NCBI GenBank assembly: GCA_016783965.1
Contig: JADHVO010000002.1
Location: 248,001-312,000 of the forward strand
Reading direction: 5' to 3'
Source of the DNA: Alphaproteobacteria bacterium
Lineage (GTDB): Bacteria; Pseudomonadota; Alphaproteobacteria; Micropepsales; Micropepsaceae
Length of the DNA stretch: 64,000 bases
Made by a program: the position numbers and the translations under genes. The notes beneath the pieces were generated by a model. That model saw only the letters and a program-made list of their open reading frames with translations, searched no databases and was not told where the DNA came from. Positions 1-64,000 of the stretch are shown here, piece by piece; within the stretch, counting starts at the first letter, position 1, and every line of letters begins with the position of its first letter.

Positions 1-742
1 GCTCGAACAGGCCGCAGGTGTTCGGGTTGGTGAGCATGATCGCGGCGACGTCGGGCCCGAGCTTGCCTTCCAGCTCCACCATGTCGACGCGGCCGTCGGC
101 CGTTCCCTTCACCTCGTCGATGGTGAAGCCGGCGAAGGCGGCAGTGGCGGGGTTGGTGCCGTGTGCGGATTCGGGAACGAGGATCCGGTTGCGCTTCTCG
201 CCGCGCGCCTCGACTGCGGCGCGGATCGCGAGCAGGCCGCAGAGTTCGCCATGCGCGCCGGCCTTGGGCGACATCGCGACAGCGGGCATGCCGGTGAGCG
301 TGGTGAGCCACTTCATCAACTCGGAGATCAGCTCCAGCGCGCCCTGGGTGGTGGATTGCGGCGCGAGCGGATGCAGGTCGCCGAAGCCGGGAAGCCGCGC
401 CATCTTCTCGTTGAGGCGCGGATTGTGCTTCATCGTGCACGATCCGAGCGGATAGAGGCCCGCGTCGATCGCATAGTTGTTGCGACTGAGGCGCACGTAG
501 TGTCGCACGACCTCCGGTTCCGAGAGGCCCGGCAGTCCGATGGGGCCGCGGCGGCGCTGGCCTCCGAGGCGCGCTTCGGACAGTTGCACGTTCGGCAGAT
601 CGACGCCGCAATGGCCGTCGCGGCCGATCCCGAAGATCAGCGGCTCCTCGTGGTCGAGGCCGCGGTCGCCGGAGATCGTCGGCAGCTCGTTGAGCTCGAT
701 CGCGCCCGGCGCGGTCGGGCGGCCCTGGTTGTTCATCGTCAT
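1..742 (-). CDS. gcvPB: Glycine dehydrogenase (decarboxylating) subunit 2, partial
   Basis: This is the C-terminal-half subunit of the P-protein of the glycine cleavage system, which with GcvPA decarboxylates glycine and passes the aminomethyl group to lipoylated GcvH. About 247 residues are visible; the gene continues beyond the left edge, so the PLP-binding lysine is not seen. Visible family motifs are YPLGSCTMKHNP near residue 95 and SAHGTNPATAAF further on. The start ATG at 742 follows the gcvPA stop (744-746) by one base; a second ATG at 736 is possible. It is the last visible gene of a riboswitch-led gcvT-gcvH-gcvPA-gcvPB operon. The split P-protein is common in Alphaproteobacteria and Gram-positives, unlike the fused E. 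coli form. Confidence 0.95.
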   Translation of the reverse strand, partial: MTMNNQGRPTAPGAIELNELPTISGDRGLDHEEPLIFGIGRDGHCGVDLPNVQLSEARLGGQRRRGPIGLPGLSEPEVVRHYVRLSRNNYAIDAGLYPLGSCTMKHNPRLNEKMARLPGFGDLHPLAPQSTTQGALELISELMKWLTTLTGMPAVAMSPKAGAHGELCGLLAIRAAVEARGEKRNRILVPESAHGTNPATAAFAGFTIDEVKGTADGRVDMVELEGKLGPDVAAIMLTNPNTCGLFE

Positions 743-743
743 C

Positions 744-2087
744 CTACAGAACCTCCGCCAGCGCCCTGGTGAGCGCATCGGCGTCTTCGTCGGTGGTGGT
801 CTCGGTGGCGGCGACGATCAGCAGGTCTTTCACCGACGGATCGTGCGGCAGGAGGCGCGAGGCGGGAACCCCAGCAATGATGCCCTTCTTAGCGAGCACA
901 TCGACAACCTCCGCGGCGGGCTTCGACAGCTTCACGGTGAACTCGTTGAAGAAGGCCGGCGTGACAAGGCTGACGCCCTTCACCGCGCTCAGCTTGTCGG
1001 CGAGCGCCGACGCCTTGGCATGGTTGATGCGGGCGAGACGGGTCAGGCCCTCTTCGCCCAGGAGCGACAGGTGGATCGTGAAGGCCAGGCAGCAGAGGCC
1101 GGAATTGGTGCAGATGTTCGACGTCGCCTTCTCGCGGCGGATGTGCTGCTCGCGGGTCGACAGCGTCAGCACATAACCGCGCCTGCCGGCGGCGTCGACC
1201 GTCTCGCCACAGAGGCGGCCGGGCATCTGGCGGAGATATTTCTCCTTCGTCGCGAACAGACCGACATAGGGGCCGCCGAAGTTGAGGCCGTTGCCGATCG
1301 ACTGGCCTTCGCAGGCCACGATGTCGGCATCCTGGAAGCCAGGCGCTTCGAGCAGGCCGAGCGAGACGACTTCGGTGACGACCGCGATCAGCAGCGCACC
1401 CTTGGCGTGCGCGGCGGCGGCAAGCGGCTTCAGATCGCGGATCAAGCCGAACACGTCGGGGCTCTGCACCACGATACAGGCAGTCTCGTTGTCGATCAGC
1501 GCGGCAATGTCTTCCGCCTTGCCGGGCGTGACGGTGGCGCGGGTGATGGTGCCGTGCAGGCCGGCGACGGTCTCAACCGTCTCGGCGTAATGCGGATGCA
1601 GGCCGCCGGAGAGGATCGCTTTGGGGCGGCGCGTGATGCGCTGGGCCATCAGCACCGCTTCGGTCGTGGCCGTGGAACCGTCGTAGAGCGAGGCGTTGGC
1701 GACTTCCATACCGGTCAGCAGCGCGACCTGGGTCTGGAATTCGAACATGTATTGCAGCGTGCCCTGCGCGATCTCGGGCTGGTAGGGCGTGTAGCTGGTG
1801 AGGAATTCGCTGCGCTGGATCAGGTGATCGACCGCGGCCGGGACGTGGTGCTTGTAGGCGCCTGCCCCACAGAAGAACGGCGCGGCGCCGGCCGCGGTGT
1901 TCTTCGCCGCCATGCGCGTGAGCTTGCGGTCGACCTCGATCTCGCCCTGCGTGTCAGGAAGATCGAAGGCCGAGAGCGGGACGACCGCTTCCTTCGGCAC
2001 GTCCTTGAACAGGGCATCGACAGAGCCGACGCCGATCTTGGCGAGCATCGCCGCGCGGTCGTCGGCGGTCAGCGGGTGATAGCGCAT
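744..2087 (-). CDS. gcvPA: Glycine dehydrogenase (decarboxylating) subunit 1
   Basis: N-terminal-half subunit of the glycine cleavage P-protein, 447 residues, the normal length for GcvPA. It begins [15 protein letters not shown] and carries the family's [19 protein letters not shown] and [23 protein letters not shown]-type blocks between residues 70 and 120. It forms a heterotetramer with GcvPB in the cytoplasm and catalyses PLP-dependent glycine decarboxylation. It sits 4 bp downstream of gcvH and 1 bp upstream of gcvPB, so the genes are surely co-transcribed and probably translationally coupled. Its regulation should follow the glycine riboswitch upstream of gcvT. Confidence 0.96.
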
Positions 2088-2091
2088 GTGC

Positions 2092-2466
2092 TTAGAGGCC
2101 CTTCACGAACTCGTCGTACTGTTGCTTGGTCATCAGCCTGGCGAACTCGGCCTTGTCGGCGAGCTTTAGCTTGAAGAACCAGCCTTCGCCTTCCGGGTCG
2201 GCGTTGACCTTCGCGGGGTCGCCGGTGAGGTCGGGATTGTTGGCGGTTACCTCGCCGCCGACGGGCGCATAGACTTCGCTTGCGGCCTTGACGCTTTCGA
2301 CCACCGCGGCCTCGCCGCCGGCGCCGACCTTGCGGCCAGCTTCGGGCAATTCGACGAAAACGACGTCGCCGAGCTGTTCGGCGGCGTATTTGGTGATGCC
2401 GACGGTCGCTTCGTCGCCGTCGACGCGGACCCATTCATGCTGATCGGTGAAGCGGACTTCGGACAT
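2092..2466 (-). CDS. gcvH: Glycine cleavage system H protein
   Basis: Lipoyl carrier protein of the glycine cleavage system, 124 residues. The lipoylation lysine is K60 in the motif [11 protein letters not shown], and the C-terminal region KANPEGEGW-like (here [13 protein letters not shown]) is standard. I chose the ATG at 2466 because an AGGAG Shine-Dalgarno lies 6 nt upstream; the in-frame ATG at 2472 would sit directly on that site. It shuttles the aminomethyl group between GcvPA/B, GcvT and the dihydrolipoamide dehydrogenase L protein, which is not in this window. Confidence 0.96.
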
Positions 2467-2475
2467 GTGCATCTC

Positions 2476-3597
2476 CTAAATGGCGCGGCGATAGCGGTGG
2501 GGAACGAAAGGCATGGGCGCGACCCTGGCCGGGAGCGGCTTGCCGCGGACGATGAGGTCGACCTCGGTGCCGTCGGCGGCGAAGGCGGTGTCGACGTAGC
2601 CCATGGCGATGGGCGCGTTCAGCGAGGGGCCGAAGCCGCCCGAGGTGATCTTGCCTATGATCTTGCCGGACTTGTTGGCGATCTCGGTGCCCTCGCGGGC
2701 GGGGGCGCGGCCGTCGGGGCGGAAGCCGACACGCTTCTTCGGCGTGCCGTTGAAGATGCGGTCCATGATCCTCTCTGCGGCGGGGAAGTCCCTGTCCATC
2801 TTGCGGCGCTTGGCGATGGACCAGACGAGATTGGCTTCGGCGGGATCGGTCGTCTCGTCGATGTCGTGACCGTAGAGGCAGAGGCCCGCTTCTAGCCGCA
2901 GGCTGTCGCGGGCGCCGAGGCCGATGGGGAGGACTTCGGGTTCGCGCAACAGCGAGCGGGCGACGCGTTCGGCGTGGACCGCCTCGATGGAGATTTCGAA
3001 GCCGTCTTCGCCGGTATAGCCGGAGCGCGAGACGATCGCGGGCGCGCCGGCGACGGTGCAGCGCACGACCTTCATGAAGGTGAGCTTGTCGATGCCGGGT
3101 GAGTGGCGTTCCAGCACGGCGCCGGCGGCGGGGCCTTGCAGCGCGAGCAGCGCGCGGTCGGGGCGCGGTTCCAGCGTGGCGATGCCTTTCAGCTTTTCGG
3201 CGATGTAGGCGAAGTCGCCATCCTTGGTGCCGGCGTTCACGACGAGGTAGAGCGCATCCTCGCCCACCAGCTTCGTGAACATGAAGTCGTCCTTGATCGT
3301 GCCACTGTCGTTCAGCAGCAGGCCGTAGCGCTGCATGCCAGGCTTGAGGCCCACGACATCGGCGGGCGTCACCTTTTCCAGCGCGCGGGCCGGATCGGCG
3401 CCGGAGAGGAACGCCTGACCCATGTGCGAGACGTCGAACAGGCCCGCTTTCTCGCGGGTGTGCAGGTGCTCTTTCAGGATGCCGGACGGGTACTGCACCG
3501 GCATGTCGTAGCCCGAGAACGGCACCATCTTGGCGCCCAGCTCCAGATGCAGGGCATGGAGCGGCGTCCGCTTCAGTGTCTCGTTCGTGTCGGCCAT
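2476..3597 (-). CDS. gcvT: Aminomethyltransferase (glycine cleavage T protein)
   Basis: 373-residue tetrahydrofolate-dependent aminomethyltransferase that releases ammonia from the H-protein-bound intermediate and makes 5,10-methylene-THF. The start MADTNETLKRTPLHALHLELGA is typical, followed by the GAKMVPFSGYDMPVQY block, the GLFDVSHMGQ block near residue 60 and the YTGEDGFEI block near residue 195. First gene of the gcv operon, lying directly downstream of a tandem glycine riboswitch, so glycine should switch on the whole operon. The start codon has no strong Shine-Dalgarno. Confidence 0.96.
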   Translation of the reverse strand: MADTNETLKRTPLHALHLELGAKMVPFSGYDMPVQYPSGILKEHLHTREKAGLFDVSHMGQAFLSGADPARALEKVTPADVVGLKPGMQRYGLLLNDSGTIKDDFMFTKLVGEDALYLVVNAGTKDGDFAYIAEKLKGIATLEPRPDRALLALQGPAAGAVLERHSPGIDKLTFMKVVRCTVAGAPAIVSRSGYTGEDGFEISIEAVHAERVARSLLREPEVLPIGLGARDSLRLEAGLCLYGHDIDETTDPAEANLVWSIAKRRKMDRDFPAAERIMDRIFNGTPKKRVGFRPDGRAPAREGTEIANKSGKIIGKITSGGFGPSLNAPIAMGYVDTAFAADGTEVDLIVRGKPLPARVAPMPFVPHRYRRAI

Positions 3598-3656
3598 GAA
3601 AGGTCCGTATGCAGAGTGTTGTGACGGCGCGCGCTGCTCCCGCAGCGTTCGCGCCC

Positions 3657-3842
3657 CTCTGTCATGGGACCTGAGAGATTTCCCCGCCGGTTTCCGGTCG
3701 GATTACCCCTTCGGTGAGAGCACCCCCACCGGGCACCCTGCTTTCCAGAAGATCATTACCTTCGCGGTCCTTTTGCCTGAGAGTTTCCGGGGCGGTTGCT
3801 CCTTCGGCCTCCACTGACGTGGACGTCTCCCGCGAGGGATCG
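3657..3842 (-). promoter_or_regulatory. Tandem glycine riboswitch upstream of gcvT
   Basis: Read on the minus strand, two successive copies of the glycine aptamer core are visible. Aptamer 1 (about 3765-3842) has GAGGCCGAAGGAGCAA and then ACTCTCAGGCAAAAGGAC; aptamer 2 (about 3657-3735) has ACCGAAGGGGTAA and then TCTCTCAGGTCCCATGACAG. Both match the conserved CGAAGG..GCAA and CTCTCAGGCAAAAGGAC cores of the gcvT riboswitch family. The tandem lies 60-245 bases upstream of the gcvT start and presumably activates the operon when glycine is abundant. The stretch between it and gcvT holds no gene, and no clear intrinsic terminator was seen. Confidence 0.95.
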
Positions 3843-3948
3843 TGTGTTTGGCCGCGACCGCGCGCCATCCGGCGGGCCGCCACGTTGCGGGCATACTAAG
3901 GGGCGAAGGTGAGGAGTCAACGAAAGGCGCAGAAAATGCGGTTTTCGC

Positions 3949-5712
3949 TCACATTCTTTCCGGAACCTCAATCCCCAAGAGGGACAGAACCTTGGTTAGC
4001 ACGGCCAAAGTCAGGGCACTGAGGCCGAGGCGGGCGGCGCGCAGGGCCGCGTCCGATTCGGACAGGATGTGGTGCTCGGAATAGAAGCGGCTGTAGTTCT
4101 GGGCGAGCGTGAAGGCGTAGTCGCACAGGATGTTCGGCGCCCTGCCCTTCTCCGCGGCCGTCATCGCATCCGGCAGGGCCAAAAGCTGGAGAAACAGGGT
4201 GCGCTCTTCCGGCGAATGGGTCGCTGGATCGCCTGGCGCGAAGCCCTGCTCTGCCGCGCGGCGCAGGATCGATTGGATGCGGACCGCCGCATATTGCAGG
4301 TAGGGGCCGGTCTTGCCCTCGAACTTCGAGAAGCGTTCGAGGTCGAAGATGTAGTCGGTCAGGCGGTAGTTCGAGAGGTCGGCGAATTTCAGCGTCGCGA
4401 TGCCGACCTTCCTGGCGATATCAGCGCGCTCTTCCGCCGAATAATCCTCACCGATCCCCTGTTCCGTGAGCCGCTTCTTGGCTTCAGCGGTCACCATGGC
4501 GATCAGGTCGAACAGCTTCATCACGCCGCCAACGCGGGTCTTGAATGGCTTGCCGTCGGTGCCGTTCATGGTGCCGAAGCCCGCGTGTTCGAGCGTCGCC
4601 TTGCCTGCGATGCCGGCCTTCTCGGCAGCGCGGAAGACCTGTTCGAAATGCAGGTGCTGGCGCTGGTCGACGACGTAGAGGATGAGGTCCGGGTTCTGCT
4701 CCTTCACGCGGTCGACGATGGTTGCGAGATCGGTGGTTCCATAGAGCACCGCGCCGTCCGACTTCACCAGGATCAGCGGCGGCATTTCCTTCTTGTCGGA
4801 ATTGCGCTCGACCGGGATGACCAGCGCACCTTCGCTTTCGACGGCGATCTGGCGGGCCTTCAGGTCCTCGACCATCGGCACGGTGATGGCGTCGACACTC
4901 GCTTCGCCCTTCCACATGTCGAAGTGAATACCCAAGCTGGAGAACTCGCGGTCGAGGCCGACCTTGGACACGTTGAAGAACTGCTGCCACAGCGCGCGAT
5001 AGCCGCGGCGGCCGGCCTGGAGTTCGGCGGTCGCCTTGCGAGCTTCTTCGAGTCGCGCGGGATCAGCTTTGCAGGCGGCTGACGCGGCCGGATAGATCTC
5101 TTCCAGGTCCTCCATGCTGACCGGCGATTGCGCCGGATATTCGCCGGTGAAGTCCGGATCGAAATAGACCGGCGCGATGCCGCGATGCTCGATCTCGGAG
5201 ATGAGCTGGCCCATCTGGAGGCCCCAGTCGCCGAGGTGAATGTCGCTGGTGACCGTCCAGCCGTTGGCGCGGAACAGGCGTTGCAGGCTGTCGCCGATCA
5301 CGGACGAGCGCAGATGGCCGACATGCATCGGCTTGGCGACATTCGGGCCACCGAAGTCGATCACCATCGCCTTGCCCTTGCCGGTCTCTGGCGCGCCGAG
5401 GTTGCCGTCATGCGCCAGTGCCACACCGCGTGCGGTCAGTGCGTCGTCGGTCAGGTCGAGATTGATGAAACCGGGACCGGCGATTTCGACTTTGGCGAAG
5501 AGCGGGTTGACCTTCAGACGCGCGGCCACCTTCTCCGCGACGGCACGCGGGTTGGTCTTGGCTGCTTTTGCGGCGGCAAGCGCGCCATTGCACTGGAACT
5601 GGGCGAGATCGGGACGGTCGGAGCGCTGGACCTGACCAAAGCTTTGCGAAAGGCCTTCGGCCGCGAACGCGGCACCCGCGATCGCGCTCAGCTCGGCGGA
5701 AAGCGCCGTCAT
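3949..5712 (-). CDS. argS: Arginyl-tRNA synthetase
   Basis: 587-residue class I aminoacyl-tRNA synthetase charging tRNA-Arg. The N-terminal additional domain (about 1-115) is followed by FGGPNVAKPMHVGHLRSS near residue 125, where HVGH stands for the HIGH signature. The C-terminal anticodon-binding domain ends LLGIEVPERM, which is typical. No canonical KMSKS is present, as in most ArgS. The start ATG overlaps the stop of the upstream lipoprotein gene (ATGA, 5709-5712). argS followed by a membrane or SPOR-type gene is a frequent alphaproteobacterial order; here the partner is upstream instead. Confidence 0.97.
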   Translation of the reverse strand: MTALSAELSAIAGAAFAAEGLSQSFGQVQRSDRPDLAQFQCNGALAAAKAAKTNPRAVAEKVAARLKVNPLFAKVEIAGPGFINLDLTDDALTARGVALAHDGNLGAPETGKGKAMVIDFGGPNVAKPMHVGHLRSSVIGDSLQRLFRANGWTVTSDIHLGDWGLQMGQLISEIEHRGIAPVYFDPDFTGEYPAQSPVSMEDLEEIYPAASAACKADPARLEEARKATAELQAGRRGYRALWQQFFNVSKVGLDREFSSLGIHFDMWKGEASVDAITVPMVEDLKARQIAVESEGALVIPVERNSDKKEMPPLILVKSDGAVLYGTTDLATIVDRVKEQNPDLILYVVDQRQHLHFEQVFRAAEKAGIAGKATLEHAGFGTMNGTDGKPFKTRVGGVMKLFDLIAMVTAEAKKRLTEQGIGEDYSAEERADIARKVGIATLKFADLSNYRLTDYIFDLERFSKFEGKTGPYLQYAAVRIQSILRRAAEQGFAPGDPATHSPEERTLFLQLLALPDAMTAAEKGRAPNILCDYAFTLAQNYSRFYSEHHILSESDAALRAARLGLSALTLAVLTKVLSLLGIEVPERM

Positions 5713-6239
5713 CGATTGAGCTTCTTGTTGTAGTCGAGCTGCTCACGCGTGAGCTGGAGCCCGACGACCAGGCCATACTGGAACGGCTTCTTGCCGTTGT
5801 CGAACTTCGTGCGATAGACGGGCGCCGTGATGCTGAAGGTCGTGGATGCTTCGCCGGGATTGAAGTCGAAGGTGGTGGCCAGAATCTTCTTGGTCTGGAT
5901 ATTCGTGCCGTCGAGCACCGACGCGATGAAGTACGGCACCGGATAGTGCGCGGGGTCGCCCGTCGGGGTGCGGGTAGCGCGGAAGTTGATGACCAGCTCG
6001 GAATCGGCGGTGCCCTCGTCCGCATCGAAGTCGCAGCTCTGGCTCACGCTCATCATCTGGATCGTGTACTGCTCGCCGGAGGGATCGTTCTGCATGCCGG
6101 CCTTGAAGGCCGTCAGCCACGATGCGCTGGCCAGCACGGTCGCGACCGGGCAATTGGCACGCTCCTTCTCGGTCTGGCAGCCGGAAAGCAACAGGAGGGA
6201 CAGGCCGGCCAGCACGGCGGTACGGAGCAGAGCGTTCAT
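5709..6239 (-). CDS. Putative lipoprotein of unknown function
   Basis: 176-residue protein with a lipoprotein signal peptide: MNALLRTAVLAGLSLLLLSGC, the lipobox being LLSGC with the modified cysteine near residue 21. The mature part is soluble and beta-rich in appearance, with a pattern of alternating hydrophobic residues (ELVINFRATRTP, TTFSITAPVYRTKF). I do not recognise the family. The ATG at 6239 is preferred because an upstream extension would place charged residues before the signal. It overlaps argS by 4 bases and is divergent from thrB. Likely anchored in the inner or outer membrane facing the periplasm. Confidence 0.8.
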   Translation of the reverse strand: MNALLRTAVLAGLSLLLLSGCQTEKERANCPVATVLASASWLTAFKAGMQNDPSGEQYTIQMMSVSQSCDFDADEGTADSELVINFRATRTPTGDPAHYPVPYFIASVLDGTNIQTKKILATTFDFNPGEASTTFSITAPVYRTKFDNGKKPFQYGLVVGLQLTREQLDYNKKLNR

Positions 6240-6366
6240 GGGAGAGATGAGATAGCGTCGCAGGGCCCATAGCACAACCGGGCCGATTCTGCGCGGCCGA
6301 CACGTCGCCTTGACCTTTTTTCATACGCCCCCGAACGTGCCGACCGGGCGGCCGTTAAGGAGCAGC

Positions 6367-7326
6367 ATGGCGGTTTACACGGACGTTTCATTCGAGGAGC
6401 TGGAGGCGGTGCTGGCCGGCTATGACGTCGGCCAGCCGCTGAGCTTCAAGGGCATTGCCGAGGGCGTCGAGAACTCGAACTTCTACCTCCAGACCGACCG
6501 CGGAGCGTATTTCCTGACGCTCTACGAGAAGCGGGTCAGCGAGGCGGACCTGCCGTTCTTCCTGGGCCTGATGGAGCACCTGGCGGCGCGCGGGATCGCC
6601 TGTCCCCAGCCGATCCGGCGGCGCGACGGGGCCCAATCGACGCGCATCAACGGGCGGCCGGCGGCGCTGGTGTCCTTCCTGAACGGGTTGTCGCTCCGGC
6701 GGCCCGAGGTCGTGCATTGCGCGGCGGCGGGCGACGCGCTCGCGAAGCTGCACGCGGCCGGGGCCGGGTTCGCGATCAAACGGCCGAACGCACTGGGGCC
6801 GGACGGCTGGGCGCCGCTCGTGGAAAAGACGGCGGACGGCGCCGACGGCATCGAGGGCGGCTTGCGCGTCCTGATCGCAGACGGACATGCGCGCGTTCTG
6901 GCGAACTGGCCGAAGGATTTGCCGCAGGGGGTGATCCATGCCGACCTGTTTCCCGACAACGTGCTGTTCATGGGCACGGGGGTGTCGGGACTGATTGATT
7001 TCTATTTCGCCTGCAACGATGCGCTGGCCTATGACCTTGCGGTGATGCTGAACGCGTGGTGCTTCGAGACCGATGGCTCGTACAACATCACCAAGGGGAA
7101 GGCGCTGATCGCCGCGTATCAGGCGAGGCGTGCGTTGTCGGTGGACGAGAAAGCGGCGCTGCCGGTGCTGTGCGCGGGGGCAGCGCTGCGGTTCCTGCTG
7201 ACGCGCCTCTATGACCGGATCAACCACGATCCGAATGCGCTGGTGCGGCCGAAAGACCCGCGTGACTTTTCCAAGCGGTTGCGCTTTCACCTCAATGCGA
7301 AATCGGCAGCCGAGTACGGATTGTGA
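6367..7326 (+). CDS. thrB: Homoserine kinase (APH-fold type)
   Basis: 319-residue homoserine kinase of the ThrB class that shares the aminoglycoside phosphotransferase fold and makes O-phosphohomoserine for threonine synthesis. It begins [19 protein letters not shown] and shows the [18 protein letters not shown]-binding block near residue 40, the catalytic [14 protein letters not shown] near residue 190 and the metal-binding GLIDFYFAC. The ATG at 6367 has AAGGAG 4-5 nt upstream. It ends in a GTGA overlap with rnhA. Its pathway partner thrC lies 7 kb away in this window. Confidence 0.95.
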
Positions 7327-7754
7327 GCAAACCTCGCGTGGAGCTTTTCACCGACGGCGCCTGTTCGGGAAATCCCGGACCTGGCGGATGGGGCGCGATC
7401 CTGCGCGCAGGCACGACCGAAAAGGAGCTCTCCGGCGGCGACAAGGCGACGACCAACAACCGCATGGAGATGATGGCGGTCATCCAGGGATTAGCTGCAC
7501 TAAAAGTGCCGTCGGCGGTGACGCTCTATACAGACTCCAAATACGTGATGGACGGCGCCACCAAGTGGATCCACGGCTGGAAGAAGAACGGCTGGAGGAC
7601 CGCCGACAAGAAGCCGGTAAAGAACGACGACCTGTGGCGGCTGCTGGAGGTCGAGACGGCGCGCCACGACATGACCTGGCGCTGGGTCAGGGGCCACGAC
7701 GGACATCCGGAGAACGAGCGCGCCGACGCACTGGCCCGCGGCGCCATTCCCTGA
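7323..7754 (+). CDS. rnhA: Ribonuclease HI
   Basis: 143-residue RNase H that cuts RNA in RNA-DNA hybrids. All catalytic residues are present: D11 in [17 protein letters not shown]49 in NNRMEMMA, D71 in YTDSKYV, H125 in VRGHDGH and D135 in ERADAL. The start is GTG at 7323, overlapping the thrB stop. The thrB-rnhA pair is conserved in many Alphaproteobacteria. A GC-rich hairpin follows. Confidence 0.97.
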
Positions 7755-7762
7755 ACGAGGAA

Positions 7763-7781
7763 GGCGGCCCCGAGGGCCGCC
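7763..7781. terminator. Bidirectional terminator-like hairpin between rnhA and the peroxiredoxin gene
   Basis: GGCGGCCC, CGA, GGGCCGCC forms a perfect 8 bp stem with a 3 nt loop in the 41 bp gap between two convergent genes. There is no long T tract on either strand, so it may act as a mutual RNA 3' end stabiliser rather than a strong intrinsic terminator. Confidence 0.65.
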
Positions 7782-7795
7782 GTGTCCGACGTCAG

Positions 7796-8278
7796 TTAGA
7801 GCTGCTTCAGGACGTGCTCGGCGCTCGAGACGTTGAACGCTCCCGGCTCTTCGACGTTGAGCTCCTTCACCACGCCGTTGTCGACGATCATGGCGTAACG
7901 CTGGCTGCGCTTGCCCATGCCGAAGCGGCTGCCGTCCATCTCAAGACCCATGGCGCGCGTGAAGTCGCCATTGCCGTCGGCCAGCATGCGGACCTTGCCG
8001 TCCGACTTTTGATCCTTGCCCCAGGCACCCATCACGAAGGCGTCGTTGACGGACACGCAGGCGATCTCGTCCACGCCCTTCGACTTCAGCGCATCGAAAT
8101 TCTGCACGAAGCCCGGAACATGCTTGGCCGAGCAGGTCGGCGTGAAGGCGCCGGGAAGCGCGAACACCACGACCTTCTTGCCGGCGAACAGATCGTCGGT
8201 CTTGACGGGCTTTGGGCCACCGTCCTGCATTTCCATCAACGTTGCGGACGGAACCTTTTCGCCAACATGAATTGTCAT
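7796..8278 (-). CDS. Peroxiredoxin (Prx5-type)
   Basis: 160-residue thiol peroxidase of the Prx5 group that reduces hydrogen and alkyl peroxides. The active site PGAFTPTC places the peroxidatic cysteine at C49; C74 in EIACVSVND is the only obvious second cysteine and may resolve it, or glutathione/glutaredoxin may. Start MTIHVGEKVPSATLMEM, with a near-perfect AGGAGAT ribosome site just upstream. Cytoplasmic. Transcribed alone, divergent from yqgE and convergent with rnhA. Confidence 0.93.
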   Translation of the reverse strand: MTIHVGEKVPSATLMEMQDGGPKPVKTDDLFAGKKVVVFALPGAFTPTCSAKHVPGFVQNFDALKSKGVDEIACVSVNDAFVMGAWGKDQKSDGKVRMLADGNGDFTRAMGLEMDGSRFGMGKRSQRYAMIVDNGVVKELNVEEPGAFNVSSAEHVLKQL

Positions 8279-8372
8279 GAAAATCTCCTGAACGGGTTAT
8301 GACGGCCGAACGCGGTTTTACCGCACGCACTGGATGGTCGCCAAGGCGTCCTGTTGGATGTAGCGTTACGGC

Positions 8373-9008
8373 ATGGCACGCGAACGTCGACCCGACGACC
8401 AAGCACGTCCAACCAAGAGCGAGCGAGCGGGCGAACAACCCCAGTCCGCAGAGGGCTTTCTGCATGGCAAGCTCCTGATCGCGATGCCGGGCATGTCGGA
8501 TCCGCGGTTCGAACGCAGCGTCATCTTCATGTGCCAGCACTCCGCCGAGGGCGCGATGGGCCTGATCGTGAACAAGCCGCTCGACCTCGAATTCCGGGAG
8601 CTGATGGAGAAGATGGACATCCAGACCGTGCCGCAGGCGGCGGCGCGGCACGTGATGTTCGGCGGACCGGTCGATACCGACAAGGGCTATATCCTGCACA
8701 GTTCCGACCGCAGCAACCATCCGCCCAGCACGATCGTCGTGACACCGGAGATCGCCATGTCGCTGACCGTCGACATGCTGAAGAGGGTCGCCAACGGCAG
8801 CGGGCCGAGCCGTTGGATGATGGCGCTGGGTTATGCCGGCTGGGGTCCGGGCCAGATAGAGAGCGAGATCGCAGCGAACGGCTGGATCCATTGCGAGCCG
8901 GACAACGAGATCATCTTCGGCGGCGGCATGGAGAACAAGTGGGTGCGCGCGCTCGACAAGCTGGGCGCGAACGTCTCAGGCCTGTCGTGGCAATCCGGAC
9001 GCGCGTGA
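8373..9008 (+). CDS. yqgE: YqgE/AlgH family protein (UPF0301)
   Basis: 211-residue protein of the YqgE/AlgH family. The family core begins at GFLHGKLLIAMPGMSDPRFERSV near residue 27, followed by HSAEGAMGLIVNKP and FGGPVDTDKGYILHS. It has a polar N-terminal extension of about 25 residues (MARERRPDDQARPTKSERAGEQ) that could be a mis-set start; no other ATG gives the full core. Molecular function is not established for the family. The 3' end overlaps the convergent GGDEF/EAL gene by 33 bases. Confidence 0.9.
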   Translation: MARERRPDDQARPTKSERAGEQPQSAEGFLHGKLLIAMPGMSDPRFERSVIFMCQHSAEGAMGLIVNKPLDLEFRELMEKMDIQTVPQAAARHVMFGGPVDTDKGYILHSSDRSNHPPSTIVVTPEIAMSLTVDMLKRVANGSGPSRWMMALGYAGWGPGQIESEIAANGWIHCEPDNEIIFGGGMENKWVRALDKLGANVSGLSWQSGRA

Positions 9009-11840
9009 CGCGTCGAAGTGCATCGCGATGAACTTCATCGCCTCAGGCGCCGGCAGCGGCTGCGCGAAATAGAAGCCCTGGGCGTATTCGCAGCCGAGTT
9101 CCGCGATCCACTCGGCGTCTTCCTTCCGTTCGACCCCTTCGACGACGACGCTCCGGTTCAGGTCGTGCGCGAGCGCGACGATGGATTTGAGGACGACGGC
9201 GCCATCGGCGTTGGCGTGCTCGTCGGTGTGTTTGGCAAGGAAGCTCTGGTCAATCTTGATCGTGTCGAAGGGCAGCGTCCGGAGTTGGCTGAGGCTCGAC
9301 GTGCCGGTGCCGAAGTCGTCGATGGATATGCCGGCGCCGAGCGCCCTGGCGTGGGCGAGCGCTTCCTGTGCGTCGTGATTGGCCGCCACCACACTTTCGG
9401 TGACCTCGAGATGGAGCGTGCCGGGGGCGACGTTCTCGCGGCGCAGAAGCGCGCCGAGGAGGATGTTGAAATCCTGGTCGCGGAGCTGGCGGCGCGAGAC
9501 GTTGACACTGACGAACAGCGGCGGGTCCAGCGGGAAGAAGCGCTGCCACTGCGCGATGTCGTGCGCGGCGCGTTCCAGCGCGACACGTCCAAGCGCGACG
9601 ATCGTGCCGGTTTCCTCCGAGTGGGCGATGAATTCGGCGGGCGCGATGAGACCTTTCGTTGGATGCTTCCAGCGCAGCAGCGCCTCGAACCCCGCGATGG
9701 CCCCGTCCGACAGGCGCACGATCGGCTGGTAGTACACGTCGAGCTGCTTGTCAGCGATAGCGCGGCGAAGGTCCGCCTCCAGCGCAACGGAGTCGCCCGG
9801 CGTCGCTGCTTCCATGTCCGGTGCATAGACGCGGGCGCAACCGCCGCCGGCGCGCTTGGCGTTGCCAAGGGCAAGTTCCGCATTCTTGAGCAGGTCGAGC
9901 GGATCGCGCGCATCGCGGCCAAGCGCGACGCCCGCGCTGACCGGTGCGAATATGTTCCGGCCGTCGTGCGCATAGGGATCGGTGCCGACGTCGAGCAGGG
10001 CATGACCGATGGTTTCGGGACGGCTCTCGGCGTTGACGAACACGAAGGCGAACGCATCGCCGCCAACGCGGAACACACGCGCATCCGGGAAACGGGTGGC
10101 GATCCGCTCCGCGACCTTTGCCAGCACCGCGTCGGCGCCGTCGTCGCCGAGGCTCGCATGAATGGACTTGAAGCGATCGATGTCGACGACGGCGAAGGTC
10201 GTGTCGGCAAACCGGCCGGCCAGGTTCTCCAGTTCCTCCATCATCGCCACGCGGTTGCCGAGGCCGGTCAGCGGATCGCGCATGGTGCGCTCCAGCAGAT
10301 GCGCCTCGTGCTCCTTGCGGGTCGTCACGTCGGCCATCAGGCCGAGGCAGCGCGTGGCAGGCGCGCGTTCGCCCAACATCGTGCTCCGCAATTCGATCCA
10401 CGGATAGCGCACACCCTCTGCCCGCACCCGGAATTCGACACGGAACGCAAGGCCCGGATGGCTGCGGTAATCGTTCAGAGCGTCGGCGTAGGTCTCCCGG
10501 TCGTCGGCATGGATGCGCTGGACCCAATCGGCGTGCGCGATCGGCGTGGCGCGTTCGCTGACGCCGATCAGCGCGCAGGCTTCACGCGACAGGCGCAGGG
10601 TCTCGGCCTCAAAATCGAGATCGAACACGCCCTGGTGTGAGGCGCCGATCGCCTGCATCGCCTCGTCGGCGCTGTCGGCCGGAAGCGGTTCGAGATCAGG
10701 CATGGACGCCATGGACTGAAACGGCAGGACCGCGATCCCCTCACCCGCGGCGATGGCGAGCGCGAGGAGCAACGACGCCGCTGCCGCAAACCCGCCTGCC
10801 GCCGATGTCGCCCAGGACTCGCCGGCGTTGTTGACGGTCGCCGCGACCGAGGCGAGCGCGACAAGCGCAAAGACCAGGGCGCTGGGCGCGGCGACGCGCG
10901 CCGCCTGGGCGCCGAAGCGGCCGCGGTAGATCAGATAGCCGGCGACCGCGAGCGAACCGAGCACCACGATGGTATCGGTAAGCACGGCAGCGGCCGGTAT
11001 GCCGAGATAGGCCGCAATGCCGAGCCCGCAGAGGCTGTACAAGCCAAGACGGAAATTGCGCGTGTGGTTGGGCCACAAATCGTGGATCGGCACGATGGCA
11101 TCGGCCAGCGCTGCCCCGGCTGCAAGCGCGAAGGCCGCGAGCATCGCCATCAGACCGTACGGTCCGCCGACCGCCGTTGCGATGGAACCGTCGAACAGGC
11201 CGGTCTCTGAGAGGCGTTCGAGCAGCACCAGCAGCAGCGTGATCGCACCCCAGCGTGCCGGCGCGTGCCCCAGCATGATGGCGAGGCCAGCGGCCAGCAA
11301 CGCGGCGGCGCCGATCACGGCCCAGACCGCCGTCGTGAAGATCGCAAGCTGGCGGTTGTGGGCCGCGAGGGCCGGCTCCGTCCAGGCGAGCAGCACCGGC
11401 GGGTCGGGCGTGTTCACCATCTGCACCGCGAGCGCAACGGTGGACGCCGGCGGCACGATCACGCGATAGGTGTGGCGGCCATAGGCATTCATCTGCGCGA
11501 TCGAGACCAGCGGATCGGAACTCGCGACACCCACGATGGCGGGCCGAGTCGGACGCGGCAGGATGCGGAAACTCACGCTTTGCGGCTGCGCCGCTTGCAG
11601 CACGCGCGCGACGGGACGGATCGCGGAATTGGTCACGGCGATCAGGAACCAGCCGGACTTGTCGGGCCGGTTCGCGCCAGACGGCGCGTGATAGGGCTTG
11701 AGTGTGTCGCGGATCTCCACCACGCCGTCGGGCCCCGCAAAGTCCATCGCGGACGGATCCACCGGCGCGGCTGCGGCGATGACCGCAAACGCGGACATCA
11801 AGGCGGCGCAAAGCGCTGCGGCAAAGGCGAATCGTTTCAT
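8976..11840 (-). CDS. Membrane GGDEF/EAL protein, probable c-di-GMP phosphodiesterase
   Basis: 954-residue protein in order: signal peptide (MKRFAFAAALCAALMSAFAV), a periplasmic region to about residue 160, seven or so membrane helices (about 170-375), a PAS-like sensor (about 400-515), GGDEF (about 530-680) and EAL (about 700-945). The GGDEF motif reads GGDAF at about residue 593, so cyclase activity is doubtful. The EAL side is intact: FEALLRW (E719), NVSRRQL, LEVTESV, IDDFGTGTSSL, KIDQSFL and VVEGVE. I infer a membrane-bound sensor that degrades c-di-GMP. I set the start at the ATG at 11840; the upstream extension reads into the palindromic repeat. It precedes a minus-strand row with rimJ, M16 peptidase and thrC. 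Confidence 0.9.
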   Translation of the reverse strand: MKRFAFAAALCAALMSAFAVIAAAAPVDPSAMDFAGPDGVVEIRDTLKPYHAPSGANRPDKSGWFLIAVTNSAIRPVARVLQAAQPQSVSFRILPRPTRPAIVGVASSDPLVSIAQMNAYGRHTYRVIVPPASTVALAVQMVNTPDPPVLLAWTEPALAAHNRQLAIFTTAVWAVIGAAALLAAGLAIMLGHAPARWGAITLLLVLLERLSETGLFDGSIATAVGGPYGLMAMLAAFALAAGAALADAIVPIHDLWPNHTRNFRLGLYSLCGLGIAAYLGIPAAAVLTDTIVVLGSLAVAGYLIYRGRFGAQAARVAAPSALVFALVALASVAATVNNAGESWATSAAGGFAAAASLLLALAIAAGEGIAVLPFQSMASMPDLEPLPADSADEAMQAIGASHQGVFDLDFEAETLRLSREACALIGVSERATPIAHADWVQRIHADDRETYADALNDYRSHPGLAFRVEFRVRAEGVRYPWIELRSTMLGERAPATRCLGLMADVTTRKEHEAHLLERTMRDPLTGLGNRVAMMEELENLAGRFADTTFAVVDIDRFKSIHASLGDDGADAVLAKVAERIATRFPDARVFRVGGDAFAFVFVNAESRPETIGHALLDVGTDPYAHDGRNIFAPVSAGVALGRDARDPLDLLKNAELALGNAKRAGGGCARVYAPDMEAATPGDSVALEADLRRAIADKQLDVYYQPIVRLSDGAIAGFEALLRWKHPTKGLIAPAEFIAHSEETGTIVALGRVALERAAHDIAQWQRFFPLDPPLFVSVNVSRRQLRDQDFNILLGALLRRENVAPGTLHLEVTESVVAANHDAQEALAHARALGAGISIDDFGTGTSSLSQLRTLPFDTIKIDQSFLAKHTDEHANADGAVVLKSIVALAHDLNRSVVVEGVERKEDAEWIAELGCEYAQGFYFAQPLPAPEAMKFIAMHFDASRASGLPRQA

Positions 11841-11851
11841 CACTTCACTAT

Positions 11852-11979
11852 TGTCATGGCACGCAAATGCGGGCCACCCAGGTGACGACAAATTCGGTGG
11901 TTGCAGGACAATGTTGTCACGAAATCCTGCGCCATCCAGCGGGGCTCCAACTGGTGGCCCGCAGTCGCGGGCCCTGACA
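11852..11979. repeat. 128 bp palindromic repeat (paired inverted REP-like element), copy 1
   Basis: The left end is TGTCATGGCACGCAAATGCG and the right end GCGGGCCCTGACA, so the element has TGTCA/TGACA ends. Each end is itself a short GC-rich hairpin (GCGGGCCAC versus GTGGCCCGC), and the centre has GCAGGA and TCCTGC as a further inverted repeat. A second copy of almost the same length lies at 57163-57289 and a collapsed copy at 33092-33121. It fills the gap between the GGDEF/EAL gene and the acetyltransferase gene. Confidence 0.75.
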
Positions 11980-11992
11980 GTGCGCGTAGGTT

Positions 11993-12556
11993 CTATGCCA
12001 ACCGCACCTCATCCGCCAACAGGGCGAAGAGGAGATGGTCGCGCCATTCGCCGTTGATCTGGAGGTAGCGCAGGGCGAGGCCCTCCTGCCGGAAGCCGAC
12101 CTTGGTCAGGAGGTTCTTCGAGGGATCGTTGGACGGCAGGCACGCGGCCTCGATCCGATGCAGGCCGAGCGTACTGAAGATGAACGGCACCAGCGCCTTC
12201 ACGGCGTCGTACATGTATCCCTGGCGCGCGAAACGCTCGCCGATCCAGTAGCCCAGCGCGCAACACTGCGTCACGCCGCGCCGCACGTTCGACAGCGTGC
12301 AGCCGCCCATCAGCGCGTCGTCCTCGTGGCGGAACACGAAGAAGGCATAGGCGCCGTCGAGCCGCGCTTCCTTCTGGTAACGCTTGATGCGGCGGCGATA
12401 GGCGCCCTTCGTGAGTTCGTCGCTCGCCCACACTGGTTCCCACGGCTCGAGGAATGCCCGGCTCTCGCCGCGCAGGCGCTGCCATTGCTTGAAGTCGGCC
12501 ATGCGGGGATAGCGCAGATAGACGCTGCCCGCCTTGATGACCGGCTGTTGGCCCCC
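11993..12556 (-). CDS. GNAT N-acetyltransferase, RimJ/RimL-type
   Basis: Acetyl-CoA-dependent acetyltransferase of the RimJ (ribosomal-protein alanine) group. The best start gives MAFMRGLTFPGGQQPVIK or a nearby ATG; an upstream ATG at 12601 overlaps the M16 peptidase stop. Visible family blocks are VYLRYPRMADFKQW, the ALGYWIGERFARQGYMYDAV acetyl-CoA loop and GLHRIEAACLPSNDPSKNLLTKVGF near residue 165. The substrate is not certain. It lies at the end of the M16 peptidase-thrC series, a neighbourhood conserved in Alphaproteobacteria. Coordinates of the 5' end are approximate: the coding frame is open to 12601. Confidence 0.85.
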   Translation of the reverse strand, partial: GGQQPVIKAGSVYLRYPRMADFKQWQRLRGESRAFLEPWEPVWASDELTKGAYRRRIKRYQKEARLDGAYAFFVFRHEDDALMGGCTLSNVRRGVTQCCALGYWIGERFARQGYMYDAVKALVPFIFSTLGLHRIEAACLPSNDPSKNLLTKVGFRQEGLALRYLQINGEWRDHLLFALLADEVRLA

Positions 12557-12600
12557 CGGGAAAGTGAGGCCCCGCATGAATGCCATGGGGCCGCTGTTCA

Positions 12601-13887
12601 TTATTCCGCCGCGTGCTTCACGCGCGCAGATCCGAAGCGGTGCGCAAAGGCGTCGAAGGACTCGAGCCTGGAGACCGGGCCCACCGCCGCCACGGCGGGA
12701 CGCCCGGCTTCGAGCACGCGCGTACCGAAGCGACGGACCGCGGCCGCATCGACAGCATCGAGCTTCGCCGTCATTTCGGCGATCGTCAGCACGCGGCCAT
12801 AGGAAAACACCTGTCCGGCGATCTGCTCGGCACGCTGGCCGGGACGTTCGAGGCCCATCAGCAGCGACGATTTCATCTGCGCCTTGGCGCGATTCACTTC
12901 GGCGTCGGATGCGGTCGCAGCCAGATTCTCCATCTCACCGGCGATGACGGCGGAGATTTCGCCGGCCTCCTTCTCGCCGGTGCCCGTGTAGATGCCGATC
13001 GTGCCGCCGTCGCGCGAGGACTGCGCAAAGGCGGAGATTGCATAGCAGAGCCCGCGGCGCTCGCGCGCTTCCTGAAAGAGGCGCGAGGACATGCCGCCGC
13101 CCAGCGCCGTGACATAAACCTGGCCGACATAGAAATCCGGATCGGAGCTGGAAATGCCCGGCAGCGCGTAGGCGATGTGCGCCTGTTCGAGATCCTCGTC
13201 GAAGCGGATGTCGCCCCCGACATATTGCGCGGGAAGCGGCGCCGGTGTCGGGCCCGGGCTCAGCTTCGCGAACTTCTCCGCGACAAGCTTCACCATCTCG
13301 GCGTGATCGACGGCACCCGAACTGATGAATGTCATGTCGGCGGCGCGGTAGTTCGCGCTCATGTAGGCGCGCAGGTCGGATTGGGAAAAGCTGCTCACCG
13401 TCTCGTCGAGGCCGAGGATCGGCCAACCCATCGGCTGGTCCGGATAAGCGACCGACTGAAGGTGATCGAAGATGATGTCGTCCGGCGTGTCGCGCACCTG
13501 ACCGATCTCCTGCAGAACGACCTGGCGTTCGCGCTCAAGCTCGTCCTGCGCGAAGGTGGGGTTGATGAGGATATCCGCCAGCAGGTCGACCCCGAGCGGC
13601 ACATCGGCTTTCAGGACGCGCGCGTGGAAGGCGGTCTGCTCACGGCTGGTGTAGGCGTTCAGGTACCCGCCGACATTTTCGATCTCTTCCGCGATCGCGC
13701 GGGCAGAACGGGTTGTCGTGCCCTTGAACGCCATGTGTTCGAGCATGTGCGAGACACCCATGACGGGCTTGGTCTCGTTGCGCGTGCCGGCATTGACCCA
13801 TACTCCGAGCATGGCGCTCTCGAGCAGCGGCATGGGGTCGGTGATAACGGTCAAGCCGTTGGAAAGCCTGGTAATTTCGGGGGACAT
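12601..13887 (-). CDS. M16 family zinc metallopeptidase (processing-peptidase-like)
   Basis: 428-residue M16B peptidase similar to the beta subunit of mitochondrial processing peptidase. The inverted zinc motif H47-M-L-E50-H51 is in GVSHMLEHMAFKGT, followed by the EIENVGGYLNAYTSREQTAFHARV block that holds the third ligand glutamate further downstream. The glycine-rich GGGMSSRLFQEARERRGLCYAI block of the C-terminal half (about residue 275) is intact, so this single-chain member is probably active as a dimer. It starts 2 bp after the thrC stop and is translationally linked to it. Natural substrates in bacteria are unclear. Confidence 0.94.
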   Translation of the reverse strand: MSPEITRLSNGLTVITDPMPLLESAMLGVWVNAGTRNETKPVMGVSHMLEHMAFKGTTTRSARAIAEEIENVGGYLNAYTSREQTAFHARVLKADVPLGVDLLADILINPTFAQDELERERQVVLQEIGQVRDTPDDIIFDHLQSVAYPDQPMGWPILGLDETVSSFSQSDLRAYMSANYRAADMTFISSGAVDHAEMVKLVAEKFAKLSPGPTPAPLPAQYVGGDIRFDEDLEQAHIAYALPGISSSDPDFYVGQVYVTALGGGMSSRLFQEARERRGLCYAISAFAQSSRDGGTIGIYTGTGEKEAGEISAVIAGEMENLAATASDAEVNRAKAQMKSSLLMGLERPGQRAEQIAGQVFSYGRVLTIAEMTAKLDAVDAAAVRRFGTRVLEAGRPAVAAVGPVSRLESFDAFAHRFGSARVKHAAE

Positions 13888-13889
13888 GC

Positions 13890-15284
13890 CTACAGCTTAG
13901 ACTCGATATGGGCACGCACCAAGTCCTTGTTGTTCGGCAAAGTCGCGACCCTTTCGACCCCGGAAAACAACGATTTCAAGCGGTTAGGAACCGGGGGCGG
14001 AGCGCCGATGGCGCGCGCTACCGCGTCGGGGAACTTGGCGGGGTGTGCCGTGGACAGAACCACCACCGGAGCACCGGACTTGCGGTTCATCTTGTACGCA
14101 GCGTGCAGCGCGACGGCGGTATGCGGATCGACGATGCGGCCGGTTTCGGCGTGCGTCTTCCGTATGGTCTCGATGGTTTCCGCGTCGTCGGTGCGGGCGG
14201 CGGCGTAGCGCTCCCGCAGGCGTTCACGGACGATGTCGGGCAGGACGAGGCGCTTGTCGCGGGCGAGGTGCTCCATCGACTTGCGGATCCAGTCGGCGTC
14301 TCGGTTGGACGCCTCGAACAGCGCGCGCTCGAAGTTCGAAGCGACCTGGATGTCCATGCTGGGGCTGAGCGAGGGATGCACGGCCCCCGGCTCGTAGACA
14401 CCAGTCATCAGTACACGGACCATAATGTCGTTGGCGTTGGTTGCGACGACGAGCTTCTCGACCGGCAGGCCCATGCGCATCGCGGCTTCGCCGGCGAAGA
14501 CGTCGCCGAAATTGCCGGTGGGCACCACGAAGGTCGCCGCGCGGCCGAGTTGCGCGGTCGCGGTGAAGTAATAGACGCACTGCGCGGCGATGCGCGCGAA
14601 GTTGATCGAGTTGACCGCGGTGAGGCCGACGGCATGCGCGAACTCCGTTTCGGCGAACAGCGCCTTCACGATCGCCTGGCAATCGTCGAAGGTACCCTCA
14701 AGCGCGATGTTGTGCACGTTGGCGTGCGGCGACGTCGTCATCTGAAGACGCTGCACGTCGCTCACCCTGCCCTTCGGGTGCAGGACGAAGACCGCGATGT
14801 TGGGCAGTCCGCCGAGCGCGGCGATGGCGGCGGAGCCGGTGTCACCGGAGGTCGCGGCGACGACGGTCGCCTTGCCGCCCCGCCTGGCCAGCGCGCGCGA
14901 GAACATGCGGCCCAGCACCTGGAGCGCGATGTCCTTGAAGGCGAGCGTCGGCCCGTGGAAAAGCTCCAGCAGGTACAGGTCGGGCGCGATCTCGGTCAGC
15001 GGCGCGATGTCCGGGTGGTCGAAGTCCGAATAGGCCGCTGCGACGTCTGCGGCAATTTCTTCTTCCGTGAACGATCCGCGCGCGAAAGCCGTGAGGATGG
15101 CGCGCGCGGCTTCGGCAAAGTTGCGGGTCATCAGGCCGGGGGTGCCGGCCGCGCTGAGCTGCGGCCAGGCGGCGGGCAGATAGAGACCGCCGTCCGGCGC
15201 GAGGCCGGCGAGCAGAACGTCGCCGAAGCTAGCGCTGGGGGCGTGTCCCCGCGTGCTCACAAAGGCTTGGTATTCGCTTTTCAA
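13890..15284 (-). CDS. thrC: Threonine synthase
   Basis: PLP enzyme converting O-phosphohomoserine to threonine, 464 residues with the chosen start. The N-terminal block YQAFVSTRGHAPSASFGDVLLAGLAPDGGLY is typical, and the PLP lysine is in LAFKDIALQVLGRMF near residue 110; VAATSGDTGSAAI follows. I prefer the TTG at 15284 (MKSEYQAF) with AAGG 8 nt upstream; a GTG at 15311 would add nine basic residues. A 17-codon reading frame from an ATG at 15334 ends in a TGA that overlaps this TTG, but it has no Shine-Dalgarno and no threonine codons, so attenuation is not suggested. Confidence 0.95.
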   Translation of the reverse strand: MKSEYQAFVSTRGHAPSASFGDVLLAGLAPDGGLYLPAAWPQLSAAGTPGLMTRNFAEAARAILTAFARGSFTEEEIAADVAAAYSDFDHPDIAPLTEIAPDLYLLELFHGPTLAFKDIALQVLGRMFSRALARRGGKATVVAATSGDTGSAAIAALGGLPNIAVFVLHPKGRVSDVQRLQMTTSPHANVHNIALEGTFDDCQAIVKALFAETEFAHAVGLTAVNSINFARIAAQCVYYFTATAQLGRAATFVVPTGNFGDVFAGEAAMRMGLPVEKLVVATNANDIMVRVLMTGVYEPGAVHPSLSPSMDIQVASNFERALFEASNRDADWIRKSMEHLARDKRLVLPDIVRERLRERYAAARTDDAETIETIRKTHAETGRIVDPHTAVALHAAYKMNRKSGAPVVVLSTAHPAKFPDAVARAIGAPPPVPNRLKSLFSGVERVATLPNNKDLVRAHIESKL

Positions 15285-15537
15285 AATTGGGCCTTTTTTC
15301 TTCGCCCGCACTCCGGGTGGCCGGGGGGCACCATAGGGGCTGGCAGATTTCTTGTATCGGGCCGTCTTGGCGCAGGCTTTGGCCAGGATTCTCGCCGTTA
15401 TTCCTTTACATTCAAACGTTTATGACTTCTTCGGTAATATAATTGTTCTCCAGATTTTCGATGAGAGGGTGGGGGTGCACGTCCCTCGCCCCCTTGAGTC
15501 GCCGGGGCTTCGGACACCGCCCTGACTATATGGGAAT
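15285..15537. other. Intergenic region upstream of thrC, downstream of the SURF1 gene
   Basis: About 250 bases without a gene. It contains an AT-rich patch (15395-15455) that reads on the minus strand as possible promoter elements for thrC (TTGAAT and AT-rich hexamers), but no single -35/-10 pair stands out. Near 15460-15490 short G5/C5 tracts could pair downstream of the oxidase operon. Confidence 0.4.
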
Positions 15538-16257
15538 TCAGTCTGGCCGTTTCAAGGCCAGGCGGCCACGGGAAATGTGGAAGGCGATGTAGACGCCCAA
15601 GAGGCCCGCGGCCATCAGGAACCACGTGATCGCGTATTGCAGGTGCTCGTTGCGGAATTCGACGCGGGTCTGTCCGCCCCTTGGCAAGCCGCCGGGGTTG
15701 GGCGTGGCGTCGGCCTCGACGATGACCGGCGCTGCCAGTTTTTCATGAAAGACGCGCGCGATGCCGCCGGCGCTGCGCACGAACCAGATGCGCTTGATCG
15801 TGTCGGGCGGCGGGGTGAAAGCACCAGGCTGCACTTCCGCGCGCCAGATTCCGGTGACGGAGGTCTCGCCTCCGACCTGGCCCTGCGCGCGCGTGGCGGG
15901 GTTCTGCCTTTCCATCGGGACGACGCCGCGGTCGACCAGCAGGATGCGGTTGTCGCCGGTCGTGAGCGGCGTGATCACGTGATAGACCGGCACGCCGTCC
16001 TCGCCGACGCCGTAGATGTAGGCCTCGCGCGCGTTGTCGAAGCGGCCGTGCAGAGTCACGCGGCGATATTCGGCGGACGCGCCGAGCCTGATCGCTTCGT
16101 CGAGGCTGATCGGTGCCGCAGCCATGTTGCGGTGGACCTGCTCGATCAGGCCGAGTTTCCATTGCAGCCGCTGAAGCTGCCAGAAGCCGAGGCCCAGAAG
16201 AATGGCAAGCAGGATGGCGACGGCGACGGTGAGACCAGGGTAGGGACGGAAGATCAC
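15538..16257 (-). CDS. SURF1 family cytochrome oxidase assembly protein
   Basis: 239-residue membrane protein that assists heme a insertion or assembly of cytochrome c oxidase subunit I. An N-terminal helix (GLTVAVAILLAILLGLGFWQLQRLQWK) and a C-terminal helix (ITWFLMAAGLLGVYIAFHI) flank a periplasmic domain with the family blocks GFWQLQRLQWK, YRRVTLHGRF, LLVDRGVVP and QTRVEFRNEHLQYAITWF. The start is GTG at 16257, overlapping the DUF983 stop (GTGA). Last gene of the oxidase operon. Confidence 0.94.
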   Translation of the reverse strand: MIFRPYPGLTVAVAILLAILLGLGFWQLQRLQWKLGLIEQVHRNMAAAPISLDEAIRLGASAEYRRVTLHGRFDNAREAYIYGVGEDGVPVYHVITPLTTGDNRILLVDRGVVPMERQNPATRAQGQVGGETSVTGIWRAEVQPGAFTPPPDTIKRIWFVRSAGGIARVFHEKLAAPVIVEADATPNPGGLPRGGQTRVEFRNEHLQYAITWFLMAAGLLGVYIAFHISRGRLALKRPD

Positions 16258-16613
16258 GTCTCGATCCGGCCCTCGCCAGCCTTGTGCTTGTACTGGAGCA
16301 CCAGCAGCGCGGACTTGGTGAGGCGCAGAAGGGCGAGCGTCAGGGCGGCGATCAGCGGGGCCCAGATGATGGCGTGGACCCAGAGCGGAGGGTGGAAGGT
16401 GAACTCCGTCCAGAGCGCCAGCCCGCAAACAATCGCACCGACAACGAGGATGACCAGCGCGGCGGCGCCGTCACCGACGTCGAACGTTTTGAAGTCCTGG
16501 CCGCAGGCCGTGCAGGCGGACGCGATCGACAGATAACCGTCGAACAGCGGACCTTGCCCGCATCTGGGGCAGCGGCCCAGCAGGCTCGCTTGCAGCGTGC
16601 CGGGCGCCGTCAT
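16254..16613 (-). CDS. DUF983 family membrane protein
   Basis: 119-residue protein with an N-terminal zinc-ribbon-like segment (GRCPRCGQGPLF and ASACTACGQDF, two CxxC pairs) and two membrane helices (ALVILVVGAIVCGLALW; AIIWAPLIAALTLALLRL). DUF983 genes are regularly found between ctaE and SURF1 in Alphaproteobacteria; a role in oxidase assembly or copper handling is inferred from position only. Start ATG at 16613, two bases after the ctaE stop. Confidence 0.9.
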   Translation of the reverse strand: MTAPGTLQASLLGRCPRCGQGPLFDGYLSIASACTACGQDFKTFDVGDGAAALVILVVGAIVCGLALWTEFTFHPPLWVHAIIWAPLIAALTLALLRLTKSALLVLQYKHKAGEGRIET

Positions 16614-16615
16614 CC

Positions 16616-17527
16616 CTATCCCGCGATGTTCGGACCCGCACCCCAGACGTAAATGCAGGCAAAGAGGAACAGCCACACGACGTCGACGAAGTGCCAGTAC
16701 CATGCGGCAGCCTCGAAGCCGAAGTGCCGCGTCGGGGTGAACTGTCCGGCGATGGCGCGGAACAGGCAGACGGTGAGGAAGATGGTTCCGATAATGACGT
16801 GGAAACCATGGAAGCCGGTCGCCATGAAGAAGGTCGAGCCGTAGATCGCGTCGAAATTGCCCACGCCCGCGGTCAGCGAGGCGTGCGCGGCGTCTGCGAA
16901 CGGCACCCTGGCGAGGTGGTTGAAGCCGAAGGTGAACGGCGCGTGCGCGTATTCATAGGCCTGCACGCCGGTGAAGCTGGCGCCGAGCAATACGGTGAGG
17001 AGCAGGCCCTGCACCGCGCCCTTCCTGTCGCCGTGCTGGATGGCGTGGTGCGCCCAAGTCACCGTCGTGCCCGAGGTCAGCAGGATCAGCGTGTTGAGCA
17101 GCGGGAAGTGCCAGGGGTCGAGCGTCACGATGCCCGCGGGCGGCCATGAGCCGATTGAGACATCGTTGAAGAAGATCGCCGAGTTGAAATAGGCCCAGAA
17201 CCACGCGACGAAGAACATCACCTCCGACGCGATGAAGAGCAGCATGCCGTAGCGCAGGTGCAGCTTCACCACAGGGGTATGGTTGTGCTTGACGACGGAC
17301 TCGTTGACGACGTCGCGCCACCAGCCGGCCATCGTGAACAGGACCAGGCCAAGCCCGACCAGGCCGATGACAGGCGAGCCCGCGAGGATGCCGAACGATT
17401 TCGTCGCGTCCGGATGCATCCAAAGTACCGTGCCGCCCAGCATCAGGAAGGCGGCGATCGAACCCACGATCGGCCATGGGCTGGGGTCGACCAGATGGTA
17501 GTCGTGCTTGACCTCGGAATCGGCCAT
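16616..17527 (-). CDS. ctaE: Cytochrome c oxidase subunit III
   Basis: 303-residue subunit III of the aa3-type oxidase, with seven predicted membrane helices. Family signatures include [16 protein letters not shown] at the start, the [13 protein letters not shown] helix, [15 protein letters not shown] and [14 protein letters not shown], ending [18 protein letters not shown]. Start ATG at 17527 rather than an upstream ATG, because this gives the standard N-terminus. It stabilises subunit I and may feed oxygen and protons. In most alphaproteobacterial operons ctaG precedes it; here a 37-codon gene does. Confidence 0.96.
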
Positions 17528-17543
17528 GAGTGCTAACCCTCTC

Positions 17544-17657
17544 CTACGGGTGAACCCGTACCATCGACATGATGTAGAACAGAACGACCAGCGCGCCGAG
17601 CGCAATAGCAATCGCTACGTTGCGCTGCTTGCGGGCCTTCTTCTCGTCGTCGGTCAT
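17544..17657 (-). CDS. Small CoxF-like membrane protein
   Basis: 37-residue protein [20 protein letters not shown] followed by the rest of one membrane helix ([17 protein letters not shown]), too short for most gene finders. The charged cytoplasmic N-terminus and single helix match the small protein usually encoded between ctaB and ctaG in alphaproteobacterial oxidase operons (often annotated CoxF). The ATG at 17657 lies two bases after the ctaB stop TGA (17660-17662); an in-frame ATG at 17669 overlaps ctaB. Role in oxidase assembly is inferred from position. Confidence 0.82.
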
Positions 17658-17659
17658 GA

Positions 17660-18586
17660 TCAGAGCCATGGGACCAATGGTGAGATGTGAGCCACCGCCT
17701 CAACGATGAGCGAAGCGAACAGCGCGAACATGTAGATCAGCGAGACGCGGAACAGCCGGTGCGCGGCAGGCTCCTTCGCGTCGTTCGTCTCGCGGTAAAC
17801 GGCTACGGCCTCTACCGCAAACCAGGCGCCGATCAGCGAGGCGGCGGCGAGGTAGAGCGGGCCGGCAGCGCCGATCAGAGCGGGCGCAATGCCGAGCGGG
17901 ATCAGCGCGATGCTGTAGAGCAGTATCTGGCGGCGCGTGAAGGCCTTGCCGCGCACCACGGGCATCATCGGCACGCCGGCACGGGCATAATCGTCCGAAC
18001 GCCAGAGCGACAGCGCCCAGAAATGCGGCGGCGTCCACATGAAGATGATGGCGACGAACAGGATGGGCGCCAGCGAGAGATCGCCGGTCGCCGCGGCCCA
18101 GCCGATGGCGGGCGGGAGTGCGCCCGACAGGCCGCCGATGACGATGTTCTGCGGCGTGCGGCGCTTCAGCCAAAGCGTATAGACGCCGACGTAGAAGAAG
18201 ATCGTGAAGGCGAGCAGTACAGCCGCCACCAGGTTCACGAACAGGCCCATCACCGCGACAGAGGCCACCGACAGAACCCAGCCGAAGCCCAAAGCCTCGC
18301 CGGGGGTGACATGGCCCATCGGGATCGGGCGCGTGGCGGTACGCGCCATCACGCGGTCGATGTCGGCGTCATAGGCCATGTTGAGCGCACCCGACGCGCC
18401 GGCCGCCACCGCAATGCAGAGCAGCGCGGTGAAGGCGATCAGCGGGTTGATGTGTCCCGGCGCCGCGACGATACCGGCCAAGCCCGTGAAGATCACGAGC
18501 GACATCACGCGCGGCTTCAGGAGGGCGAAGTAATCGCCCACCGTGGCCACACGGCTGCCGGCCTGGAATGTCGCGGCGTTCGCCAT
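17660..18586 (-). CDS. ctaB: Protoheme IX farnesyltransferase
   Basis: 308-residue membrane prenyltransferase that makes heme O from heme B and farnesyl diphosphate, the first step to heme A. The aspartate-rich motif [19 protein letters not shown] lies near residue 75 and a second one, [20 protein letters not shown], near residue 200. About nine membrane helices. Sits 3 bp downstream of ctaD. Heme A synthase (ctaA) is not in this window. Confidence 0.96.
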
Positions 18587-18589
18587 CGC

Positions 18590-21095
<2,506 letters not shown>

Positions 21096-21317
21096 GCGGC
21101 GACCTCACAGATGCGCTGAAGCGAGGTGGCGAGGCCCCCCGCATTTGAGATTCTTGGCGGCGATTTAGAGGCGCTAAGCCCCTAAAGTCATTGCGACCTT
21201 CTGGCACGGGGTGGGTTTCAAGACCCCGCCACGCACCTGCCTTTTCGCGGAGGCGCAATCGGGGTGAAAGCACCTATATGATAAAGCCGAGCCAAATCGC
21301 CGTTCCCGGAGCATCGC

Positions 21318-22745
21318 ATGAGCAATCCGTCAGACCTTTTCTTTTCCCGCACCGGCATGGATCGCGGCCGCGTCCAGGCCACGGTGGCCGAGGCTTTGAA
21401 GGGCGCAGACGACGGCGAATTGTTCCTCGAATACCGCCAGAGCGAATCATTCTCTTTCGATGACGGCCGGCTGAAGGCTGCGACCTTCGATACCACGCAG
21501 GGATTCGGCCTGCGTGCGGTGGCCGGCGAAGCAACGGGCTATGCCCACGCGTCGGACTTGTCGGAAGAAGCGATCCAGCGGGCCGCGAACACGGTGCGCG
21601 CCGTGTCGCGGGGCTATTCGGGCGAGGCGGCGCTGGCCCCTGCCCGCACCAACGCGAAGCTCTACACCGACATCGATCCGCTCCAGACCGCGAGCTTCGA
21701 GACCAAGGTGAAGCTGCTGGAGGACATGAACGCCTACGCGCGGGCGAAGGACAGCCGCGTGAAGCAGGTGTCGTGCAGCGTGACCGGCGAATGGCAGCAG
21801 GTGGAGATCCTGCGCGCCGACGGAGCGGCGTATCGCGACATCCGTCCGCTGGTACGCATCAATGTGTCGGTGATCGTGGAGCAGGACGGACGGCAGGAAA
21901 GCGGTTCCTTCGGCGGCGGCGGCCGCGGGGGATACGAGGTCTATCTCCAGCCGGACTATTGGCAGGCCGGCGTGGACGAAGCGCTGCGCCAGGCGATTGT
22001 GAGCCTGGGCTCGGTACCGGCGCCGGCGGGTGAGATGGCGGTGGTGCTGGGGCCTGGCTGGCCTGGCATCCTTCTGCACGAAGCGATCGGACACGGACTG
22101 GAGGGTGACTCCAACCGCAAGGGGACGAGCACGTTCGCCGGATTGCTCGGCCAGCGCATCGCGGCACCGGGTGTCACGGTTGTCGACGATGGCACGCTGG
22201 ATGGGCGGCGCGGGTCGCTATCGATCGACGATGAAGGCACGCCCTCGCAGCGCAACGTGCTGATCGAGGACGGCATCCTGAAGAACTACATGCAAGACCG
22301 CCAGAACGCGCGGCTGATGGGGATGAAGCCAACCGGTAATGGGCGGCGTCAGTCCTATGCCGACCAGGTGCTGCCGCGCATGACAAATACCTACATGCTC
22401 GCGGGTGACAAGGACCCGGCAGAGATCCTCGCGAGTGTGAAGAACGGGGTGTACGCGACGAATTTCGGCGGCGGCCAGGTCGATACCACCAGCGGCAAGT
22501 TCGTGTTCTCATGTACCGAGGCCTATCTGATCGAGAACGGCAAGGTCGGCGCGCCGATCAAGGGAGCGACGCTGATCGGCAACGGCGCAGATGCGCTGAC
22601 ACAGGTGAAGATGATCGGCAACGACATGAAGCTGGACACCGGCGTGGGCGTCTGCGGCAAGGGGGGGCAGAGTGTGCCGGTGGGCGTGGGCCAGCCGACG
22701 CTCAGGATCGATGGATTGACCATCGGCGGCACCGCACAGGGTTGA
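21318..22745 (+). CDS. tldD: Metalloprotease TldD
   Basis: 475-residue TldD subunit of the TldD/TldE peptidase that degrades unfolded or modified short peptides. The zinc site HEAIGHGLEGD (a reshaped HExxxH) is near residue 255, and the downstream block SCTEAYLIENGKVGAPIKGATLIGNG near residue 395 is typical. Its partner tldE/pmbA is not in the window. tldD next to the oxidase genes is a common alphaproteobacterial arrangement. Confidence 0.96.
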   Translation: MSNPSDLFFSRTGMDRGRVQATVAEALKGADDGELFLEYRQSESFSFDDGRLKAATFDTTQGFGLRAVAGEATGYAHASDLSEEAIQRAANTVRAVSRGYSGEAALAPARTNAKLYTDIDPLQTASFETKVKLLEDMNAYARAKDSRVKQVSCSVTGEWQQVEILRADGAAYRDIRPLVRINVSVIVEQDGRQESGSFGGGGRGGYEVYLQPDYWQAGVDEALRQAIVSLGSVPAPAGEMAVVLGPGWPGILLHEAIGHGLEGDSNRKGTSTFAGLLGQRIAAPGVTVVDDGTLDGRRGSLSIDDEGTPSQRNVLIEDGILKNYMQDRQNARLMGMKPTGNGRRQSYADQVLPRMTNTYMLAGDKDPAEILASVKNGVYATNFGGGQVDTTSGKFVFSCTEAYLIENGKVGAPIKGATLIGNGADALTQVKMIGNDMKLDTGVGVCGKGGQSVPVGVGQPTLRIDGLTIGGTAQG

Positions 22746-22753
22746 TAGTAGCT

Positions 22754-22781
22754 TGATGCGTATGGGCCATACGCATATGCT
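22754..22781 (+). promoter_or_regulatory. ccdAB promoter and operator palindrome
   Basis: TTGATG (22754-22759), 16 bp, then TATGCT (22776-22781) forms a plausible promoter, with the ccdA ATG only 6 nt further on. A perfect 10+1+10 palindrome (ATGCGTATGG, G, CCATACGCAT) covers 22756-22776, spanning the whole spacer. That is where a CcdA/CcdAB repressor would be expected to bind for autoregulation. Confidence 0.7.
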
Positions 22782-22787
22782 GTGCGC

Positions 22788-23120
22788 ATGACGAAGAAAC
22801 ATGGATTGGCCGAACCGAAGAGCGCGTTCCGTCGCGATGCGGCTCCTGCGCGCGTGGAAAGCGAGCAGCGCGAGTCCAAGAAGCGGCAGGCGGTGAACGT
22901 CTATGTGAATCGCGACATCCTGAAGGCGGCGCGCGCGATGAAGATCAATGTTTCGCAGGTGCTGGAGCGAGAACTCGACAGGCTGACGGGCGAGGAGCGT
23001 GCCAAGCGGTTCTACGAGGAGAACAAGGCGTTCTTCGACTGGCACAACGAGATGGTTGAGAAGCACGGTACATTGTCGGAAGCGATTGCCGAGTTGGAAG
23101 ATGACGATCAGGCAGTTTGA
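22788..23120 (+). CDS. ccdA: CcdA-type antitoxin
   Basis: 110-residue antitoxin of the type II CcdAB family. The central part RQAVNVYVNRDILKAARAMK resembles the ribbon-helix-helix DNA-binding region, and ARAMKINVSQVLERELDRL and RFYEENKAFFDWHNEMVEKHG match the CcdA core and the disordered toxin-binding tail. It has a longer basic N-terminus than F-plasmid CcdA (72 residues). The ATG at 22788 is chosen over a GTG at 22782 because the predicted -10 box ends at 22781. It overlaps ccdB by 20 bases. It likely represses its own promoter. Confidence 0.88.
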   Translation: MTKKHGLAEPKSAFRRDAAPARVESEQRESKKRQAVNVYVNRDILKAARAMKINVSQVLERELDRLTGEERAKRFYEENKAFFDWHNEMVEKHGTLSEAIAELEDDDQAV

Positions 23121-23418
23121 CGTTGTCGCAAATCCAACGCGGCGTGCGCGCGATATCAAGCCGTATCTGATTTGCGTCCAGCATCGAAATTTCGATCATT
23201 TGCCGACACGGCTCGTCGCGCCCTTACTGGTTGAAAGAGTCGTAAAGCAGCCGACCCGTTTGAATCCTGAATTGCGGATAAGTGGGGAGCGGTTCTTTCT
23301 CGATCCCGTCGACCTCGGCACGATACCTCTTCGACACCTCTTGTCCGTGGTCACAAACTTCGAGTCGGAGCGCGACCGGATCATCCCCGCTATCGACATC
23401 GTTTTCACCGGAGTCTGA
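23101..23418 (+). CDS. ccdB: CcdB-type gyrase toxin
   Basis: 105-residue CcdB toxin, expected to trap DNA gyrase subunit A on DNA unless CcdA removes it. The first residues MTIRQFDVVANPTRRARDIK and the blocks PYLICVQHRNFD, RLVAPLL and IPLRHLLSVVTNF follow the family. The C-terminus ends DIVFTGV where the F-plasmid toxin ends FWGI; homologues ending TGI are also toxic, so this does not by itself mean inactivity. Starts inside ccdA (23101), in another frame. Codon use is visibly less GC-biased than in flanking genes, which suggests acquisition. Confidence 0.87.
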   Translation: MTIRQFDVVANPTRRARDIKPYLICVQHRNFDHLPTRLVAPLLVERVVKQPTRLNPELRISGERFFLDPVDLGTIPLRHLLSVVTNFESERDRIIPAIDIVFTGV

Positions 23419-23420
23419 GC

Positions 23421-23771
23421 ATGATCTTCAAGATTGCGACTGCCGCGGACTGGGCGGAAGCCGAGCGGGCAGGCGCGTTCCACGGCTCGGCGCACGACAA
23501 GGCCGACGGGTTCATGCATTTCTCGACCGCCTCGCAATTGGCCGAGACGCTTCGGCTTTACTACGCGGGGCAGGATGGGCTCGTGCTGGCGGCCGTGGAC
23601 GAAGCGGTGCTCGGCGCCGCGATCAAATGGGAGCATGCGCCCTCGCGGGGCGAGGATTTCCCGCATCTGTTCGCGCCTCTGCCACTGTCGGCGGTCAAAT
23701 GGACGCACCGGCTCTCGCGCGATGCGCAGGGCACGGCCGTGCTGCCCGAGATGGTGTTCGCCGGGGGTTGA
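23421..23771 (+). CDS. DUF952 family protein
   Basis: 116-residue protein of the DUF952 family, often about 110-120 residues and related to glutathione S-transferase-adjacent proteins by annotation only. It starts MIFKIATAADWAEAERAG, with the family's GFMHFSTASQLAETLRLYYAGQ block and the WEHAPSRGEDFPHLFAPLPLSAV block. No catalytic role is known. Starts 2 bp after ccdB and may be read with it, though it looks like host DNA. Confidence 0.85.
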   Translation: MIFKIATAADWAEAERAGAFHGSAHDKADGFMHFSTASQLAETLRLYYAGQDGLVLAAVDEAVLGAAIKWEHAPSRGEDFPHLFAPLPLSAVKWTHRLSRDAQGTAVLPEMVFAGG

Positions 23772-23787
23772 GCGCATCCTGACGAGC

Positions 23788-24795
23788 ATGGGCGAAGCGC
23801 GGGTCTACTCCGAGCGGTTGGGCGCGATCAGCGACGCGCAGTTTCAGGCGGTCGCGGAACGGTTCGGTCTTGGACGGTTCGTTTCCGCGGCACCGACGAC
23901 CGGCGGGCTGTTCGGGCAGAATCTCTTCCTCACCACAACCGACGGCGAGTTCGTGCTGCGGGGCGCGCCGCATTGGGTGAAGGGCATCGACGAGACCGAA
24001 TACCATCGCGAGGACCGATGGCAGTTCACCAAGGAGCGCTGGTTCGCGCAGCAGCTGCACGAACGGACGAAGGCGCCGGTGCCATGGCCGATGCATCACG
24101 ACACTTCGGACGACATTTTCGGCTGGCCGTACCTGATGATGCCGAAGATGCCGGGTATGTGCACCGATGAGCGTGGCATCAAGACCTTGCTGGAGCCGGC
24201 AGACCGGCGAGCGGTTGCGGTCGCGCTGGGCGAGACCCTGGCGGAGATGCAGCGGCTGACATGGCCTTTCGCGGGGGACTTCAGCCCGGTGTCCATCGAA
24301 CTCGAGCCGTACGCCGAAGGCGCCGTCTCATGGATCGTGCGCGAAGCATCGATGTTCGCTCGGATGTGCGGCGAACGCCTCACCCATGAGGATCGTGCGT
24401 GGATCGACACGGCTATCGACGGTGCGCGCGGCGACGTGCCGAACACCTACGTCCATTGCGACTACAAATTCGGCAACCTGACGCTGCTCAAAGAGCGAGG
24501 CCGCTGGCACGTGAGCGGCCTGTTCGATTTCCACGAAGCGCGGTTCTCGGACGGGGCGCTCGATTTGGTGCGATCGGCGTGCAGCTACCTCGATACTGAG
24601 CCCGAGCTGGCGCGCGTGTTCCGCGATGCCTATGGCAAACCGCTCGATGCGGGACGGATGACGCTTTATGCGATCAACGACCGGCTGAAGTTCTGGGAGC
24701 ATTTCACGAAGCCTGGGGTCGACGCCGATTGGCTGCGCGGGACGTTCCGTGGATGGGCGCAGCGCTATGTGGACGGCATCCTGACGCTTCTGTGA
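23788..24795 (+). CDS. APH/choline kinase-like phosphotransferase
   Basis: 335-residue protein with the aminoglycoside phosphotransferase fold. The catalytic loop is TYVHCDYKFGNLTLL near residue 225 and the metal-binding aspartate is in GLFDFHEARFSDGALDL near residue 250; the N-terminal TTGGLFGQNLFLTTTDGEFVLRG takes the place of the glycine loop. The substrate cannot be told from sequence; related members act on small alcohols, sugars or antibiotics. Overlaps no neighbour; the ATG at 23788 follows DUF952 by 16 bp. Confidence 0.85.
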   Translation: MGEARVYSERLGAISDAQFQAVAERFGLGRFVSAAPTTGGLFGQNLFLTTTDGEFVLRGAPHWVKGIDETEYHREDRWQFTKERWFAQQLHERTKAPVPWPMHHDTSDDIFGWPYLMMPKMPGMCTDERGIKTLLEPADRRAVAVALGETLAEMQRLTWPFAGDFSPVSIELEPYAEGAVSWIVREASMFARMCGERLTHEDRAWIDTAIDGARGDVPNTYVHCDYKFGNLTLLKERGRWHVSGLFDFHEARFSDGALDLVRSACSYLDTEPELARVFRDAYGKPLDAGRMTLYAINDRLKFWEHFTKPGVDADWLRGTFRGWAQRYVDGILTLL

Positions 24796-24805
24796 GACTG
24801 GGCGC

Positions 24806-25372
24806 ATGAATCAGTTCGGGCTCGTTGAAGCGGCGCTTAGCAATCCAAACAACCGTGCGATCCTGGACCGGCTGCCGGAACTTGGCGCGCCGGATGCATG
24901 GCTGGTGTCGGGCGCGATCTTTCAGACCGTGTGGAACTCGATCACAGGACGGCCACCGACGCACGGTATCAAGGACTACGACATCTTCTATTTCGATCGC
25001 GATCCGTCGTGGGAAGCCGAGGACGCCGTGATCAGGCGCGCGGATGCGCTGTTCGCCGATCTCGGCATCGAGGTCGAGGTGCGCAACCAGGGACGCGTGC
25101 ACATCTGGTATCAGGAGAAATTCGGGACCGAATATCCGACGCTCACCAAGGCGACGGACGGGATCGACCGGTTCCTGTGCGATTGCGCGATGATCGGGAT
25201 GCGGCATTCGCGCGAGTACACCTATGGCGTCTACGCGCCGAAAGGCCATGCCGACATCGCGGACATGATCGTACGTCCCAACCGCATGCCGAATTTCCAT
25301 CCCGACCGCTATCAGGAGAAGGCGGCGCGCTGGAAAGCCGTGTGGCCGGAGATTAGCATCCTGCCTCCCTAA
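24806..25372 (+). CDS. Nucleotidyltransferase family protein (NTP_transf_6-like)
   Basis: 188-residue protein resembling the DUF925/NTP_transf_6 nucleotidyltransferases. It has AWLVSGAIFQTVWNSITG near residue 30, followed by GIKDYDIFYFDRD, in which the DxD pair matches the metal-binding aspartates of the polymerase-beta fold. WPEISILPP ends the protein. Substrate unknown; possibly a toxin-antitoxin or RNA-modifying enzyme in other genomes. Ten bases downstream of the kinase gene, so probably the same transcript. Confidence 0.75.
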   Translation: MNQFGLVEAALSNPNNRAILDRLPELGAPDAWLVSGAIFQTVWNSITGRPPTHGIKDYDIFYFDRDPSWEAEDAVIRRADALFADLGIEVEVRNQGRVHIWYQEKFGTEYPTLTKATDGIDRFLCDCAMIGMRHSREYTYGVYAPKGHADIADMIVRPNRMPNFHPDRYQEKAARWKAVWPEISILPP

Positions 25373-25388
25373 CCGAGGCCCGCCCTTC

Positions 25389-26252
25389 ATGCGCGATCTG
25401 CAAGGAAAGGCCCGCGAACTGGGCGACGGCTTCAAGGTCGCCCGCGTGCTGCCGCAGATCGGCCAGCGCACCGTCGGGCCGTTCGTGTTCTTCGACTATT
25501 TCGGGCCGGTAGAATTCGCGCCGGGCAACGGCATCGACGTGCGGCCGCATCCGCATATCGGGCTCGCAACCATCACCTATCTGTTCGACGGGTCGCAGGT
25601 GCATCGCGACACGCTGGGCAGCGTGCAGGAGATCGTGCCGGGCGACGTGAACTGGATGACGGCGGGGCGCGGCATCGCGCACTCGGAACGAACGGGAGCC
25701 GACGTGCGTGCGCGCGGTCATCGCATGCACGGCATCCAGAGCTGGGTCGGATTGCCCGCCGCGAACGAGGAGGACGCACCCAGCTTTCAGCACGTGGCGA
25801 AAGGCGACCTTCCGGTGCGCGAGCACGAAGGAGCCGTGCTCCGTGTGGTGGCAGGCAAGGCCTATGGCCACACCTCGCCCGTGAAGGTGCCGATGGATAT
25901 CTTCTACGTCGACGCGAAGATCAAAGCGGGCGCGATGGTGGCGCTGCCAGACGAATACGCCGAGCGTGGCGCGATGGTGGTGGGTGGAACGGTCACCTCT
26001 GGCGGGGCCGAGCACGGCGATGGCGCCATGATCATCTACGACAAGGGCGAACGCGGCGTGATCGCCGCAAAAAGCGATGCGCGCGTGATGCTGCTGGGCG
26101 GCGCGCCGCTCGATGGCCAGCGGCATGTCTGGTGGAATTTCGTCTCCTCGCGCAAGGAACGCATCGAGCAGGCCAAGGACGAATGGAAAGAGTTCGCCTA
26201 CGGGAAGATCCCGGGCGACGACGTCGAGTTCATCCCCCTTCCCGAACATTGA
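25389..26252 (+). CDS. Pirin family protein
   Basis: 287-residue bicupin of the pirin family. The metal-binding histidines are in VRPHPHIGLATITYLFDG near residue 60 and the second cluster GRGIAHSERT near residue 100. The family has quercetinase-like or regulatory activities. It follows the nucleotidyltransferase gene by 16 bp. Confidence 0.93.
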   Translation: MRDLQGKARELGDGFKVARVLPQIGQRTVGPFVFFDYFGPVEFAPGNGIDVRPHPHIGLATITYLFDGSQVHRDTLGSVQEIVPGDVNWMTAGRGIAHSERTGADVRARGHRMHGIQSWVGLPAANEEDAPSFQHVAKGDLPVREHEGAVLRVVAGKAYGHTSPVKVPMDIFYVDAKIKAGAMVALPDEYAERGAMVVGGTVTSGGAEHGDGAMIIYDKGERGVIAAKSDARVMLLGGAPLDGQRHVWWNFVSSRKERIEQAKDEWKEFAYGKIPGDDVEFIPLPEH

Positions 26253-26262
26253 TTTTGTTTGG

Positions 26263-26288
26263 TCGCGGTCCCGGACGGAAAACCGCGA
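26263..26288 (+). promoter_or_regulatory. Stem-loop between pirin and aldo/keto reductase genes
   Basis: TCGCGGT (26263-26269) and ACCGCGA (26282-26288) form a perfect 7 bp stem with a 12 nt loop. Only a weak T run (CCTTTTCC) follows. It may be a weak terminator for the upstream run of genes or structure in the aldo/keto reductase leader. Confidence 0.4.
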
Positions 26289-26323
26289 TACCTTTTCCTG
26301 GAACCGCTCAGCGAGGTGACACC

Positions 26324-27364
26324 ATGAAGTACAAGCAGCTTGGCCAGACTGGCCTCTATGTGTCCGAAATCTGTCTCGGCACGATGACCTTCACCGGCGA
26401 GAACAAGCCCGGCGGCATCTGGGCCGGGATCGGGGACGTGAACCAGAAGCTGGCGACACAGATCGTGGAGAAATCGGTCGCCGCCGGCGTGAACTTCCTC
26501 GACACCGCCGACGTCTATTCCTCGGGGCAGTCAGAGCGCCTGACGGGACAGGCGATCAAGGACCTGGGCCTGAAGCGCTCGGCGGTGGTGATCGCAACCA
26601 AGTGCTATGGCCGCATGGGGCCGGGCGTGAACGACATCGGCGCCTCGCGCGGGCACATCATGGATTCCGTGTCCCGCAGCCTGGAGCGGCTGGGCACCGA
26701 TCACATCGACCTCTACCAGATCCACGCCACGGACACGGTGACGCCGGTCGAGGAGACCATGCGCGCGCTGGAGGATCTCACGCGCCAGGGCATGGTTCGG
26801 TATGCCGGCTGCTCCAACTGGCAGGCGTGGCGCGTGATGAAGGCGAACGGCTATGCCGCGGCGCGCGGCTGGGCGCGGATGGAGACGATCCAGTCTTACT
26901 ACTCCATCGCAGGCCGCGACCTGGAACGCGAGATCGTGCCGATGATCCAGGATCAGAAGGTGGGTCTGATGGTGTGGTCGCCGCTGGCGGGCGGCCTGCT
27001 GTCGGGCAAGTTCGGGCCGGGGTCGAATGGGCCGGAGGGTGCGCGCCGCGTGGTGTTCGACTTCCCGCCGGTCGACAAGGACCGCGCCTGGAAGTGCGTC
27101 GACGCGATGCGCGAGATCGGCAACAAGCGCGGCGTCAGCGTGGCGCGTGTCGCGCTTGCCTACGTGCTGCACAAGAAGTTTGTGATGAGCGTGATTATCG
27201 GCGCGAAGAACACCGAGCAGCTCGAGGACAACCTGGAAGCAGCCAAGCTCGAACTATCGGCCGACGACATGATGCGCCTCGACGAGGTCAGCGCGCTGCC
27301 GCCGGAATATCCGGGCTGGATGGTCTCGCGCCAGGGCGCGGAGCGCGTGCCGCAGCCGAGGTAG
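26324..27364 (+). CDS. Aldo/keto reductase
   Basis: 346-residue NADPH-dependent aldo/keto reductase of the Kv-beta/YghZ-like group. The start MKYKQLGQTGLYVSEICLGT, the catalytic NFLDTADVYSSGQSE block (Asp and Tyr) near residue 55, the IATKCYG lysine block and the C-terminal cofactor-binding SVIIGAKNTEQLEDNLEA are all present. GAGGTGA precedes the ATG. Physiological substrate unknown. Confidence 0.93.
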   Translation: MKYKQLGQTGLYVSEICLGTMTFTGENKPGGIWAGIGDVNQKLATQIVEKSVAAGVNFLDTADVYSSGQSERLTGQAIKDLGLKRSAVVIATKCYGRMGPGVNDIGASRGHIMDSVSRSLERLGTDHIDLYQIHATDTVTPVEETMRALEDLTRQGMVRYAGCSNWQAWRVMKANGYAAARGWARMETIQSYYSIAGRDLEREIVPMIQDQKVGLMVWSPLAGGLLSGKFGPGSNGPEGARRVVFDFPPVDKDRAWKCVDAMREIGNKRGVSVARVALAYVLHKKFVMSVIIGAKNTEQLEDNLEAAKLELSADDMMRLDEVSALPPEYPGWMVSRQGAERVPQPR

Positions 27365-27367
27365 TCC

Positions 27368-27562
27368 GTGCCCAACATCGCAAGGAGGGCGACGCTGTGG
27401 ATCGGCGTCGCGCTCGCTCTGCTGGGCTTGTGGTGGATCGCGCGCAACCGCGGCCTGACCGGCACCGACTTCATGATGGAGGAGATGCAATGGCTCTACC
27501 GCGGCCTGGTGCTTGTGGCGCTCGGTACGGGCATGGCCCTGCTGTCGCGGCGGATGCGCTAG
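27368..27562 (+). CDS. Small membrane protein of unknown function
   Basis: 64-residue protein with two predicted membrane helices (ATLWIGVALALLGLWWIA and LYRGLVLVALGTGMALL) separated by a short loop with acidic residues (MMEEMQ). The start is GTG at 27368, with GAGG in the end of the upstream gene. Not recognised as a family. Its TAG stop shares the four-base palindrome CTAG with the stop of the convergent gshA-type gene. Confidence 0.6.
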   Translation: MPNIARRATLWIGVALALLGLWWIARNRGLTGTDFMMEEMQWLYRGLVLVALGTGMALLSRRMR

Positions 27563-28923
27563 AGGAAATTGTATTCCTTGAAGGCGCGGGTCAGGTCGCG
27601 GTTCCAGGGGCCGTGGTAGTTCTTGAGCAGCTCTTCGGCGCGGGTGTGGCCGCGGGCGACGAGTTCGCGCAGCGGGTTGAGGAAGCCGTCTTCGCTCATT
27701 CCGCCGCTGTCGAGCGCGGCGCGGCGCTTCAGGCCCGCGGATGATATCTCGAGCATGCGGTGGGCGAGCTGGTGCACCGTGGTATTGCGGAAGGGTGTCC
27801 TGAAAGCCTGCTTCGGCACGCTGTCGCGCATTGCCTGGCGTTCTTCGGCGGTCCAGTCCTTGACCAGGTCCCACGCTGCATCGAGCGCGACCTGGTCGTA
27901 ATAGATGCCGACCCACAGCGCCGGCATGCCGCAGATGCGGCGCCACTGGCCACTGTCCGCGCCGCGCATCTCGAGAAATTTCTTGAGACGTACCTCGGGG
28001 AAGATGGTCGTGAGGTGATCGGCCCAGTCGGACATCATGGGCTCGATGTCCTTCACCCCGGGGATCTTGCGGGCGAGGAAGTCGCGGAAGCTCTTGCCGG
28101 CGACGTCGATGTATTTGCCGTCGCGGTAGACGAAGTACATCGGCACGTCGAGCGCGTAGTCGACATAGCGCTCGAAGCTCATGCCGTCATCGAACACCCA
28201 TGGCAGCATGCCGCTGCGCGCGTTGTCGACGTCGGTCCAGATCTGCGAACGATATGAGAGAAAGCCGTTGGGCTTGCCTTCGCGGAACGGCGAATTGGCG
28301 AGGAGCGCGGTCGCGACGGGCTGGAGCGCCAGACCGACGCGGAATTTCTTGATCATGTCCGCTTCGGACGAGAAATCGAGATTCACCTGCACCGTACAGG
28401 TGCGGAACATCATCTCGTGCCCGTAGCCGCCGACCGTCGGCATGTAGCGCCGCATGATCTGGTAGCGGCCCTTGGGCATCTGGTGCGTCTGGTCCATCGA
28501 CCAGGTGGGCGCGAAACCCATGCCGATGACGCCGGCGCCGATCTCGTCGCAGATTTCGCGGGTCTGGGCGAGATGGGTGTTCACTTCGGCGCAAGTCTCG
28601 TGGACGGTCCTGAGCGGCGCGCCGGACAATTCGAACTGGCCACCGGGTTCAAGGCTGAGCGAAGCCTTGTCCTGGGTGAGGCCGATGATGTTGTCGCCCT
28701 CGAGCACAGGCTCCCAGCCGAAGCGCTTCATGCCGTCGAGGAGCTGACGGATGCCCGGCTTCGTGGTGTAGGCGACGGGGAGGTGCGTGTTGAGGTCGTA
28801 GACGAACTTCTCGTGCTCGGTGCCGATGCGCCACTCGCTCTTCGGCTTGCAGCCATCGGAGAGGTGCTTCACCAGATCGTCACGCGACGCGATCGGACCG
28901 CCCGCGGATTGCGGTATCGACAT
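27559..28923 (-). CDS. Glutamate-cysteine ligase, plant type
   Basis: 454-residue ATP-dependent ligase that makes gamma-glutamylcysteine, the first step to glutathione. It belongs to the plant/alphaproteobacterial class: EWRIGTEHEKFVYDL near residue 32, LEPGGQFELSGAPL near residue 100 and ARYQ-like MPKGRYQIMRRYMPTVG near residue 150. The start MSIPQSAGGPIASRDDLVKHL at 28923 fits the normal length. Glutathione synthetase is not in this window. It could be called gshA by function though it is unrelated to the E. coli enzyme. Confidence 0.94.
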   Translation of the reverse strand: MSIPQSAGGPIASRDDLVKHLSDGCKPKSEWRIGTEHEKFVYDLNTHLPVAYTTKPGIRQLLDGMKRFGWEPVLEGDNIIGLTQDKASLSLEPGGQFELSGAPLRTVHETCAEVNTHLAQTREICDEIGAGVIGMGFAPTWSMDQTHQMPKGRYQIMRRYMPTVGGYGHEMMFRTCTVQVNLDFSSEADMIKKFRVGLALQPVATALLANSPFREGKPNGFLSYRSQIWTDVDNARSGMLPWVFDDGMSFERYVDYALDVPMYFVYRDGKYIDVAGKSFRDFLARKIPGVKDIEPMMSDWADHLTTIFPEVRLKKFLEMRGADSGQWRRICGMPALWVGIYYDQVALDAAWDLVKDWTAEERQAMRDSVPKQAFRTPFRNTTVHQLAHRMLEISSAGLKRRAALDSGGMSEDGFLNPLRELVARGHTRAEELLKNYHGPWNRDLTRAFKEYNFL

Positions 28924-29125
28924 TTGCGGCCCCCTCCCTCTTGGCGGACAGGGTCGGCAATCACCCCATCGGTTTGTGTGAATATTGAACTGACCGTTTA
29001 GTGGTTGGTTATGTAGTTGGCCATTTCGCTCCCGGCAAGGGAACGATTTGCGCGCGTCGCGCGCTGCCGACAGGGGCAGCACGGCACGCGTGTCCCATCG
29101 CAAAATGACAGATGGAGGAATCCGC

Positions 29126-29725
29126 ATGGCGGCGCGCAAGCTTTTGGCCACCGCCGTCGCTTTGCTGTGCGCGAGCGGCGCGCAGGCGGCGGTGACCATC
29201 TCGTTCTATGCGCATCACCTGGGCAGCAAGGGGTTGTGGGTCGAGTTCCCACACGCCTACGTAACCCTGACCGGAACCCCGGACGCGGGTGGCCGGCCAG
29301 TGAAGGCGAATTTCGGATTCACGCCGCCGGTGGTCGGGCCGGACGTTCTGTTCGGTTGGGTGAACGGCGCGGTGATCGGCGCGGACGACGCCTATGTCGC
29401 GAAGGACACGCCATACCTTACCTTTCCGCTGACCGACAAGCAGTACGCCGCTGTGCTTTCGGTCGTGGAGCGATATCGCAGTTACCTGCAACCATCCTAC
29501 GAGATCGACAAGCGCAACTGCGTGCTGTTCGTGAAGGACATCGCGCTGACGTTGGGCCTTTCGGCAAGCGACGACGCGAAGTTCGTGCGCGAGCCGGAGA
29601 TGTTCATGGCCGATCTCAAGGAGCGCAATGCTGCTTTTGTCGCAAGACTCAACGCGCCGGTCGGCCAGGTTGTCGCGAAGGAGCCGATACCGGCCCTGGC
29701 GACGCGGCAGACCGGGCAGCATTAG
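29126..29725 (+). CDS. Secreted protein with His and Asn-Cys motifs (DUF4105/permuted papain-like)
   Basis: 199-residue exported protein. The signal peptide is MAARKLLATAVALLCASGAQA. The mature part has FPHAYVTLTG with H43, and later FPLTDKQYAAVLSVVERYRS followed by YEIDKRNCVLFVKDIALTLG with N131-C132. That order (His before Asn-Cys) matches permuted papain-like hydrolases, including the DUF4105/Lnb N-terminal and LRAT-like groups. I infer a periplasmic thiol hydrolase or acyltransferase but the family is not certain. GGAGGA lies 6 nt before the ATG at 29126. Confidence 0.7.
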   Translation: MAARKLLATAVALLCASGAQAAVTISFYAHHLGSKGLWVEFPHAYVTLTGTPDAGGRPVKANFGFTPPVVGPDVLFGWVNGAVIGADDAYVAKDTPYLTFPLTDKQYAAVLSVVERYRSYLQPSYEIDKRNCVLFVKDIALTLGLSASDDAKFVREPEMFMADLKERNAAFVARLNAPVGQVVAKEPIPALATRQTGQH

Positions 29726-29735
29726 TTATTTCGTA

Positions 29736-29764
29736 TTGACTTAATTAAGTAATTGCTACATAAA
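29736..29764 (+). promoter_or_regulatory. Promoter and operator of the first arsR-SRPBCC module
   Basis: TTGACT (29736-29741), 17 bp, then CATAAA (29759-29764), 7 nt before the arsR ATG at 29772. The 12 bp palindrome ACTTAATTAAGT (29739-29750) overlaps the -35 box and is a likely binding site for the ArsR-family product. Confidence 0.65.
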
Positions 29765-29771
29765 CCACGGC

Positions 29772-30068
29772 ATGAACGGTTTGACCGCACTTGCCGACCC
29801 GACCCGCCAGCAGATCGTGAAGATGCTGGCTTCTGGCGCGCTGTCGTCCGGCGACATCGCGCGCCGCTTCGACATGACGCCGCCGGCGGTCTCGCAGCAT
29901 CTGAAGACCCTGCGCGAGGCGAAGCTCGTGAAGGTGCGGGCGGAAGCGCAGAAGCGGTTCTACGAGCTCGATCCGGAGGGAGTGGGCGAAGTGGCGGACT
30001 GGGTGAACGATCTGCGCAAGTTCTGGGCCGGCAAGTTCGATGCACTCGAAACGGAGTTGCGGAAATGA
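29772..30068 (+). CDS. ArsR-family transcriptional regulator
   Basis: 98-residue winged-helix repressor. The sequence ALADPTRQQIVKMLASGALSSGDIARRFDMTPPAVSQHLKTLREAKLV is the classical ArsR helix-turn-helix region; the wing has VRAEAQKRFYELDPEG. No cysteine metal site is seen, so a non-metal ligand or a redox-independent role is likely. It ends in an ATGA overlap with an SRPBCC gene, a pairing known in many genomes, and probably represses its own promoter. Confidence 0.92.
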   Translation: MNGLTALADPTRQQIVKMLASGALSSGDIARRFDMTPPAVSQHLKTLREAKLVKVRAEAQKRFYELDPEGVGEVADWVNDLRKFWAGKFDALETELRK

Positions 30069-30574
30069 CCGCCAGAGGAACGATGACAACCGTGCCGTGC
30101 GTGACGTTCACGCGGACACTGCCCGGCCCGGTCGAGAAAGTTTGGGCGCATATCACCGATACCAGGCTGCTGCCGGCATGGTTCGGCGACAACAGCACGA
30201 TCGAACCGCGCCAGGGCGGACGCGTGAGCCTGATGGGCGGGCACATCCGCGGCACGGTCACGCAATGGCAGCCGCCGAAGAAGCTGGTCTACACGTGGAA
30301 TGTGTTCGGGCCGGATGACGCAGCGGATGCGGTGTCCGCGTTTCCGGAGTCGTATCCGACCTTTGAGCTGGAAGCGCGCGGCAGCGGCGTGGCGCTGACC
30401 TTCACGCACTTCCCGATCCTGGAACGCTTCGTGCCGCAGAATGCGATGGGCTGGCACACGATGCTGGACATCATCGAGGCGGTGGTGCGGACAGGGAAAT
30501 CCGAAGAGCGGCGCGTGTACACACAGAAGAACGCGGCGCTCTATGGCGTCGACCTGAACGCGTTGCAGCGCTGA
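30065..30574 (+). CDS. SRPBCC (AHSA1-type) ligand-binding protein
   Basis: 169-residue protein of the START/AHSA1 helix-grip fold, a hydrophobic-pocket fold. It shows FTRTLPGPVEKVWAHITDTRLLPAWFGD at the start and a GHIRGTVTQWQPPKKLVYTWN block in the middle. Start ATG at 30065 overlaps the arsR stop. Presumed function: binding a hydrophobic ligand, perhaps the inducer that lifts ArsR repression; this is inference from the pairing. Confidence 0.88.
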   Translation: MTARGTMTTVPCVTFTRTLPGPVEKVWAHITDTRLLPAWFGDNSTIEPRQGGRVSLMGGHIRGTVTQWQPPKKLVYTWNVFGPDDAADAVSAFPESYPTFELEARGSGVALTFTHFPILERFVPQNAMGWHTMLDIIEAVVRTGKSEERRVYTQKNAALYGVDLNALQR

Positions 30575-30575
30575 A

Positions 30576-30872
30576 TTACGCCCGCGTACCCGACCAGGGG
30601 AACGAGCCGAACGCGCCGGCCTTGACGTTGCCGGACATCGAGTCGCCCGACACCGTGCCGGTGAATTCCAGCGTCATCGGCATGGGCGACGTGATCGAAA
30701 TGCTCCACGAGACGTTGTTGCCGTCGATCTTGCCGTTCTGGAGCTGGGTTGTGTTGCCCTGAGCCTCACCCGAACCCGTCAGTGTGTTGCCGTCCTGCTT
30801 GAACGTCACCACCGACTTCTGATCGCCCATGGGCGACTTCACCACCGTGTTCCACTTGCCGTCGATCGACAT
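30576..30872 (-). CDS. Conserved small protein, lipocalin-like in appearance
   Basis: 98-residue protein, MSIDGKWNTVVKSPMGDQKS at the start, with repeated beta-strand-like segments rich in Gly, Asn, Thr and Ser (VVTFKQDGNTLTGSGEA, LEFTGTVSGDSMSGNVKAG). No signal peptide or catalytic motif. Similar short proteins occur in alphaproteobacteria, but I do not know a function. The fold looks like a small beta barrel or sandwich. Confidence 0.65.
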   Translation of the reverse strand: MSIDGKWNTVVKSPMGDQKSVVTFKQDGNTLTGSGEAQGNTTQLQNGKIDGNNVSWSISITSPMPMTLEFTGTVSGDSMSGNVKAGAFGSFPWSGTRA

Positions 30873-30938
30873 CGCTTGTCCTTTTCGTTCCTGAGGAGGG
30901 CGGCATTTAAGGAACTTCGCGCTGGCTGCGCAAGGCGG

Positions 30939-31748
30939 TCAGCGCCAGTCCCCCTTGATGCTTTGCCAGATCGTCAGCGCGGCGAGCGCCGCGGTGTCGG
31001 CGCGCAGGATGCGCGGGCCGAGCGTCACCGGTGTGACGAAGGGGAGCGCGCGCAGGGCTTCGCGCTCGTGCTCGTCGAAGCCGCCTTCTGGGCCGGTGAA
31101 AATGGCGGCGGGTTCGGGCGAGACTTCTCGGGCGGGGCTGGCGCTGACGATGACTTCACCCCCCTCCACCAGCGGCGGCGGGTTGCGGACGGCGTCGGGG
31201 AAAGGAAGCGCCTCGCCGCCTTCGTCGCAGAAGAACAGGCGCCGGTCGCGCGGCCAGCCGACGAGCAGCTTGTCGAAACTGAGCGGTTCGCGGCAGTCGG
31301 GGACGGTCAGGCGCTCGGATTGCTCGGCGGCCTCGATGGCGTTGGCGCGCATGCGGTCGAGATTCACGCGGGTTACGATGGTTCGGCGCGTGAAGACCGG
31401 CTGGAGCACCGCGGCGCCGAGCTCGGTCGCCTTCTGCACAACATAGTCGGCGGGCGTCTTCTTGATCGGCGCGAAGCAGAGCCACAGGTCGGGCTCGCCG
31501 GATTGCTGGCGCAATTGACGTTCACATTCCAGAGAGCAGGAACGTTTCGATGTGCCGGTAACGCGCGCTACCCACTCACCATCGGCGCCGTTGAACAGGT
31601 TCACACGGTCGCCGGGTTTCGCGCGCATGACATGGAGCAGGTAATGCGTCTGCTGCTCATCGGGAACGACGCAGGCGCCCGCGCGCAACGGATCGCCGAC
31701 AAAAAGGCGCAGCTTGCCGCCGGGATGGGTGAGTTCGTTGTCGCTCAT
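30939..31748 (-). CDS. rsmE: 16S rRNA m3U1498 methyltransferase
   Basis: 269-residue SPOUT methyltransferase that modifies U1498 of 16S rRNA. The N-terminal PUA-like part is followed by the SAM-binding knot: FTGPEGGFDEHEREAL near residue 205, and VTLGPRILRADTAALAAL at the C-terminus. The start MSDNELTHPGGKLRLFVG at 31748 is chosen over an upstream extension. Divergent from ubiA. Confidence 0.94.
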   Translation of the reverse strand: MSDNELTHPGGKLRLFVGDPLRAGACVVPDEQQTHYLLHVMRAKPGDRVNLFNGADGEWVARVTGTSKRSCSLECERQLRQQSGEPDLWLCFAPIKKTPADYVVQKATELGAAVLQPVFTRRTIVTRVNLDRMRANAIEAAEQSERLTVPDCREPLSFDKLLVGWPRDRRLFFCDEGGEALPFPDAVRNPPPLVEGGEVIVSASPAREVSPEPAAIFTGPEGGFDEHEREALRALPFVTPVTLGPRILRADTAALAALTIWQSIKGDWR

Positions 31749-31767
31749 GCGCGAATACTTGTAGATT
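31738..31767 (+). promoter_or_regulatory. Predicted ubiA promoter
   Basis: TTGTCG (31738-31743), 18 bp, then TAGATT (31762-31767), followed after 7 nt by the ubiA ATG at 31775. The spacing predicts a leaderless mRNA. It also argues against the in-frame TTG at 31766, which lies inside the -10 box. Confidence 0.5.
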
Positions 31768-31774
31768 GCCGGCC

Positions 31775-32716
31775 ATGAATGAAACAACCGCCGACCTGAA
31801 ACCGGCCGACGCGACTGCAGGCACCTGGGTCGATCATGTGCCTGTGCAGTATCGGCCGTTCCTGCGGCTGGCGCGGCTGGACCGGCCGATCGGGACATGG
31901 CTCTTGTTCTGGCCCTGCGTATTCGGGCTGGCGCTGGGCGCGATCGGGAGCGAGCGGCCGTTCTCGAGCTGGCACGACATCTACCTGCTGATCCTGTTCG
32001 CCGTCGGCGCGGTGGTGATGCGCGGCGCGGGCTGCACCTACAACGACATCGTGGACCGCGACATTGACGCGAGCGTCGCGCGCACGCGCGGGCGCCCTAT
32101 TCCGTCTGGCGCGGTGCGCGTACGGACGGCGTGGCTGTTCCTGGGCGCGCAGCTGGCGGTCGGGTTCGCGGTGCTGATCCAGCTCAACCTGTTCGCGATC
32201 GAGATCGGCGCGGCGTCGCTGCTGCTGGTGGCGGCGTATCCGTTCATGAAGCGGATCACGTGGTGGCCGCAGGCGTGGCTGGGGCTGACGTTCAACTGGG
32301 GCGCCCTGCTCGGCTTCGCAGCGCAGGCCGGCGCGATCGATTGGGCGGACGCGATGCTGTACGCGGGGCTGTTCTTCTGGACGCTTGGTTACGACACGAT
32401 CTACGCGTTGCAGGATGCCGATGACGACGCGCTGATCGGCGTGAAGTCGACCGCACGGCTCTTCGGGGCGCGGGCGCGGGACTGGGTCCTGGGGTTCTAC
32501 GCCGTCGCGTTCGCGCTGATCCTGGCAGCGGGCTATGCGGAGCACGCAGGCTGGCCGTTCACCTTCGTCATGCTGGCGGCGGGTGCGCATCTGCTTTGGC
32601 AGGTGCACACTCTGCAGATCGACAACACAGAGAACGCCCTGAAGCTGTTCCGCGCCAACCGCGATACCGGCGCGATCATCGCGGCGGCGTTCCTGCTCTC
32701 AAGCTGGATCTGGTGA
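31775..32716 (+). CDS. ubiA: 4-hydroxybenzoate polyprenyltransferase
   Basis: 313-residue membrane prenyltransferase of ubiquinone synthesis. The first aspartate motif is GCTYNDIVDRDIDASVARTR near residue 90 and the second is ALQDADDDALIGVKSTARLFG near residue 215. Eight or nine membrane helices. Start ATG at 31775 (MNETTADLKPADATAG). Ends in a TGATG overlap with a SnoaL-like gene. ubiB and ubiE lie 2 kb downstream on the other strand. Confidence 0.96.
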   Translation: MNETTADLKPADATAGTWVDHVPVQYRPFLRLARLDRPIGTWLLFWPCVFGLALGAIGSERPFSSWHDIYLLILFAVGAVVMRGAGCTYNDIVDRDIDASVARTRGRPIPSGAVRVRTAWLFLGAQLAVGFAVLIQLNLFAIEIGAASLLLVAAYPFMKRITWWPQAWLGLTFNWGALLGFAAQAGAIDWADAMLYAGLFFWTLGYDTIYALQDADDDALIGVKSTARLFGARARDWVLGFYAVAFALILAAGYAEHAGWPFTFVMLAAGAHLLWQVHTLQIDNTENALKLFRANRDTGAIIAAAFLLSSWIW

Positions 32717-33090
32717 TGCCCGACAGGCAGGTGCTCGACGATTTCCTCGCGATGGTACTGAGCGGCCGCCACGACCAGGCGATCGCGGACTTCTATGCCG
32801 AGGACTGCACGATGCAGGAGAACCTGGGCGAGATAAGGCGCGGACGCGAACAGGCGGTGGCGCGTGAAAAGGCGACGCTGGCGCGGTTCAGGGAAGTGCG
32901 CACCACGGTGGTGCCACCGGTGTTCGTGAACGGGGATCACGCGGTGATCCACTGGATCTTCGAGTTCGTGCGCGCTGACGGCAAGGTCGTGCGGATCGAG
33001 GAACTGGCGCACCAGCGCTGGGCCGGCAACAAGATGGCCGAGGAGCGCTTCTATTACGACCCGGCGCAGATGGCGGGGATGCGCGCTTAG
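32716..33090 (+). CDS. NTF2/SnoaL-like protein
   Basis: 124-residue protein of the nuclear-transport-factor-2/SnoaL-like fold: MPDRQVLDDFLAMVLSGRHDQAIADFYAEDCTMQEN at the start, then a sheet-rich part with a VFVNGDHAVIHWIFEFVRADGK strand pair. Such proteins bind small molecules or act as cyclases or isomerases; nothing more can be said. The start overlaps the ubiA stop (TGATG), so it is likely in the same operon. A GTG at 32713 is an alternative start. Confidence 0.83.
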   Translation: MPDRQVLDDFLAMVLSGRHDQAIADFYAEDCTMQENLGEIRRGREQAVAREKATLARFREVRTTVVPPVFVNGDHAVIHWIFEFVRADGKVVRIEELAHQRWAGNKMAEERFYYDPAQMAGMRA

Positions 33091-33091
33091 C

Positions 33092-33121
33092 TGTCATGGC
33101 CCCCGACTGCGGGCCATGACA
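33092..33121. repeat. 30 bp perfect-arm palindrome (collapsed copy of the 128 bp repeat)
   Basis: TGTCATGGCCC and GGGCCATGACA are perfect reverse complements separated by CCGACTGC. The ends are the same TGTCATGGC and TGACA ends as the elements at 11852-11979 and 57163-57289, with the whole centre missing. It lies between the SnoaL-like gene and the desaturase gene. Confidence 0.8.
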
Positions 33122-33143
33122 CGTCGGGTTTAGGGCGTATAAT
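33116..33143 (+). promoter_or_regulatory. Predicted promoter of the desaturase gene, -35 box inside the palindrome
   Basis: ATGACA (33116-33121), 16 bp, then TATAAT (33138-33143), then 6 nt to the desaturase ATG at 33150. The -10 box is a perfect match. The -35 box is the last six bases of the 30 bp palindrome, so the repeat appears to supply promoter sequence. Confidence 0.6.
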
Positions 33144-33149
33144 CCCCGC

Positions 33150-34112
33150 ATGAACGTCGCCCGCTTCGACCCCCATTCCGTGTTCTCGGCCGCCGAGATC
33201 GAGTCTGTGCGGGCGCGGTCGGACGTGCGCGGGATGCTGGCGGTGGTCCATGCCTGGGCCGTGATCGGGCTGGCGATGGCGGCGTATGCGGTCTGGCCCA
33301 ACCCGCTGACCTTCGTGGCGGCGGTGGTCGTGATCGGCAGCCGGCAGCTTGGACTGGCGATCCTGATGCATGACGCGGCGCATGGCGTGCTGATGAAGAC
33401 GCGCTGGCTGAACGAATGCGTCGGGCAATGGCTGCTCGCCTATCCGACCATGGGCGACATGATCAGCTACCGGCACTATCACCTCGTGCATCACCGACGC
33501 ACGCAGCAGCCGGACGATCCGGATCTGAGCCTGTCGGCCAAGTTTCCGATCACGCGCACCAGCTTCCGCCGCAAGATGATCCGCGACCTGACCGGGCAGA
33601 CCGGGTTCAAGCAGAGGAAGGCGCAGTTTCAGCGTTCGCTCGGCAAGCCGGGCGATCCGTTCGCGAAGCGGGCGAAGGACTTCTGGGACCGTATCGGGCG
33701 GCAGTATCTGGTACAGCTCATCATCCTTGCGCTGATGACGGCGTTCGGGAAGCCGCACTACTTCCTGATGTTCTGGGTGCTTCCGAACATCACCTGGCAC
33801 ATGGCGATCACCCGGATACGCAATATCGCCGAGCACGCCATGGTGCCGGACAATGACGACGTGTTCCGCAATGCGCGCACGACCTATGCGTCATGGTGGG
33901 TGCGGGCGCTGGTGGCGCCGTACTGGGTGAACTACCACGTCGATCACCACCTGCTGTTCTACGTACCCTGCTACAACCTGCCGAAGCTGCATGCGCTGCT
34001 GCTGGCCAGAGGCCTGGGCGAGAAGATGGAGATCCAACCCAACTACTGGACCATGCTCAAGCTCGCAACGAGCAAGCCGGAGAAATCCGGCGCTGTGCCC
34101 GCAGCAGCGTGA
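33150..34112 (+). CDS. Fatty acid desaturase family protein
   Basis: 320-residue membrane di-iron desaturase. The three histidine boxes are LMHDAAHG near residue 75, RHYHLVHHR near residue 110 and NYHVDHHLLFYVPCY near residue 270. Membrane helices lie around residues 30-70 and 190-215. The lipid or carotenoid substrate is not clear. Convergent with ubiB, with a gap of 0 bp between their stops; its promoter overlaps a repeat. Confidence 0.9.
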   Translation: MNVARFDPHSVFSAAEIESVRARSDVRGMLAVVHAWAVIGLAMAAYAVWPNPLTFVAAVVVIGSRQLGLAILMHDAAHGVLMKTRWLNECVGQWLLAYPTMGDMISYRHYHLVHHRRTQQPDDPDLSLSAKFPITRTSFRRKMIRDLTGQTGFKQRKAQFQRSLGKPGDPFAKRAKDFWDRIGRQYLVQLIILALMTAFGKPHYFLMFWVLPNITWHMAITRIRNIAEHAMVPDNDDVFRNARTTYASWWVRALVAPYWVNYHVDHHLLFYVPCYNLPKLHALLLARGLGEKMEIQPNYWTMLKLATSKPEKSGAVPAAA

Positions 34113-35678
34113 TCAGCCGATAAACGGCAATAGCGCCAGCATGCCGAGCGCACCGGCGGCAATCCAGATCGCGATGCGCACATGGCGCGTGCGGGCCACC
34201 TGCTCTTTCGCGATCAGCATCACCGAATCCGGATGCAGGCGGACGCCGCCGTCGGCCAGCATGGCGGAGATGATCTCGGCGTTGCGCAGGAGCTGCGGCA
34301 GGTTCTGCGCAACGCGGCCGAGCGCGCTGACGCTGTCGGCGGCGTCGCGCAAGCGGCCTTCGGGGCCCATACGTTCCAGCATCCACTTCTCGACCACCGG
34401 GCGGCTGGCTTCCCAGATGTCGAAATCGGGATCGAGGGCGCGTGCTACGCCCTCCACCACCATCATGGTCTTTTGCAGCAGAACGAGCTGCGGCTGCGCC
34501 TGCATGTCGAAGCGCCGCGTGGTGTCGAAGAGCTGTTGCAGCAGCTTCGCCATCGAGACCTCCTTCGCCTGGCGGCCGAAGATCGGTTCGCCGATGGCGC
34601 GCAGGGCCTGCGCGAAGGTTTCGACCGGATGGTGCGCGGGAACGAACTGCACGTCGTAATGCACCTGCGCGACGCGCAGGTAGTCGCGCTGGAGGAAGCC
34701 GGCCAGGGTCTCCGCCATGAAGCGCTGCATCGCGTCGTCGAGGCGGCCCATGATGCCGAAGTCGACGGCGACCAGGCGGCCTTCGGCATCCACGAACAGG
34801 TTGCCGGGGTGCATGTCGGCGTGGAAATAGCCGTCGCGCAACGCCTGCGTGAGGAAGCTCCGGATCACCAGCGTGGCAATCTGCTTCGGATCGTGGCCGG
34901 CGGCGATCAGGGCATCGCGGTTGCGCACCGAGATGCCATCGATCCATTCGCTCGTCAGAACGCGGTCGGAGGTGCGCGCCCAGTCGATGTGTGGCACGCG
35001 GAAGTCGGGATCCTTGCGGGTGCGTTCCTCGAGTTCGGACGCCCCGGCAGCTTCCATGCGCAGGTCGAGCTCCAGCGCCACCGAATTGGCGAGCTGGCCG
35101 ACCATGGCGAGCGGGCGCAGGCGGCGGGCCTCGGCGCTGAAGCGTTCGGCAAGGCGCGCGGCCAGCGCGAAGGCCGCCAGATCGCGGCCGAAATCCTCCT
35201 CGACATGCGGGCGCAGCACCTTCACGGCGACACGCACCGGCGGATCGGTGGCGGTGGTGCCTTCGTGCACCTGCGCGATGGACGCAGCGGCAACCGGTTC
35301 CGAGAGCGAGGTGAACATCGCGTCGACAGGCCTGCCGAGCGAATCCGCGATAACCGCCTTCGCCTGATCGGTCGGAAAGGGCGGCAGGCGGTCCTGCAAT
35401 TGCTCGAGCGCCGTGGCGACGTCGGCGCCCACGATATCAGGGCGCGTGGCGAGCACCTGGCCGAGCTTGATGTAGGCCGGGCCGAGGCTTTCCAGCGATC
35501 GCGCCAGACGCACGCCGGGCGGCGACCGATCGCCCCTGCGGTGGCGGCTGCCGATCAGGCGGCGCGCGATGCGGGCCTCGCGGGGGAGAAGCGCTTCGTA
35601 CTCCTTCGGGAACAGCGCATCGTTGCGCGCAAGGACCCGCGCGGCATGCCACAAGCGCCGGTAGTCGCGCAACGCCAT
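34113..35678 (-). CDS. ubiB: UbiB/ADCK family atypical kinase (ubiquinone biosynthesis)
   Basis: 521-residue atypical kinase-like ATPase needed for ubiquinone synthesis. The KxGQ motif is in GPAYIKLGQVLATRPDIVG near residue 75, the catalytic loop is FHADMHPGNLFVDAEGRLVAVDFGIMG near residue 290, and a C-terminal membrane helix pair ends in ALGMLALLPFIG. The start [18 protein letters not shown] at 35678 overlaps the ubiE stop (TGATG). Confidence 0.95.
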   Translation of the reverse strand: MALRDYRRLWHAARVLARNDALFPKEYEALLPREARIARRLIGSRHRRGDRSPPGVRLARSLESLGPAYIKLGQVLATRPDIVGADVATALEQLQDRLPPFPTDQAKAVIADSLGRPVDAMFTSLSEPVAAASIAQVHEGTTATDPPVRVAVKVLRPHVEEDFGRDLAAFALAARLAERFSAEARRLRPLAMVGQLANSVALELDLRMEAAGASELEERTRKDPDFRVPHIDWARTSDRVLTSEWIDGISVRNRDALIAAGHDPKQIATLVIRSFLTQALRDGYFHADMHPGNLFVDAEGRLVAVDFGIMGRLDDAMQRFMAETLAGFLQRDYLRVAQVHYDVQFVPAHHPVETFAQALRAIGEPIFGRQAKEVSMAKLLQQLFDTTRRFDMQAQPQLVLLQKTMMVVEGVARALDPDFDIWEASRPVVEKWMLERMGPEGRLRDAADSVSALGRVAQNLPQLLRNAEIISAMLADGGVRLHPDSVMLIAKEQVARTRHVRIAIWIAAGALGMLALLPFIG

Positions 35679-36460
35679 CAGATCTTCCAGCCCGAATGCA
35701 TCGCGGCGATGCCGCCGGTCAGGTTGCGGACCTTCACGTTGGAGAGCCCAGCCCGCTCGATCATCTTCGCGAACCTCGCCTGCGGCGGGAAACGGCGGAT
35801 GCTTTCGGCGAGATAGCGGTAGGACTCTGCATCGTTCGCGACGAGCTGGCCTAGCCGCGGCAGCACGTTCAGCGAATAGGCGTCGTAGAGCTGGTCGAAG
35901 CCGGGCACCTCGACGCGGCTGAACTCCAAGCACAGGAAGCGGCCGCCGGGCTTCAGCACGCGGCGGGCTTCTTCCAGCGCCTTGTCAATGTGCGTCACAT
36001 TGCGGATGCCGAAGGCGATCGTGTAGGCGTCCATCGTGTTGTCGGGAATCGGCAGCGCCTCGGCATTGCCGGTGATCCATTCGATGCTGCGCTCGCCCTT
36101 GGCTGCGGCGCGCTTGACGCCCTCGCGCACCATGTCCTCGTTGATATCGCAGACGGTTATAGTGGCCTCATTTGTTTGATTGGTGGCCGTTCGGCCACGG
36201 GCGCGCGCCCGCGCGAGATCGGCAATGCGGAAGGCGATGTCGCCGGTGCCGCCGGCCACGTCCAGCACCCGCCAGCCGGAACGCGGGTTCAACCATTCGA
36301 CGAACGCGTCTTTCCACAGCCGATGCACGCCGGCCGACATCAGGTCGTTCATCAGGTCGTATTTCGACGCCACCGACGAGAAGACGTCGTGCACCAGGCC
36401 TTCCTTCTGGCCCTCCGGCACCTCGCGGAAACCGAAGCTCGCGGTCCTGTCAGCAGTCAT
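35678..36460 (-). CDS. ubiE: Ubiquinone biosynthesis C-methyltransferase
   Basis: 260-residue SAM methyltransferase for the C-methylation step of ubiquinone (and menaquinone) synthesis. The SAM motif [19 protein letters not shown] is near residue 70 and [23 protein letters not shown] near residue 155. Between the first and second SAM motifs there is a short low-complexity insert ([17 protein letters not shown]) absent from most relatives. First of the ubiE-ubiB pair; divergent from mutM. Confidence 0.96.
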
Positions 36461-36528
36461 GTCGCGGAGAATAGCCCGCGCGGAATCCGTGGGCTACGGT
36501 CGATGCCTGCGACTCTTAATGGTTGATG

Positions 36529-37404
36529 ATGCCCGAATTGCCAGAGGTCGAAACCGTGCGGATGGGGCTGCTTCCGGTGATGGAAGGGCACAGGTTCACG
36601 CATGTGGAGACGCGGCGCGGCGACCTGCGGGTGCCGTTCCCCAACGACTTCGCGGGGCGACTGATCGGGCGCAGGGTGAAGCGGCTGTGGCGGCGTGCAA
36701 AGTACATCCTGGGCGATCTCGATGACGGCGAGACACTGGTGATCCACCTGGGCATGAGCGGGCGGATGAGCGTGCACGTGGCGGGCGCGGCGAAGAAGCT
36801 GGGCAATTACGTGCACGACATGAGCGAGGCGACGGTCGGCAAGGACAAGCACGACCATGTGGTGTTGGACACGGATGCACCGGCGCGGATCGTGTTCAAC
36901 GATCATCGGCGTTTCGGATTGATGCTGCTGGTCGAGACGGGCGCGCTGGACGAGCACAAATTGTTCAAGGGGCTGGGCGTCGAACCGCTGTCGGACGAGT
37001 TCAACGCGGATTTCCTGGCCGGTGCGCTGAAGGGCAAAAAGACGCCGATCAAGTCGGCTCTGCTCGATCAGCGTGTCATTGCGGGGCTGGGCAATATCTA
37101 TGTCTGCGAAGCGCTGTTCCGCGCGGGCATCTCGCCCAAGCGGCAGGCGGCGAAGGTGCGGCAGGACCAGGTGAAGGCGCTGGCGCCCGCGATCAAGGCG
37201 GTACTGCGCGAGGCGGTGAAGGCGGGCGGCTCGTCCTTGCGCGATCACAAGCGCACCGACGGCGAGCTTGGCATGTTCCAGCACAATTTCGCCGTATACG
37301 GCCGCGAGCGTAGGCCCTGCCCCGGCCCCAAGTGCAAAGGCACGGTCAGGCGCATCGTGCAGGCCGGGCGTTCGACGTTCTATTGCCCGAGTTGCCAGAG
37401 GTGA
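36529..37404 (+). CDS. mutM: Formamidopyrimidine-DNA glycosylase
   Basis: 291-residue base-excision glycosylase for oxidised purines. The start MPELPEVETVRMGLLP is required because the N-terminal proline after Met removal is the catalytic nucleophile; two ATGs just upstream (36523 TTG, 36526 ATG) are therefore rejected. The C-terminal zinc finger has CPGPKC and CPSC, the C-x4-C spacing usual in Alphaproteobacteria, with GRSTFYCPSCQ at the end. Confidence 0.96.
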   Translation: MPELPEVETVRMGLLPVMEGHRFTHVETRRGDLRVPFPNDFAGRLIGRRVKRLWRRAKYILGDLDDGETLVIHLGMSGRMSVHVAGAAKKLGNYVHDMSEATVGKDKHDHVVLDTDAPARIVFNDHRRFGLMLLVETGALDEHKLFKGLGVEPLSDEFNADFLAGALKGKKTPIKSALLDQRVIAGLGNIYVCEALFRAGISPKRQAAKVRQDQVKALAPAIKAVLREAVKAGGSSLRDHKRTDGELGMFQHNFAVYGRERRPCPGPKCKGTVRRIVQAGRSTFYCPSCQR

Positions 37405-37408
37405 TGCG

Positions 37409-38194
37409 ATGCAGGGTCCGCTTGTCCGCGACGTGTTGCTGGTGGCGATCGGCAACAGCCTGATCGCCGGTAAGAGCGTCGGGTGGTTCTGGCCCGACAG
37501 CGGCATATTCCGCTACTCGAGAGAGTGCGTGTTCGTGGACAGGGACCACAGCGTCACCGCGGCCGATCCAAACACGTGGCTGGAGCGCGTCCGGACATTC
37601 GACGGGTTGTGGCTCGATTACACCGACCGCGGAAAGTGGGTTGGCGACCGCATGACGGTGGGCTTTGTCGGCGGCGGGCATCGGTGGCTGATCGGCGCGG
37701 TGAACGGCAGCGTTACCGAGATCTGGGAAGGCCACGACACACTGGGCGACCGTAACGCGACGGACGGGAAGATCTGGACCACCCACTATGTGCGGCTCGA
37801 TGCGGACTGGAAGGAAACGCGCACGCGCGGCCGGTCGGTGGGCGAACTGAAGACGGCGCTGGACGGCACGCTGGCAAAGATCGAAGCCTTCGCGCGCCAA
37901 CAAAAGCTCGCGGACTTCGCCGGGGATTTCGGCGCGGCGCGCAAAGCGCTGACGGCGCGGCCTCGCGCCGATCCGATGCTGGTGGACGCGATGCTGCCGG
38001 AGGATGCTGCGCAGCTATGGGCGGCGATCGGCGCTGCATGGGTGTTCGGCGGCATGGGCTCGTGGAACGACATGAGCTTCGACGGCGAGGACGGAAAGAC
38101 GTATGAGGCGCTGTCGGATCAGTTGTTTGGCGAGTTGAACGAGGCGGTGGCCGCGGTGGCGAATTCGACGTGGCCCTCACACTCGCACCCCTGA
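37409..38194 (+). CDS. Conserved hypothetical protein
   Basis: 261-residue soluble protein, MQGPLVRDVLLVAIGNSLIAG at the start, with tryptophan-rich segments (VGWFWPDSG, TWLERVRTFDGLWLDYTDRGKW) in the first third and an alpha-helical middle (ALDGTLAKIEAFARQQKLADFAG). I do not recognise a family or motif. It starts 4 bp after mutM. The coding pattern and codon use look real. Confidence 0.6.
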   Translation: MQGPLVRDVLLVAIGNSLIAGKSVGWFWPDSGIFRYSRECVFVDRDHSVTAADPNTWLERVRTFDGLWLDYTDRGKWVGDRMTVGFVGGGHRWLIGAVNGSVTEIWEGHDTLGDRNATDGKIWTTHYVRLDADWKETRTRGRSVGELKTALDGTLAKIEAFARQQKLADFAGDFGAARKALTARPRADPMLVDAMLPEDAAQLWAAIGAAWVFGGMGSWNDMSFDGEDGKTYEALSDQLFGELNEAVAAVANSTWPSHSHP

Positions 38195-38237
38195 ATGCCC
38201 GCTGTTGCGCGCCAAACAAGGTTGGGGGTGGTGATGC

Positions 38238-38699
38238 CTAAAGCCCCTCCGGCCATTTCTCGGAATTCGGCAGGGGTGTGCCGGTTTCAAGGAAGGTCTT
38301 GAGGCTGGAGAGAACCGACGGCCAGCCGCCGCTGACCGCTTCGATCAGCTTCGAGTTGGCGACGTCGACCTCATGCGTCAGCGTGAGCTTGATGCCGAGA
38401 GGGCTTTCTTCCAGCACATAGGTGAGCCTAGTGAAGCCTTCCGCTTTCATGTCGGGGAAGTGCTCGTTACGCCAGGTGAGCACCAGCTTGTGCGGGAAGT
38501 CGCTCTCCAGGATTTCGCCGGCGTCCCATAGCCGCCCGTCGGGCGTATACGCGCCCCAGCTGGCGCCCTTCTTCCACTCCGACTTCTGCGTGGTGCCGGC
38601 CCAGTATCGCCGGGTGAACTCCGGCTTGGTCAGCGCCTCCCAGATCTTCTCGCGCGTCGAGCGGATGATGATGACGTAGACGAACTTGCTGTGGCCCAT
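38238..38699 (-). CDS. SRPBCC (AHSA1-type) protein, second of a pair
   Basis: 153-residue START/AHSA1-fold protein: MGHSKFVYVIIIRSTREKIWEALTKPEFTRRYWAG at the start, then an SDFPHKLVLTWRNEHFP strand block and EAVSGGWPSVLSSLKTFLETG at the end. The ATG at 38699 has GGAG 6-7 nt upstream; a GTG at 38714 overlaps the preceding stop and would allow coupling. It resembles the gene just upstream over the whole length, so the two arose by duplication. Confidence 0.87.
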   Translation of the reverse strand: MGHSKFVYVIIIRSTREKIWEALTKPEFTRRYWAGTTQKSEWKKGASWGAYTPDGRLWDAGEILESDFPHKLVLTWRNEHFPDMKAEGFTRLTYVLEESPLGIKLTLTHEVDVANSKLIEAVSGGWPSVLSSLKTFLETGTPLPNSEKWPEGL

Positions 38700-38710
38700 C
38701 GCAGACTCCG

Positions 38711-39151
38711 TCACGCTGGACGCGGCAAAGGCGCGCCGGTCTCGAGGAAGGTCTTCAGGCTCGACAGAATTTTCGGCCAGCCGCCGGACACGGCTTCGAT
38801 CAGCTTCGCCTTCTCCGTCTCGATGGAGTGCACGACCGTGAGTTTCGCCGTGTCGCCGTCCTGCTCGATCTCATAGACGCAACGCGACCAGCCTTCGGCG
38901 GTCAGTTCGGGCCGAAATTCGTTGCGCCACTTGATGACGAGGCGGCGCGGCGGATCGGATTCGAGGATTTCGCCCGCATCGGCAACGCGGCCGTCCTCGA
39001 ACACCATCTTCCACGGCGAGCCCGCCTTCCACGAGGACTCCTGGTGCATGTTGAACCAATACTTCTTCTGGAATTCAGGGCTCGTCAGCGCATCCCACAG
39101 CTTCTGCGGCGTGGTGCGGATGTATGTGACGTACACATATTGGCTGCTCAT
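38711..39151 (-). CDS. SRPBCC (AHSA1-type) protein, first of a pair
   Basis: 146-residue START/AHSA1-fold protein, MSSQYVYVTYIRTTPQKLWDALTSPEFQKKYWF at the start and EAVSGGWPKILSSLKTFLETG near the end. Start ATG at 39151 overlaps the stop of the upstream arsR (ATGA). The conserved GGWP(K/S)(I/V)LSSLKTFLETG end is shared with the second gene. Likely binds a hydrophobic ligand. Confidence 0.88.
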   Translation of the reverse strand: MSSQYVYVTYIRTTPQKLWDALTSPEFQKKYWFNMHQESSWKAGSPWKMVFEDGRVADAGEILESDPPRRLVIKWRNEFRPELTAEGWSRCVYEIEQDGDTAKLTVVHSIETEKAKLIEAVSGGWPKILSSLKTFLETGAPLPRPA

Positions 39152-39468
39152 CGGTCTTCCCTTTCGAGGTTTTTCTTGAGGTCGCTGAGCGCTTTCAGGC
39201 GTCCGCGCTCGTATTTGCCGATCCACCGTTCGGCGATGTCGTTGATGGGGACGGGGTTGAGATAGTGCGCCTTCTCCCGGCCGTTCTTGACGGTGGCGAC
39301 CAGGTTCGCCTCCTCCAGAATCGCGAGATGCTTGCTCACCGCCTGCCGCGTCATGTCCATCTGCTCGCAGAGTTCGTTCAACGTCTGCCCGTTCTTCGCA
39401 TGCAGGCGGTCCAGCAATTCGCGCCGGGAACCATCGGCCAGCGCCTTGAAAACCGCATCCATGCTCAT
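39148..39468 (-). CDS. ArsR-family transcriptional regulator
   Basis: 106-residue winged-helix protein. The DNA-binding part is KALADGSRRELLDRLHAKNGQTLNELCEQMDMTRQAVSKHLAILEEANLV, followed by the wing VKNGREKAHYLNPVPIND. No metal-binding cysteine. Start ATG at 39468, because the predicted transcription start lies at or one base from it. It leads the arsR-SRPBCC-SRPBCC operon and probably represses itself through the palindrome in its promoter. Confidence 0.93.
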   Translation of the reverse strand: MSMDAVFKALADGSRRELLDRLHAKNGQTLNELCEQMDMTRQAVSKHLAILEEANLVATVKNGREKAHYLNPVPINDIAERWIGKYERGRLKALSDLKKNLEREDR

Positions 39469-39473
39469 AGCCC

Positions 39474-39502
39474 TAATATGCAACCATTTGGTTGCCTGTC
39501 AA
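39474..39502 (-). promoter_or_regulatory. Promoter and operator of the second arsR-SRPBCC module
   Basis: On the minus strand TTGACA (39497-39502) is followed by exactly 17 bp and ATATTA (39474-39479), with the arsR ATG 5 nt further on. The 17 bp spacer contains GCAACCA, AT, TGGTTGC, a perfect 7+2+7 palindrome. A repressor bound there would block RNA polymerase directly. Confidence 0.75.
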
Positions 39503-39545
39503 GGGGGGCGGTATGAGACGCTCGAAATTTCCGGAAACCCCACCG

Positions 39546-40322
39546 ATGAACCACCTGAACATTGTCGCGACCACCGAGGGCGCCGTCGGCCTCATCACGC
39601 TTAACCGGCCCAAAGCGCTAAATGCACTGAACGCGGAACTGCTGGGCGAGCTGGTGACACAGCTCGAGGCGTGGGACCGCGACGACACGGTGCGCTGCAT
39701 CGTTCTGACGGGCTCGGAGCGCGCTTTCGCCGCCGGCGCCGACATCAAGGAGATGCAACCGCTCTCCTACGCCGACACGTTCAGGAAGAACCTGTTCGCC
39801 GACGCAAACGACCGGATCAGCGCCATCAGGAAGCCGATCATCGCGGCGGTCGCGGGCTGGGCGCTGGGCGGCGGATGCGAACTCGCCATGCTCTGCGACT
39901 TCATTATCGCGGCAGACACCGCGAAGTTCGGGCAGCCGGAGATCAACCTTGGCGTGATGCCCGGCATCGGCGGGACGCAGCGGCTGACACGCTTCGTCGG
40001 CAAGTCGAAGGCGATGGAGATGTGCCTGACCGGCCGCAACATGGATGCGGCCGAAGCCGAGCGTGCGGGCTTGGTGTCGCGCGTGGTGCCGGCAGCGGAG
40101 CTCATGGCAGAGGCGATGAAGGCAGCGGCCAAGATCGCCGAGCAGTCGCTGCCTATCGTGGCGATGACCAAGGAGACCGTGAATCGCGCCTACGAAACCA
40201 CGCTGGCCGAAGGCGTGCGCTTCGAGCGCCGCCTGTTCCACGCGATGTTCGCGACCGCCGACCAGAAGGAAGGTATGGCCGCGTTCGGTGAGAAGCGGAA
40301 GGCGAACTTCACGGACAGATAG
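39546..40322 (+). CDS. Enoyl-CoA hydratase
   Basis: 258-residue crotonase-family enzyme of beta-oxidation. The oxyanion block [13 protein letters not shown] near residue 65, [28 protein letters not shown] near residue 110 with the first catalytic glutamate, and [12 protein letters not shown] with the second are present. Start ATG at 39546 ([12 protein letters not shown]), the usual length. It follows the arsR operator on the other strand. Physiological substrate range unknown. Confidence 0.93.
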
Positions 40323-41303
40323 TCAGGACGCGTGCGCCCACGCCTGTGCCACCGTGAGGAACTGGGGCGCGTATTCAGTGGGGCCGACCTCAAGATAGCT
40401 GAGGCCGTTCACCAGGCGCTCGATCAGACCCCATTGCCAGATGGGCTCAACATCGACGCCGGTCAGGCGCGAAAGCAGCGCGCAACGTTCGCGGCCTCTG
40501 GCAACGGGGTCGGGTTCCAGCTCAACGCTCCATTCGCGCATCGAGATCGACAGATCGTGGGCGCGCTCGATGAACAGGCCGTCGGGGTCGACCAGCTTGA
40601 AGCCGTTGGCCTTCGGATCCTGCAAGGTGTTCCACGCGTGCGCGTCGCCATGCGCCATGACGGCCGTTTTCGGATCGAATGCGTCGCGGCGCTCGGACAG
40701 AAAGCGCAGCGCGGTGTCGTAGGTGCGGTCGGAACAGGGGCGGCCGAGCTTGTTCCAAACGGTTTCAATATAGGCCGCCATGGCGGCGGCCTTCTCCGCA
40801 CCGGTCAGGAGTTCCAACCCGGACGGCGGCTGGCGCCAGGCTTTGCGCAGAAGCGCGCAGATAATCTCGATCTGGCGCTCCATCGGCAGCCCGAGCTGGT
40901 GAAGCTGGACGCCCAGCCGCTCCAGCAGCATGGCGTTGGTCTCCGGATCCCACCGGAGGAGCCGGACATAACCCTGCCCCCCTGCCGCGTCGAGCATGCG
41001 GGCCTCACGCGCCCCTTTCTCCAACCCGGCGATCGGCAGTTTGAGGGCTGCTTCCGTGCCATCGGCCAGCACCGCTTCGGCGGTATAGGCCTCGGTACCG
41101 CTGCCGTAACCGCGCCCGACCTTCATGTCCCAGGCCGTCTCCAGCCGGGCGATCGTCGCCGGCAGGCCCGCGAGCCACGCCGAACCCGCCGCGCCGCGAT
41201 GCTCCACCTGGGCACGCAGCTTGTCGGAGATGCGGATGTCGGACGCGTTCACGCTGGCGAAAACCAAGTCCCATCGGGCGGTTGCGGGGCATGGACTAAG
41301 CAT
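40323..41303 (-). CDS. APH(6)-type phosphotransferase (aminoglycoside/hydroxyurea kinase family)
   Basis: 326-residue kinase of the streptomycin-6-phosphotransferase/hydroxyurea resistance family. The catalytic loop is [14 protein letters not shown] near residue 215 and the metal loop [15 protein letters not shown] near residue 240. The N-terminal AALKLPIAG region provides the ATP lysine. Start ATG at 41303 ([13 protein letters not shown]). A chromosomal, probably housekeeping or silent relative of resistance kinases; no mobile element is nearby. The start codon abuts the divergent rpsT promoter. Confidence 0.88.
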
Positions 41304-41332
41304 TTGACCCTCGCGGTGCGCAAGGGTATACG
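41304..41332 (+). promoter_or_regulatory. rpsT promoter
   Basis: TTGACC (41304-41309), 17 bp, then TATACG (41327-41332), about 30 bases before the rpsT ATG. It is among the clearest promoters in the window, as expected for a ribosomal protein gene. The first base of the -35 box is next to the start codon of the divergent kinase. Confidence 0.75.
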
Positions 41333-41362
41333 CCCGCCTCCGAATTCGAGACTGGAAGACAT

Positions 41363-41629
41363 ATGCCAAATATCGCCTCGTCCAAGAAGCGTGTCCGCAC
41401 GACCGCCAAGCGCACCGCCATCAACACCGCCCGCAAGAGCCGGGTCCGCGGCTATATCCGCAAGGTCGAGGAAGCGATCGCAAAGGGCGACAAGGCGGCG
41501 GCCCGGGTTGCGCTGAAGGCCGCCGAACCGGAAATCATGCGCGGCGTGACCAAGGGCGTGCTGCACAAGAACACGGGTTCGCGGAAGGTGTCCCGCCTCG
41601 CGCAGCGCGTGAAGAAACTCGGCAAGTAA
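41363..41629 (+). CDS. rpsT: 30S ribosomal protein S20
   Basis: 88-residue S20: [39 protein letters not shown] at the start, ending [16 protein letters not shown]. Very basic, as expected for a 16S rRNA-binding protein. Has its own promoter and a following hairpin. rpsT upstream of dnaA is common in Alphaproteobacteria. Confidence 0.98.
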
Positions 41630-41647
41630 CTGAGTCTTCGGGACGAC

Positions 41648-41676
41648 TCCGTTTTATTGTCCGTGAACGGATTTTT
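41648..41676 (+). terminator. Probable rho-independent terminator of rpsT
   Basis: TCCGTT (41648-41653), a 12 nt loop, AACGGA (41666-41671) and then TTTTT. The stem is short (6 bp) but the T run is exactly placed. Confidence 0.55.
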
Positions 41677-41683
41677 CCGCCTA

Positions 41684-42054
41684 TTTTGTGTGTGCAGCGC
41701 GAAAAGCCGACCGCACGTCACGTAAGTGTTTGAAATCTGAAACAAACACACGTTCGGGGCAAAAATCCGTATACGTACAATGCGTTAGCAGTCACAAAAG
41801 CGCATAGGTTCTCTTTTCGTTGCCTTGCGGGCGAATCAGTTTTCAGCGAGGTTAACGGCCGTTCGGTGGGCACGAGAAAAGAAAATGTCGAACAAAAGAA
41901 ACAATAAAAGAACAGTCTTCGGCAGCACGGTTCGACAGTCCGGCAACCTCTGTAAGCATAATTACAGTACTCACTAAGAATTCCGGAAAATTCAACGTTC
42001 CCAAGGCCGGGAGTTTCCCGGTCGAGGGCGACCTTTGCCGAAAGCGTATTTCCC
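41684..42054. other. AT-richer intergenic region upstream of the rhodanese-dnaA pair
   Basis: About 370 bases without a gene and clearly less GC-rich than the surroundings, with A-rich tracts around 41875-41925. A perfect inverted repeat CTGTAA, GCATAA, TTACAG lies at 41950-41967. I saw no DnaA boxes (TTATCCACA or near matches) and no cluster of GANTC sites beyond chance (41645, 41833), so it is not supported as oriC. It probably holds the promoter of the rhodanese-dnaA transcript. Confidence 0.55.
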
Positions 42055-42486
42055 ATGTCCTCCCCCACTTCCTACGCCGGTGATATCTCCGTCCAGGATG
42101 CCTGGACACTGCTCCAGTCCGATCCCGAGGCGCGCCTCGTCGATGTGCGCACCCAGGCGGAGTGGAACTTCGTCGGTGTGCCGGACCTGAGCAGCGCGGG
42201 CAAGGAAGTCGCGCGGGTCGAGTGGCAGATGTTCCCGGCCATGCAGGTCAATCCCAGTTTCGTCGCCGACACCCAGAACGCGGTGGGCGACAACAAGAAT
42301 GCGCCGGTGCTGTTCCTCTGCCGCTCCGGCGCGCGCTCGCGCAGCGCGGCGATTGCCCTGACGCAGGTGGGTTACACACGCGCCTACAACGTGGCGGGCG
42401 GCTTTGAAGGCGATCTCGATGGCGACCGCCATCGCGGACACAAGAATGGTTGGAAGGCCGCCGGCCTTCCGTGGAAGCAAACATAG
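42055..42486 (+). CDS. Rhodanese domain protein
   Basis: 143-residue single-domain rhodanese. Begins MSSPTSYAGDISVQDAWTLLQSD; the VDVRTQAEWNFVGVPDL block near residue 30 and the active-site loop CRSGARSRSAAI near residue 90, with the catalytic cysteine, are intact. Transfers sulfur; acceptor unknown. The next gene is dnaA, 148 nt further on, and the two may share a transcript. Confidence 0.92.
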   Translation: MSSPTSYAGDISVQDAWTLLQSDPEARLVDVRTQAEWNFVGVPDLSSAGKEVARVEWQMFPAMQVNPSFVADTQNAVGDNKNAPVLFLCRSGARSRSAAIALTQVGYTRAYNVAGGFEGDLDGDRHRGHKNGWKAAGLPWKQT

Positions 42487-42503
42487 GTTTCGAGGAGGGG
42501 CGT

Positions 42504-42533
42504 ATGTGTTTTCGACGAGGTGGTGCGGTCTAG
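42504..42533 (+). CDS. Putative dnaA leader peptide (uORF)
   Basis: A 9-codon frame MCFRRGGAV with stop TAG (42531-42533). It is preceded by GAGGAGGGG 3 nt before the ATG, one of the strongest ribosome-binding sites in the window. The stop lies inside the stem-loop 42525-42541. I infer a leader peptide for the dnaA mRNA; there is no coding-conservation evidence here. Confidence 0.5.
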   Translation: MCFRRGGAV

Positions 42534-42573
42534 AAGACCGCGAGGCGTACATGAAACCGGGCGGAAAGCCCGG
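42525..42573 (+). promoter_or_regulatory. Two stem-loops in the dnaA leader
   Basis: Stem-loop 1 is GCGGTCT, AGA, AGACCGC (42525-42541); stem-loop 2 is CCGGGC, GGAAA, GCCCGG (42557-42573), both perfect. They lie 60-110 nt before the dnaA start. Neither is followed by a T run, so they look like translational or RNA-stability elements rather than terminators. Confidence 0.7.
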
Positions 42574-42634
42574 AAACAATAACGGGGCGCCGGTGCGTTG
42601 CGTGTGCCGGACAGAGCAAGCGGGTTTTGGAGAA

Positions 42635-44056
42635 ATGGCACAGATGAACACAAGGCCGACGCGGCCGGATTGGCCGTCGGCATGGGCAGGCGCGCGCGAG
42701 CGCCTGCGCCGCGAACTGGGTGATGCGGTTTTCGAGGCCTGGATCGGGCCGCTGACGCTGGAGAATTTCGAGAAGGACGAGGTGCAGATTGGCGCGGCCA
42801 AGCCGTTCGTGCGCAACTGGGTGGCCAACCACTATGTCCCGCGCATCGACCGCGCGCTGCGCGCCGAGGGCACGGACCCGGTATCGATCAACATCGTGCT
42901 GGCCGCGGCCAAGCCGCTGATCGGTGGCAATGTCGTGCGCGAGCCGGCGCGGATCGAGCCGCCGGCACCGGTATTCGGAGCGCGCCCGGCCGACGATGAC
43001 GGCGCGGGCGAGACCAAGGGCTTGTGGACCCGGATGCTGCATCCGCAGCAGACCTTCGAGAGCTTCGTCGCAGGCTCGGCGAACGAGTTCGCCCTGTCGG
43101 CCGCGCGCACCTTCGTGGACGGCACGATGGATGCGTCGCTGCTCTACATCCATGGTGGCTTCGGCTACGGCAAGACGCACCTGCTGAATGCCGCGGCGCT
43201 GGAGATGAAGAAGCGCGGCAAGCGCGCGCTGTTCCTGCGCTCGGAAGACTTCATGCGCCACTTCCTGGGGGCGCTCTATCGGAAGGACACGCTCAACTTC
43301 AAGGAAGAGCTGCGCACCGCGGAGGTGCTGATCATCGACGATCTCCAGCACATCTGCCGCTCGACCGCGACGGCGTCGGAGTTCCTCTACACCGTCAACG
43401 CGTTCGCCGATCTGCGCCGGCGCGTGGTGATCGCGGCCGACCGCGCACCCGCCGCCCTGGAAGGGCTCGGTGCGGACGTGAAGTCGCGGCTAGCCGGCGG
43501 GCTGGTGGTCGCCCTGGACAGGCCGGACCGCGACACGCGTCTCGCCATCCTTAAGGCGCGTGCGGCGGACTTCGCACGGCACAAGCCGCAGGCGCTGCTG
43601 CCCAACGACGTGCTGGAGCACATCGCGGACATGGAGGAGACGAGCCCACGCGAACTGATCGGCGTGTTCACCAAGCTCGCGACCTACACCGACCTCACCA
43701 AGAAGCCGGTGACGCTGGAGACCATCGAGGACGTCGTGGGCCTGCGCTCGGCGCCGGGCACCAAGACCTCGATCGAGGACATCCAGAAGAAGACGGCCGA
43801 GTTCTACAAGCTCGACGTGCGCGACTTTCATTCGCCGCAGCGCGCTCGGCGTGTGGCGCGACCGCGGCAGGTTGCGATGTACCTGGCGCGCAAGCTCACG
43901 ACGCGGTCGCTGCCGGAGATCGGACGGCGCTTCGGCGGGCGCGACCACACCACGGTCCTGCACGCCTGCCGCCGCATCGAGGCGCTGTGCGAGGAGGATC
44001 CGATGTTCCGGCAGGAGGTCGACTTCCTGAGCCAGATGCTGTCGCGCGCCAGGTAA
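42635..44056 (+). CDS. dnaA: Chromosomal replication initiator DnaA
   Basis: 473 residues with the chosen start. Domain I (LRRELGDAVFEAWIGPL, about 25-45) is followed by a short linker, the AAA+ core with Walker A GGFGYGKTHLL near residue 175 and Walker B LIIDDLQHI, and the domain IV helix-turn-helix with GRDHTTVLHACRRIE near the end. Start candidates: ATG 42635 with GGAG only 2 nt away, ATG 42644 with GGAG 11 nt away, and in-frame ATG 42551 (MKPGGKPGNNN) with GAGG. Binds DnaA boxes at oriC. The leader looks regulated. The next gene on the strand is a TPR protein, then dnaN. Confidence 0.97.
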   Translation: MAQMNTRPTRPDWPSAWAGARERLRRELGDAVFEAWIGPLTLENFEKDEVQIGAAKPFVRNWVANHYVPRIDRALRAEGTDPVSINIVLAAAKPLIGGNVVREPARIEPPAPVFGARPADDDGAGETKGLWTRMLHPQQTFESFVAGSANEFALSAARTFVDGTMDASLLYIHGGFGYGKTHLLNAAALEMKKRGKRALFLRSEDFMRHFLGALYRKDTLNFKEELRTAEVLIIDDLQHICRSTATASEFLYTVNAFADLRRRVVIAADRAPAALEGLGADVKSRLAGGLVVALDRPDRDTRLAILKARAADFARHKPQALLPNDVLEHIADMEETSPRELIGVFTKLATYTDLTKKPVTLETIEDVVGLRSAPGTKTSIEDIQKKTAEFYKLDVRDFHSPQRARRVARPRQVAMYLARKLTTRSLPEIGRRFGGRDHTTVLHACRRIEALCEEDPMFRQEVDFLSQMLSRAR

Positions 44057-44082
44057 CAGCGATGACAGGGGAATGAACGCAG

Positions 44083-44100
44083 CGGCGCCCACGGGCGCCG
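44083..44100 (+). terminator. Hairpin downstream of dnaA
   Basis: CGGCGCC, CACG, GGCGCCG, a perfect 7 bp stem 27 bases after the dnaA stop, followed by TTCGCGTTTG. Likely a terminator or RNA 3' end structure; the T tail is weak. Confidence 0.55.
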
Positions 44101-44136
44101 TTCGCGTTTGCGGCCGTTTGGCCTAGGCTCTCCACC

Positions 44137-46209
44137 GTGAGCACGCTTCTCCTCCTGGCCGCCCTGTCGACGACGCCGCTGCCCCTGGCGCATCCGCCGG
44201 CTGCGACGCCGGACTACACGGAATGCCGCGCGGCGGTGCAGATCTCGTCCGCCAAGGACGCCGGACCCGGCCAGTTCAAACAGGCACTGGACGCCGCAAC
44301 GGCCTGCGTGGACGCCGGCGGCGGAGCCGATGCGCTGATCCTGCGCGCGGACATACAGCAGCGTCTGGGCCAGCCTGATGCCGCCATCGCCGACCTGTCG
44401 CGCGCATTGGAAGAGCAGCCGTTTTCCGTGCTGGCGCGATTCGACCGTGGCCTGATCTACATGGGGCAACAGAAATACGACCTGGCGCTCAACGACTTCA
44501 CCGCGGCCATCGAGATCAATCCCAACGACGCGGATTCGCGGTTCGAGCGCGGCTGGCTCTACGAACTGACGGGAAAGTTCGACCTCGCGATCGCGGACCT
44601 GTCCACCGTCGCGGTGCGATATCCCGAATACGCGCCCGCCTACCGGCTGCGCGGCCTGAGCTATGCCTCGCTCAAGCGCTTTGACGAGGCCATCGCGGAC
44701 TACGGCCAGGCGTTGTCGCTGGATCCGGATGACGATGACACCTACTTCAATCGCGGACTGGCGCGCGAGGCCAAGGGCCTGCATGCGGAGGCGATCGGCG
44801 ATTTCAGCGTGGTGGTCTCGCGCAATGCCAGGGACAACGACGCGCTGTTCAACCGGGGCCTCGCCTTCATGCATAGCGGGCGGCGGGAGGAAGCGATCGC
44901 CGATTTCACCGCTGCTTTAGCGGTCCAGCCAGATGCGGCCGTCTACAACGACCGGGGTGTCGCGAACGAACAAGGCGGCCATTTGGATGCGGCGCTGGCG
45001 GATTACACCCAGGCGCAGGGGCTGGAACCCAACGATGAAACCTCATTGCAGAACCGCGTGCGCGTGCTGGACCGGCAACGCAAATACGCCGAGGCCGTCG
45101 CGAGCCTCGATGCCTTTGTCCTACGCAACCCGAAGAACGCGCTGTTCATCGCCTATCGCGGCTATAACTACTCGCTGCTGCACGACTGCGAGAAGGCAAT
45201 CGCGGATTTCGACGCCGCCATCGCACTCGATCCCTCGAACCCTTCGAGCTATTTCAATCGCGGCTATTGCCATCTGCTGCGCGACCGGTACGACGCGGCG
45301 GTGGCCGACTTCACGCGCGCGGTCACGCTTAAGCCCGACAACGCGGTCGCTTTGGAAGCGAGGGCAGAGACCTATGCCACGATGGGGGAGTACGATCTCG
45401 CCCTGCACGACTACGACCAGGCCATCGCCCTGCCGAGCGGCGAGCGCTTCCTCGACCGGCGCGGCGCCCTGAAGGAGAACCTTGGTGACGTTGAGGGAGC
45501 ACGGGCAGACTTCGACGCCGCCCTCGCCTACTACGACAAGGCGATCGCGACGTCGCCGCAAGACGATCAGCTTTACGACAAGCGCGGCCTGGTACAGGCG
45601 CATCGGCATCAATGGGACCGGACGATCGCCGATGCCGGTGAGGCCATCGCGATCAATCCCCAGAACAGCGCGGCGTACTATGCCCGCGCCATCGCGCGGC
45701 GCCACATGAAGGACTATGCCGCGTCCCTGTCGGATCTCGCGGCCGCGCAGCGCCTGAGGCCGGACAACGACGATTACTTCGTCTCGAGTGCGATCACGCG
45801 CACCTATGCGGGCGACTATGACGGCGCCGTGGCCGACTATGAGCGCGCCCTCGCGATCGATCCAAACAACCCTGCAACCCTCGTGGACCGTTGCTGGACA
45901 CGCGCATCGCTCAACCGCGACCTGGCGCTCGCCTCGGACGACTGCACCAGATCGCTCTCACTGCGCCCAAAGTCGTTTTATGCGATGAGCAACCTGGCGC
46001 TCGTCCTTCTGCGGGAGGGAAAGTTGGAAGATGCGCTGGATTCCGTGAACAAGGTGCTGGAGCGGCATCCGAAAATCGCGAGTTCCCTGTTCCTTAGGGG
46101 CGTACTCAAGAACCATCTTGGCAAGGACGGCACTGCCGACATTGCGGCTGCCGCGGCGGTCGATCCGGACGTGGTTTCGGACTTCGCCGCGTTCGGTGTG
46201 ACCCCCTGA
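44137..46209 (+). CDS. Exported tetratricopeptide repeat protein
   Basis: 690-residue protein made almost entirely of about 17-18 tetratricopeptide repeats after a signal-like N-terminus (MSTLLLLAALSTTPLPLAHP). Repeats such as ARFDRGLIYMGQQKYDLALNDFTAAIEINP and TYFNRGLAREAKGLHAEAIGDF are regular, and the spacing is close to 34 residues. TPR proteins hold protein partners; the partner is unknown. The start is GTG at 44137, 7 nt after a TAGGCT that may be a -10 box. Its position between dnaA and dnaN is unusual. Confidence 0.88.
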   Translation: MSTLLLLAALSTTPLPLAHPPAATPDYTECRAAVQISSAKDAGPGQFKQALDAATACVDAGGGADALILRADIQQRLGQPDAAIADLSRALEEQPFSVLARFDRGLIYMGQQKYDLALNDFTAAIEINPNDADSRFERGWLYELTGKFDLAIADLSTVAVRYPEYAPAYRLRGLSYASLKRFDEAIADYGQALSLDPDDDDTYFNRGLAREAKGLHAEAIGDFSVVVSRNARDNDALFNRGLAFMHSGRREEAIADFTAALAVQPDAAVYNDRGVANEQGGHLDAALADYTQAQGLEPNDETSLQNRVRVLDRQRKYAEAVASLDAFVLRNPKNALFIAYRGYNYSLLHDCEKAIADFDAAIALDPSNPSSYFNRGYCHLLRDRYDAAVADFTRAVTLKPDNAVALEARAETYATMGEYDLALHDYDQAIALPSGERFLDRRGALKENLGDVEGARADFDAALAYYDKAIATSPQDDQLYDKRGLVQAHRHQWDRTIADAGEAIAINPQNSAAYYARAIARRHMKDYAASLSDLAAAQRLRPDNDDYFVSSAITRTYAGDYDGAVADYERALAIDPNNPATLVDRCWTRASLNRDLALASDDCTRSLSLRPKSFYAMSNLALVLLREGKLEDALDSVNKVLERHPKIASSLFLRGVLKNHLGKDGTADIAAAAAVDPDVVSDFAAFGVTP

Positions 46210-46281
46210 AATCCGTGGTTTTCCGAGGCGAATCGGGGCCCGAGACACACATTATTTCTTCGCCATGACAGACGACTTTGG

Positions 46282-46314
46282 TATAGTCGGAAACCTGAGT
46301 CTTGGCCGCCAAGA
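46282..46314 (+). promoter_or_regulatory. Possible dnaN promoter with palindrome
   Basis: A good -10 hexamer TATAGT (46282-46287) is followed by TCTTGG, CCG, CCAAGA, a perfect 6+3+6 palindrome at 46300-46314. No convincing -35 box is at the right distance (TTCGCC at 46259 matches only half). The dnaN start is 87 nt further on. The palindrome could be an operator or the start of a structured leader. Confidence 0.35.
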
Positions 46315-46401
46315 ACCTCACGGAAATCAATGGGTTACCGGCGTACGGGGGTGCACCGGACCTGAGGTGTTCAAGCGGCCCAACCCACGTTTGCAAGAGC
46401 G

Positions 46402-47523
46402 ATGAAAATCAACGTTGAACGGGGCGCCTTTCTGAAGGCGCTGAGCCACGTCCAGAGTGTCGTCGAACGCCGCAACACCATCCCGATCCTGTCGAATGTC
46501 CTGATCGAAGCCGGAAAGGGTCAGCTCAAGCTGACCGCCACCGATCTGGATATCGAAATCGTCGAAGCCATCCCCGCCGACGTCCTGCGCAACGGCTCGG
46601 CCACAGCGCCGGCGCACATGCTGTACGACATCGTGCGTAAGCTGCCGGATGGCTCGCAGGTGCAAGCCGAGCTGCTGACAAGCGAGGGCGGACGCCTTGC
46701 GGTCAGCGCCGGCACGGTGCGGTTCGAACTCGCGTGCCTGCCCAAGGAAGATTTCCCGCAGATGTCGGCCGGCACCCTGCCCCACCGCTTCCGGCTGGCG
46801 GCGGATGAACTCAAGAAGCTGATCGACAAGACCCGCTTCGCCATGGCGACGGACGAGACGCGCTTCTACCTGATGGGCATCCACCTGCACGCCGCGAAGG
46901 ACGCGAAGCCGAAGGTGCTGCGCGCGGTCGCGACCGACGGCCACCGCCTGGCACGCTTCGAGATGGACATGCCGGAAGGCGCGTCCGACCTGCCGGGCAT
47001 CATCGTGCCGCGCAAGACGGTCACGGAGCTGCGCCGTCTGCTGGACGATGCCGACGGCGCGATCGAGATCGCGGCGTCCGACACCAAGATTCAGTTCACC
47101 TTCGGCGGCGTGGAGCTGACGTCCAAGCTGATCGACGGCACCTATCCGGACTACCAGCGCGTCATCCCGAGCGGCAACGACAAGTCGCTGGCGCTGGAGA
47201 GCAAGGAGTTCGCGCATTCCGTCGACCGCGTCTCGACCATCTCGGCCGACAAGACGCGCGCGGTGAAGCTTTCCGTCGCGAAAGACAAGGTCACGCTGTC
47301 GGTGGTGAACCCCGAAAGCGGCACGGCGACGGAAGAGCTCGGCGCGACCTACAGCGCTTCCGGCATGGAGATCGGGTTCAACGCGAAGTACCTGCTCGAC
47401 ATCACCGGCCAGATCGACGGCAAGGAGATCCGGTTCCTGCTGTCGGATGCGGGTTCGCCCACCATCATCGAGGACGCCGAGGACAAGCGGTCGCTCTACG
47501 TCCTGATGCCCATGCGGGTCTGA
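46402..47523 (+). CDS. dnaN: DNA polymerase III beta subunit (sliding clamp)
   Basis: 373-residue clamp. Begins MKINVERGAFLKALSHVQSVVERRNTIPILSNV and ends SLYVLMPMRV, both standard. Forms the ring dimer that tethers the polymerase to DNA. Followed by recF after 4 bp and probably co-transcribed with it. Confidence 0.98.
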   Translation: MKINVERGAFLKALSHVQSVVERRNTIPILSNVLIEAGKGQLKLTATDLDIEIVEAIPADVLRNGSATAPAHMLYDIVRKLPDGSQVQAELLTSEGGRLAVSAGTVRFELACLPKEDFPQMSAGTLPHRFRLAADELKKLIDKTRFAMATDETRFYLMGIHLHAAKDAKPKVLRAVATDGHRLARFEMDMPEGASDLPGIIVPRKTVTELRRLLDDADGAIEIAASDTKIQFTFGGVELTSKLIDGTYPDYQRVIPSGNDKSLALESKEFAHSVDRVSTISADKTRAVKLSVAKDKVTLSVVNPESGTATEELGATYSASGMEIGFNAKYLLDITGQIDGKEIRFLLSDAGSPTIIEDAEDKRSLYVLMPMRV

Positions 47524-47527
47524 TCGT

Positions 47528-48730
47528 TTGACGCAGTTTGCCTCACACAGCGCCTTCGGCGCGGCTGCCGCCTTTGAAGGGCGGGCGCGCCTCGCTGTGA
47601 CGCGGCTGACGCTGCGCAATTTCCGCTCCTATGCGGAAGCCGTGCTGGCGGTCAGCGGGGCACCGGTGGTGCTGGCGGGGCCGAACGGCGCGGGCAAGAC
47701 GAACGTACTGGACGCGATCTCGCTGCTGTCGCCAGGACGCGGGCTACGCGGCGCCAAGCTTGGCGAACACGTCAGGCGCGGTCCCAGCGCGCCCAGCGAC
47801 GCGCTATGGGCGGTGGCCGCCGACGTCACGCGCGGCGGCGAGGGATACGAGGTCGGCACCGGCCTGACGCTCGGACCCAATGGCGGCGAGCGGCGGGCGG
47901 TACGCCTGAACGGCGCGCCAGCACAGAACTCGGCGGATTTGGGCGAACTGGTGCAGATGCTGTGGCTGACGCCCGCGATGGACCGGCTATTCATCGAAGG
48001 CGCCAGCGGGCGGCGCAAGTTCCTGGACCGGCTGGTGCTGGGCTTCGAGCCGGCGCATGCGCGCACCACGACGCGCTACGAGACCGCGATGCGCGAACGG
48101 GCGCGGCTGCTGAAATTCGGCCCGCGCGATCCGGCTTGGCTGGACGGGCTGGAAACCGAGATGGCGGAGGCCGGCATTGCCATGGCATGCGCCCGCGCGG
48201 AGACCGTGAAGCGGCTGAACCGCGCGCTGGCCACACGCGGCGAGGCGGGCGCCTTTCCGTCTGCCCAATTGGCACTGGATGGCGAGACGGATGTGCTGCT
48301 GGCGGAGCCGGGCGAAACCGCGTGGGACGCACTAAGGGAAAAGCTGGCACGTGCCCGCGTGCGCGACGCAGAAGCGGGCCGCACAACGGTCGGTCCGCAC
48401 CTGACCGATCTGGCTGTGCGCCACACGCAGCGCCGCTCCGATGCGCGCGAGTGCTCGACGGGCGAACAGAAGGCGCTCCTGATCTCGATCGTCCTTGCGG
48501 ATGCGTGGGAGCTTTCCCATATGAGGGATGGGCATGCCCCCATCCTCCTGCTGGACGAGATTGCTGCGCATCTGGACGCCGTGCGCCGCGCGGCACTGTT
48601 CGAGGAGGTCCTGGCTCTGGGGGCTCAGGCCTGGATGACAGGCACCGACCTTTCGCTGTTCGAAGGCCTTTCCGCCCGCGCCGACGTTTTCCACGTAACC
48701 GACGGGCAGTTCGCCCGTCAGGAGCCGTAG
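47528..48730 (+). CDS. recF: DNA replication and repair protein RecF
   Basis: 400-residue RecF with the TTG at 47528; a GTG at 47597 would remove 23 residues and start at VTRLTLRNFRSY, close to the usual N-terminus, so the start is uncertain. Walker A GPNGAGKTNVLDAI is near residue 50, with a signature-like ECSTGEQKALL and Walker B ILLLDEIAAHLD near the C-terminus. Loads RecA at gapped DNA with RecO and RecR. Confidence 0.95.
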   Translation: MTQFASHSAFGAAAAFEGRARLAVTRLTLRNFRSYAEAVLAVSGAPVVLAGPNGAGKTNVLDAISLLSPGRGLRGAKLGEHVRRGPSAPSDALWAVAADVTRGGEGYEVGTGLTLGPNGGERRAVRLNGAPAQNSADLGELVQMLWLTPAMDRLFIEGASGRRKFLDRLVLGFEPAHARTTTRYETAMRERARLLKFGPRDPAWLDGLETEMAEAGIAMACARAETVKRLNRALATRGEAGAFPSAQLALDGETDVLLAEPGETAWDALREKLARARVRDAEAGRTTVGPHLTDLAVRHTQRRSDARECSTGEQKALLISIVLADAWELSHMRDGHAPILLLDEIAAHLDAVRRAALFEEVLALGAQAWMTGTDLSLFEGLSARADVFHVTDGQFARQEP

Positions 48731-48735
48731 TCCAA

Positions 48736-49341
48736 GTGCTTTCGCTGCATTCCATCCTGATCTATTGCGCCGTCTATGCGCTCGCCATCGCGACGCCGGG
48801 ACCGGGCGTGATCTCCATCGTGGCCCGTGCGCTGGGTTCAGGCTTCCGCGCCACCGTGCCGGCGATCTTCGGCACGCTGTGCGGCGATCTTGTTGTCATG
48901 ACGCTGTCCGCGTTTGGGTTGGCGCTCATCGCGCAGGCGATGGGGAGCCTGTTCCTGATCGTGAAGCTGGCAGGCGCGGCGTACCTCGTCTACCTGGGCT
49001 ACAAGTACTGGACGCAGCCGGTAGAGGACGTCGAGGTGGTGCCGACCAGCGCGCGGCGCGGATTCCTGGCGCAGTTCGCACTCATCATCGGCAATCCCAA
49101 GACCATCACCTTCTTCGTGGCGTTGCTGCCCACCGTGATCAACCTGAAGGCCCTCAACCTGGTGGGCTATCTCGAGCTGTGCGGCTGCACGCTCGTGCTG
49201 ATCCCCGCGATCATGTTCGCCTATGCGGGGCTCGCGTCCCGCGTGCGGGGCGTGTTCGCAAGCATCAAGGCGCGCCGCCGCATGAACAGGGGCGCGGCGA
49301 TCGTCATGGCAGGCGCCGGCATCGGCGTCGCAGTGAGCTGA
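48736..49341 (+). CDS. LysE family amino-acid exporter
   Basis: 201-residue membrane protein of the LysE/RhtB family with six helices. Starts MLSLHSILIYCAVYALAIATPGPGVISIV at a GTG (48736) five bases after recF; the conserved TPGPG is near residue 20. Exports amino acids or related small molecules; substrate unknown. Lies between recF and gyrB, and the gyrB ATG follows its stop by 6 bases, so it may be part of the same transcript. Confidence 0.9.
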   Translation: MLSLHSILIYCAVYALAIATPGPGVISIVARALGSGFRATVPAIFGTLCGDLVVMTLSAFGLALIAQAMGSLFLIVKLAGAAYLVYLGYKYWTQPVEDVEVVPTSARRGFLAQFALIIGNPKTITFFVALLPTVINLKALNLVGYLELCGCTLVLIPAIMFAYAGLASRVRGVFASIKARRRMNRGAAIVMAGAGIGVAVS

Positions 49342-51825
<2,484 letters not shown>

Positions 51826-51834
51826 GGACGTCTG

Positions 51835-52416
51835 ATGGGATTTCGGTTTCAGCGGAAGATTCCGATCTTCCCGGGCGTGCATATCAGCATCGGCAAGAGC
51901 GGCGTCTCGACCAGCGTCGGGACCCGCGGCGCCGACGTGAACATCGGCAGACACGGCGTGACGACCAACGCCGGGCTGCCCGGCACGGGTTTGTCGTATC
52001 GCCAGCGGCTCGGGCGGCCGGGGAGCTGGTTCGGCATCGGGCTGTTGGTCGCGGCGCTCGCGTTCAGCGTTTATCGCTACGGCGACAAGTTCATGGGCTA
52101 CTTCACCCATCCGGGCCGCACCACCGTCGTCACCCATCACGAACGCAGTACGACGCATGCCGCTCGCGGATCGGCATCAGCGGATGCATTGATCGCGGCG
52201 GCGGAGCCGGCCTCGGGCGTGCGCTACGTGCGCCGCGCGAATTCCGATCTGCGGGCCAGGCCGTCGACCTCGTCGTCGGCGATTGCGCATGAGGCGAAGG
52301 GCGCCAAGGTCACGCTGCTTGCCGTCGCGGGCAAGTGGTGCAAGGTGAATGACGGCGCGCAGGAGGGCTGGATGCGCTCCAGCGTGCTGGGCGAGACGCC
52401 ACCCAAGACCGACTGA
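51835..52416 (+). CDS. DUF4236 and SH3-domain membrane protein
   Basis: 193-residue protein in three parts. The first 50 residues (GFRFQRKIPIFPGVHISIGKSGVSTSVGTRG) match DUF4236, a glycine-rich N-terminal module; one membrane helix (WFGIGLLVAALAFSVYRYG) follows; and the end (YVRRANSDLRARPSTSS and WCKVNDGAQEGWMRSSVLG) is a bacterial SH3 domain. SH3 modules often bind peptidoglycan or protein; no catalytic residue is seen. It starts 10 bp after gyrB. Confidence 0.85.
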   Translation: MGFRFQRKIPIFPGVHISIGKSGVSTSVGTRGADVNIGRHGVTTNAGLPGTGLSYRQRLGRPGSWFGIGLLVAALAFSVYRYGDKFMGYFTHPGRTTVVTHHERSTTHAARGSASADALIAAAEPASGVRYVRRANSDLRARPSTSSSAIAHEAKGAKVTLLAVAGKWCKVNDGAQEGWMRSSVLGETPPKTD

Positions 52417-52422
52417 GCGCCT

Positions 52423-53256
52423 TTAGGCGGAAGCGCTCACCAACCAGCAGGCGATGGCGGGGGCGACCTCGCCGTCCTTCTTCATTGCTTCGAACGCCTT
52501 CGTCACGGCGGCGCGGACCTTGTCCTTCACCGCCTCGTCCTCGACCTCGTTCAGCGCGCGCGAGAGGGGCCCGATGTTTGTCATCTGGAGCGCCGCATTC
52601 TCTGCCGACGAGCCGAGATGCATGCGGCCGTCGAGCTTCTCGATCTTCACGTTCCTGAATCCGGCCTTCGTCAGGATTCCCTCCACGCGCTTCGGGTCCG
52701 CAAAGGCGAACGGCCCCGGCGCGAGCGGATCGGCCGGCGGTGACGGCGGCAGGAACGGCTGCGCCGCCGCCGCCGGCGTGACCACCCACGCGTTTTCCGG
52801 CACCGGGCGCCAGCACACGAAAGCGAGGCGCGCGCCGGGCCTGGCCGCCTTGTGGATGTTCGCGAAAGCTTCGGCCGGATCGTCGAAGAACATTACCCCG
52901 AAGCGCGAGAAGATCAGGTCGTATTCCGGTTTGAACGGATGGAACGCCGCATCGGCGTGGATGAACTCCGCGTTCTTCGGCGCATGGCTACGAGCGGCAC
53001 CGAGCAGCGGCGTGGAAATATCGACGCCCGTGACGTGCCCCTTCGGGCCGACCGCTGCGGCAAGCAGATAGCTCGTCTGCCCCGCGCCACAGCCGATGTC
53101 GAGCACGCGCTCGCCGGGCTTCGCGGCGGCCAGCCGCAGCACGCCGGCATTGGCGTCCGCGAGATTGCGGTCCATGTCGGTTTGGTATTGCACCCACTTC
53201 TGACCCGTCGGGCCGTCCCAGAACTTTTTCTGGTCGGCGTTGCGCTCTTCGTGCAT
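52423..53256 (-). CDS. Class I SAM-dependent methyltransferase
   Basis: 277-residue methyltransferase. The SAM motif VLDIGCGAGQTSYLLAAAVG is near residue 55, followed by GVDISTPLLGAARSHA and the post-motif DLIFSRFGVMFFDDPAEAFANIHKA. Start ATG at 53256 (MHEERNADQKKFWDG). Substrate unknown; ubiE-like or arsenite-type relatives exist. Overlaps with the GNAT gene by zero bases (gap 1). Confidence 0.9.
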   Translation of the reverse strand: MHEERNADQKKFWDGPTGQKWVQYQTDMDRNLADANAGVLRLAAAKPGERVLDIGCGAGQTSYLLAAAVGPKGHVTGVDISTPLLGAARSHAPKNAEFIHADAAFHPFKPEYDLIFSRFGVMFFDDPAEAFANIHKAARPGARLAFVCWRPVPENAWVVTPAAAAQPFLPPSPPADPLAPGPFAFADPKRVEGILTKAGFRNVKIEKLDGRMHLGSSAENAALQMTNIGPLSRALNEVEDEAVKDKVRAAVTKAFEAMKKDGEVAPAIACWLVSASA

Positions 53257-53257
53257 C

Positions 53258-53776
53258 TCAGACCCTCTTCCAGAAAATCGTGGTGTCGCAGTAGGTGCCG
53301 TCGGGAAACAGCGCGTAGTCGGGAATGATGCCAGCTTCGGTCCAGCCGAGCCGCTTGTACAGCCGCCAGCCACTGCTTTCCGTGACGGTGTCGAGCGTGA
53401 GCAGGCGCCGGCCCTCGCGGCGCGCAATCTTCTCGGCCGCTGTCATCAGCGCCTCGCCCACGCCCTTGCCACGTGCGGCGCGATGCACGAGCAGCTTCTT
53501 CAAGTCAGCGCGGTGCGGCTGGTTCGGCATGGTGTCGAGGCCGAGCTGCACCGTGCCGACGATGCGGCGGCCGTCGCGCGCGGCGAGCAGGATGGTGTTG
53601 CCCTCCTCCACGCTCGCGAACACGGCCTTGAAGTACAGCGCCGCATTGGCGACGCCGAAGCCGTCCATGAAGCCGACGGAGGCGCCGCCGGCCACGCAAT
53701 CGGCCAGCACCGCGGCAAGCTCGGGGATCGCTGGACGGGCGGACTTTGCGTCCAGCTCCTCCACCGCAACCGCCAT
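53258..53776 (-). CDS. GNAT N-acetyltransferase
   Basis: 172-residue acetyltransferase of the GNAT fold. The acetyl-CoA loop is LLVHRAARGKGVGEALMTAAEKIARREG near residue 100, and LYKRLGWTEAGIIPDYALFPDG the conserved end block. Small-molecule or protein substrate is unknown. Between the methyltransferase and argG; the three minus genes are closely packed. Confidence 0.9.
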   Translation of the reverse strand: MAVAVEELDAKSARPAIPELAAVLADCVAGGASVGFMDGFGVANAALYFKAVFASVEEGNTILLAARDGRRIVGTVQLGLDTMPNQPHRADLKKLLVHRAARGKGVGEALMTAAEKIARREGRRLLTLDTVTESSGWRLYKRLGWTEAGIIPDYALFPDGTYCDTTIFWKRV

Positions 53777-53777
53777 C

Positions 53778-55013
53778 TTACTTCTTCTCCGCCTTGCGCT
53801 TGCGCATTGCGAGCGTGCGCAGGCGCAGCGCGTTCAGCTTGATGAAGCCGCTCGCGTCCTTCTGGTCGTAGGCGCCCTGGTCGTCCTCGAACGTCACGAG
53901 GTCCTGGCTGTAGAGCGAGAACGGCGAGGCACGGCCCGTCACCATCACATTGCCTTTGTAGAGCTTGAGGTTGACGGTGCCCGTGACGAATTCCTGGCTC
54001 CTGTCGATCAGCGCCTGGAGCATCTCACGCTCGGGCGAGAACCAGAAGCCGTAATAAATCAGCTCGGCATAGCGCGGCATCAGCTCGTCTTTCAGATGCG
54101 CGGCGCCGCGGTCGAGCGTGATGGACTCCATCGCGCGGTGCGCGGCGAGCAGGATCGTTCCGCCCGGCGTCTCGTAGATACCGCGCGACTTCATGCCGAC
54201 GAAGCGATTCTCCACCAGGTCGAGGCGGCCGATGCCGTTTGCCTTACCCAGCTCGTTCAGCTTCGCGAGCAGGTTAGCCGGCGACAGCTTCTGGCCGTTC
54301 ACCGACACGGCGTCGCCCTTCTCGAAGCCGACCTGGATATCGGTCGGCTTGTCCGGTGCTTCCATCGGCGAGATGGTGCGCTGATAGACAATGCTGTCGG
54401 CCTCAACCGCAGGGTCTTCCAGCACCTTGCCTTCGGACGAGGAGTGCAACAGGTTGGCGTCGACGCTGAACGGCGCCTCGCCACGCTTGTCCTTGGCGAT
54501 CGGGATCTGGTGCACTTCCGCGAACTCCAGCAGCTTGGTGCGGCTGGTCAGTTCCCATTCGCGCCACGGCGCGATGATCTTGATGTCGGGCTGGAGCGCG
54601 TAATAGCTGAGCTCGTAGCGCACCTGGTCGTTGCCCTTGCCGGTGGAGCCGTGGCTCACCGCGTCGGCGCCCAGCTTTTGCGCGATCTCGATCTGCTTCT
54701 TGGCGATCAGCGGGCGGGCGATGGAGGTGCCCAGCAGGTAGACGCCCTCGTACACCGCATTCGCGCGAAACATCGGGAAGACGTAGTCGCGCACGAACTC
54801 CTCGCGCACGTCCTCGATGAAGATGTTCTCCGGCTTGATGCCCAGCATCAGTGCCTTCTCTCGCGCCGGGCCCAGCTCCTCGCCCTGCCCCAGATCGGCG
54901 GTGAAGGTGATGACCTCGGCGCCGTAGGCGGTTTGCAGCCACTTCAGGATGACGGAGGTGTCGAGACCGCCCGAATAGGCGAGGACGACCTTCTTGACGG
55001 ACTTGGCGGACAA
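53778..55013 (-). CDS. argG: Argininosuccinate synthase
   Basis: 411-residue enzyme joining citrulline and aspartate, ATP-dependent, in arginine synthesis. The PP-loop motif [19 protein letters not shown] is at the start, and [12 protein letters not shown] and the [21 protein letters not shown] block follow. The start codon is TTG (55013) with GGAG 8 nt upstream; no ATG is available in frame before the PP-loop. Fits with argS, 50 kb away, only as general metabolism. Confidence 0.97.
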
Positions 55014-55164
55014 AACGGGCTCCGGACTGGTGATCTGGAGGCTGTTCTAGGGGGTTGGCGCGACGCGTCAAGCGCGCGGCTGGCATGCGGCGGCGCGGGG
55101 GTGCCAATGCCGCCTACGCAAGCAGAATTCGGGCAAATTAGACGCACGAAAAACGGGCGCAGCC

Positions 55165-55767
55165 ATGGCGGTATTGGACTTCTGGTTCGAGTTCGCGAGC
55201 ACCTATTCGTATCCGGCGGCGATGCGGGTGGAGAAGGTCGCGGCAGCCGCGGGTGTGACGGTGCGCTGGCGGCCATTCCTGCTGGGCCCGATCTTCGGTG
55301 CACAAGGCTGGAACGACAGCCCGTTCAACATCTATCCGGTGAAGGGCAAGTACATGTGGCGCGACCTCGAGCGCATCTGCGCGAAGGAAGGCTTGCCGCT
55401 GACGCTGCCGCCGGTGCGGTTTCCGCAGAACGGACTGAAGGCGGCGCGGCTGACGCTGGTCGGCGTGCGGGAAGGCTGGGCACCGGCTTTCGTGAGGGCC
55501 GTCTACACCGCGAACTTTGCGGAGCAGAAGGACATCACGGATGACGCCGTACTGGGGATCGCGCTGCGAGCGGCGGGCGCCGATCCGGATGCGGCTGTCG
55601 CGGCGGCGAACACGGCAGAGAACAAGGCAGGGCTGAAGACGCAGACAGAGGCAGCCATCGCCCTTGGCATTTTCGGTGCGCCCGCGTTCCTGATCGACGA
55701 CGAACTGTTCTGGGGCAACGATCGGCTGGACGACGCAATCGAGTGGGCGAAGCGCATCACGGCGTGA
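55165..55767 (+). CDS. 2-hydroxychromene-2-carboxylate isomerase family protein (DsbA-like)
   Basis: 200-residue protein of the HCCA isomerase group of the thioredoxin fold: MAVLDFWFEFASTYSYPAAMRVEK at the start, FGVPAF-like IFGAPAFLIDDELFWGNDRLDDAIEWA at the end. The active-site serine/cysteine is represented by S in FASTYSYP, typical for HCCA isomerases. Uses glutathione; substrate unknown. Its 3' end overlaps the convergent AAA gene by 11 bases. A second, less similar paralogue lies at 59121. Confidence 0.88.
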   Translation: MAVLDFWFEFASTYSYPAAMRVEKVAAAAGVTVRWRPFLLGPIFGAQGWNDSPFNIYPVKGKYMWRDLERICAKEGLPLTLPPVRFPQNGLKAARLTLVGVREGWAPAFVRAVYTANFAEQKDITDDAVLGIALRAAGADPDAAVAAANTAENKAGLKTQTEAAIALGIFGAPAFLIDDELFWGNDRLDDAIEWAKRITA

Positions 55768-56299
55768 GATGGTGGAGCACGAACCGCACACGCTCCTCGA
55801 CGCTCGCGCGCGGGACTTCGATGATGGTGTATCCGTGGCTCCCATAGACCTCGCGCGACAGCTGGGTCACCATCACCGCATGTTCGAAGGTGTGCTTGCG
55901 CAGATCGTCGTGGACGTAGATGTCCTGCCACGCAGGGAAGAGGAAAACGCACGGGTTGTATCGGCACTCCGCAATGGCGGCCGTTAACGCCGGCGGATCC
56001 GGTTCTCCGGGGGCGTTGCCGTAGCCGGATAGTTCCGGGATGCCGCGGTCGAAGAACACCGGCGCGACTGTTTCCGTAACGGCGTGGTAGTCGCGGACCC
56101 CGAGCTCCAGCATCAGATCGCGATATTTCGAACGGTCTCCGTCGTGCGTGGCGTTGCCGCCGGTCTCGGCCTGTTGGCGCAACACGCGGCGCGCCGCTTC
56201 TTCGACGCAGGCGTATCCCTGCGCCCGCATCGCCTCGAGCAGCGTGGTCTTTCCGGCGCCGGGACCGCCGGTGAAGATGTGGAAATTGTCGCGTTGCAT
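55757..56299 (-). CDS. AAA ATPase-like NTPase
   Basis: 180-residue small P-loop protein of the AAA_28 type. Walker A GGPGAGKTTLLEAMRA is near residue 12, then VEEAARRVLRQQAETGGN and a VFFDRGIPELSGYG block. Possibly a kinase or an NTPase for a small nucleotide; function unknown. It has no clear operon partner. Confidence 0.8.
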   Translation of the reverse strand: MQRDNFHIFTGGPGAGKTTLLEAMRAQGYACVEEAARRVLRQQAETGGNATHDGDRSKYRDLMLELGVRDYHAVTETVAPVFFDRGIPELSGYGNAPGEPDPPALTAAIAECRYNPCVFLFPAWQDIYVHDDLRKHTFEHAVMVTQLSREVYGSHGYTIIEVPRASVEERVRFVLHHLTP

Positions 56300-56407
56300 G
56301 AATCCTCACTTGCCGGCCGGACACGCGAAGTCGCGCGCCGCCGGACAGCGTTGAACGAATTGTCGGGGAGATGAGCGATCTAACGGCGGCGCGGGTGCGC
56401 CGTCAAG

Positions 56408-57151
56408 CTACCAGCTGCCGCCGTCGACGCGGATGACCTGGCCGGTGACATAGCTCGAGGCTTCCGATGCCAGGTACAGCGCCGTGCCGACGATCTCGTT
56501 CGGGTTGCCGAAGCGCTTGAGGCCCAGGCGCTGCTGCGCCGCCTTGTCGTCACGCCACGCCGTCGAAACATCCGTCAGGAACGGGCCGGGGCAGATGCAG
56601 TTCACGCGGATCTTGGGGCCGTAGAGCTTGGCCAGCGCGACCGTCATCGCGTTGATCGCCGCCTTGGCGCCGCCATAGGGAATGGTGTGCGGCGCCGGGA
56701 GGTAGGACGCGGTGCTCGACAGCAGGATGATCACGCCGCCATCGCCCGCCATCATCTTCTCCCCCACTAGCGACGACAGCCTGAACGGGCCTTTGAAGTT
56801 GATGTCGATGACCTTGTCGAACAGCGCCTCGGTCGTTTCGACCAGCGAGGGCGCGAGCGGCGACATGCCGGCATTGTTCACGAGGATGTCGATGCGGCCG
56901 AAGTGCTTGTAGGCGGCCTCGGCCAGCTTGTCGTTGTCCTCCCACTTGCCGACATGCGCGGCCACGGGCAGCGCGCGGCGGCCCAGCTTCTCAACCTGGC
57001 GAGCGACTTCCTCGCAGGCCTCGATCTTGCGGCTGGCGATCACCACGTCGGCACCGGCCTTGGCGAACGCCAGCACCATCTCCTTGCCGAGCCCGCGCGA
57101 GCCGCCTGTGACGACGGCGATCTTGTTGGAGAGGTCGAAGAGATTGGTCAT
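56408..57151 (-). CDS. Short-chain dehydrogenase/reductase
   Basis: 247-residue classical SDR. The NAD(P)-binding TGGSRGLGKEMVLAFAKAG is near residue 16, NNAGMSPLAPSL near residue 92, and the catalytic S...Y-x3-K is in LSSTASYLPAPHTIPYGGAKAAINAM (Ser-144 and Tyr/Lys). It ends VDGGSW. Resembles RhlG/3-oxoacyl-ACP-reductase types. Followed downstream (upstream of rlmN) by a palindromic repeat. Confidence 0.93.
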   Translation of the reverse strand: MTNLFDLSNKIAVVTGGSRGLGKEMVLAFAKAGADVVIASRKIEACEEVARQVEKLGRRALPVAAHVGKWEDNDKLAEAAYKHFGRIDILVNNAGMSPLAPSLVETTEALFDKVIDINFKGPFRLSSLVGEKMMAGDGGVIILLSSTASYLPAPHTIPYGGAKAAINAMTVALAKLYGPKIRVNCICPGPFLTDVSTAWRDDKAAQQRLGLKRFGNPNEIVGTALYLASEASSYVTGQVIRVDGGSW

Positions 57152-57162
57152 GGCTTCCTCGC

Positions 57163-57289
57163 TGTCATGGCCCGCAACAACGGGCCATCCAGTTGGGCAC
57201 AGGCACCGCTACGGAAGGCAATTGTTTCTTTCAATCGCGCAGCAGTCGAGAGGTATCATCGGGATGGCCCGCCGCTGCGGGCGATGACA
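57163..57289. repeat. 127 bp palindromic repeat, copy 2
   Basis: Left end TGTCATGGCCCGCAACAACG, right end GCGGGCGATGACA. The arms match the first copy at 9 of the first 10 bases and the GGCCA(T/C)CCAG block, and the centre (GGCAATTGTTTCTTTCAATC) aligns with CAATGTTG...AAATC in copy 1. Total length is 127 versus 128. Lies between the SDR and rlmN genes. Confidence 0.75.
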
Positions 57290-57296
57290 GGAGGGC

Positions 57297-58421
57297 TTAG
57301 GACGGCATCCGCTGGAGGGCAGCGCTTTCCAACTCCGCCATGCGGTCCTTGGTCTTGAGCTTGATGCTTTCGCTCTTGAGCTGGCCGCAGGCGGCCATGA
57401 TGTCCCGGCCGCGTGGCGTGCGCACCGGCGAGGCGTAGCCGGCGCGGTTCACGATCTCGGCGAACTTCTCGATCTGGTCCCAGTCCGAACACTCGTACGG
57501 CGCGCCGGGCCACGGATTGAACGGGATCAGGTTGATCTTGGCCGGGATGCCCTTGATGAGTTTCACCAGTTCGCGCGCCTCGGGCAGCGAGTCGTTCACG
57601 CCCTTCAACATCACATATTCGAACGTGATGCGCCGCGCGTTCGACACGCCGGGATAGCTGCGGCAGGCGTCGAGCAGTTCCTTGATCGGGTACTTCTTGT
57701 TGATCGGCACGATCACGTCGCGGATGTCGTCGCGCACAGCGTGCAGCGAGATGGCGAGCGATGAACCGATCTCAGCACCGGCACGCGGGATCATCGGCAC
57801 CACGCCGGCGGTCGAGAGCGTGACACGGCGCTTGCTGAGCGCGAGTCCGTCGCCTTCGGTGACGATGCCGAGCGCCGCCTTCACGTTGTCGAAATTGTAG
57901 AGCGGCTCGCCCATGCCCATCATCACGACGTTGGTGACACGGCGGTTCTCACCGGTGCTCGGCCAGTCGCTTAGCGCGTCGCGCGCGATCATCAGCTGGC
58001 CGACGATCTCGGCCGGGTTCAGGTTGCGCACCAGCTTCTGCGTGCCGGTGTGGCAGAAGCGGCAGTTCAGCGTGCAGCCGACCTGCGAGGAGACGCACAG
58101 TGTGCCGCGATCGGGCTCGGGGATGTAGACCGTCTCGAACTCGATGCCCTTGCCGGTGCGCAGCAGCCATTTTCGCGTGCCGTCATTGGAGACCTGCTCG
58201 GTGACGACTTCGGGCCGCGCCAAGGTGAACTTGCCGGCCAGCAGGGCGCGTACGTCCTTGGCCAGGTTGGTCATCGACGCGAAGTCGTTCGCGCCATGGA
58301 CATAGATCCAGTTCCACAGCTGCCGCACGCGCATCGGCGCGGCCTTTTCCGGCACGCCGGCGGCGATCAGCGAGGCTTTCAGCTCGTCCGGGGACTGGCC
58401 GATGAGGGCGGTCTGGGTCAT
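57297..58421 (-). CDS. rlmN: Dual-specificity RNA methyltransferase RlmN
   Basis: 374-residue radical-SAM methyltransferase that makes m2A at position 2503 of 23S rRNA and m2A37 of some tRNAs. The cluster motif [14 protein letters not shown] is near residue 117, followed by [18 protein letters not shown]-type [16 protein letters not shown] and a C-terminal cysteine in the [10 protein letters not shown] end used to bind the methyl adduct. Start ATG at 58421. Confidence 0.95.
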
Positions 58422-58466
58422 GGGGCTATGTAGTGCCTGCGCGCCCTGCCGTCACCCCCGGGCGTG

Positions 58467-58991
58467 TCACATCCCGCAGGCCGCGTGGATCTTGTCCAGG
58501 GCGTCGCCCAGGCCGGCCAGCGAGAACGTGTCGGTGGTCTTTGTGCCGCGCTTGGACGTGCCGGTCACGACAAGCGTCGAGCCGCTGCGCATCGCCGCGA
58601 TCAGGCGCTCTTCGTCGGCGCGCTGGCGCACCCAGGCGGCGCCGGCGCCGCCATCGTTCTGCACGAAGAAAGTGAAGCTCTGGCCGCCGACCGTGGCGGT
58701 GACGGTGCTGCCGTCCTTGTACTGGTAGCCCGGAACCATCTCCGGCTCGCCCTTCACCCGGCGGCCGACCCAGTCGTTGACCAGGAAATAGATCGGGTCG
58801 CGATGCGCCTTCGGCTTGCTCGAGGTCGGCTTGGTCAGCGCGTAGCACATCTTCGAGCCGCCGGTTCCGCTGGTGAACGCAGACCAGTCGCGCGACACGC
58901 CGAGCAGCGTGGGCGTATCGGCCGAAGCCGGGATGGCAGCCAAGGCGAGAACGGCGCAACCCAGCAGCGCGCCCAAAACGTAACGAGACAT
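58467..58991 (-). CDS. Invasion-associated locus B (IalB) family protein
   Basis: 174-residue exported protein with a clear signal peptide (MSRYVLGALLGCAVLALAAIPASA). The rest matches IalB family in order: KMCYALTKPTSSKPKAHRDP, the YQYKDGSTVTATVGGQSFTFF strands and FSLAGLGDALDKIHAACG at the end, with two cysteines that could pair. Function in free-living species is unclear. Confidence 0.88.
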   Translation of the reverse strand: MSRYVLGALLGCAVLALAAIPASADTPTLLGVSRDWSAFTSGTGGSKMCYALTKPTSSKPKAHRDPIYFLVNDWVGRRVKGEPEMVPGYQYKDGSTVTATVGGQSFTFFVQNDGGAGAAWVRQRADEERLIAAMRSGSTLVVTGTSKRGTKTTDTFSLAGLGDALDKIHAACGM

Positions 58992-59120
58992 GAAACTCCC
59001 GATGCAGCCCGATTCGAGGGTTTATACCCATGGAATCAGGCACTTCTGTGGTGGCGGAAGGCCCGGCCCACACAATAGGGGGCCGGCCCCCTTCCGTCCA
59101 TGAGAAATGTCGGGGTTGGG

Positions 59121-59729
59121 TCAGGCCGCCGCGACGATGGCCTCCTCTACGTCGCGCAGCCGGTCCTTGCCGAAAAACATCTCGCCGCCGACGAAGAAGG
59201 TCGGGATGCCGAAGACGCCGCGGCTCACGGCAGTCTCGGTGTTGGCGATCAGCTTGGCCTTCACGTCCGGCGCCTGGGCGCGCTCCAGCAGTTTCGGGTC
59301 GATGCCGGATTCGGTCAGTGCGGCGACGATCACCGCGGGATCATCCATCTTCCTGGGCGCCACCCACATGTGGTGGAACACGGCCGCCATGTATTGCGGC
59401 AGGAAGCCCTCGTTCTGCGCCGCGATCGCCATGCGCATCAGGTTCAGCGTGTTCACCGGGAAGAACGGGTTGGCGCGGTAGTCGGTGATGCCATGCTTCT
59501 TCACGAAACGCTGGGTCTCTAGCCCTTCATAGGCAAGCTTGCCCTTTATGTGGCCGAACGCTTCCATCGGCGACTTGTTGTTCGTCGCCTTGAAGATGCC
59601 GCCCAGCAGGACCGGCACGCGTTCGAACGTCGCGCCCGTCCGTCTCTCGATATCCGGGATCACGCGATCCGCGAGGAATGCGTTGGGGCTGCCGAAATCG
59701 AACAGGAATTCCACTTTGGGCGCCGACAT
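59121..59729 (-). CDS. HCCA isomerase/DsbA family oxidoreductase
   Basis: 202-residue thioredoxin-fold protein of the 2-hydroxychromene-2-carboxylate isomerase group: MSAPKVEFLFDFGSPNAFLADRVIPDIE at the start, NPFFPVNTLNLMRMAI in the middle and FGIPTFFVGGEMFFGKDRLRDVEEA at the end. Its ATG shares one base with the stop of the SDR gene (TAATG), so the two are an operon. Probably glutathione-dependent isomerase or reductase acting with the SDR on an aromatic compound (inference). Confidence 0.88.
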   Translation of the reverse strand: MSAPKVEFLFDFGSPNAFLADRVIPDIERRTGATFERVPVLLGGIFKATNNKSPMEAFGHIKGKLAYEGLETQRFVKKHGITDYRANPFFPVNTLNLMRMAIAAQNEGFLPQYMAAVFHHMWVAPRKMDDPAVIVAALTESGIDPKLLERAQAPDVKAKLIANTETAVSRGVFGIPTFFVGGEMFFGKDRLRDVEEAIVAAA

Positions 59730-60472
59730 TACCAGGTCTCCTTGTAGGGCCGCACATCGAGTTCGAAAGTCCACGCGTCGCGCTTTTGGGTGTGCAGATA
59801 CCAGTAGGCATCCGCGATGGATTCGGGGTTCATCAGCTGGTCGGGCTCGATGGCCGCGACGGCCGCGTCGCCGCCGCGGGCGCGGATGCGCTCCTTCACG
59901 AAGGCGGTATCCACACCGGCGTCGATGATCAGGTGCGCGACGTGGATGTTCTGCGGCCCAAGCTCGCGCGCCATCGACTGCGCCACGGCGCGCAGACCGA
60001 ACTTGGCCGAAGCGAAGGCCGCGTAACCCTTGCCGCCGCGCAGGGAGGCGGTGGCGCCGGTGAACAGGATCGTGCCCCTGCCGTGCGGCAGCATGCGGCG
60101 CGCCGCCTCGCGGCCGGTGAGAAAGCCGCCATAGCAGGCCATCTCCCATACCTTGCGGAACACGCGCTCGGTGGTGTCGAGGATCGGGAAGTTCACATTG
60201 GCGCCGGGATTGAACACGCAGACATCGAGCGGGGCCATGCGGTCGGCCTCGTCGAGGAACGCGATGACGTCTTCCTCCTTGCGCGCATCCAGCGCGCGGG
60301 CCTCGCAGGTGCCGCCTGTGGATTCGATGTCGGCCTTGAGCTGGGCAAGCTTGTCGCCGGTGCGGCGGCCGGCGAACACCGTGTAGCCCTCACGCGCGAA
60401 TTTCCGGGCGATCGCGGAGCCGATGTAATCGCCCGCGCCGATCACGGCCGCGGTGGCGTTGCGCTTCTGCAT
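59729..60472 (-). CDS. Short-chain dehydrogenase/reductase
   Basis: 247-residue SDR-like protein. The N-terminus has VIGAGDYIGSAIARKFAREGY in place of the usual TGGxxGIG motif, and NPGANVNFPIL stands for NNAG, so the family is atypical. The catalytic part keeps TGATASLRGGKGYAAFASAKFGL with the Y-x3-K pattern shifted (GYAAFASAK). Start ATG at 60472 with GGAG 7-8 nt upstream. Operon with the isomerase gene; divergent from the HxlR regulator, which likely controls it. Confidence 0.87.
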   Translation of the reverse strand: MQKRNATAAVIGAGDYIGSAIARKFAREGYTVFAGRRTGDKLAQLKADIESTGGTCEARALDARKEEDVIAFLDEADRMAPLDVCVFNPGANVNFPILDTTERVFRKVWEMACYGGFLTGREAARRMLPHGRGTILFTGATASLRGGKGYAAFASAKFGLRAVAQSMARELGPQNIHVAHLIIDAGVDTAFVKERIRARGGDAAVAAIEPDQLMNPESIADAYWYLHTQKRDAWTFELDVRPYKETW

Positions 60473-60487
60473 GACAAGCTCCACATC

Positions 60488-60520
60488 AAGTCTTGATTTA
60501 AGACTTTACGGTCTTAAAAT
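60488..60520. promoter_or_regulatory. HxlR operator with three half-sites and hxlR promoter
   Basis: Half-sites AAGTCTT (60488-60494), AAGACTT (60500-60506) and GTCTTAA (60511-60517) sit about 12 bp apart; the first pair and the last pair are perfect inverted repeats. The plus-strand promoter TTGATT (60493-60498), 16 bp, TAAAAT (60515-60520) lies across them. The same region must contain the promoter of the divergent SDR gene. Confidence 0.75.
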
Positions 60521-60542
60521 GAGACTCGCAACACGAAATCGC

Positions 60543-61031
60543 ATGGACCGCATGCGCTGGGACGCCCTCAAGAAAGAAGATTGCTCGCTGTCGCGCACGC
60601 TGGCCGTGATTGGCGACCGTTGGACCTTGCTGATCCTGCGCGATGCGTTCCTGCGCGTGCGCCGGTTCGAGGATTTCGAGGCCAGCCTGAAGATCGCCCG
60701 CCGCGTGCTGAGCGAACGTCTCGCCCTGCTTGTGCGGGAGGGCATCTTCAAGAAGGTGCCCTATCAGGACAAGCCGGTGCGTTGTGAATATCGCCTGACC
60801 GAGAAGGGTTTGGACCTATACCCGGCGATCCTCCATCTGGTGCACTGGGGCGATAAGCATGCGCCGACCAAGGCGGGACCGCCTGTGGTGCACAGGCATC
60901 GCGCCTGCGGCCACGACTTCCGCAGCGTCCTGACGTGTTCGGAATGCGGCGAGCCAGTCGGCGCGCGCGACGTCGAGGCGCGCTCTACTCGCGCAGGCCC
61001 CAGCCGACCGCGTAGAGCCGCCACACGATAG
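60543..61031 (+). CDS. HxlR-family transcriptional regulator
   Basis: 162-residue winged-helix regulator. The HxlR core is CSLSRTLAVIGDRWTLLILRDAFLRVRRFEDFEASLKIARRVLSERLALLVREGIF, with one cysteine near the start, and CGHDFRSVLTCSECGEPV at the end may bind zinc. The ATG at 60543 is preferred: an ATG at 60519 lies inside the predicted -10 box. Divergent from the SDR-isomerase operon. Its last 47 bases overlap the convergent permease gene. Confidence 0.88.
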   Translation: MDRMRWDALKKEDCSLSRTLAVIGDRWTLLILRDAFLRVRRFEDFEASLKIARRVLSERLALLVREGIFKKVPYQDKPVRCEYRLTEKGLDLYPAILHLVHWGDKHAPTKAGPPVVHRHRACGHDFRSVLTCSECGEPVGARDVEARSTRAGPSRPRRAATR

Positions 61032-61752
61032 TACCGAGCACGGCCGCCAGCATCACGGTGAATGCGGCGCCGAACATCGCCGGACCTTCGGTGAACCCGA
61101 TCATCGAATGGCGCAGGCCGTTGATGAAATAGAACAGCGGATTGCCGTAGGCGAGCCAGCGCAGCCAGGGCGGCAGCATCTCGATGGTGTTGAACACGCC
61201 GCCGACCATCGACAGCGGCTGGATGAAGAAAACCATCAGGATGTTGAGCTGCTCGAACGTCTTGGCCCACAGCGCCACGATGATGCCGAGGAAGCCGAAG
61301 ATCATCGACACGAACGTCACCCAGAACAGGAATTCCGGGAACGAGTGCATGTGCACCGCGCCGAACGCCCAGCCGATCAGCATGATGCCGACCGCCGTCA
61401 GCACCGAGCGGATGACGACGATGGAGATCGAGCCGGCGATCATCTCGACATAGGACAGGGGCGCAACGAGGATCTCCTCGATGCTCTTCTGGAAGCGCTG
61501 GAAATAGATCTGCGACGTGGCCTGGAGGAACGCGGCGCTGACGATGTTCATCATCACCACGCCGGGCAGCACGAACTCCAGATACGAATAGTGCCCGAAA
61601 TTCCTGATCCGGCCGCCGACCACGAAGCCGAAGATGAAGATGAACAGCAGCGCCGAGATTAGCGGCGCCACCACGGCCTGGATCGGCACGCGCATCAGGC
61701 GCTGAAGCTCGCGCCGGACCATGGTCCAAAGGCCGATCCAGTTGATGGTCAT
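60985..61752 (-). CDS. ABC-2 type transporter permease
   Basis: 255-residue permease with six helices: MTINWIGLWTMVRRELQRLMRVPIQAVVAPLISALLFIFIFGFVVGG at the start and the IWVPFGI-like LLAYVEMIAGSIS-type membrane segments after it. Works with the ATPase whose stop its start overlaps (ATGA at 61749-61752). The substrate may be a polysaccharide, drug or lipid; no clue is visible. Confidence 0.92.
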   Translation of the reverse strand: MTINWIGLWTMVRRELQRLMRVPIQAVVAPLISALLFIFIFGFVVGGRIRNFGHYSYLEFVLPGVVMMNIVSAAFLQATSQIYFQRFQKSIEEILVAPLSYVEMIAGSISIVVIRSVLTAVGIMLIGWAFGAVHMHSFPEFLFWVTFVSMIFGFLGIIVALWAKTFEQLNILMVFFIQPLSMVGGVFNTIEMLPPWLRWLAYGNPLFYFINGLRHSMIGFTEGPAMFGAAFTVMLAAVLGTIVWRLYAVGWGLRE

Positions 61753-62501
61753 TTCGCCGCCACCGCAACGTGGTCCGCGGCCTTGCCGGTGGCCGCGAGA
61801 TAGGCCCTTTCGAGCCCACCGGGCTCGGTGAAGAACTCCTCCTTGGGGCCGTTCCGCACGATGCGTCCCTTGGCGACGATGGCGATGGTCTTGCACAGCC
61901 GCTCGATCTCTTCGAGGTAGTGCGAGGTCAAAAGGATCGTCGTGCCGTCGCGGTTAAGCTCCTGGAGATAGCGCCACAAATCCATGCGCAGTTCGACGTC
62001 CACGCCGGCGGTCGGTTCGTCGAGAATCAGCAGCTTCGGATTGTTGACCATGGCGCGGGCCAGGATCACGCGCCGCTTCAGGCCGCCCGAGAGTTCGCGG
62101 AACGCCTTGTTGGCGTGCGGCACCAGCTCGAACCGTTCGATCAGCATGTCGACGCGCCTCTTCCGCTCGGCCGAGTGCATGCCGAAATAACCGCCCATCC
62201 AGTCCACGATGTTCCGCGCATTGGCGAAAGGATCGACGTTGAATTCCTGCGGGCTGAGGCCGACAAGCTTGCGCGCCTCGCGGTAATTCGCGACAGCATC
62301 CACGCCGAAAATCCGGATGGTCCCCGACGTGGGGTTCGAGATGCCCGTGATGCAATGGATGGTTGTGGACTTGCCTGCGCCGTTCGGCCCGAGGAAGCCG
62401 AAGAAATCGCCCTCCTGGATCGTCAGCGATACGTCTTCGACCGCGACGGTGCCGGAGCGATAGACCTTGCGGAGGTGGGAAATCTCGAGTGCGGGAGTCA
62501 T
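61749..62501 (-). CDS. ABC-2 transporter ATP-binding protein
   Basis: 250-residue ATPase. Walker A GPNGAGKSTTIHCITG is near residue 40, signature LSGGLKRRV near residue 140 and Walker B LLILDEPTAGVD near residue 160, followed by the switch histidine in LLTSHYLEEIERLC. Partner of the permease downstream. Part of an exporter of unknown substrate. Confidence 0.94.
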   Translation of the reverse strand: MTPALEISHLRKVYRSGTVAVEDVSLTIQEGDFFGFLGPNGAGKSTTIHCITGISNPTSGTIRIFGVDAVANYREARKLVGLSPQEFNVDPFANARNIVDWMGGYFGMHSAERKRRVDMLIERFELVPHANKAFRELSGGLKRRVILARAMVNNPKLLILDEPTAGVDVELRMDLWRYLQELNRDGTTILLTSHYLEEIERLCKTIAIVAKGRIVRNGPKEEFFTEPGGLERAYLAATGKAADHVAVAAK

Positions 62502-62581
62502 TTTGCTGGCGGGACTATACAGGCGGCATATGGGTTGTCACTTGCACTTCCGACAAGAGGGGCATTCGCGAATCGCCTGCG

Positions 62582-63115
62582 TCAACGGCGATCGCGGGCG
62601 AGCGGCGCGCCCCAGGTGTGTGGCGGCGGCACGTGGCCGGGCTTGCCGCCGGGCACGACGGGGCGGTCGCCGAACTTGCCGCTGCTGAGCAGGCGGTCGT
62701 AGAGCACGATCGCGCCGGCCATGCCGACATTGATCGAGAACTTCATCGGGATCTTCACCACGAATTCGCAGCGCGACAGGATCGCCGGCGACAGCGAGTG
62801 GCGCTCGGCCCCGAACACGTAGGCAGCACGCTGCGGATGGCGGAAGCGCGGGAGTTCGACCGCGTTCTCGGTGATCTCCACGCCGACCAGCCGGCACCCG
62901 ATCGGCAGGCGCAGTTCCTCGGCATTGCGATACGTGTAGAGTGGCAAGGCGCCCTGTGTCGCCGACGTGTCGGAATGCCGCGCCTCGGAGAGTTTCAACT
63001 GCGGCGCGATCGTGAAGAAGAAACTGGCATCGAATGCATTGGCGATCCGCATAAGATTGCCGAGGTTCATGGGTTTGGAGACCCCATCCATCCCGACGGC
63101 AAAATAGCCCCGCAT
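62582..63115 (-). CDS. SPOUT-family RNA methyltransferase (TrmH-type)
   Basis: 177-residue protein of the TrmH/SpoU family, shorter than most. MRGYFAVGMDGVSKPMNLGNLMRIANAFDAS at the start is the conserved first motif, YVFGAERHSLSPAILSRCEFVVKIPM the second, and SINVGMAGAIVLYDRLL the third with the knotted SAM site. The ATG at 63115 is preceded by GAGGGGGAC 7 nt upstream. The substrate RNA is not known; the short length suggests an RNA modification other than Gm18. Confidence 0.88.
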   Translation of the reverse strand: MRGYFAVGMDGVSKPMNLGNLMRIANAFDASFFFTIAPQLKLSEARHSDTSATQGALPLYTYRNAEELRLPIGCRLVGVEITENAVELPRFRHPQRAAYVFGAERHSLSPAILSRCEFVVKIPMKFSINVGMAGAIVLYDRLLSSGKFGDRPVVPGGKPGHVPPPHTWGAPLARDRR

Positions 63116-63159
63116 GTTTTTGTCCCCCTCGCCCTTCGCACCTGACGGTGCTACGGGCA

Positions 63160-63193
63160 CTCCCCCGCCGATGCGCTTCGCGCCGCGGGGGAG
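63160..63193. repeat. Long GC-rich palindrome
   Basis: CTCCCCCGC and GCGGGGGAG (9 bp arms, 16 nt loop) in the gap between the TrmH-type gene and the asparaginase gene; the loop itself contains GCGC, TTC, GCGC. Resembles a scattered CTCCCCCGC-type repeat known from other Alphaproteobacteria, but only one copy was seen here. Confidence 0.45.
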
Positions 63194-63209
63194 ATGGGCC
63201 TCGAGTTTG

Positions 63210-63238
63210 TTACCGGCCTTGCACGGCGATGCTATAGA
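63210..63238 (+). promoter_or_regulatory. Predicted asparaginase promoter
   Basis: TTACCG (63210-63215), 17 bp, TATAGA (63233-63238), then 6 nt to the ATG at 63245. The -35 box is only a moderate match, the -10 box is good. Predicts a leaderless mRNA. Confidence 0.45.
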
Positions 63239-63244
63239 GAGTCG

Positions 63245-64000
63245 ATGGCAAATCCCATTCTGGTCGAAGTCACCCGCGGCGATCTCGTGGAGAGCATACA
63301 CTGTGGTGCCATCGCCATCGCGGACGCGTCGGGCGCGCTGAAGCTGGCGTTGGGCGATGTGACCGCGCCGGTCTATTCGCGCTCTTCGCTTAAGCCGATG
63401 CAGGCGATCCCGCTGGTCGAGTCCGGCGCGGCGGACGCCTTCGGGCTCGGCGACGAGGAAATCGCGCTGGCCTGCGCCTCGCATTCCGGCGAGCCGATGC
63501 ACACCGAACGGGTCGAGGCGTGGCTCGCACGGATCGGCCTCACCCAGAGCGACCTGGCCTGCGGCGCGCATCCCTCCCGCTACGAGCCGGTGGTAGAAGC
63601 GATGATCCGTGCACGGCTGAAACCGACGCGCATCTTCAACAACTGCTCGGGCAAGCACACCGGCTTCCTGACGGTGGCGCGCCACTGGGACGTGGCGACC
63701 GCTGGATATGAGCACGCCGATCACCCGGTGCAGAAGGCAGTTGCGGCGGCGCTCAGAGACCTGACCGGCGCCAGCGCGCTCCCATACGGCATCGACGGCT
63801 GCGCCGCGCCCAACTTTGCGACCTCGCTCACCCAATTCGCGACCGCAGCGGCGCGCATGGCGACGCCTGGTGCCCTGCCCGCGCCGCGCGCCGCGGCAAC
63901 GGCGCGGATCATCGGCGCGATGATCAAGCATCCCGAGCTGATGTCCGGCACGGGTCGTGCCTGCGCTACCCTGATTCGCGCCTGCGGCGGCAAGGCTTCC
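63245..64000 (+). CDS. L-asparaginase (Rhizobium etli type), 5' part
   Basis: 252 residues of an asparaginase of the R. etli thermolabile class (PF06089-type), unrelated to the E. coli enzymes. Begins MANPILVEVTRGDLVESIHCG; the SRSSLKPMQAIPLVESG block near residue 45, CASHSGEPMHTERVEAWL near residue 78 and the metal/active-site block NNCSGKHTGFLTVARHW near residue 130 are visible. Hydrolyses asparagine to aspartate and ammonia. The gene continues beyond the right edge. Confidence 0.93.
   Translation, partial: MANPILVEVTRGDLVESIHCGAIAIADASGALKLALGDVTAPVYSRSSLKPMQAIPLVESGAADAFGLGDEEIALACASHSGEPMHTERVEAWLARIGLTQSDLACGAHPSRYEPVVEAMIRARLKPTRIFNNCSGKHTGFLTVARHWDVATAGYEHADHPVQKAVAAALRDLTGASALPYGIDGCAAPNFATSLTQFATAAARMATPGALPAPRAAATARIIGAMIKHPELMSGTGRACATLIRACGGKAS

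Follow-up and report, generated by a model that had tools for sequence, protein, structure and literature searches.

A conserved micro-ORF with tandem CGA codons in the dnaA leader of Rhizomicrobium and its relatives

How the synthesis of the replication initiator DnaA is tied to nutrients remains an open question. In Caulobacter crescentus, a structured 5'UTR of 155 nt damps translation of dnaA, but most of this 5'UTR is not needed for nutrient sensing, which lies in the DnaA N-terminus (PMC4489657, PMC8443254). Here, we consider the dnaA leader in a 64,000-nt stretch of DNA (the window) from a genome whose group has Rhizomicrobium electricum (Micropepsaceae) as its closest named member. Comparison with related genomes suggests that in these soil bacteria the translation of a micro-ORF (uORF) within the leader helps to set the amount of DnaA.

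The interval between the rhodanese-domain gene and dnaA

The gene order in the window is rpsT, an AT-rich gap, an ORF with a rhodanese domain, a 148-nt gap and dnaA. The 148-nt gap is intercistronic and begins immediately past the stop of the rhodanese ORF (42486). Its features and those of the flanking genes are as follows.

42055 to 42486, + strand: rhodanese-domain gene (Pfam PF00581, E=6.6e-11; synteny)
42492 to 42500, + strand: Shine-Dalgarno (SD) sequence of the uORF, GAGGAGGGG; anti-SD duplex -12.1 kcal/mol versus -5.8 for dnaA
42504 to 42533, + strand: micro-ORF MCFRRGGAV* (ATG TGT TTT CGA CGA GGT GGT GCG GTC TAG), with homologous MRR... uORFs in 23 other leaders
42507 to 42512, + strand: TGTTTT, window-specific in-frame insertion of two codons after the AUG (alignment of the six nearest genomes)
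42513 to 42518, + strand: tandem CGA CGA codons (conservation of codons 2 and 3 across uORF leaders)
42524 to 42542, + strand: hairpin P1, overlapping the 3' end and stop of the uORF (hairpin scan, covariation)
42551, + strand: in-frame ATG ahead of dnaA (sequence)
42557 to 42573, + strand: hairpin P2, CCGGGC-GGAAA-GCCCGG; helix kept in the uORF clades, with an A-bulged covarying counterpart in the uORF-less clade
42574 to 42582, + strand: A-rich unpaired spacer past P2 (alignments)
42582 to 42603, + strand: hairpin P3, a prediction with uncertain boundaries (from folding the window leader; GCCGG-type arms in relatives)
42620 to 42632, + strand: weak SD region of dnaA, GCGGGT...GGAG (sequence; anti-SD duplex energy)
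42635 to 44056, + strand: dnaA, ATG at 42635 (Pfam DnaA_N, Bac_DnaA, Bac_DnaA_C)

The uORF with its SD, two hairpins, the ATG at 42551 and the dnaA start had been picked out in a first-pass annotation of the same DNA, and each is where it was placed. The poor ribosome site of dnaA noted there is genuine and is general in the group.

The uORF begins 9-24 nt past the rhodanese stop in 23 of the 24 genomes that have it; in L024, where the rhodanese stop could not be placed, the uORF sits at the corresponding position. In some genomes the rhodanese stop overlaps the uORF SD (TAGGAGG). The leaders are U-poor, purine-rich, G-rich and C-poor. In three other alphaproteobacterial families (L038, L041 and L043), the rhodanese stop is 2-3 nt from the dnaA start ATG. 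The pairing of the two genes is therefore ancient, and the structured gap is peculiar to the Rhizomicrobium group.

Several other observations concern the surroundings. In the window, the reading frame of dnaA stays open well upstream of its start (42404-42634, with a TTG at 42404), and automatic annotation could wrongly lengthen DnaA as a result; this extension is not kept in L003. The AT-rich gap between rpsT and the rhodanese gene (41640-42054) has blocks around 41722, 41762 and 41851 that are kept in six relatives, and is a candidate for the dnaA promoter or for an origin of replication. It contains no consensus DnaA box (TTATCCACA). A sigma-70 promoter scan found none, a type of scan that alphaproteobacterial promoters may escape, and no Rfam family matched at E<=1 within 41600-42800. 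The same genome carries a second ORF (G000:C7:470183-470476) that is 48% identical to the C-terminal DNA-binding domain of DnaA.

Conservation of the micro-ORF and its arginine codons

A sample of 69 genomes of the genus, seven of the sister genus, other members of the family and a GTDB scan yielded 75 different dnaA leaders. An SD, an ATG and a uORF starting with MRR or a close variant are kept in 24 distinct leaders. The peptides are of two main types, MRRGxAA* in near relatives (MRRGGSA, MRRGPAA, MRRGIAA, MRRGGAA, MRRGVTA) and MRRxxAPRGRRxGG* in a second clade (MRRGGAPRGRRVGGS, MRREEAPRGRRTGG, MRRRNAPRGRRLGGR, MRRVMAPRGRRLGGN and others). They are 7-15 residues long and rich in arginine and glycine (85 and 56, respectively, of 238 residues). 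At the site of the insertion, the five nearest genomes read uninterrupted ATGCGACGAGG in the alignment of six, by which the window's uORF is a derived form whose extra 6 nt leave the frame intact. Start, SD and frame, the marks of a conserved uORF, are all kept in relatives, and the uORF is probably translated.

The pattern AGGAGG-N4-10-ATG occurs five times on the two strands of the 64 kb taken together, and the SD is stronger at the uORF than at dnaA in 23 of 24 genomes, with means of -10.5 versus -6.8 kcal/mol. Among the 75 relatives' leaders, nine have an ATG uORF with an SD match of at least 6 nt, against a mean of 1.8 and a maximum of 5 in dinucleotide shuffles. Furthermore, a search for the same uORF across the 69 genomes gave nine matches at the dnaA locus and the remainder at the control rate; the element is therefore dnaA-specific.

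On a tree of DnaA, the uORF is present in 6/6 members of clade A, 11-12/12 of clade C, 2-3/4 of a small clade and 5/9 of another clade, and in 0/17 of the subclade next to that one. It has been lost several times, including from this whole 17-row subclade, and is therefore dispensable. Crown members without it have a median genome size of 2.7 Mb versus 3.6 Mb (sizes matched by hand, with relatedness ignored), and the clade from which the uORF disappeared consists mostly of smaller genomes.

As a reference for the arginine codons, codon usage was taken from the dnaA genes, six genes of the window and a pattern search. CGA is codon 2 in 22/24 uORFs and codon 3 in only 17/24 (L002 read without the insertion), while it makes up 1.6% of the arginine codons in these dnaA genes. 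As a stricter control, SD-ATG-CGN-CGN sites in the window's own genome have CGA at codon 2 in 4/35. The wobble base of codon 2 changes once on the tree. At codon 4 (Gly), the wobble base changes 10 times and the first two positions three and four times, substitutions that look like a coding pattern. Between the closest pairs, one-base codon changes in the uORF frame are 14 synonymous and 11 non-synonymous, where 33% synonymous is expected, and the other two frames are at expectation; this excess is moderate in size (our own binomial estimate gives a p of about 0.02, on pairs of our choosing).

The tRNA-Arg anticodons of this genome are ACG, CCG, CCT and TCT, with none UCG, so CGA must be read by inosine wobble. 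Arginine pairs containing CGA were slow in a Salmonella his-leader assay of codon speed (PMC4046918). The use of CGA in place of CGC may, nevertheless, only reduce structure at the start site.

Hairpins of the leader

The perfect stem of P1 in the window is GCGGTCT-AGA-AGACCGC (42525-42541). Perfect stems with loops of 3-8 nt are expected by chance 0.14 times per 148 nt at 7 bp or more and 0.54 times at 6 bp or more, so neither P1 nor P2 is remarkable by itself, and their reality rests on conservation. The first-pass annotation had staked its reading on the uORF and stems being conserved in close relatives; the uORF is kept there, and P1 carries compensatory changes.

In relatives, the first base of the 5' arm of P1 lies at about +15/16, counted from the AUG. 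In 18 genomes (L002 corrected for the insertion), the best hairpin past the uORF start has its first base 13-17 nt downstream of the A of the ATG; the best hairpin beats 95% of shuffles in 12/24, in a scan that ran up to L028 and left out the last, divergent members. When the arms are aligned from the ATG, G-C, C-G or U-G occurs at the fourth pair, C-G, U-A or U-G at the fifth, and C-G, G-C or U-A at the sixth. Double-sided changes number 11 cells versus 4.6 in shuffles (0/500), in an alignment with a placeholder loop and a 3' arm register chosen by pairing, which biases the percentage paired. The local folding energy of the whole P1 region has a z near 0 and is not below shuffles in most genomes, so the evidence for P1 comes from the hairpin scan and from covariation.

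P2 reads CCGGGC...GCCCGG in near relatives and has G-U and A-U variants in clade C, its covariation being weak. In the uORF-less clade it takes an A-bulged form (CCGGACACGAATACGTGCCGG) that covariation supports well. There, in L012 (CCGGACAGGAAAACCTGCCGG), L014 (CCGGACACGAATACGTGCCGG) and their relatives, the A-bulged hairpin lies shortly upstream of dnaA as the main element of a short leader, where a protein or an RNase may act on it.

Action of the micro-ORF on dnaA

Comparison of the genomes shows that the start, SD, CGA codons and P1 are conserved, as is the order in which the parts follow each other. From these we infer translation of the uORF, pausing of ribosomes on it, and an effect on dnaA together with its direction. 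The reading that we favour, to which we give about an even chance, is that the intercistronic micro-ORF, conserved and slow to translate, acts in cis to tune the expression of dnaA. Ribosomes would load efficiently at the strong uORF SD, either independently or by reinitiation from the nearby rhodanese stop, and would meet the slow CGA codons with P1 positioned where the mRNA enters the ribosome. The peptide would be completed and termination would occur 77-108 nt before dnaA, and the P2/A-rich/P3 module would then lie between the last stop codon and the weak dnaA ribosome site. The rate and efficiency of uORF translation, hence the arginyl-tRNA and elongation state of the cell, would set the ribosomes or intact mRNA reaching dnaA, and the effect would most likely be a throttle. 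That the micro-ORF is a sensor of arginyl-tRNA or elongation speed, gating synthesis of the replication initiator, is a more tentative proposal.

In another explanation, the uORF is a non-sensing stepping cistron that passes ribosomes terminating on the rhodanese gene towards dnaA and keeps them on the leader, thereby protecting the mRNA. The short distance from the rhodanese stop, the overlap of that stop with the SD in some genomes, the direct adjoining of the two genes in three other families and the U-poor, purine-rich composition would all suit such a role. However, the 77-108 nt from the uORF stop to dnaA are long for reinitiation, the conserved CGA codons and P1 are left unexplained, and 17 related leaders do without a uORF. 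We regard this explanation as unlikely.

Alternatively, the leader may act as RNA only, P1-P2-P3 forming an RNase or protein site or damping initiation as in Caulobacter, where the dnaA 5'UTR is also structured (PMC8443254), and the ATG being incidental. Covariation in P1, and in P2 of the uORF-less clade, is consistent with this, as is L085, which has a P1-like stem but no ATG. Against it, conservation extends to the SD, ATG and CGA that lie upstream of P1 and fall in no consistent predicted stem, the substitutions at codon 4 are codon-like and the SD is strong, so that an RNA-only element appears unlikely.

A switch by base pairing, in which melting of P1 by a uORF ribosome would make the dnaA start accessible or inaccessible, was the mechanism proposed in the first-pass annotation. 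P1 overlaps the uORF in most genomes that keep it, but the geometry is specific to clades: the stop codon is within the first stem, as had been reported, in the window's clade (at the P1 loop side in clade A) and lies 8-12 nt beyond the 3' arm in the second clade (clade C). The ATG at 42551, which had been seen as an alternative dnaA start and part of the switch, is missing in all five nearest relatives, and P1 and P2 are predicted to be separate local hairpins in the window leader. Furthermore, with a model ribosome at the uORF start, codon 3 or stop, the predicted cost of opening the dnaA start is on average unchanged (mean differences of +0.11, -0.04 and +0.23 kcal/mol over 24 genomes). No base-pairing switch is therefore visible in these predictions, and a kinetic or ribosome-supply mechanism is likelier; we consider the melting switch, which neither modelling nor conservation supports, quite improbable. 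Finally, action of the peptide in trans is highly improbable, for although an AP(R/W)GRR core is common to nine leaders of one clade, this core coincides with the P1 stem and the peptides of the other clade are variable and of seven residues.

Known systems resemble the micro-ORF in some features and differ in others. Like the hisL and trpL attenuator peptides, it is a tiny ORF rich in one amino acid (here arginine, only a putative sensed residue) that overlaps a hairpin and has slow codons as a potential sensor. Unlike them, it has no U-tract terminator on the coding strand (no intrinsic terminator-like site was found on the + strand of 42487-42634) and shows no alternative fold, and dnaA, the gene it precedes, has no biosynthetic function. 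Predictions for the 24 genomes revealed no sequestered start of the erm/cat type that a uORF ribosome would free, and the uORF stop is not close to the downstream start, as it would be in coupling by reinitiation. Minigenes with tandem rare arginine codons by the start of a very short ORF occur in phage or artificial constructs, and the uORF resembles them in its ATG followed by rare arginine codons; we know of no link between them and dnaA. Within the Alphaproteobacteria, a DUF1127 gene of Sinorhizobium meliloti is likewise controlled by uORF translation, through attenuation with C-rich, presumably Rho-dependent elements (PMC12218461), whereas the leader here is G-rich and C-poor. The Caulobacter dnaA leader is also long and structured, with independent stem-loops, a weak SD-like site and nutrient control at the level of translation, but no rhodanese gene, strong-SD micro-ORF or uORF is described for it (PMC4489657, PMC8443254). 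A Caulobacter profiling paper treats leader peptides in general and, in the passages found, names none for dnaA (PMC4117421). Our search, which covered mostly open literature, found no dnaA leader peptide or uORF described. The uORF-containing dnaA leader is real, conserved and apparently undescribed so far. One strain of the group, R. electricum DSM 21034, is available in culture.

If true, tuning by the micro-ORF would be a second solution to coupling DnaA synthesis with nutrients, independent of the DnaA N-terminus of Caulobacter and found in another alphaproteobacterial order. Should the sensor reading also be true, it would draw a direct line from translation capacity to the initiation of replication.
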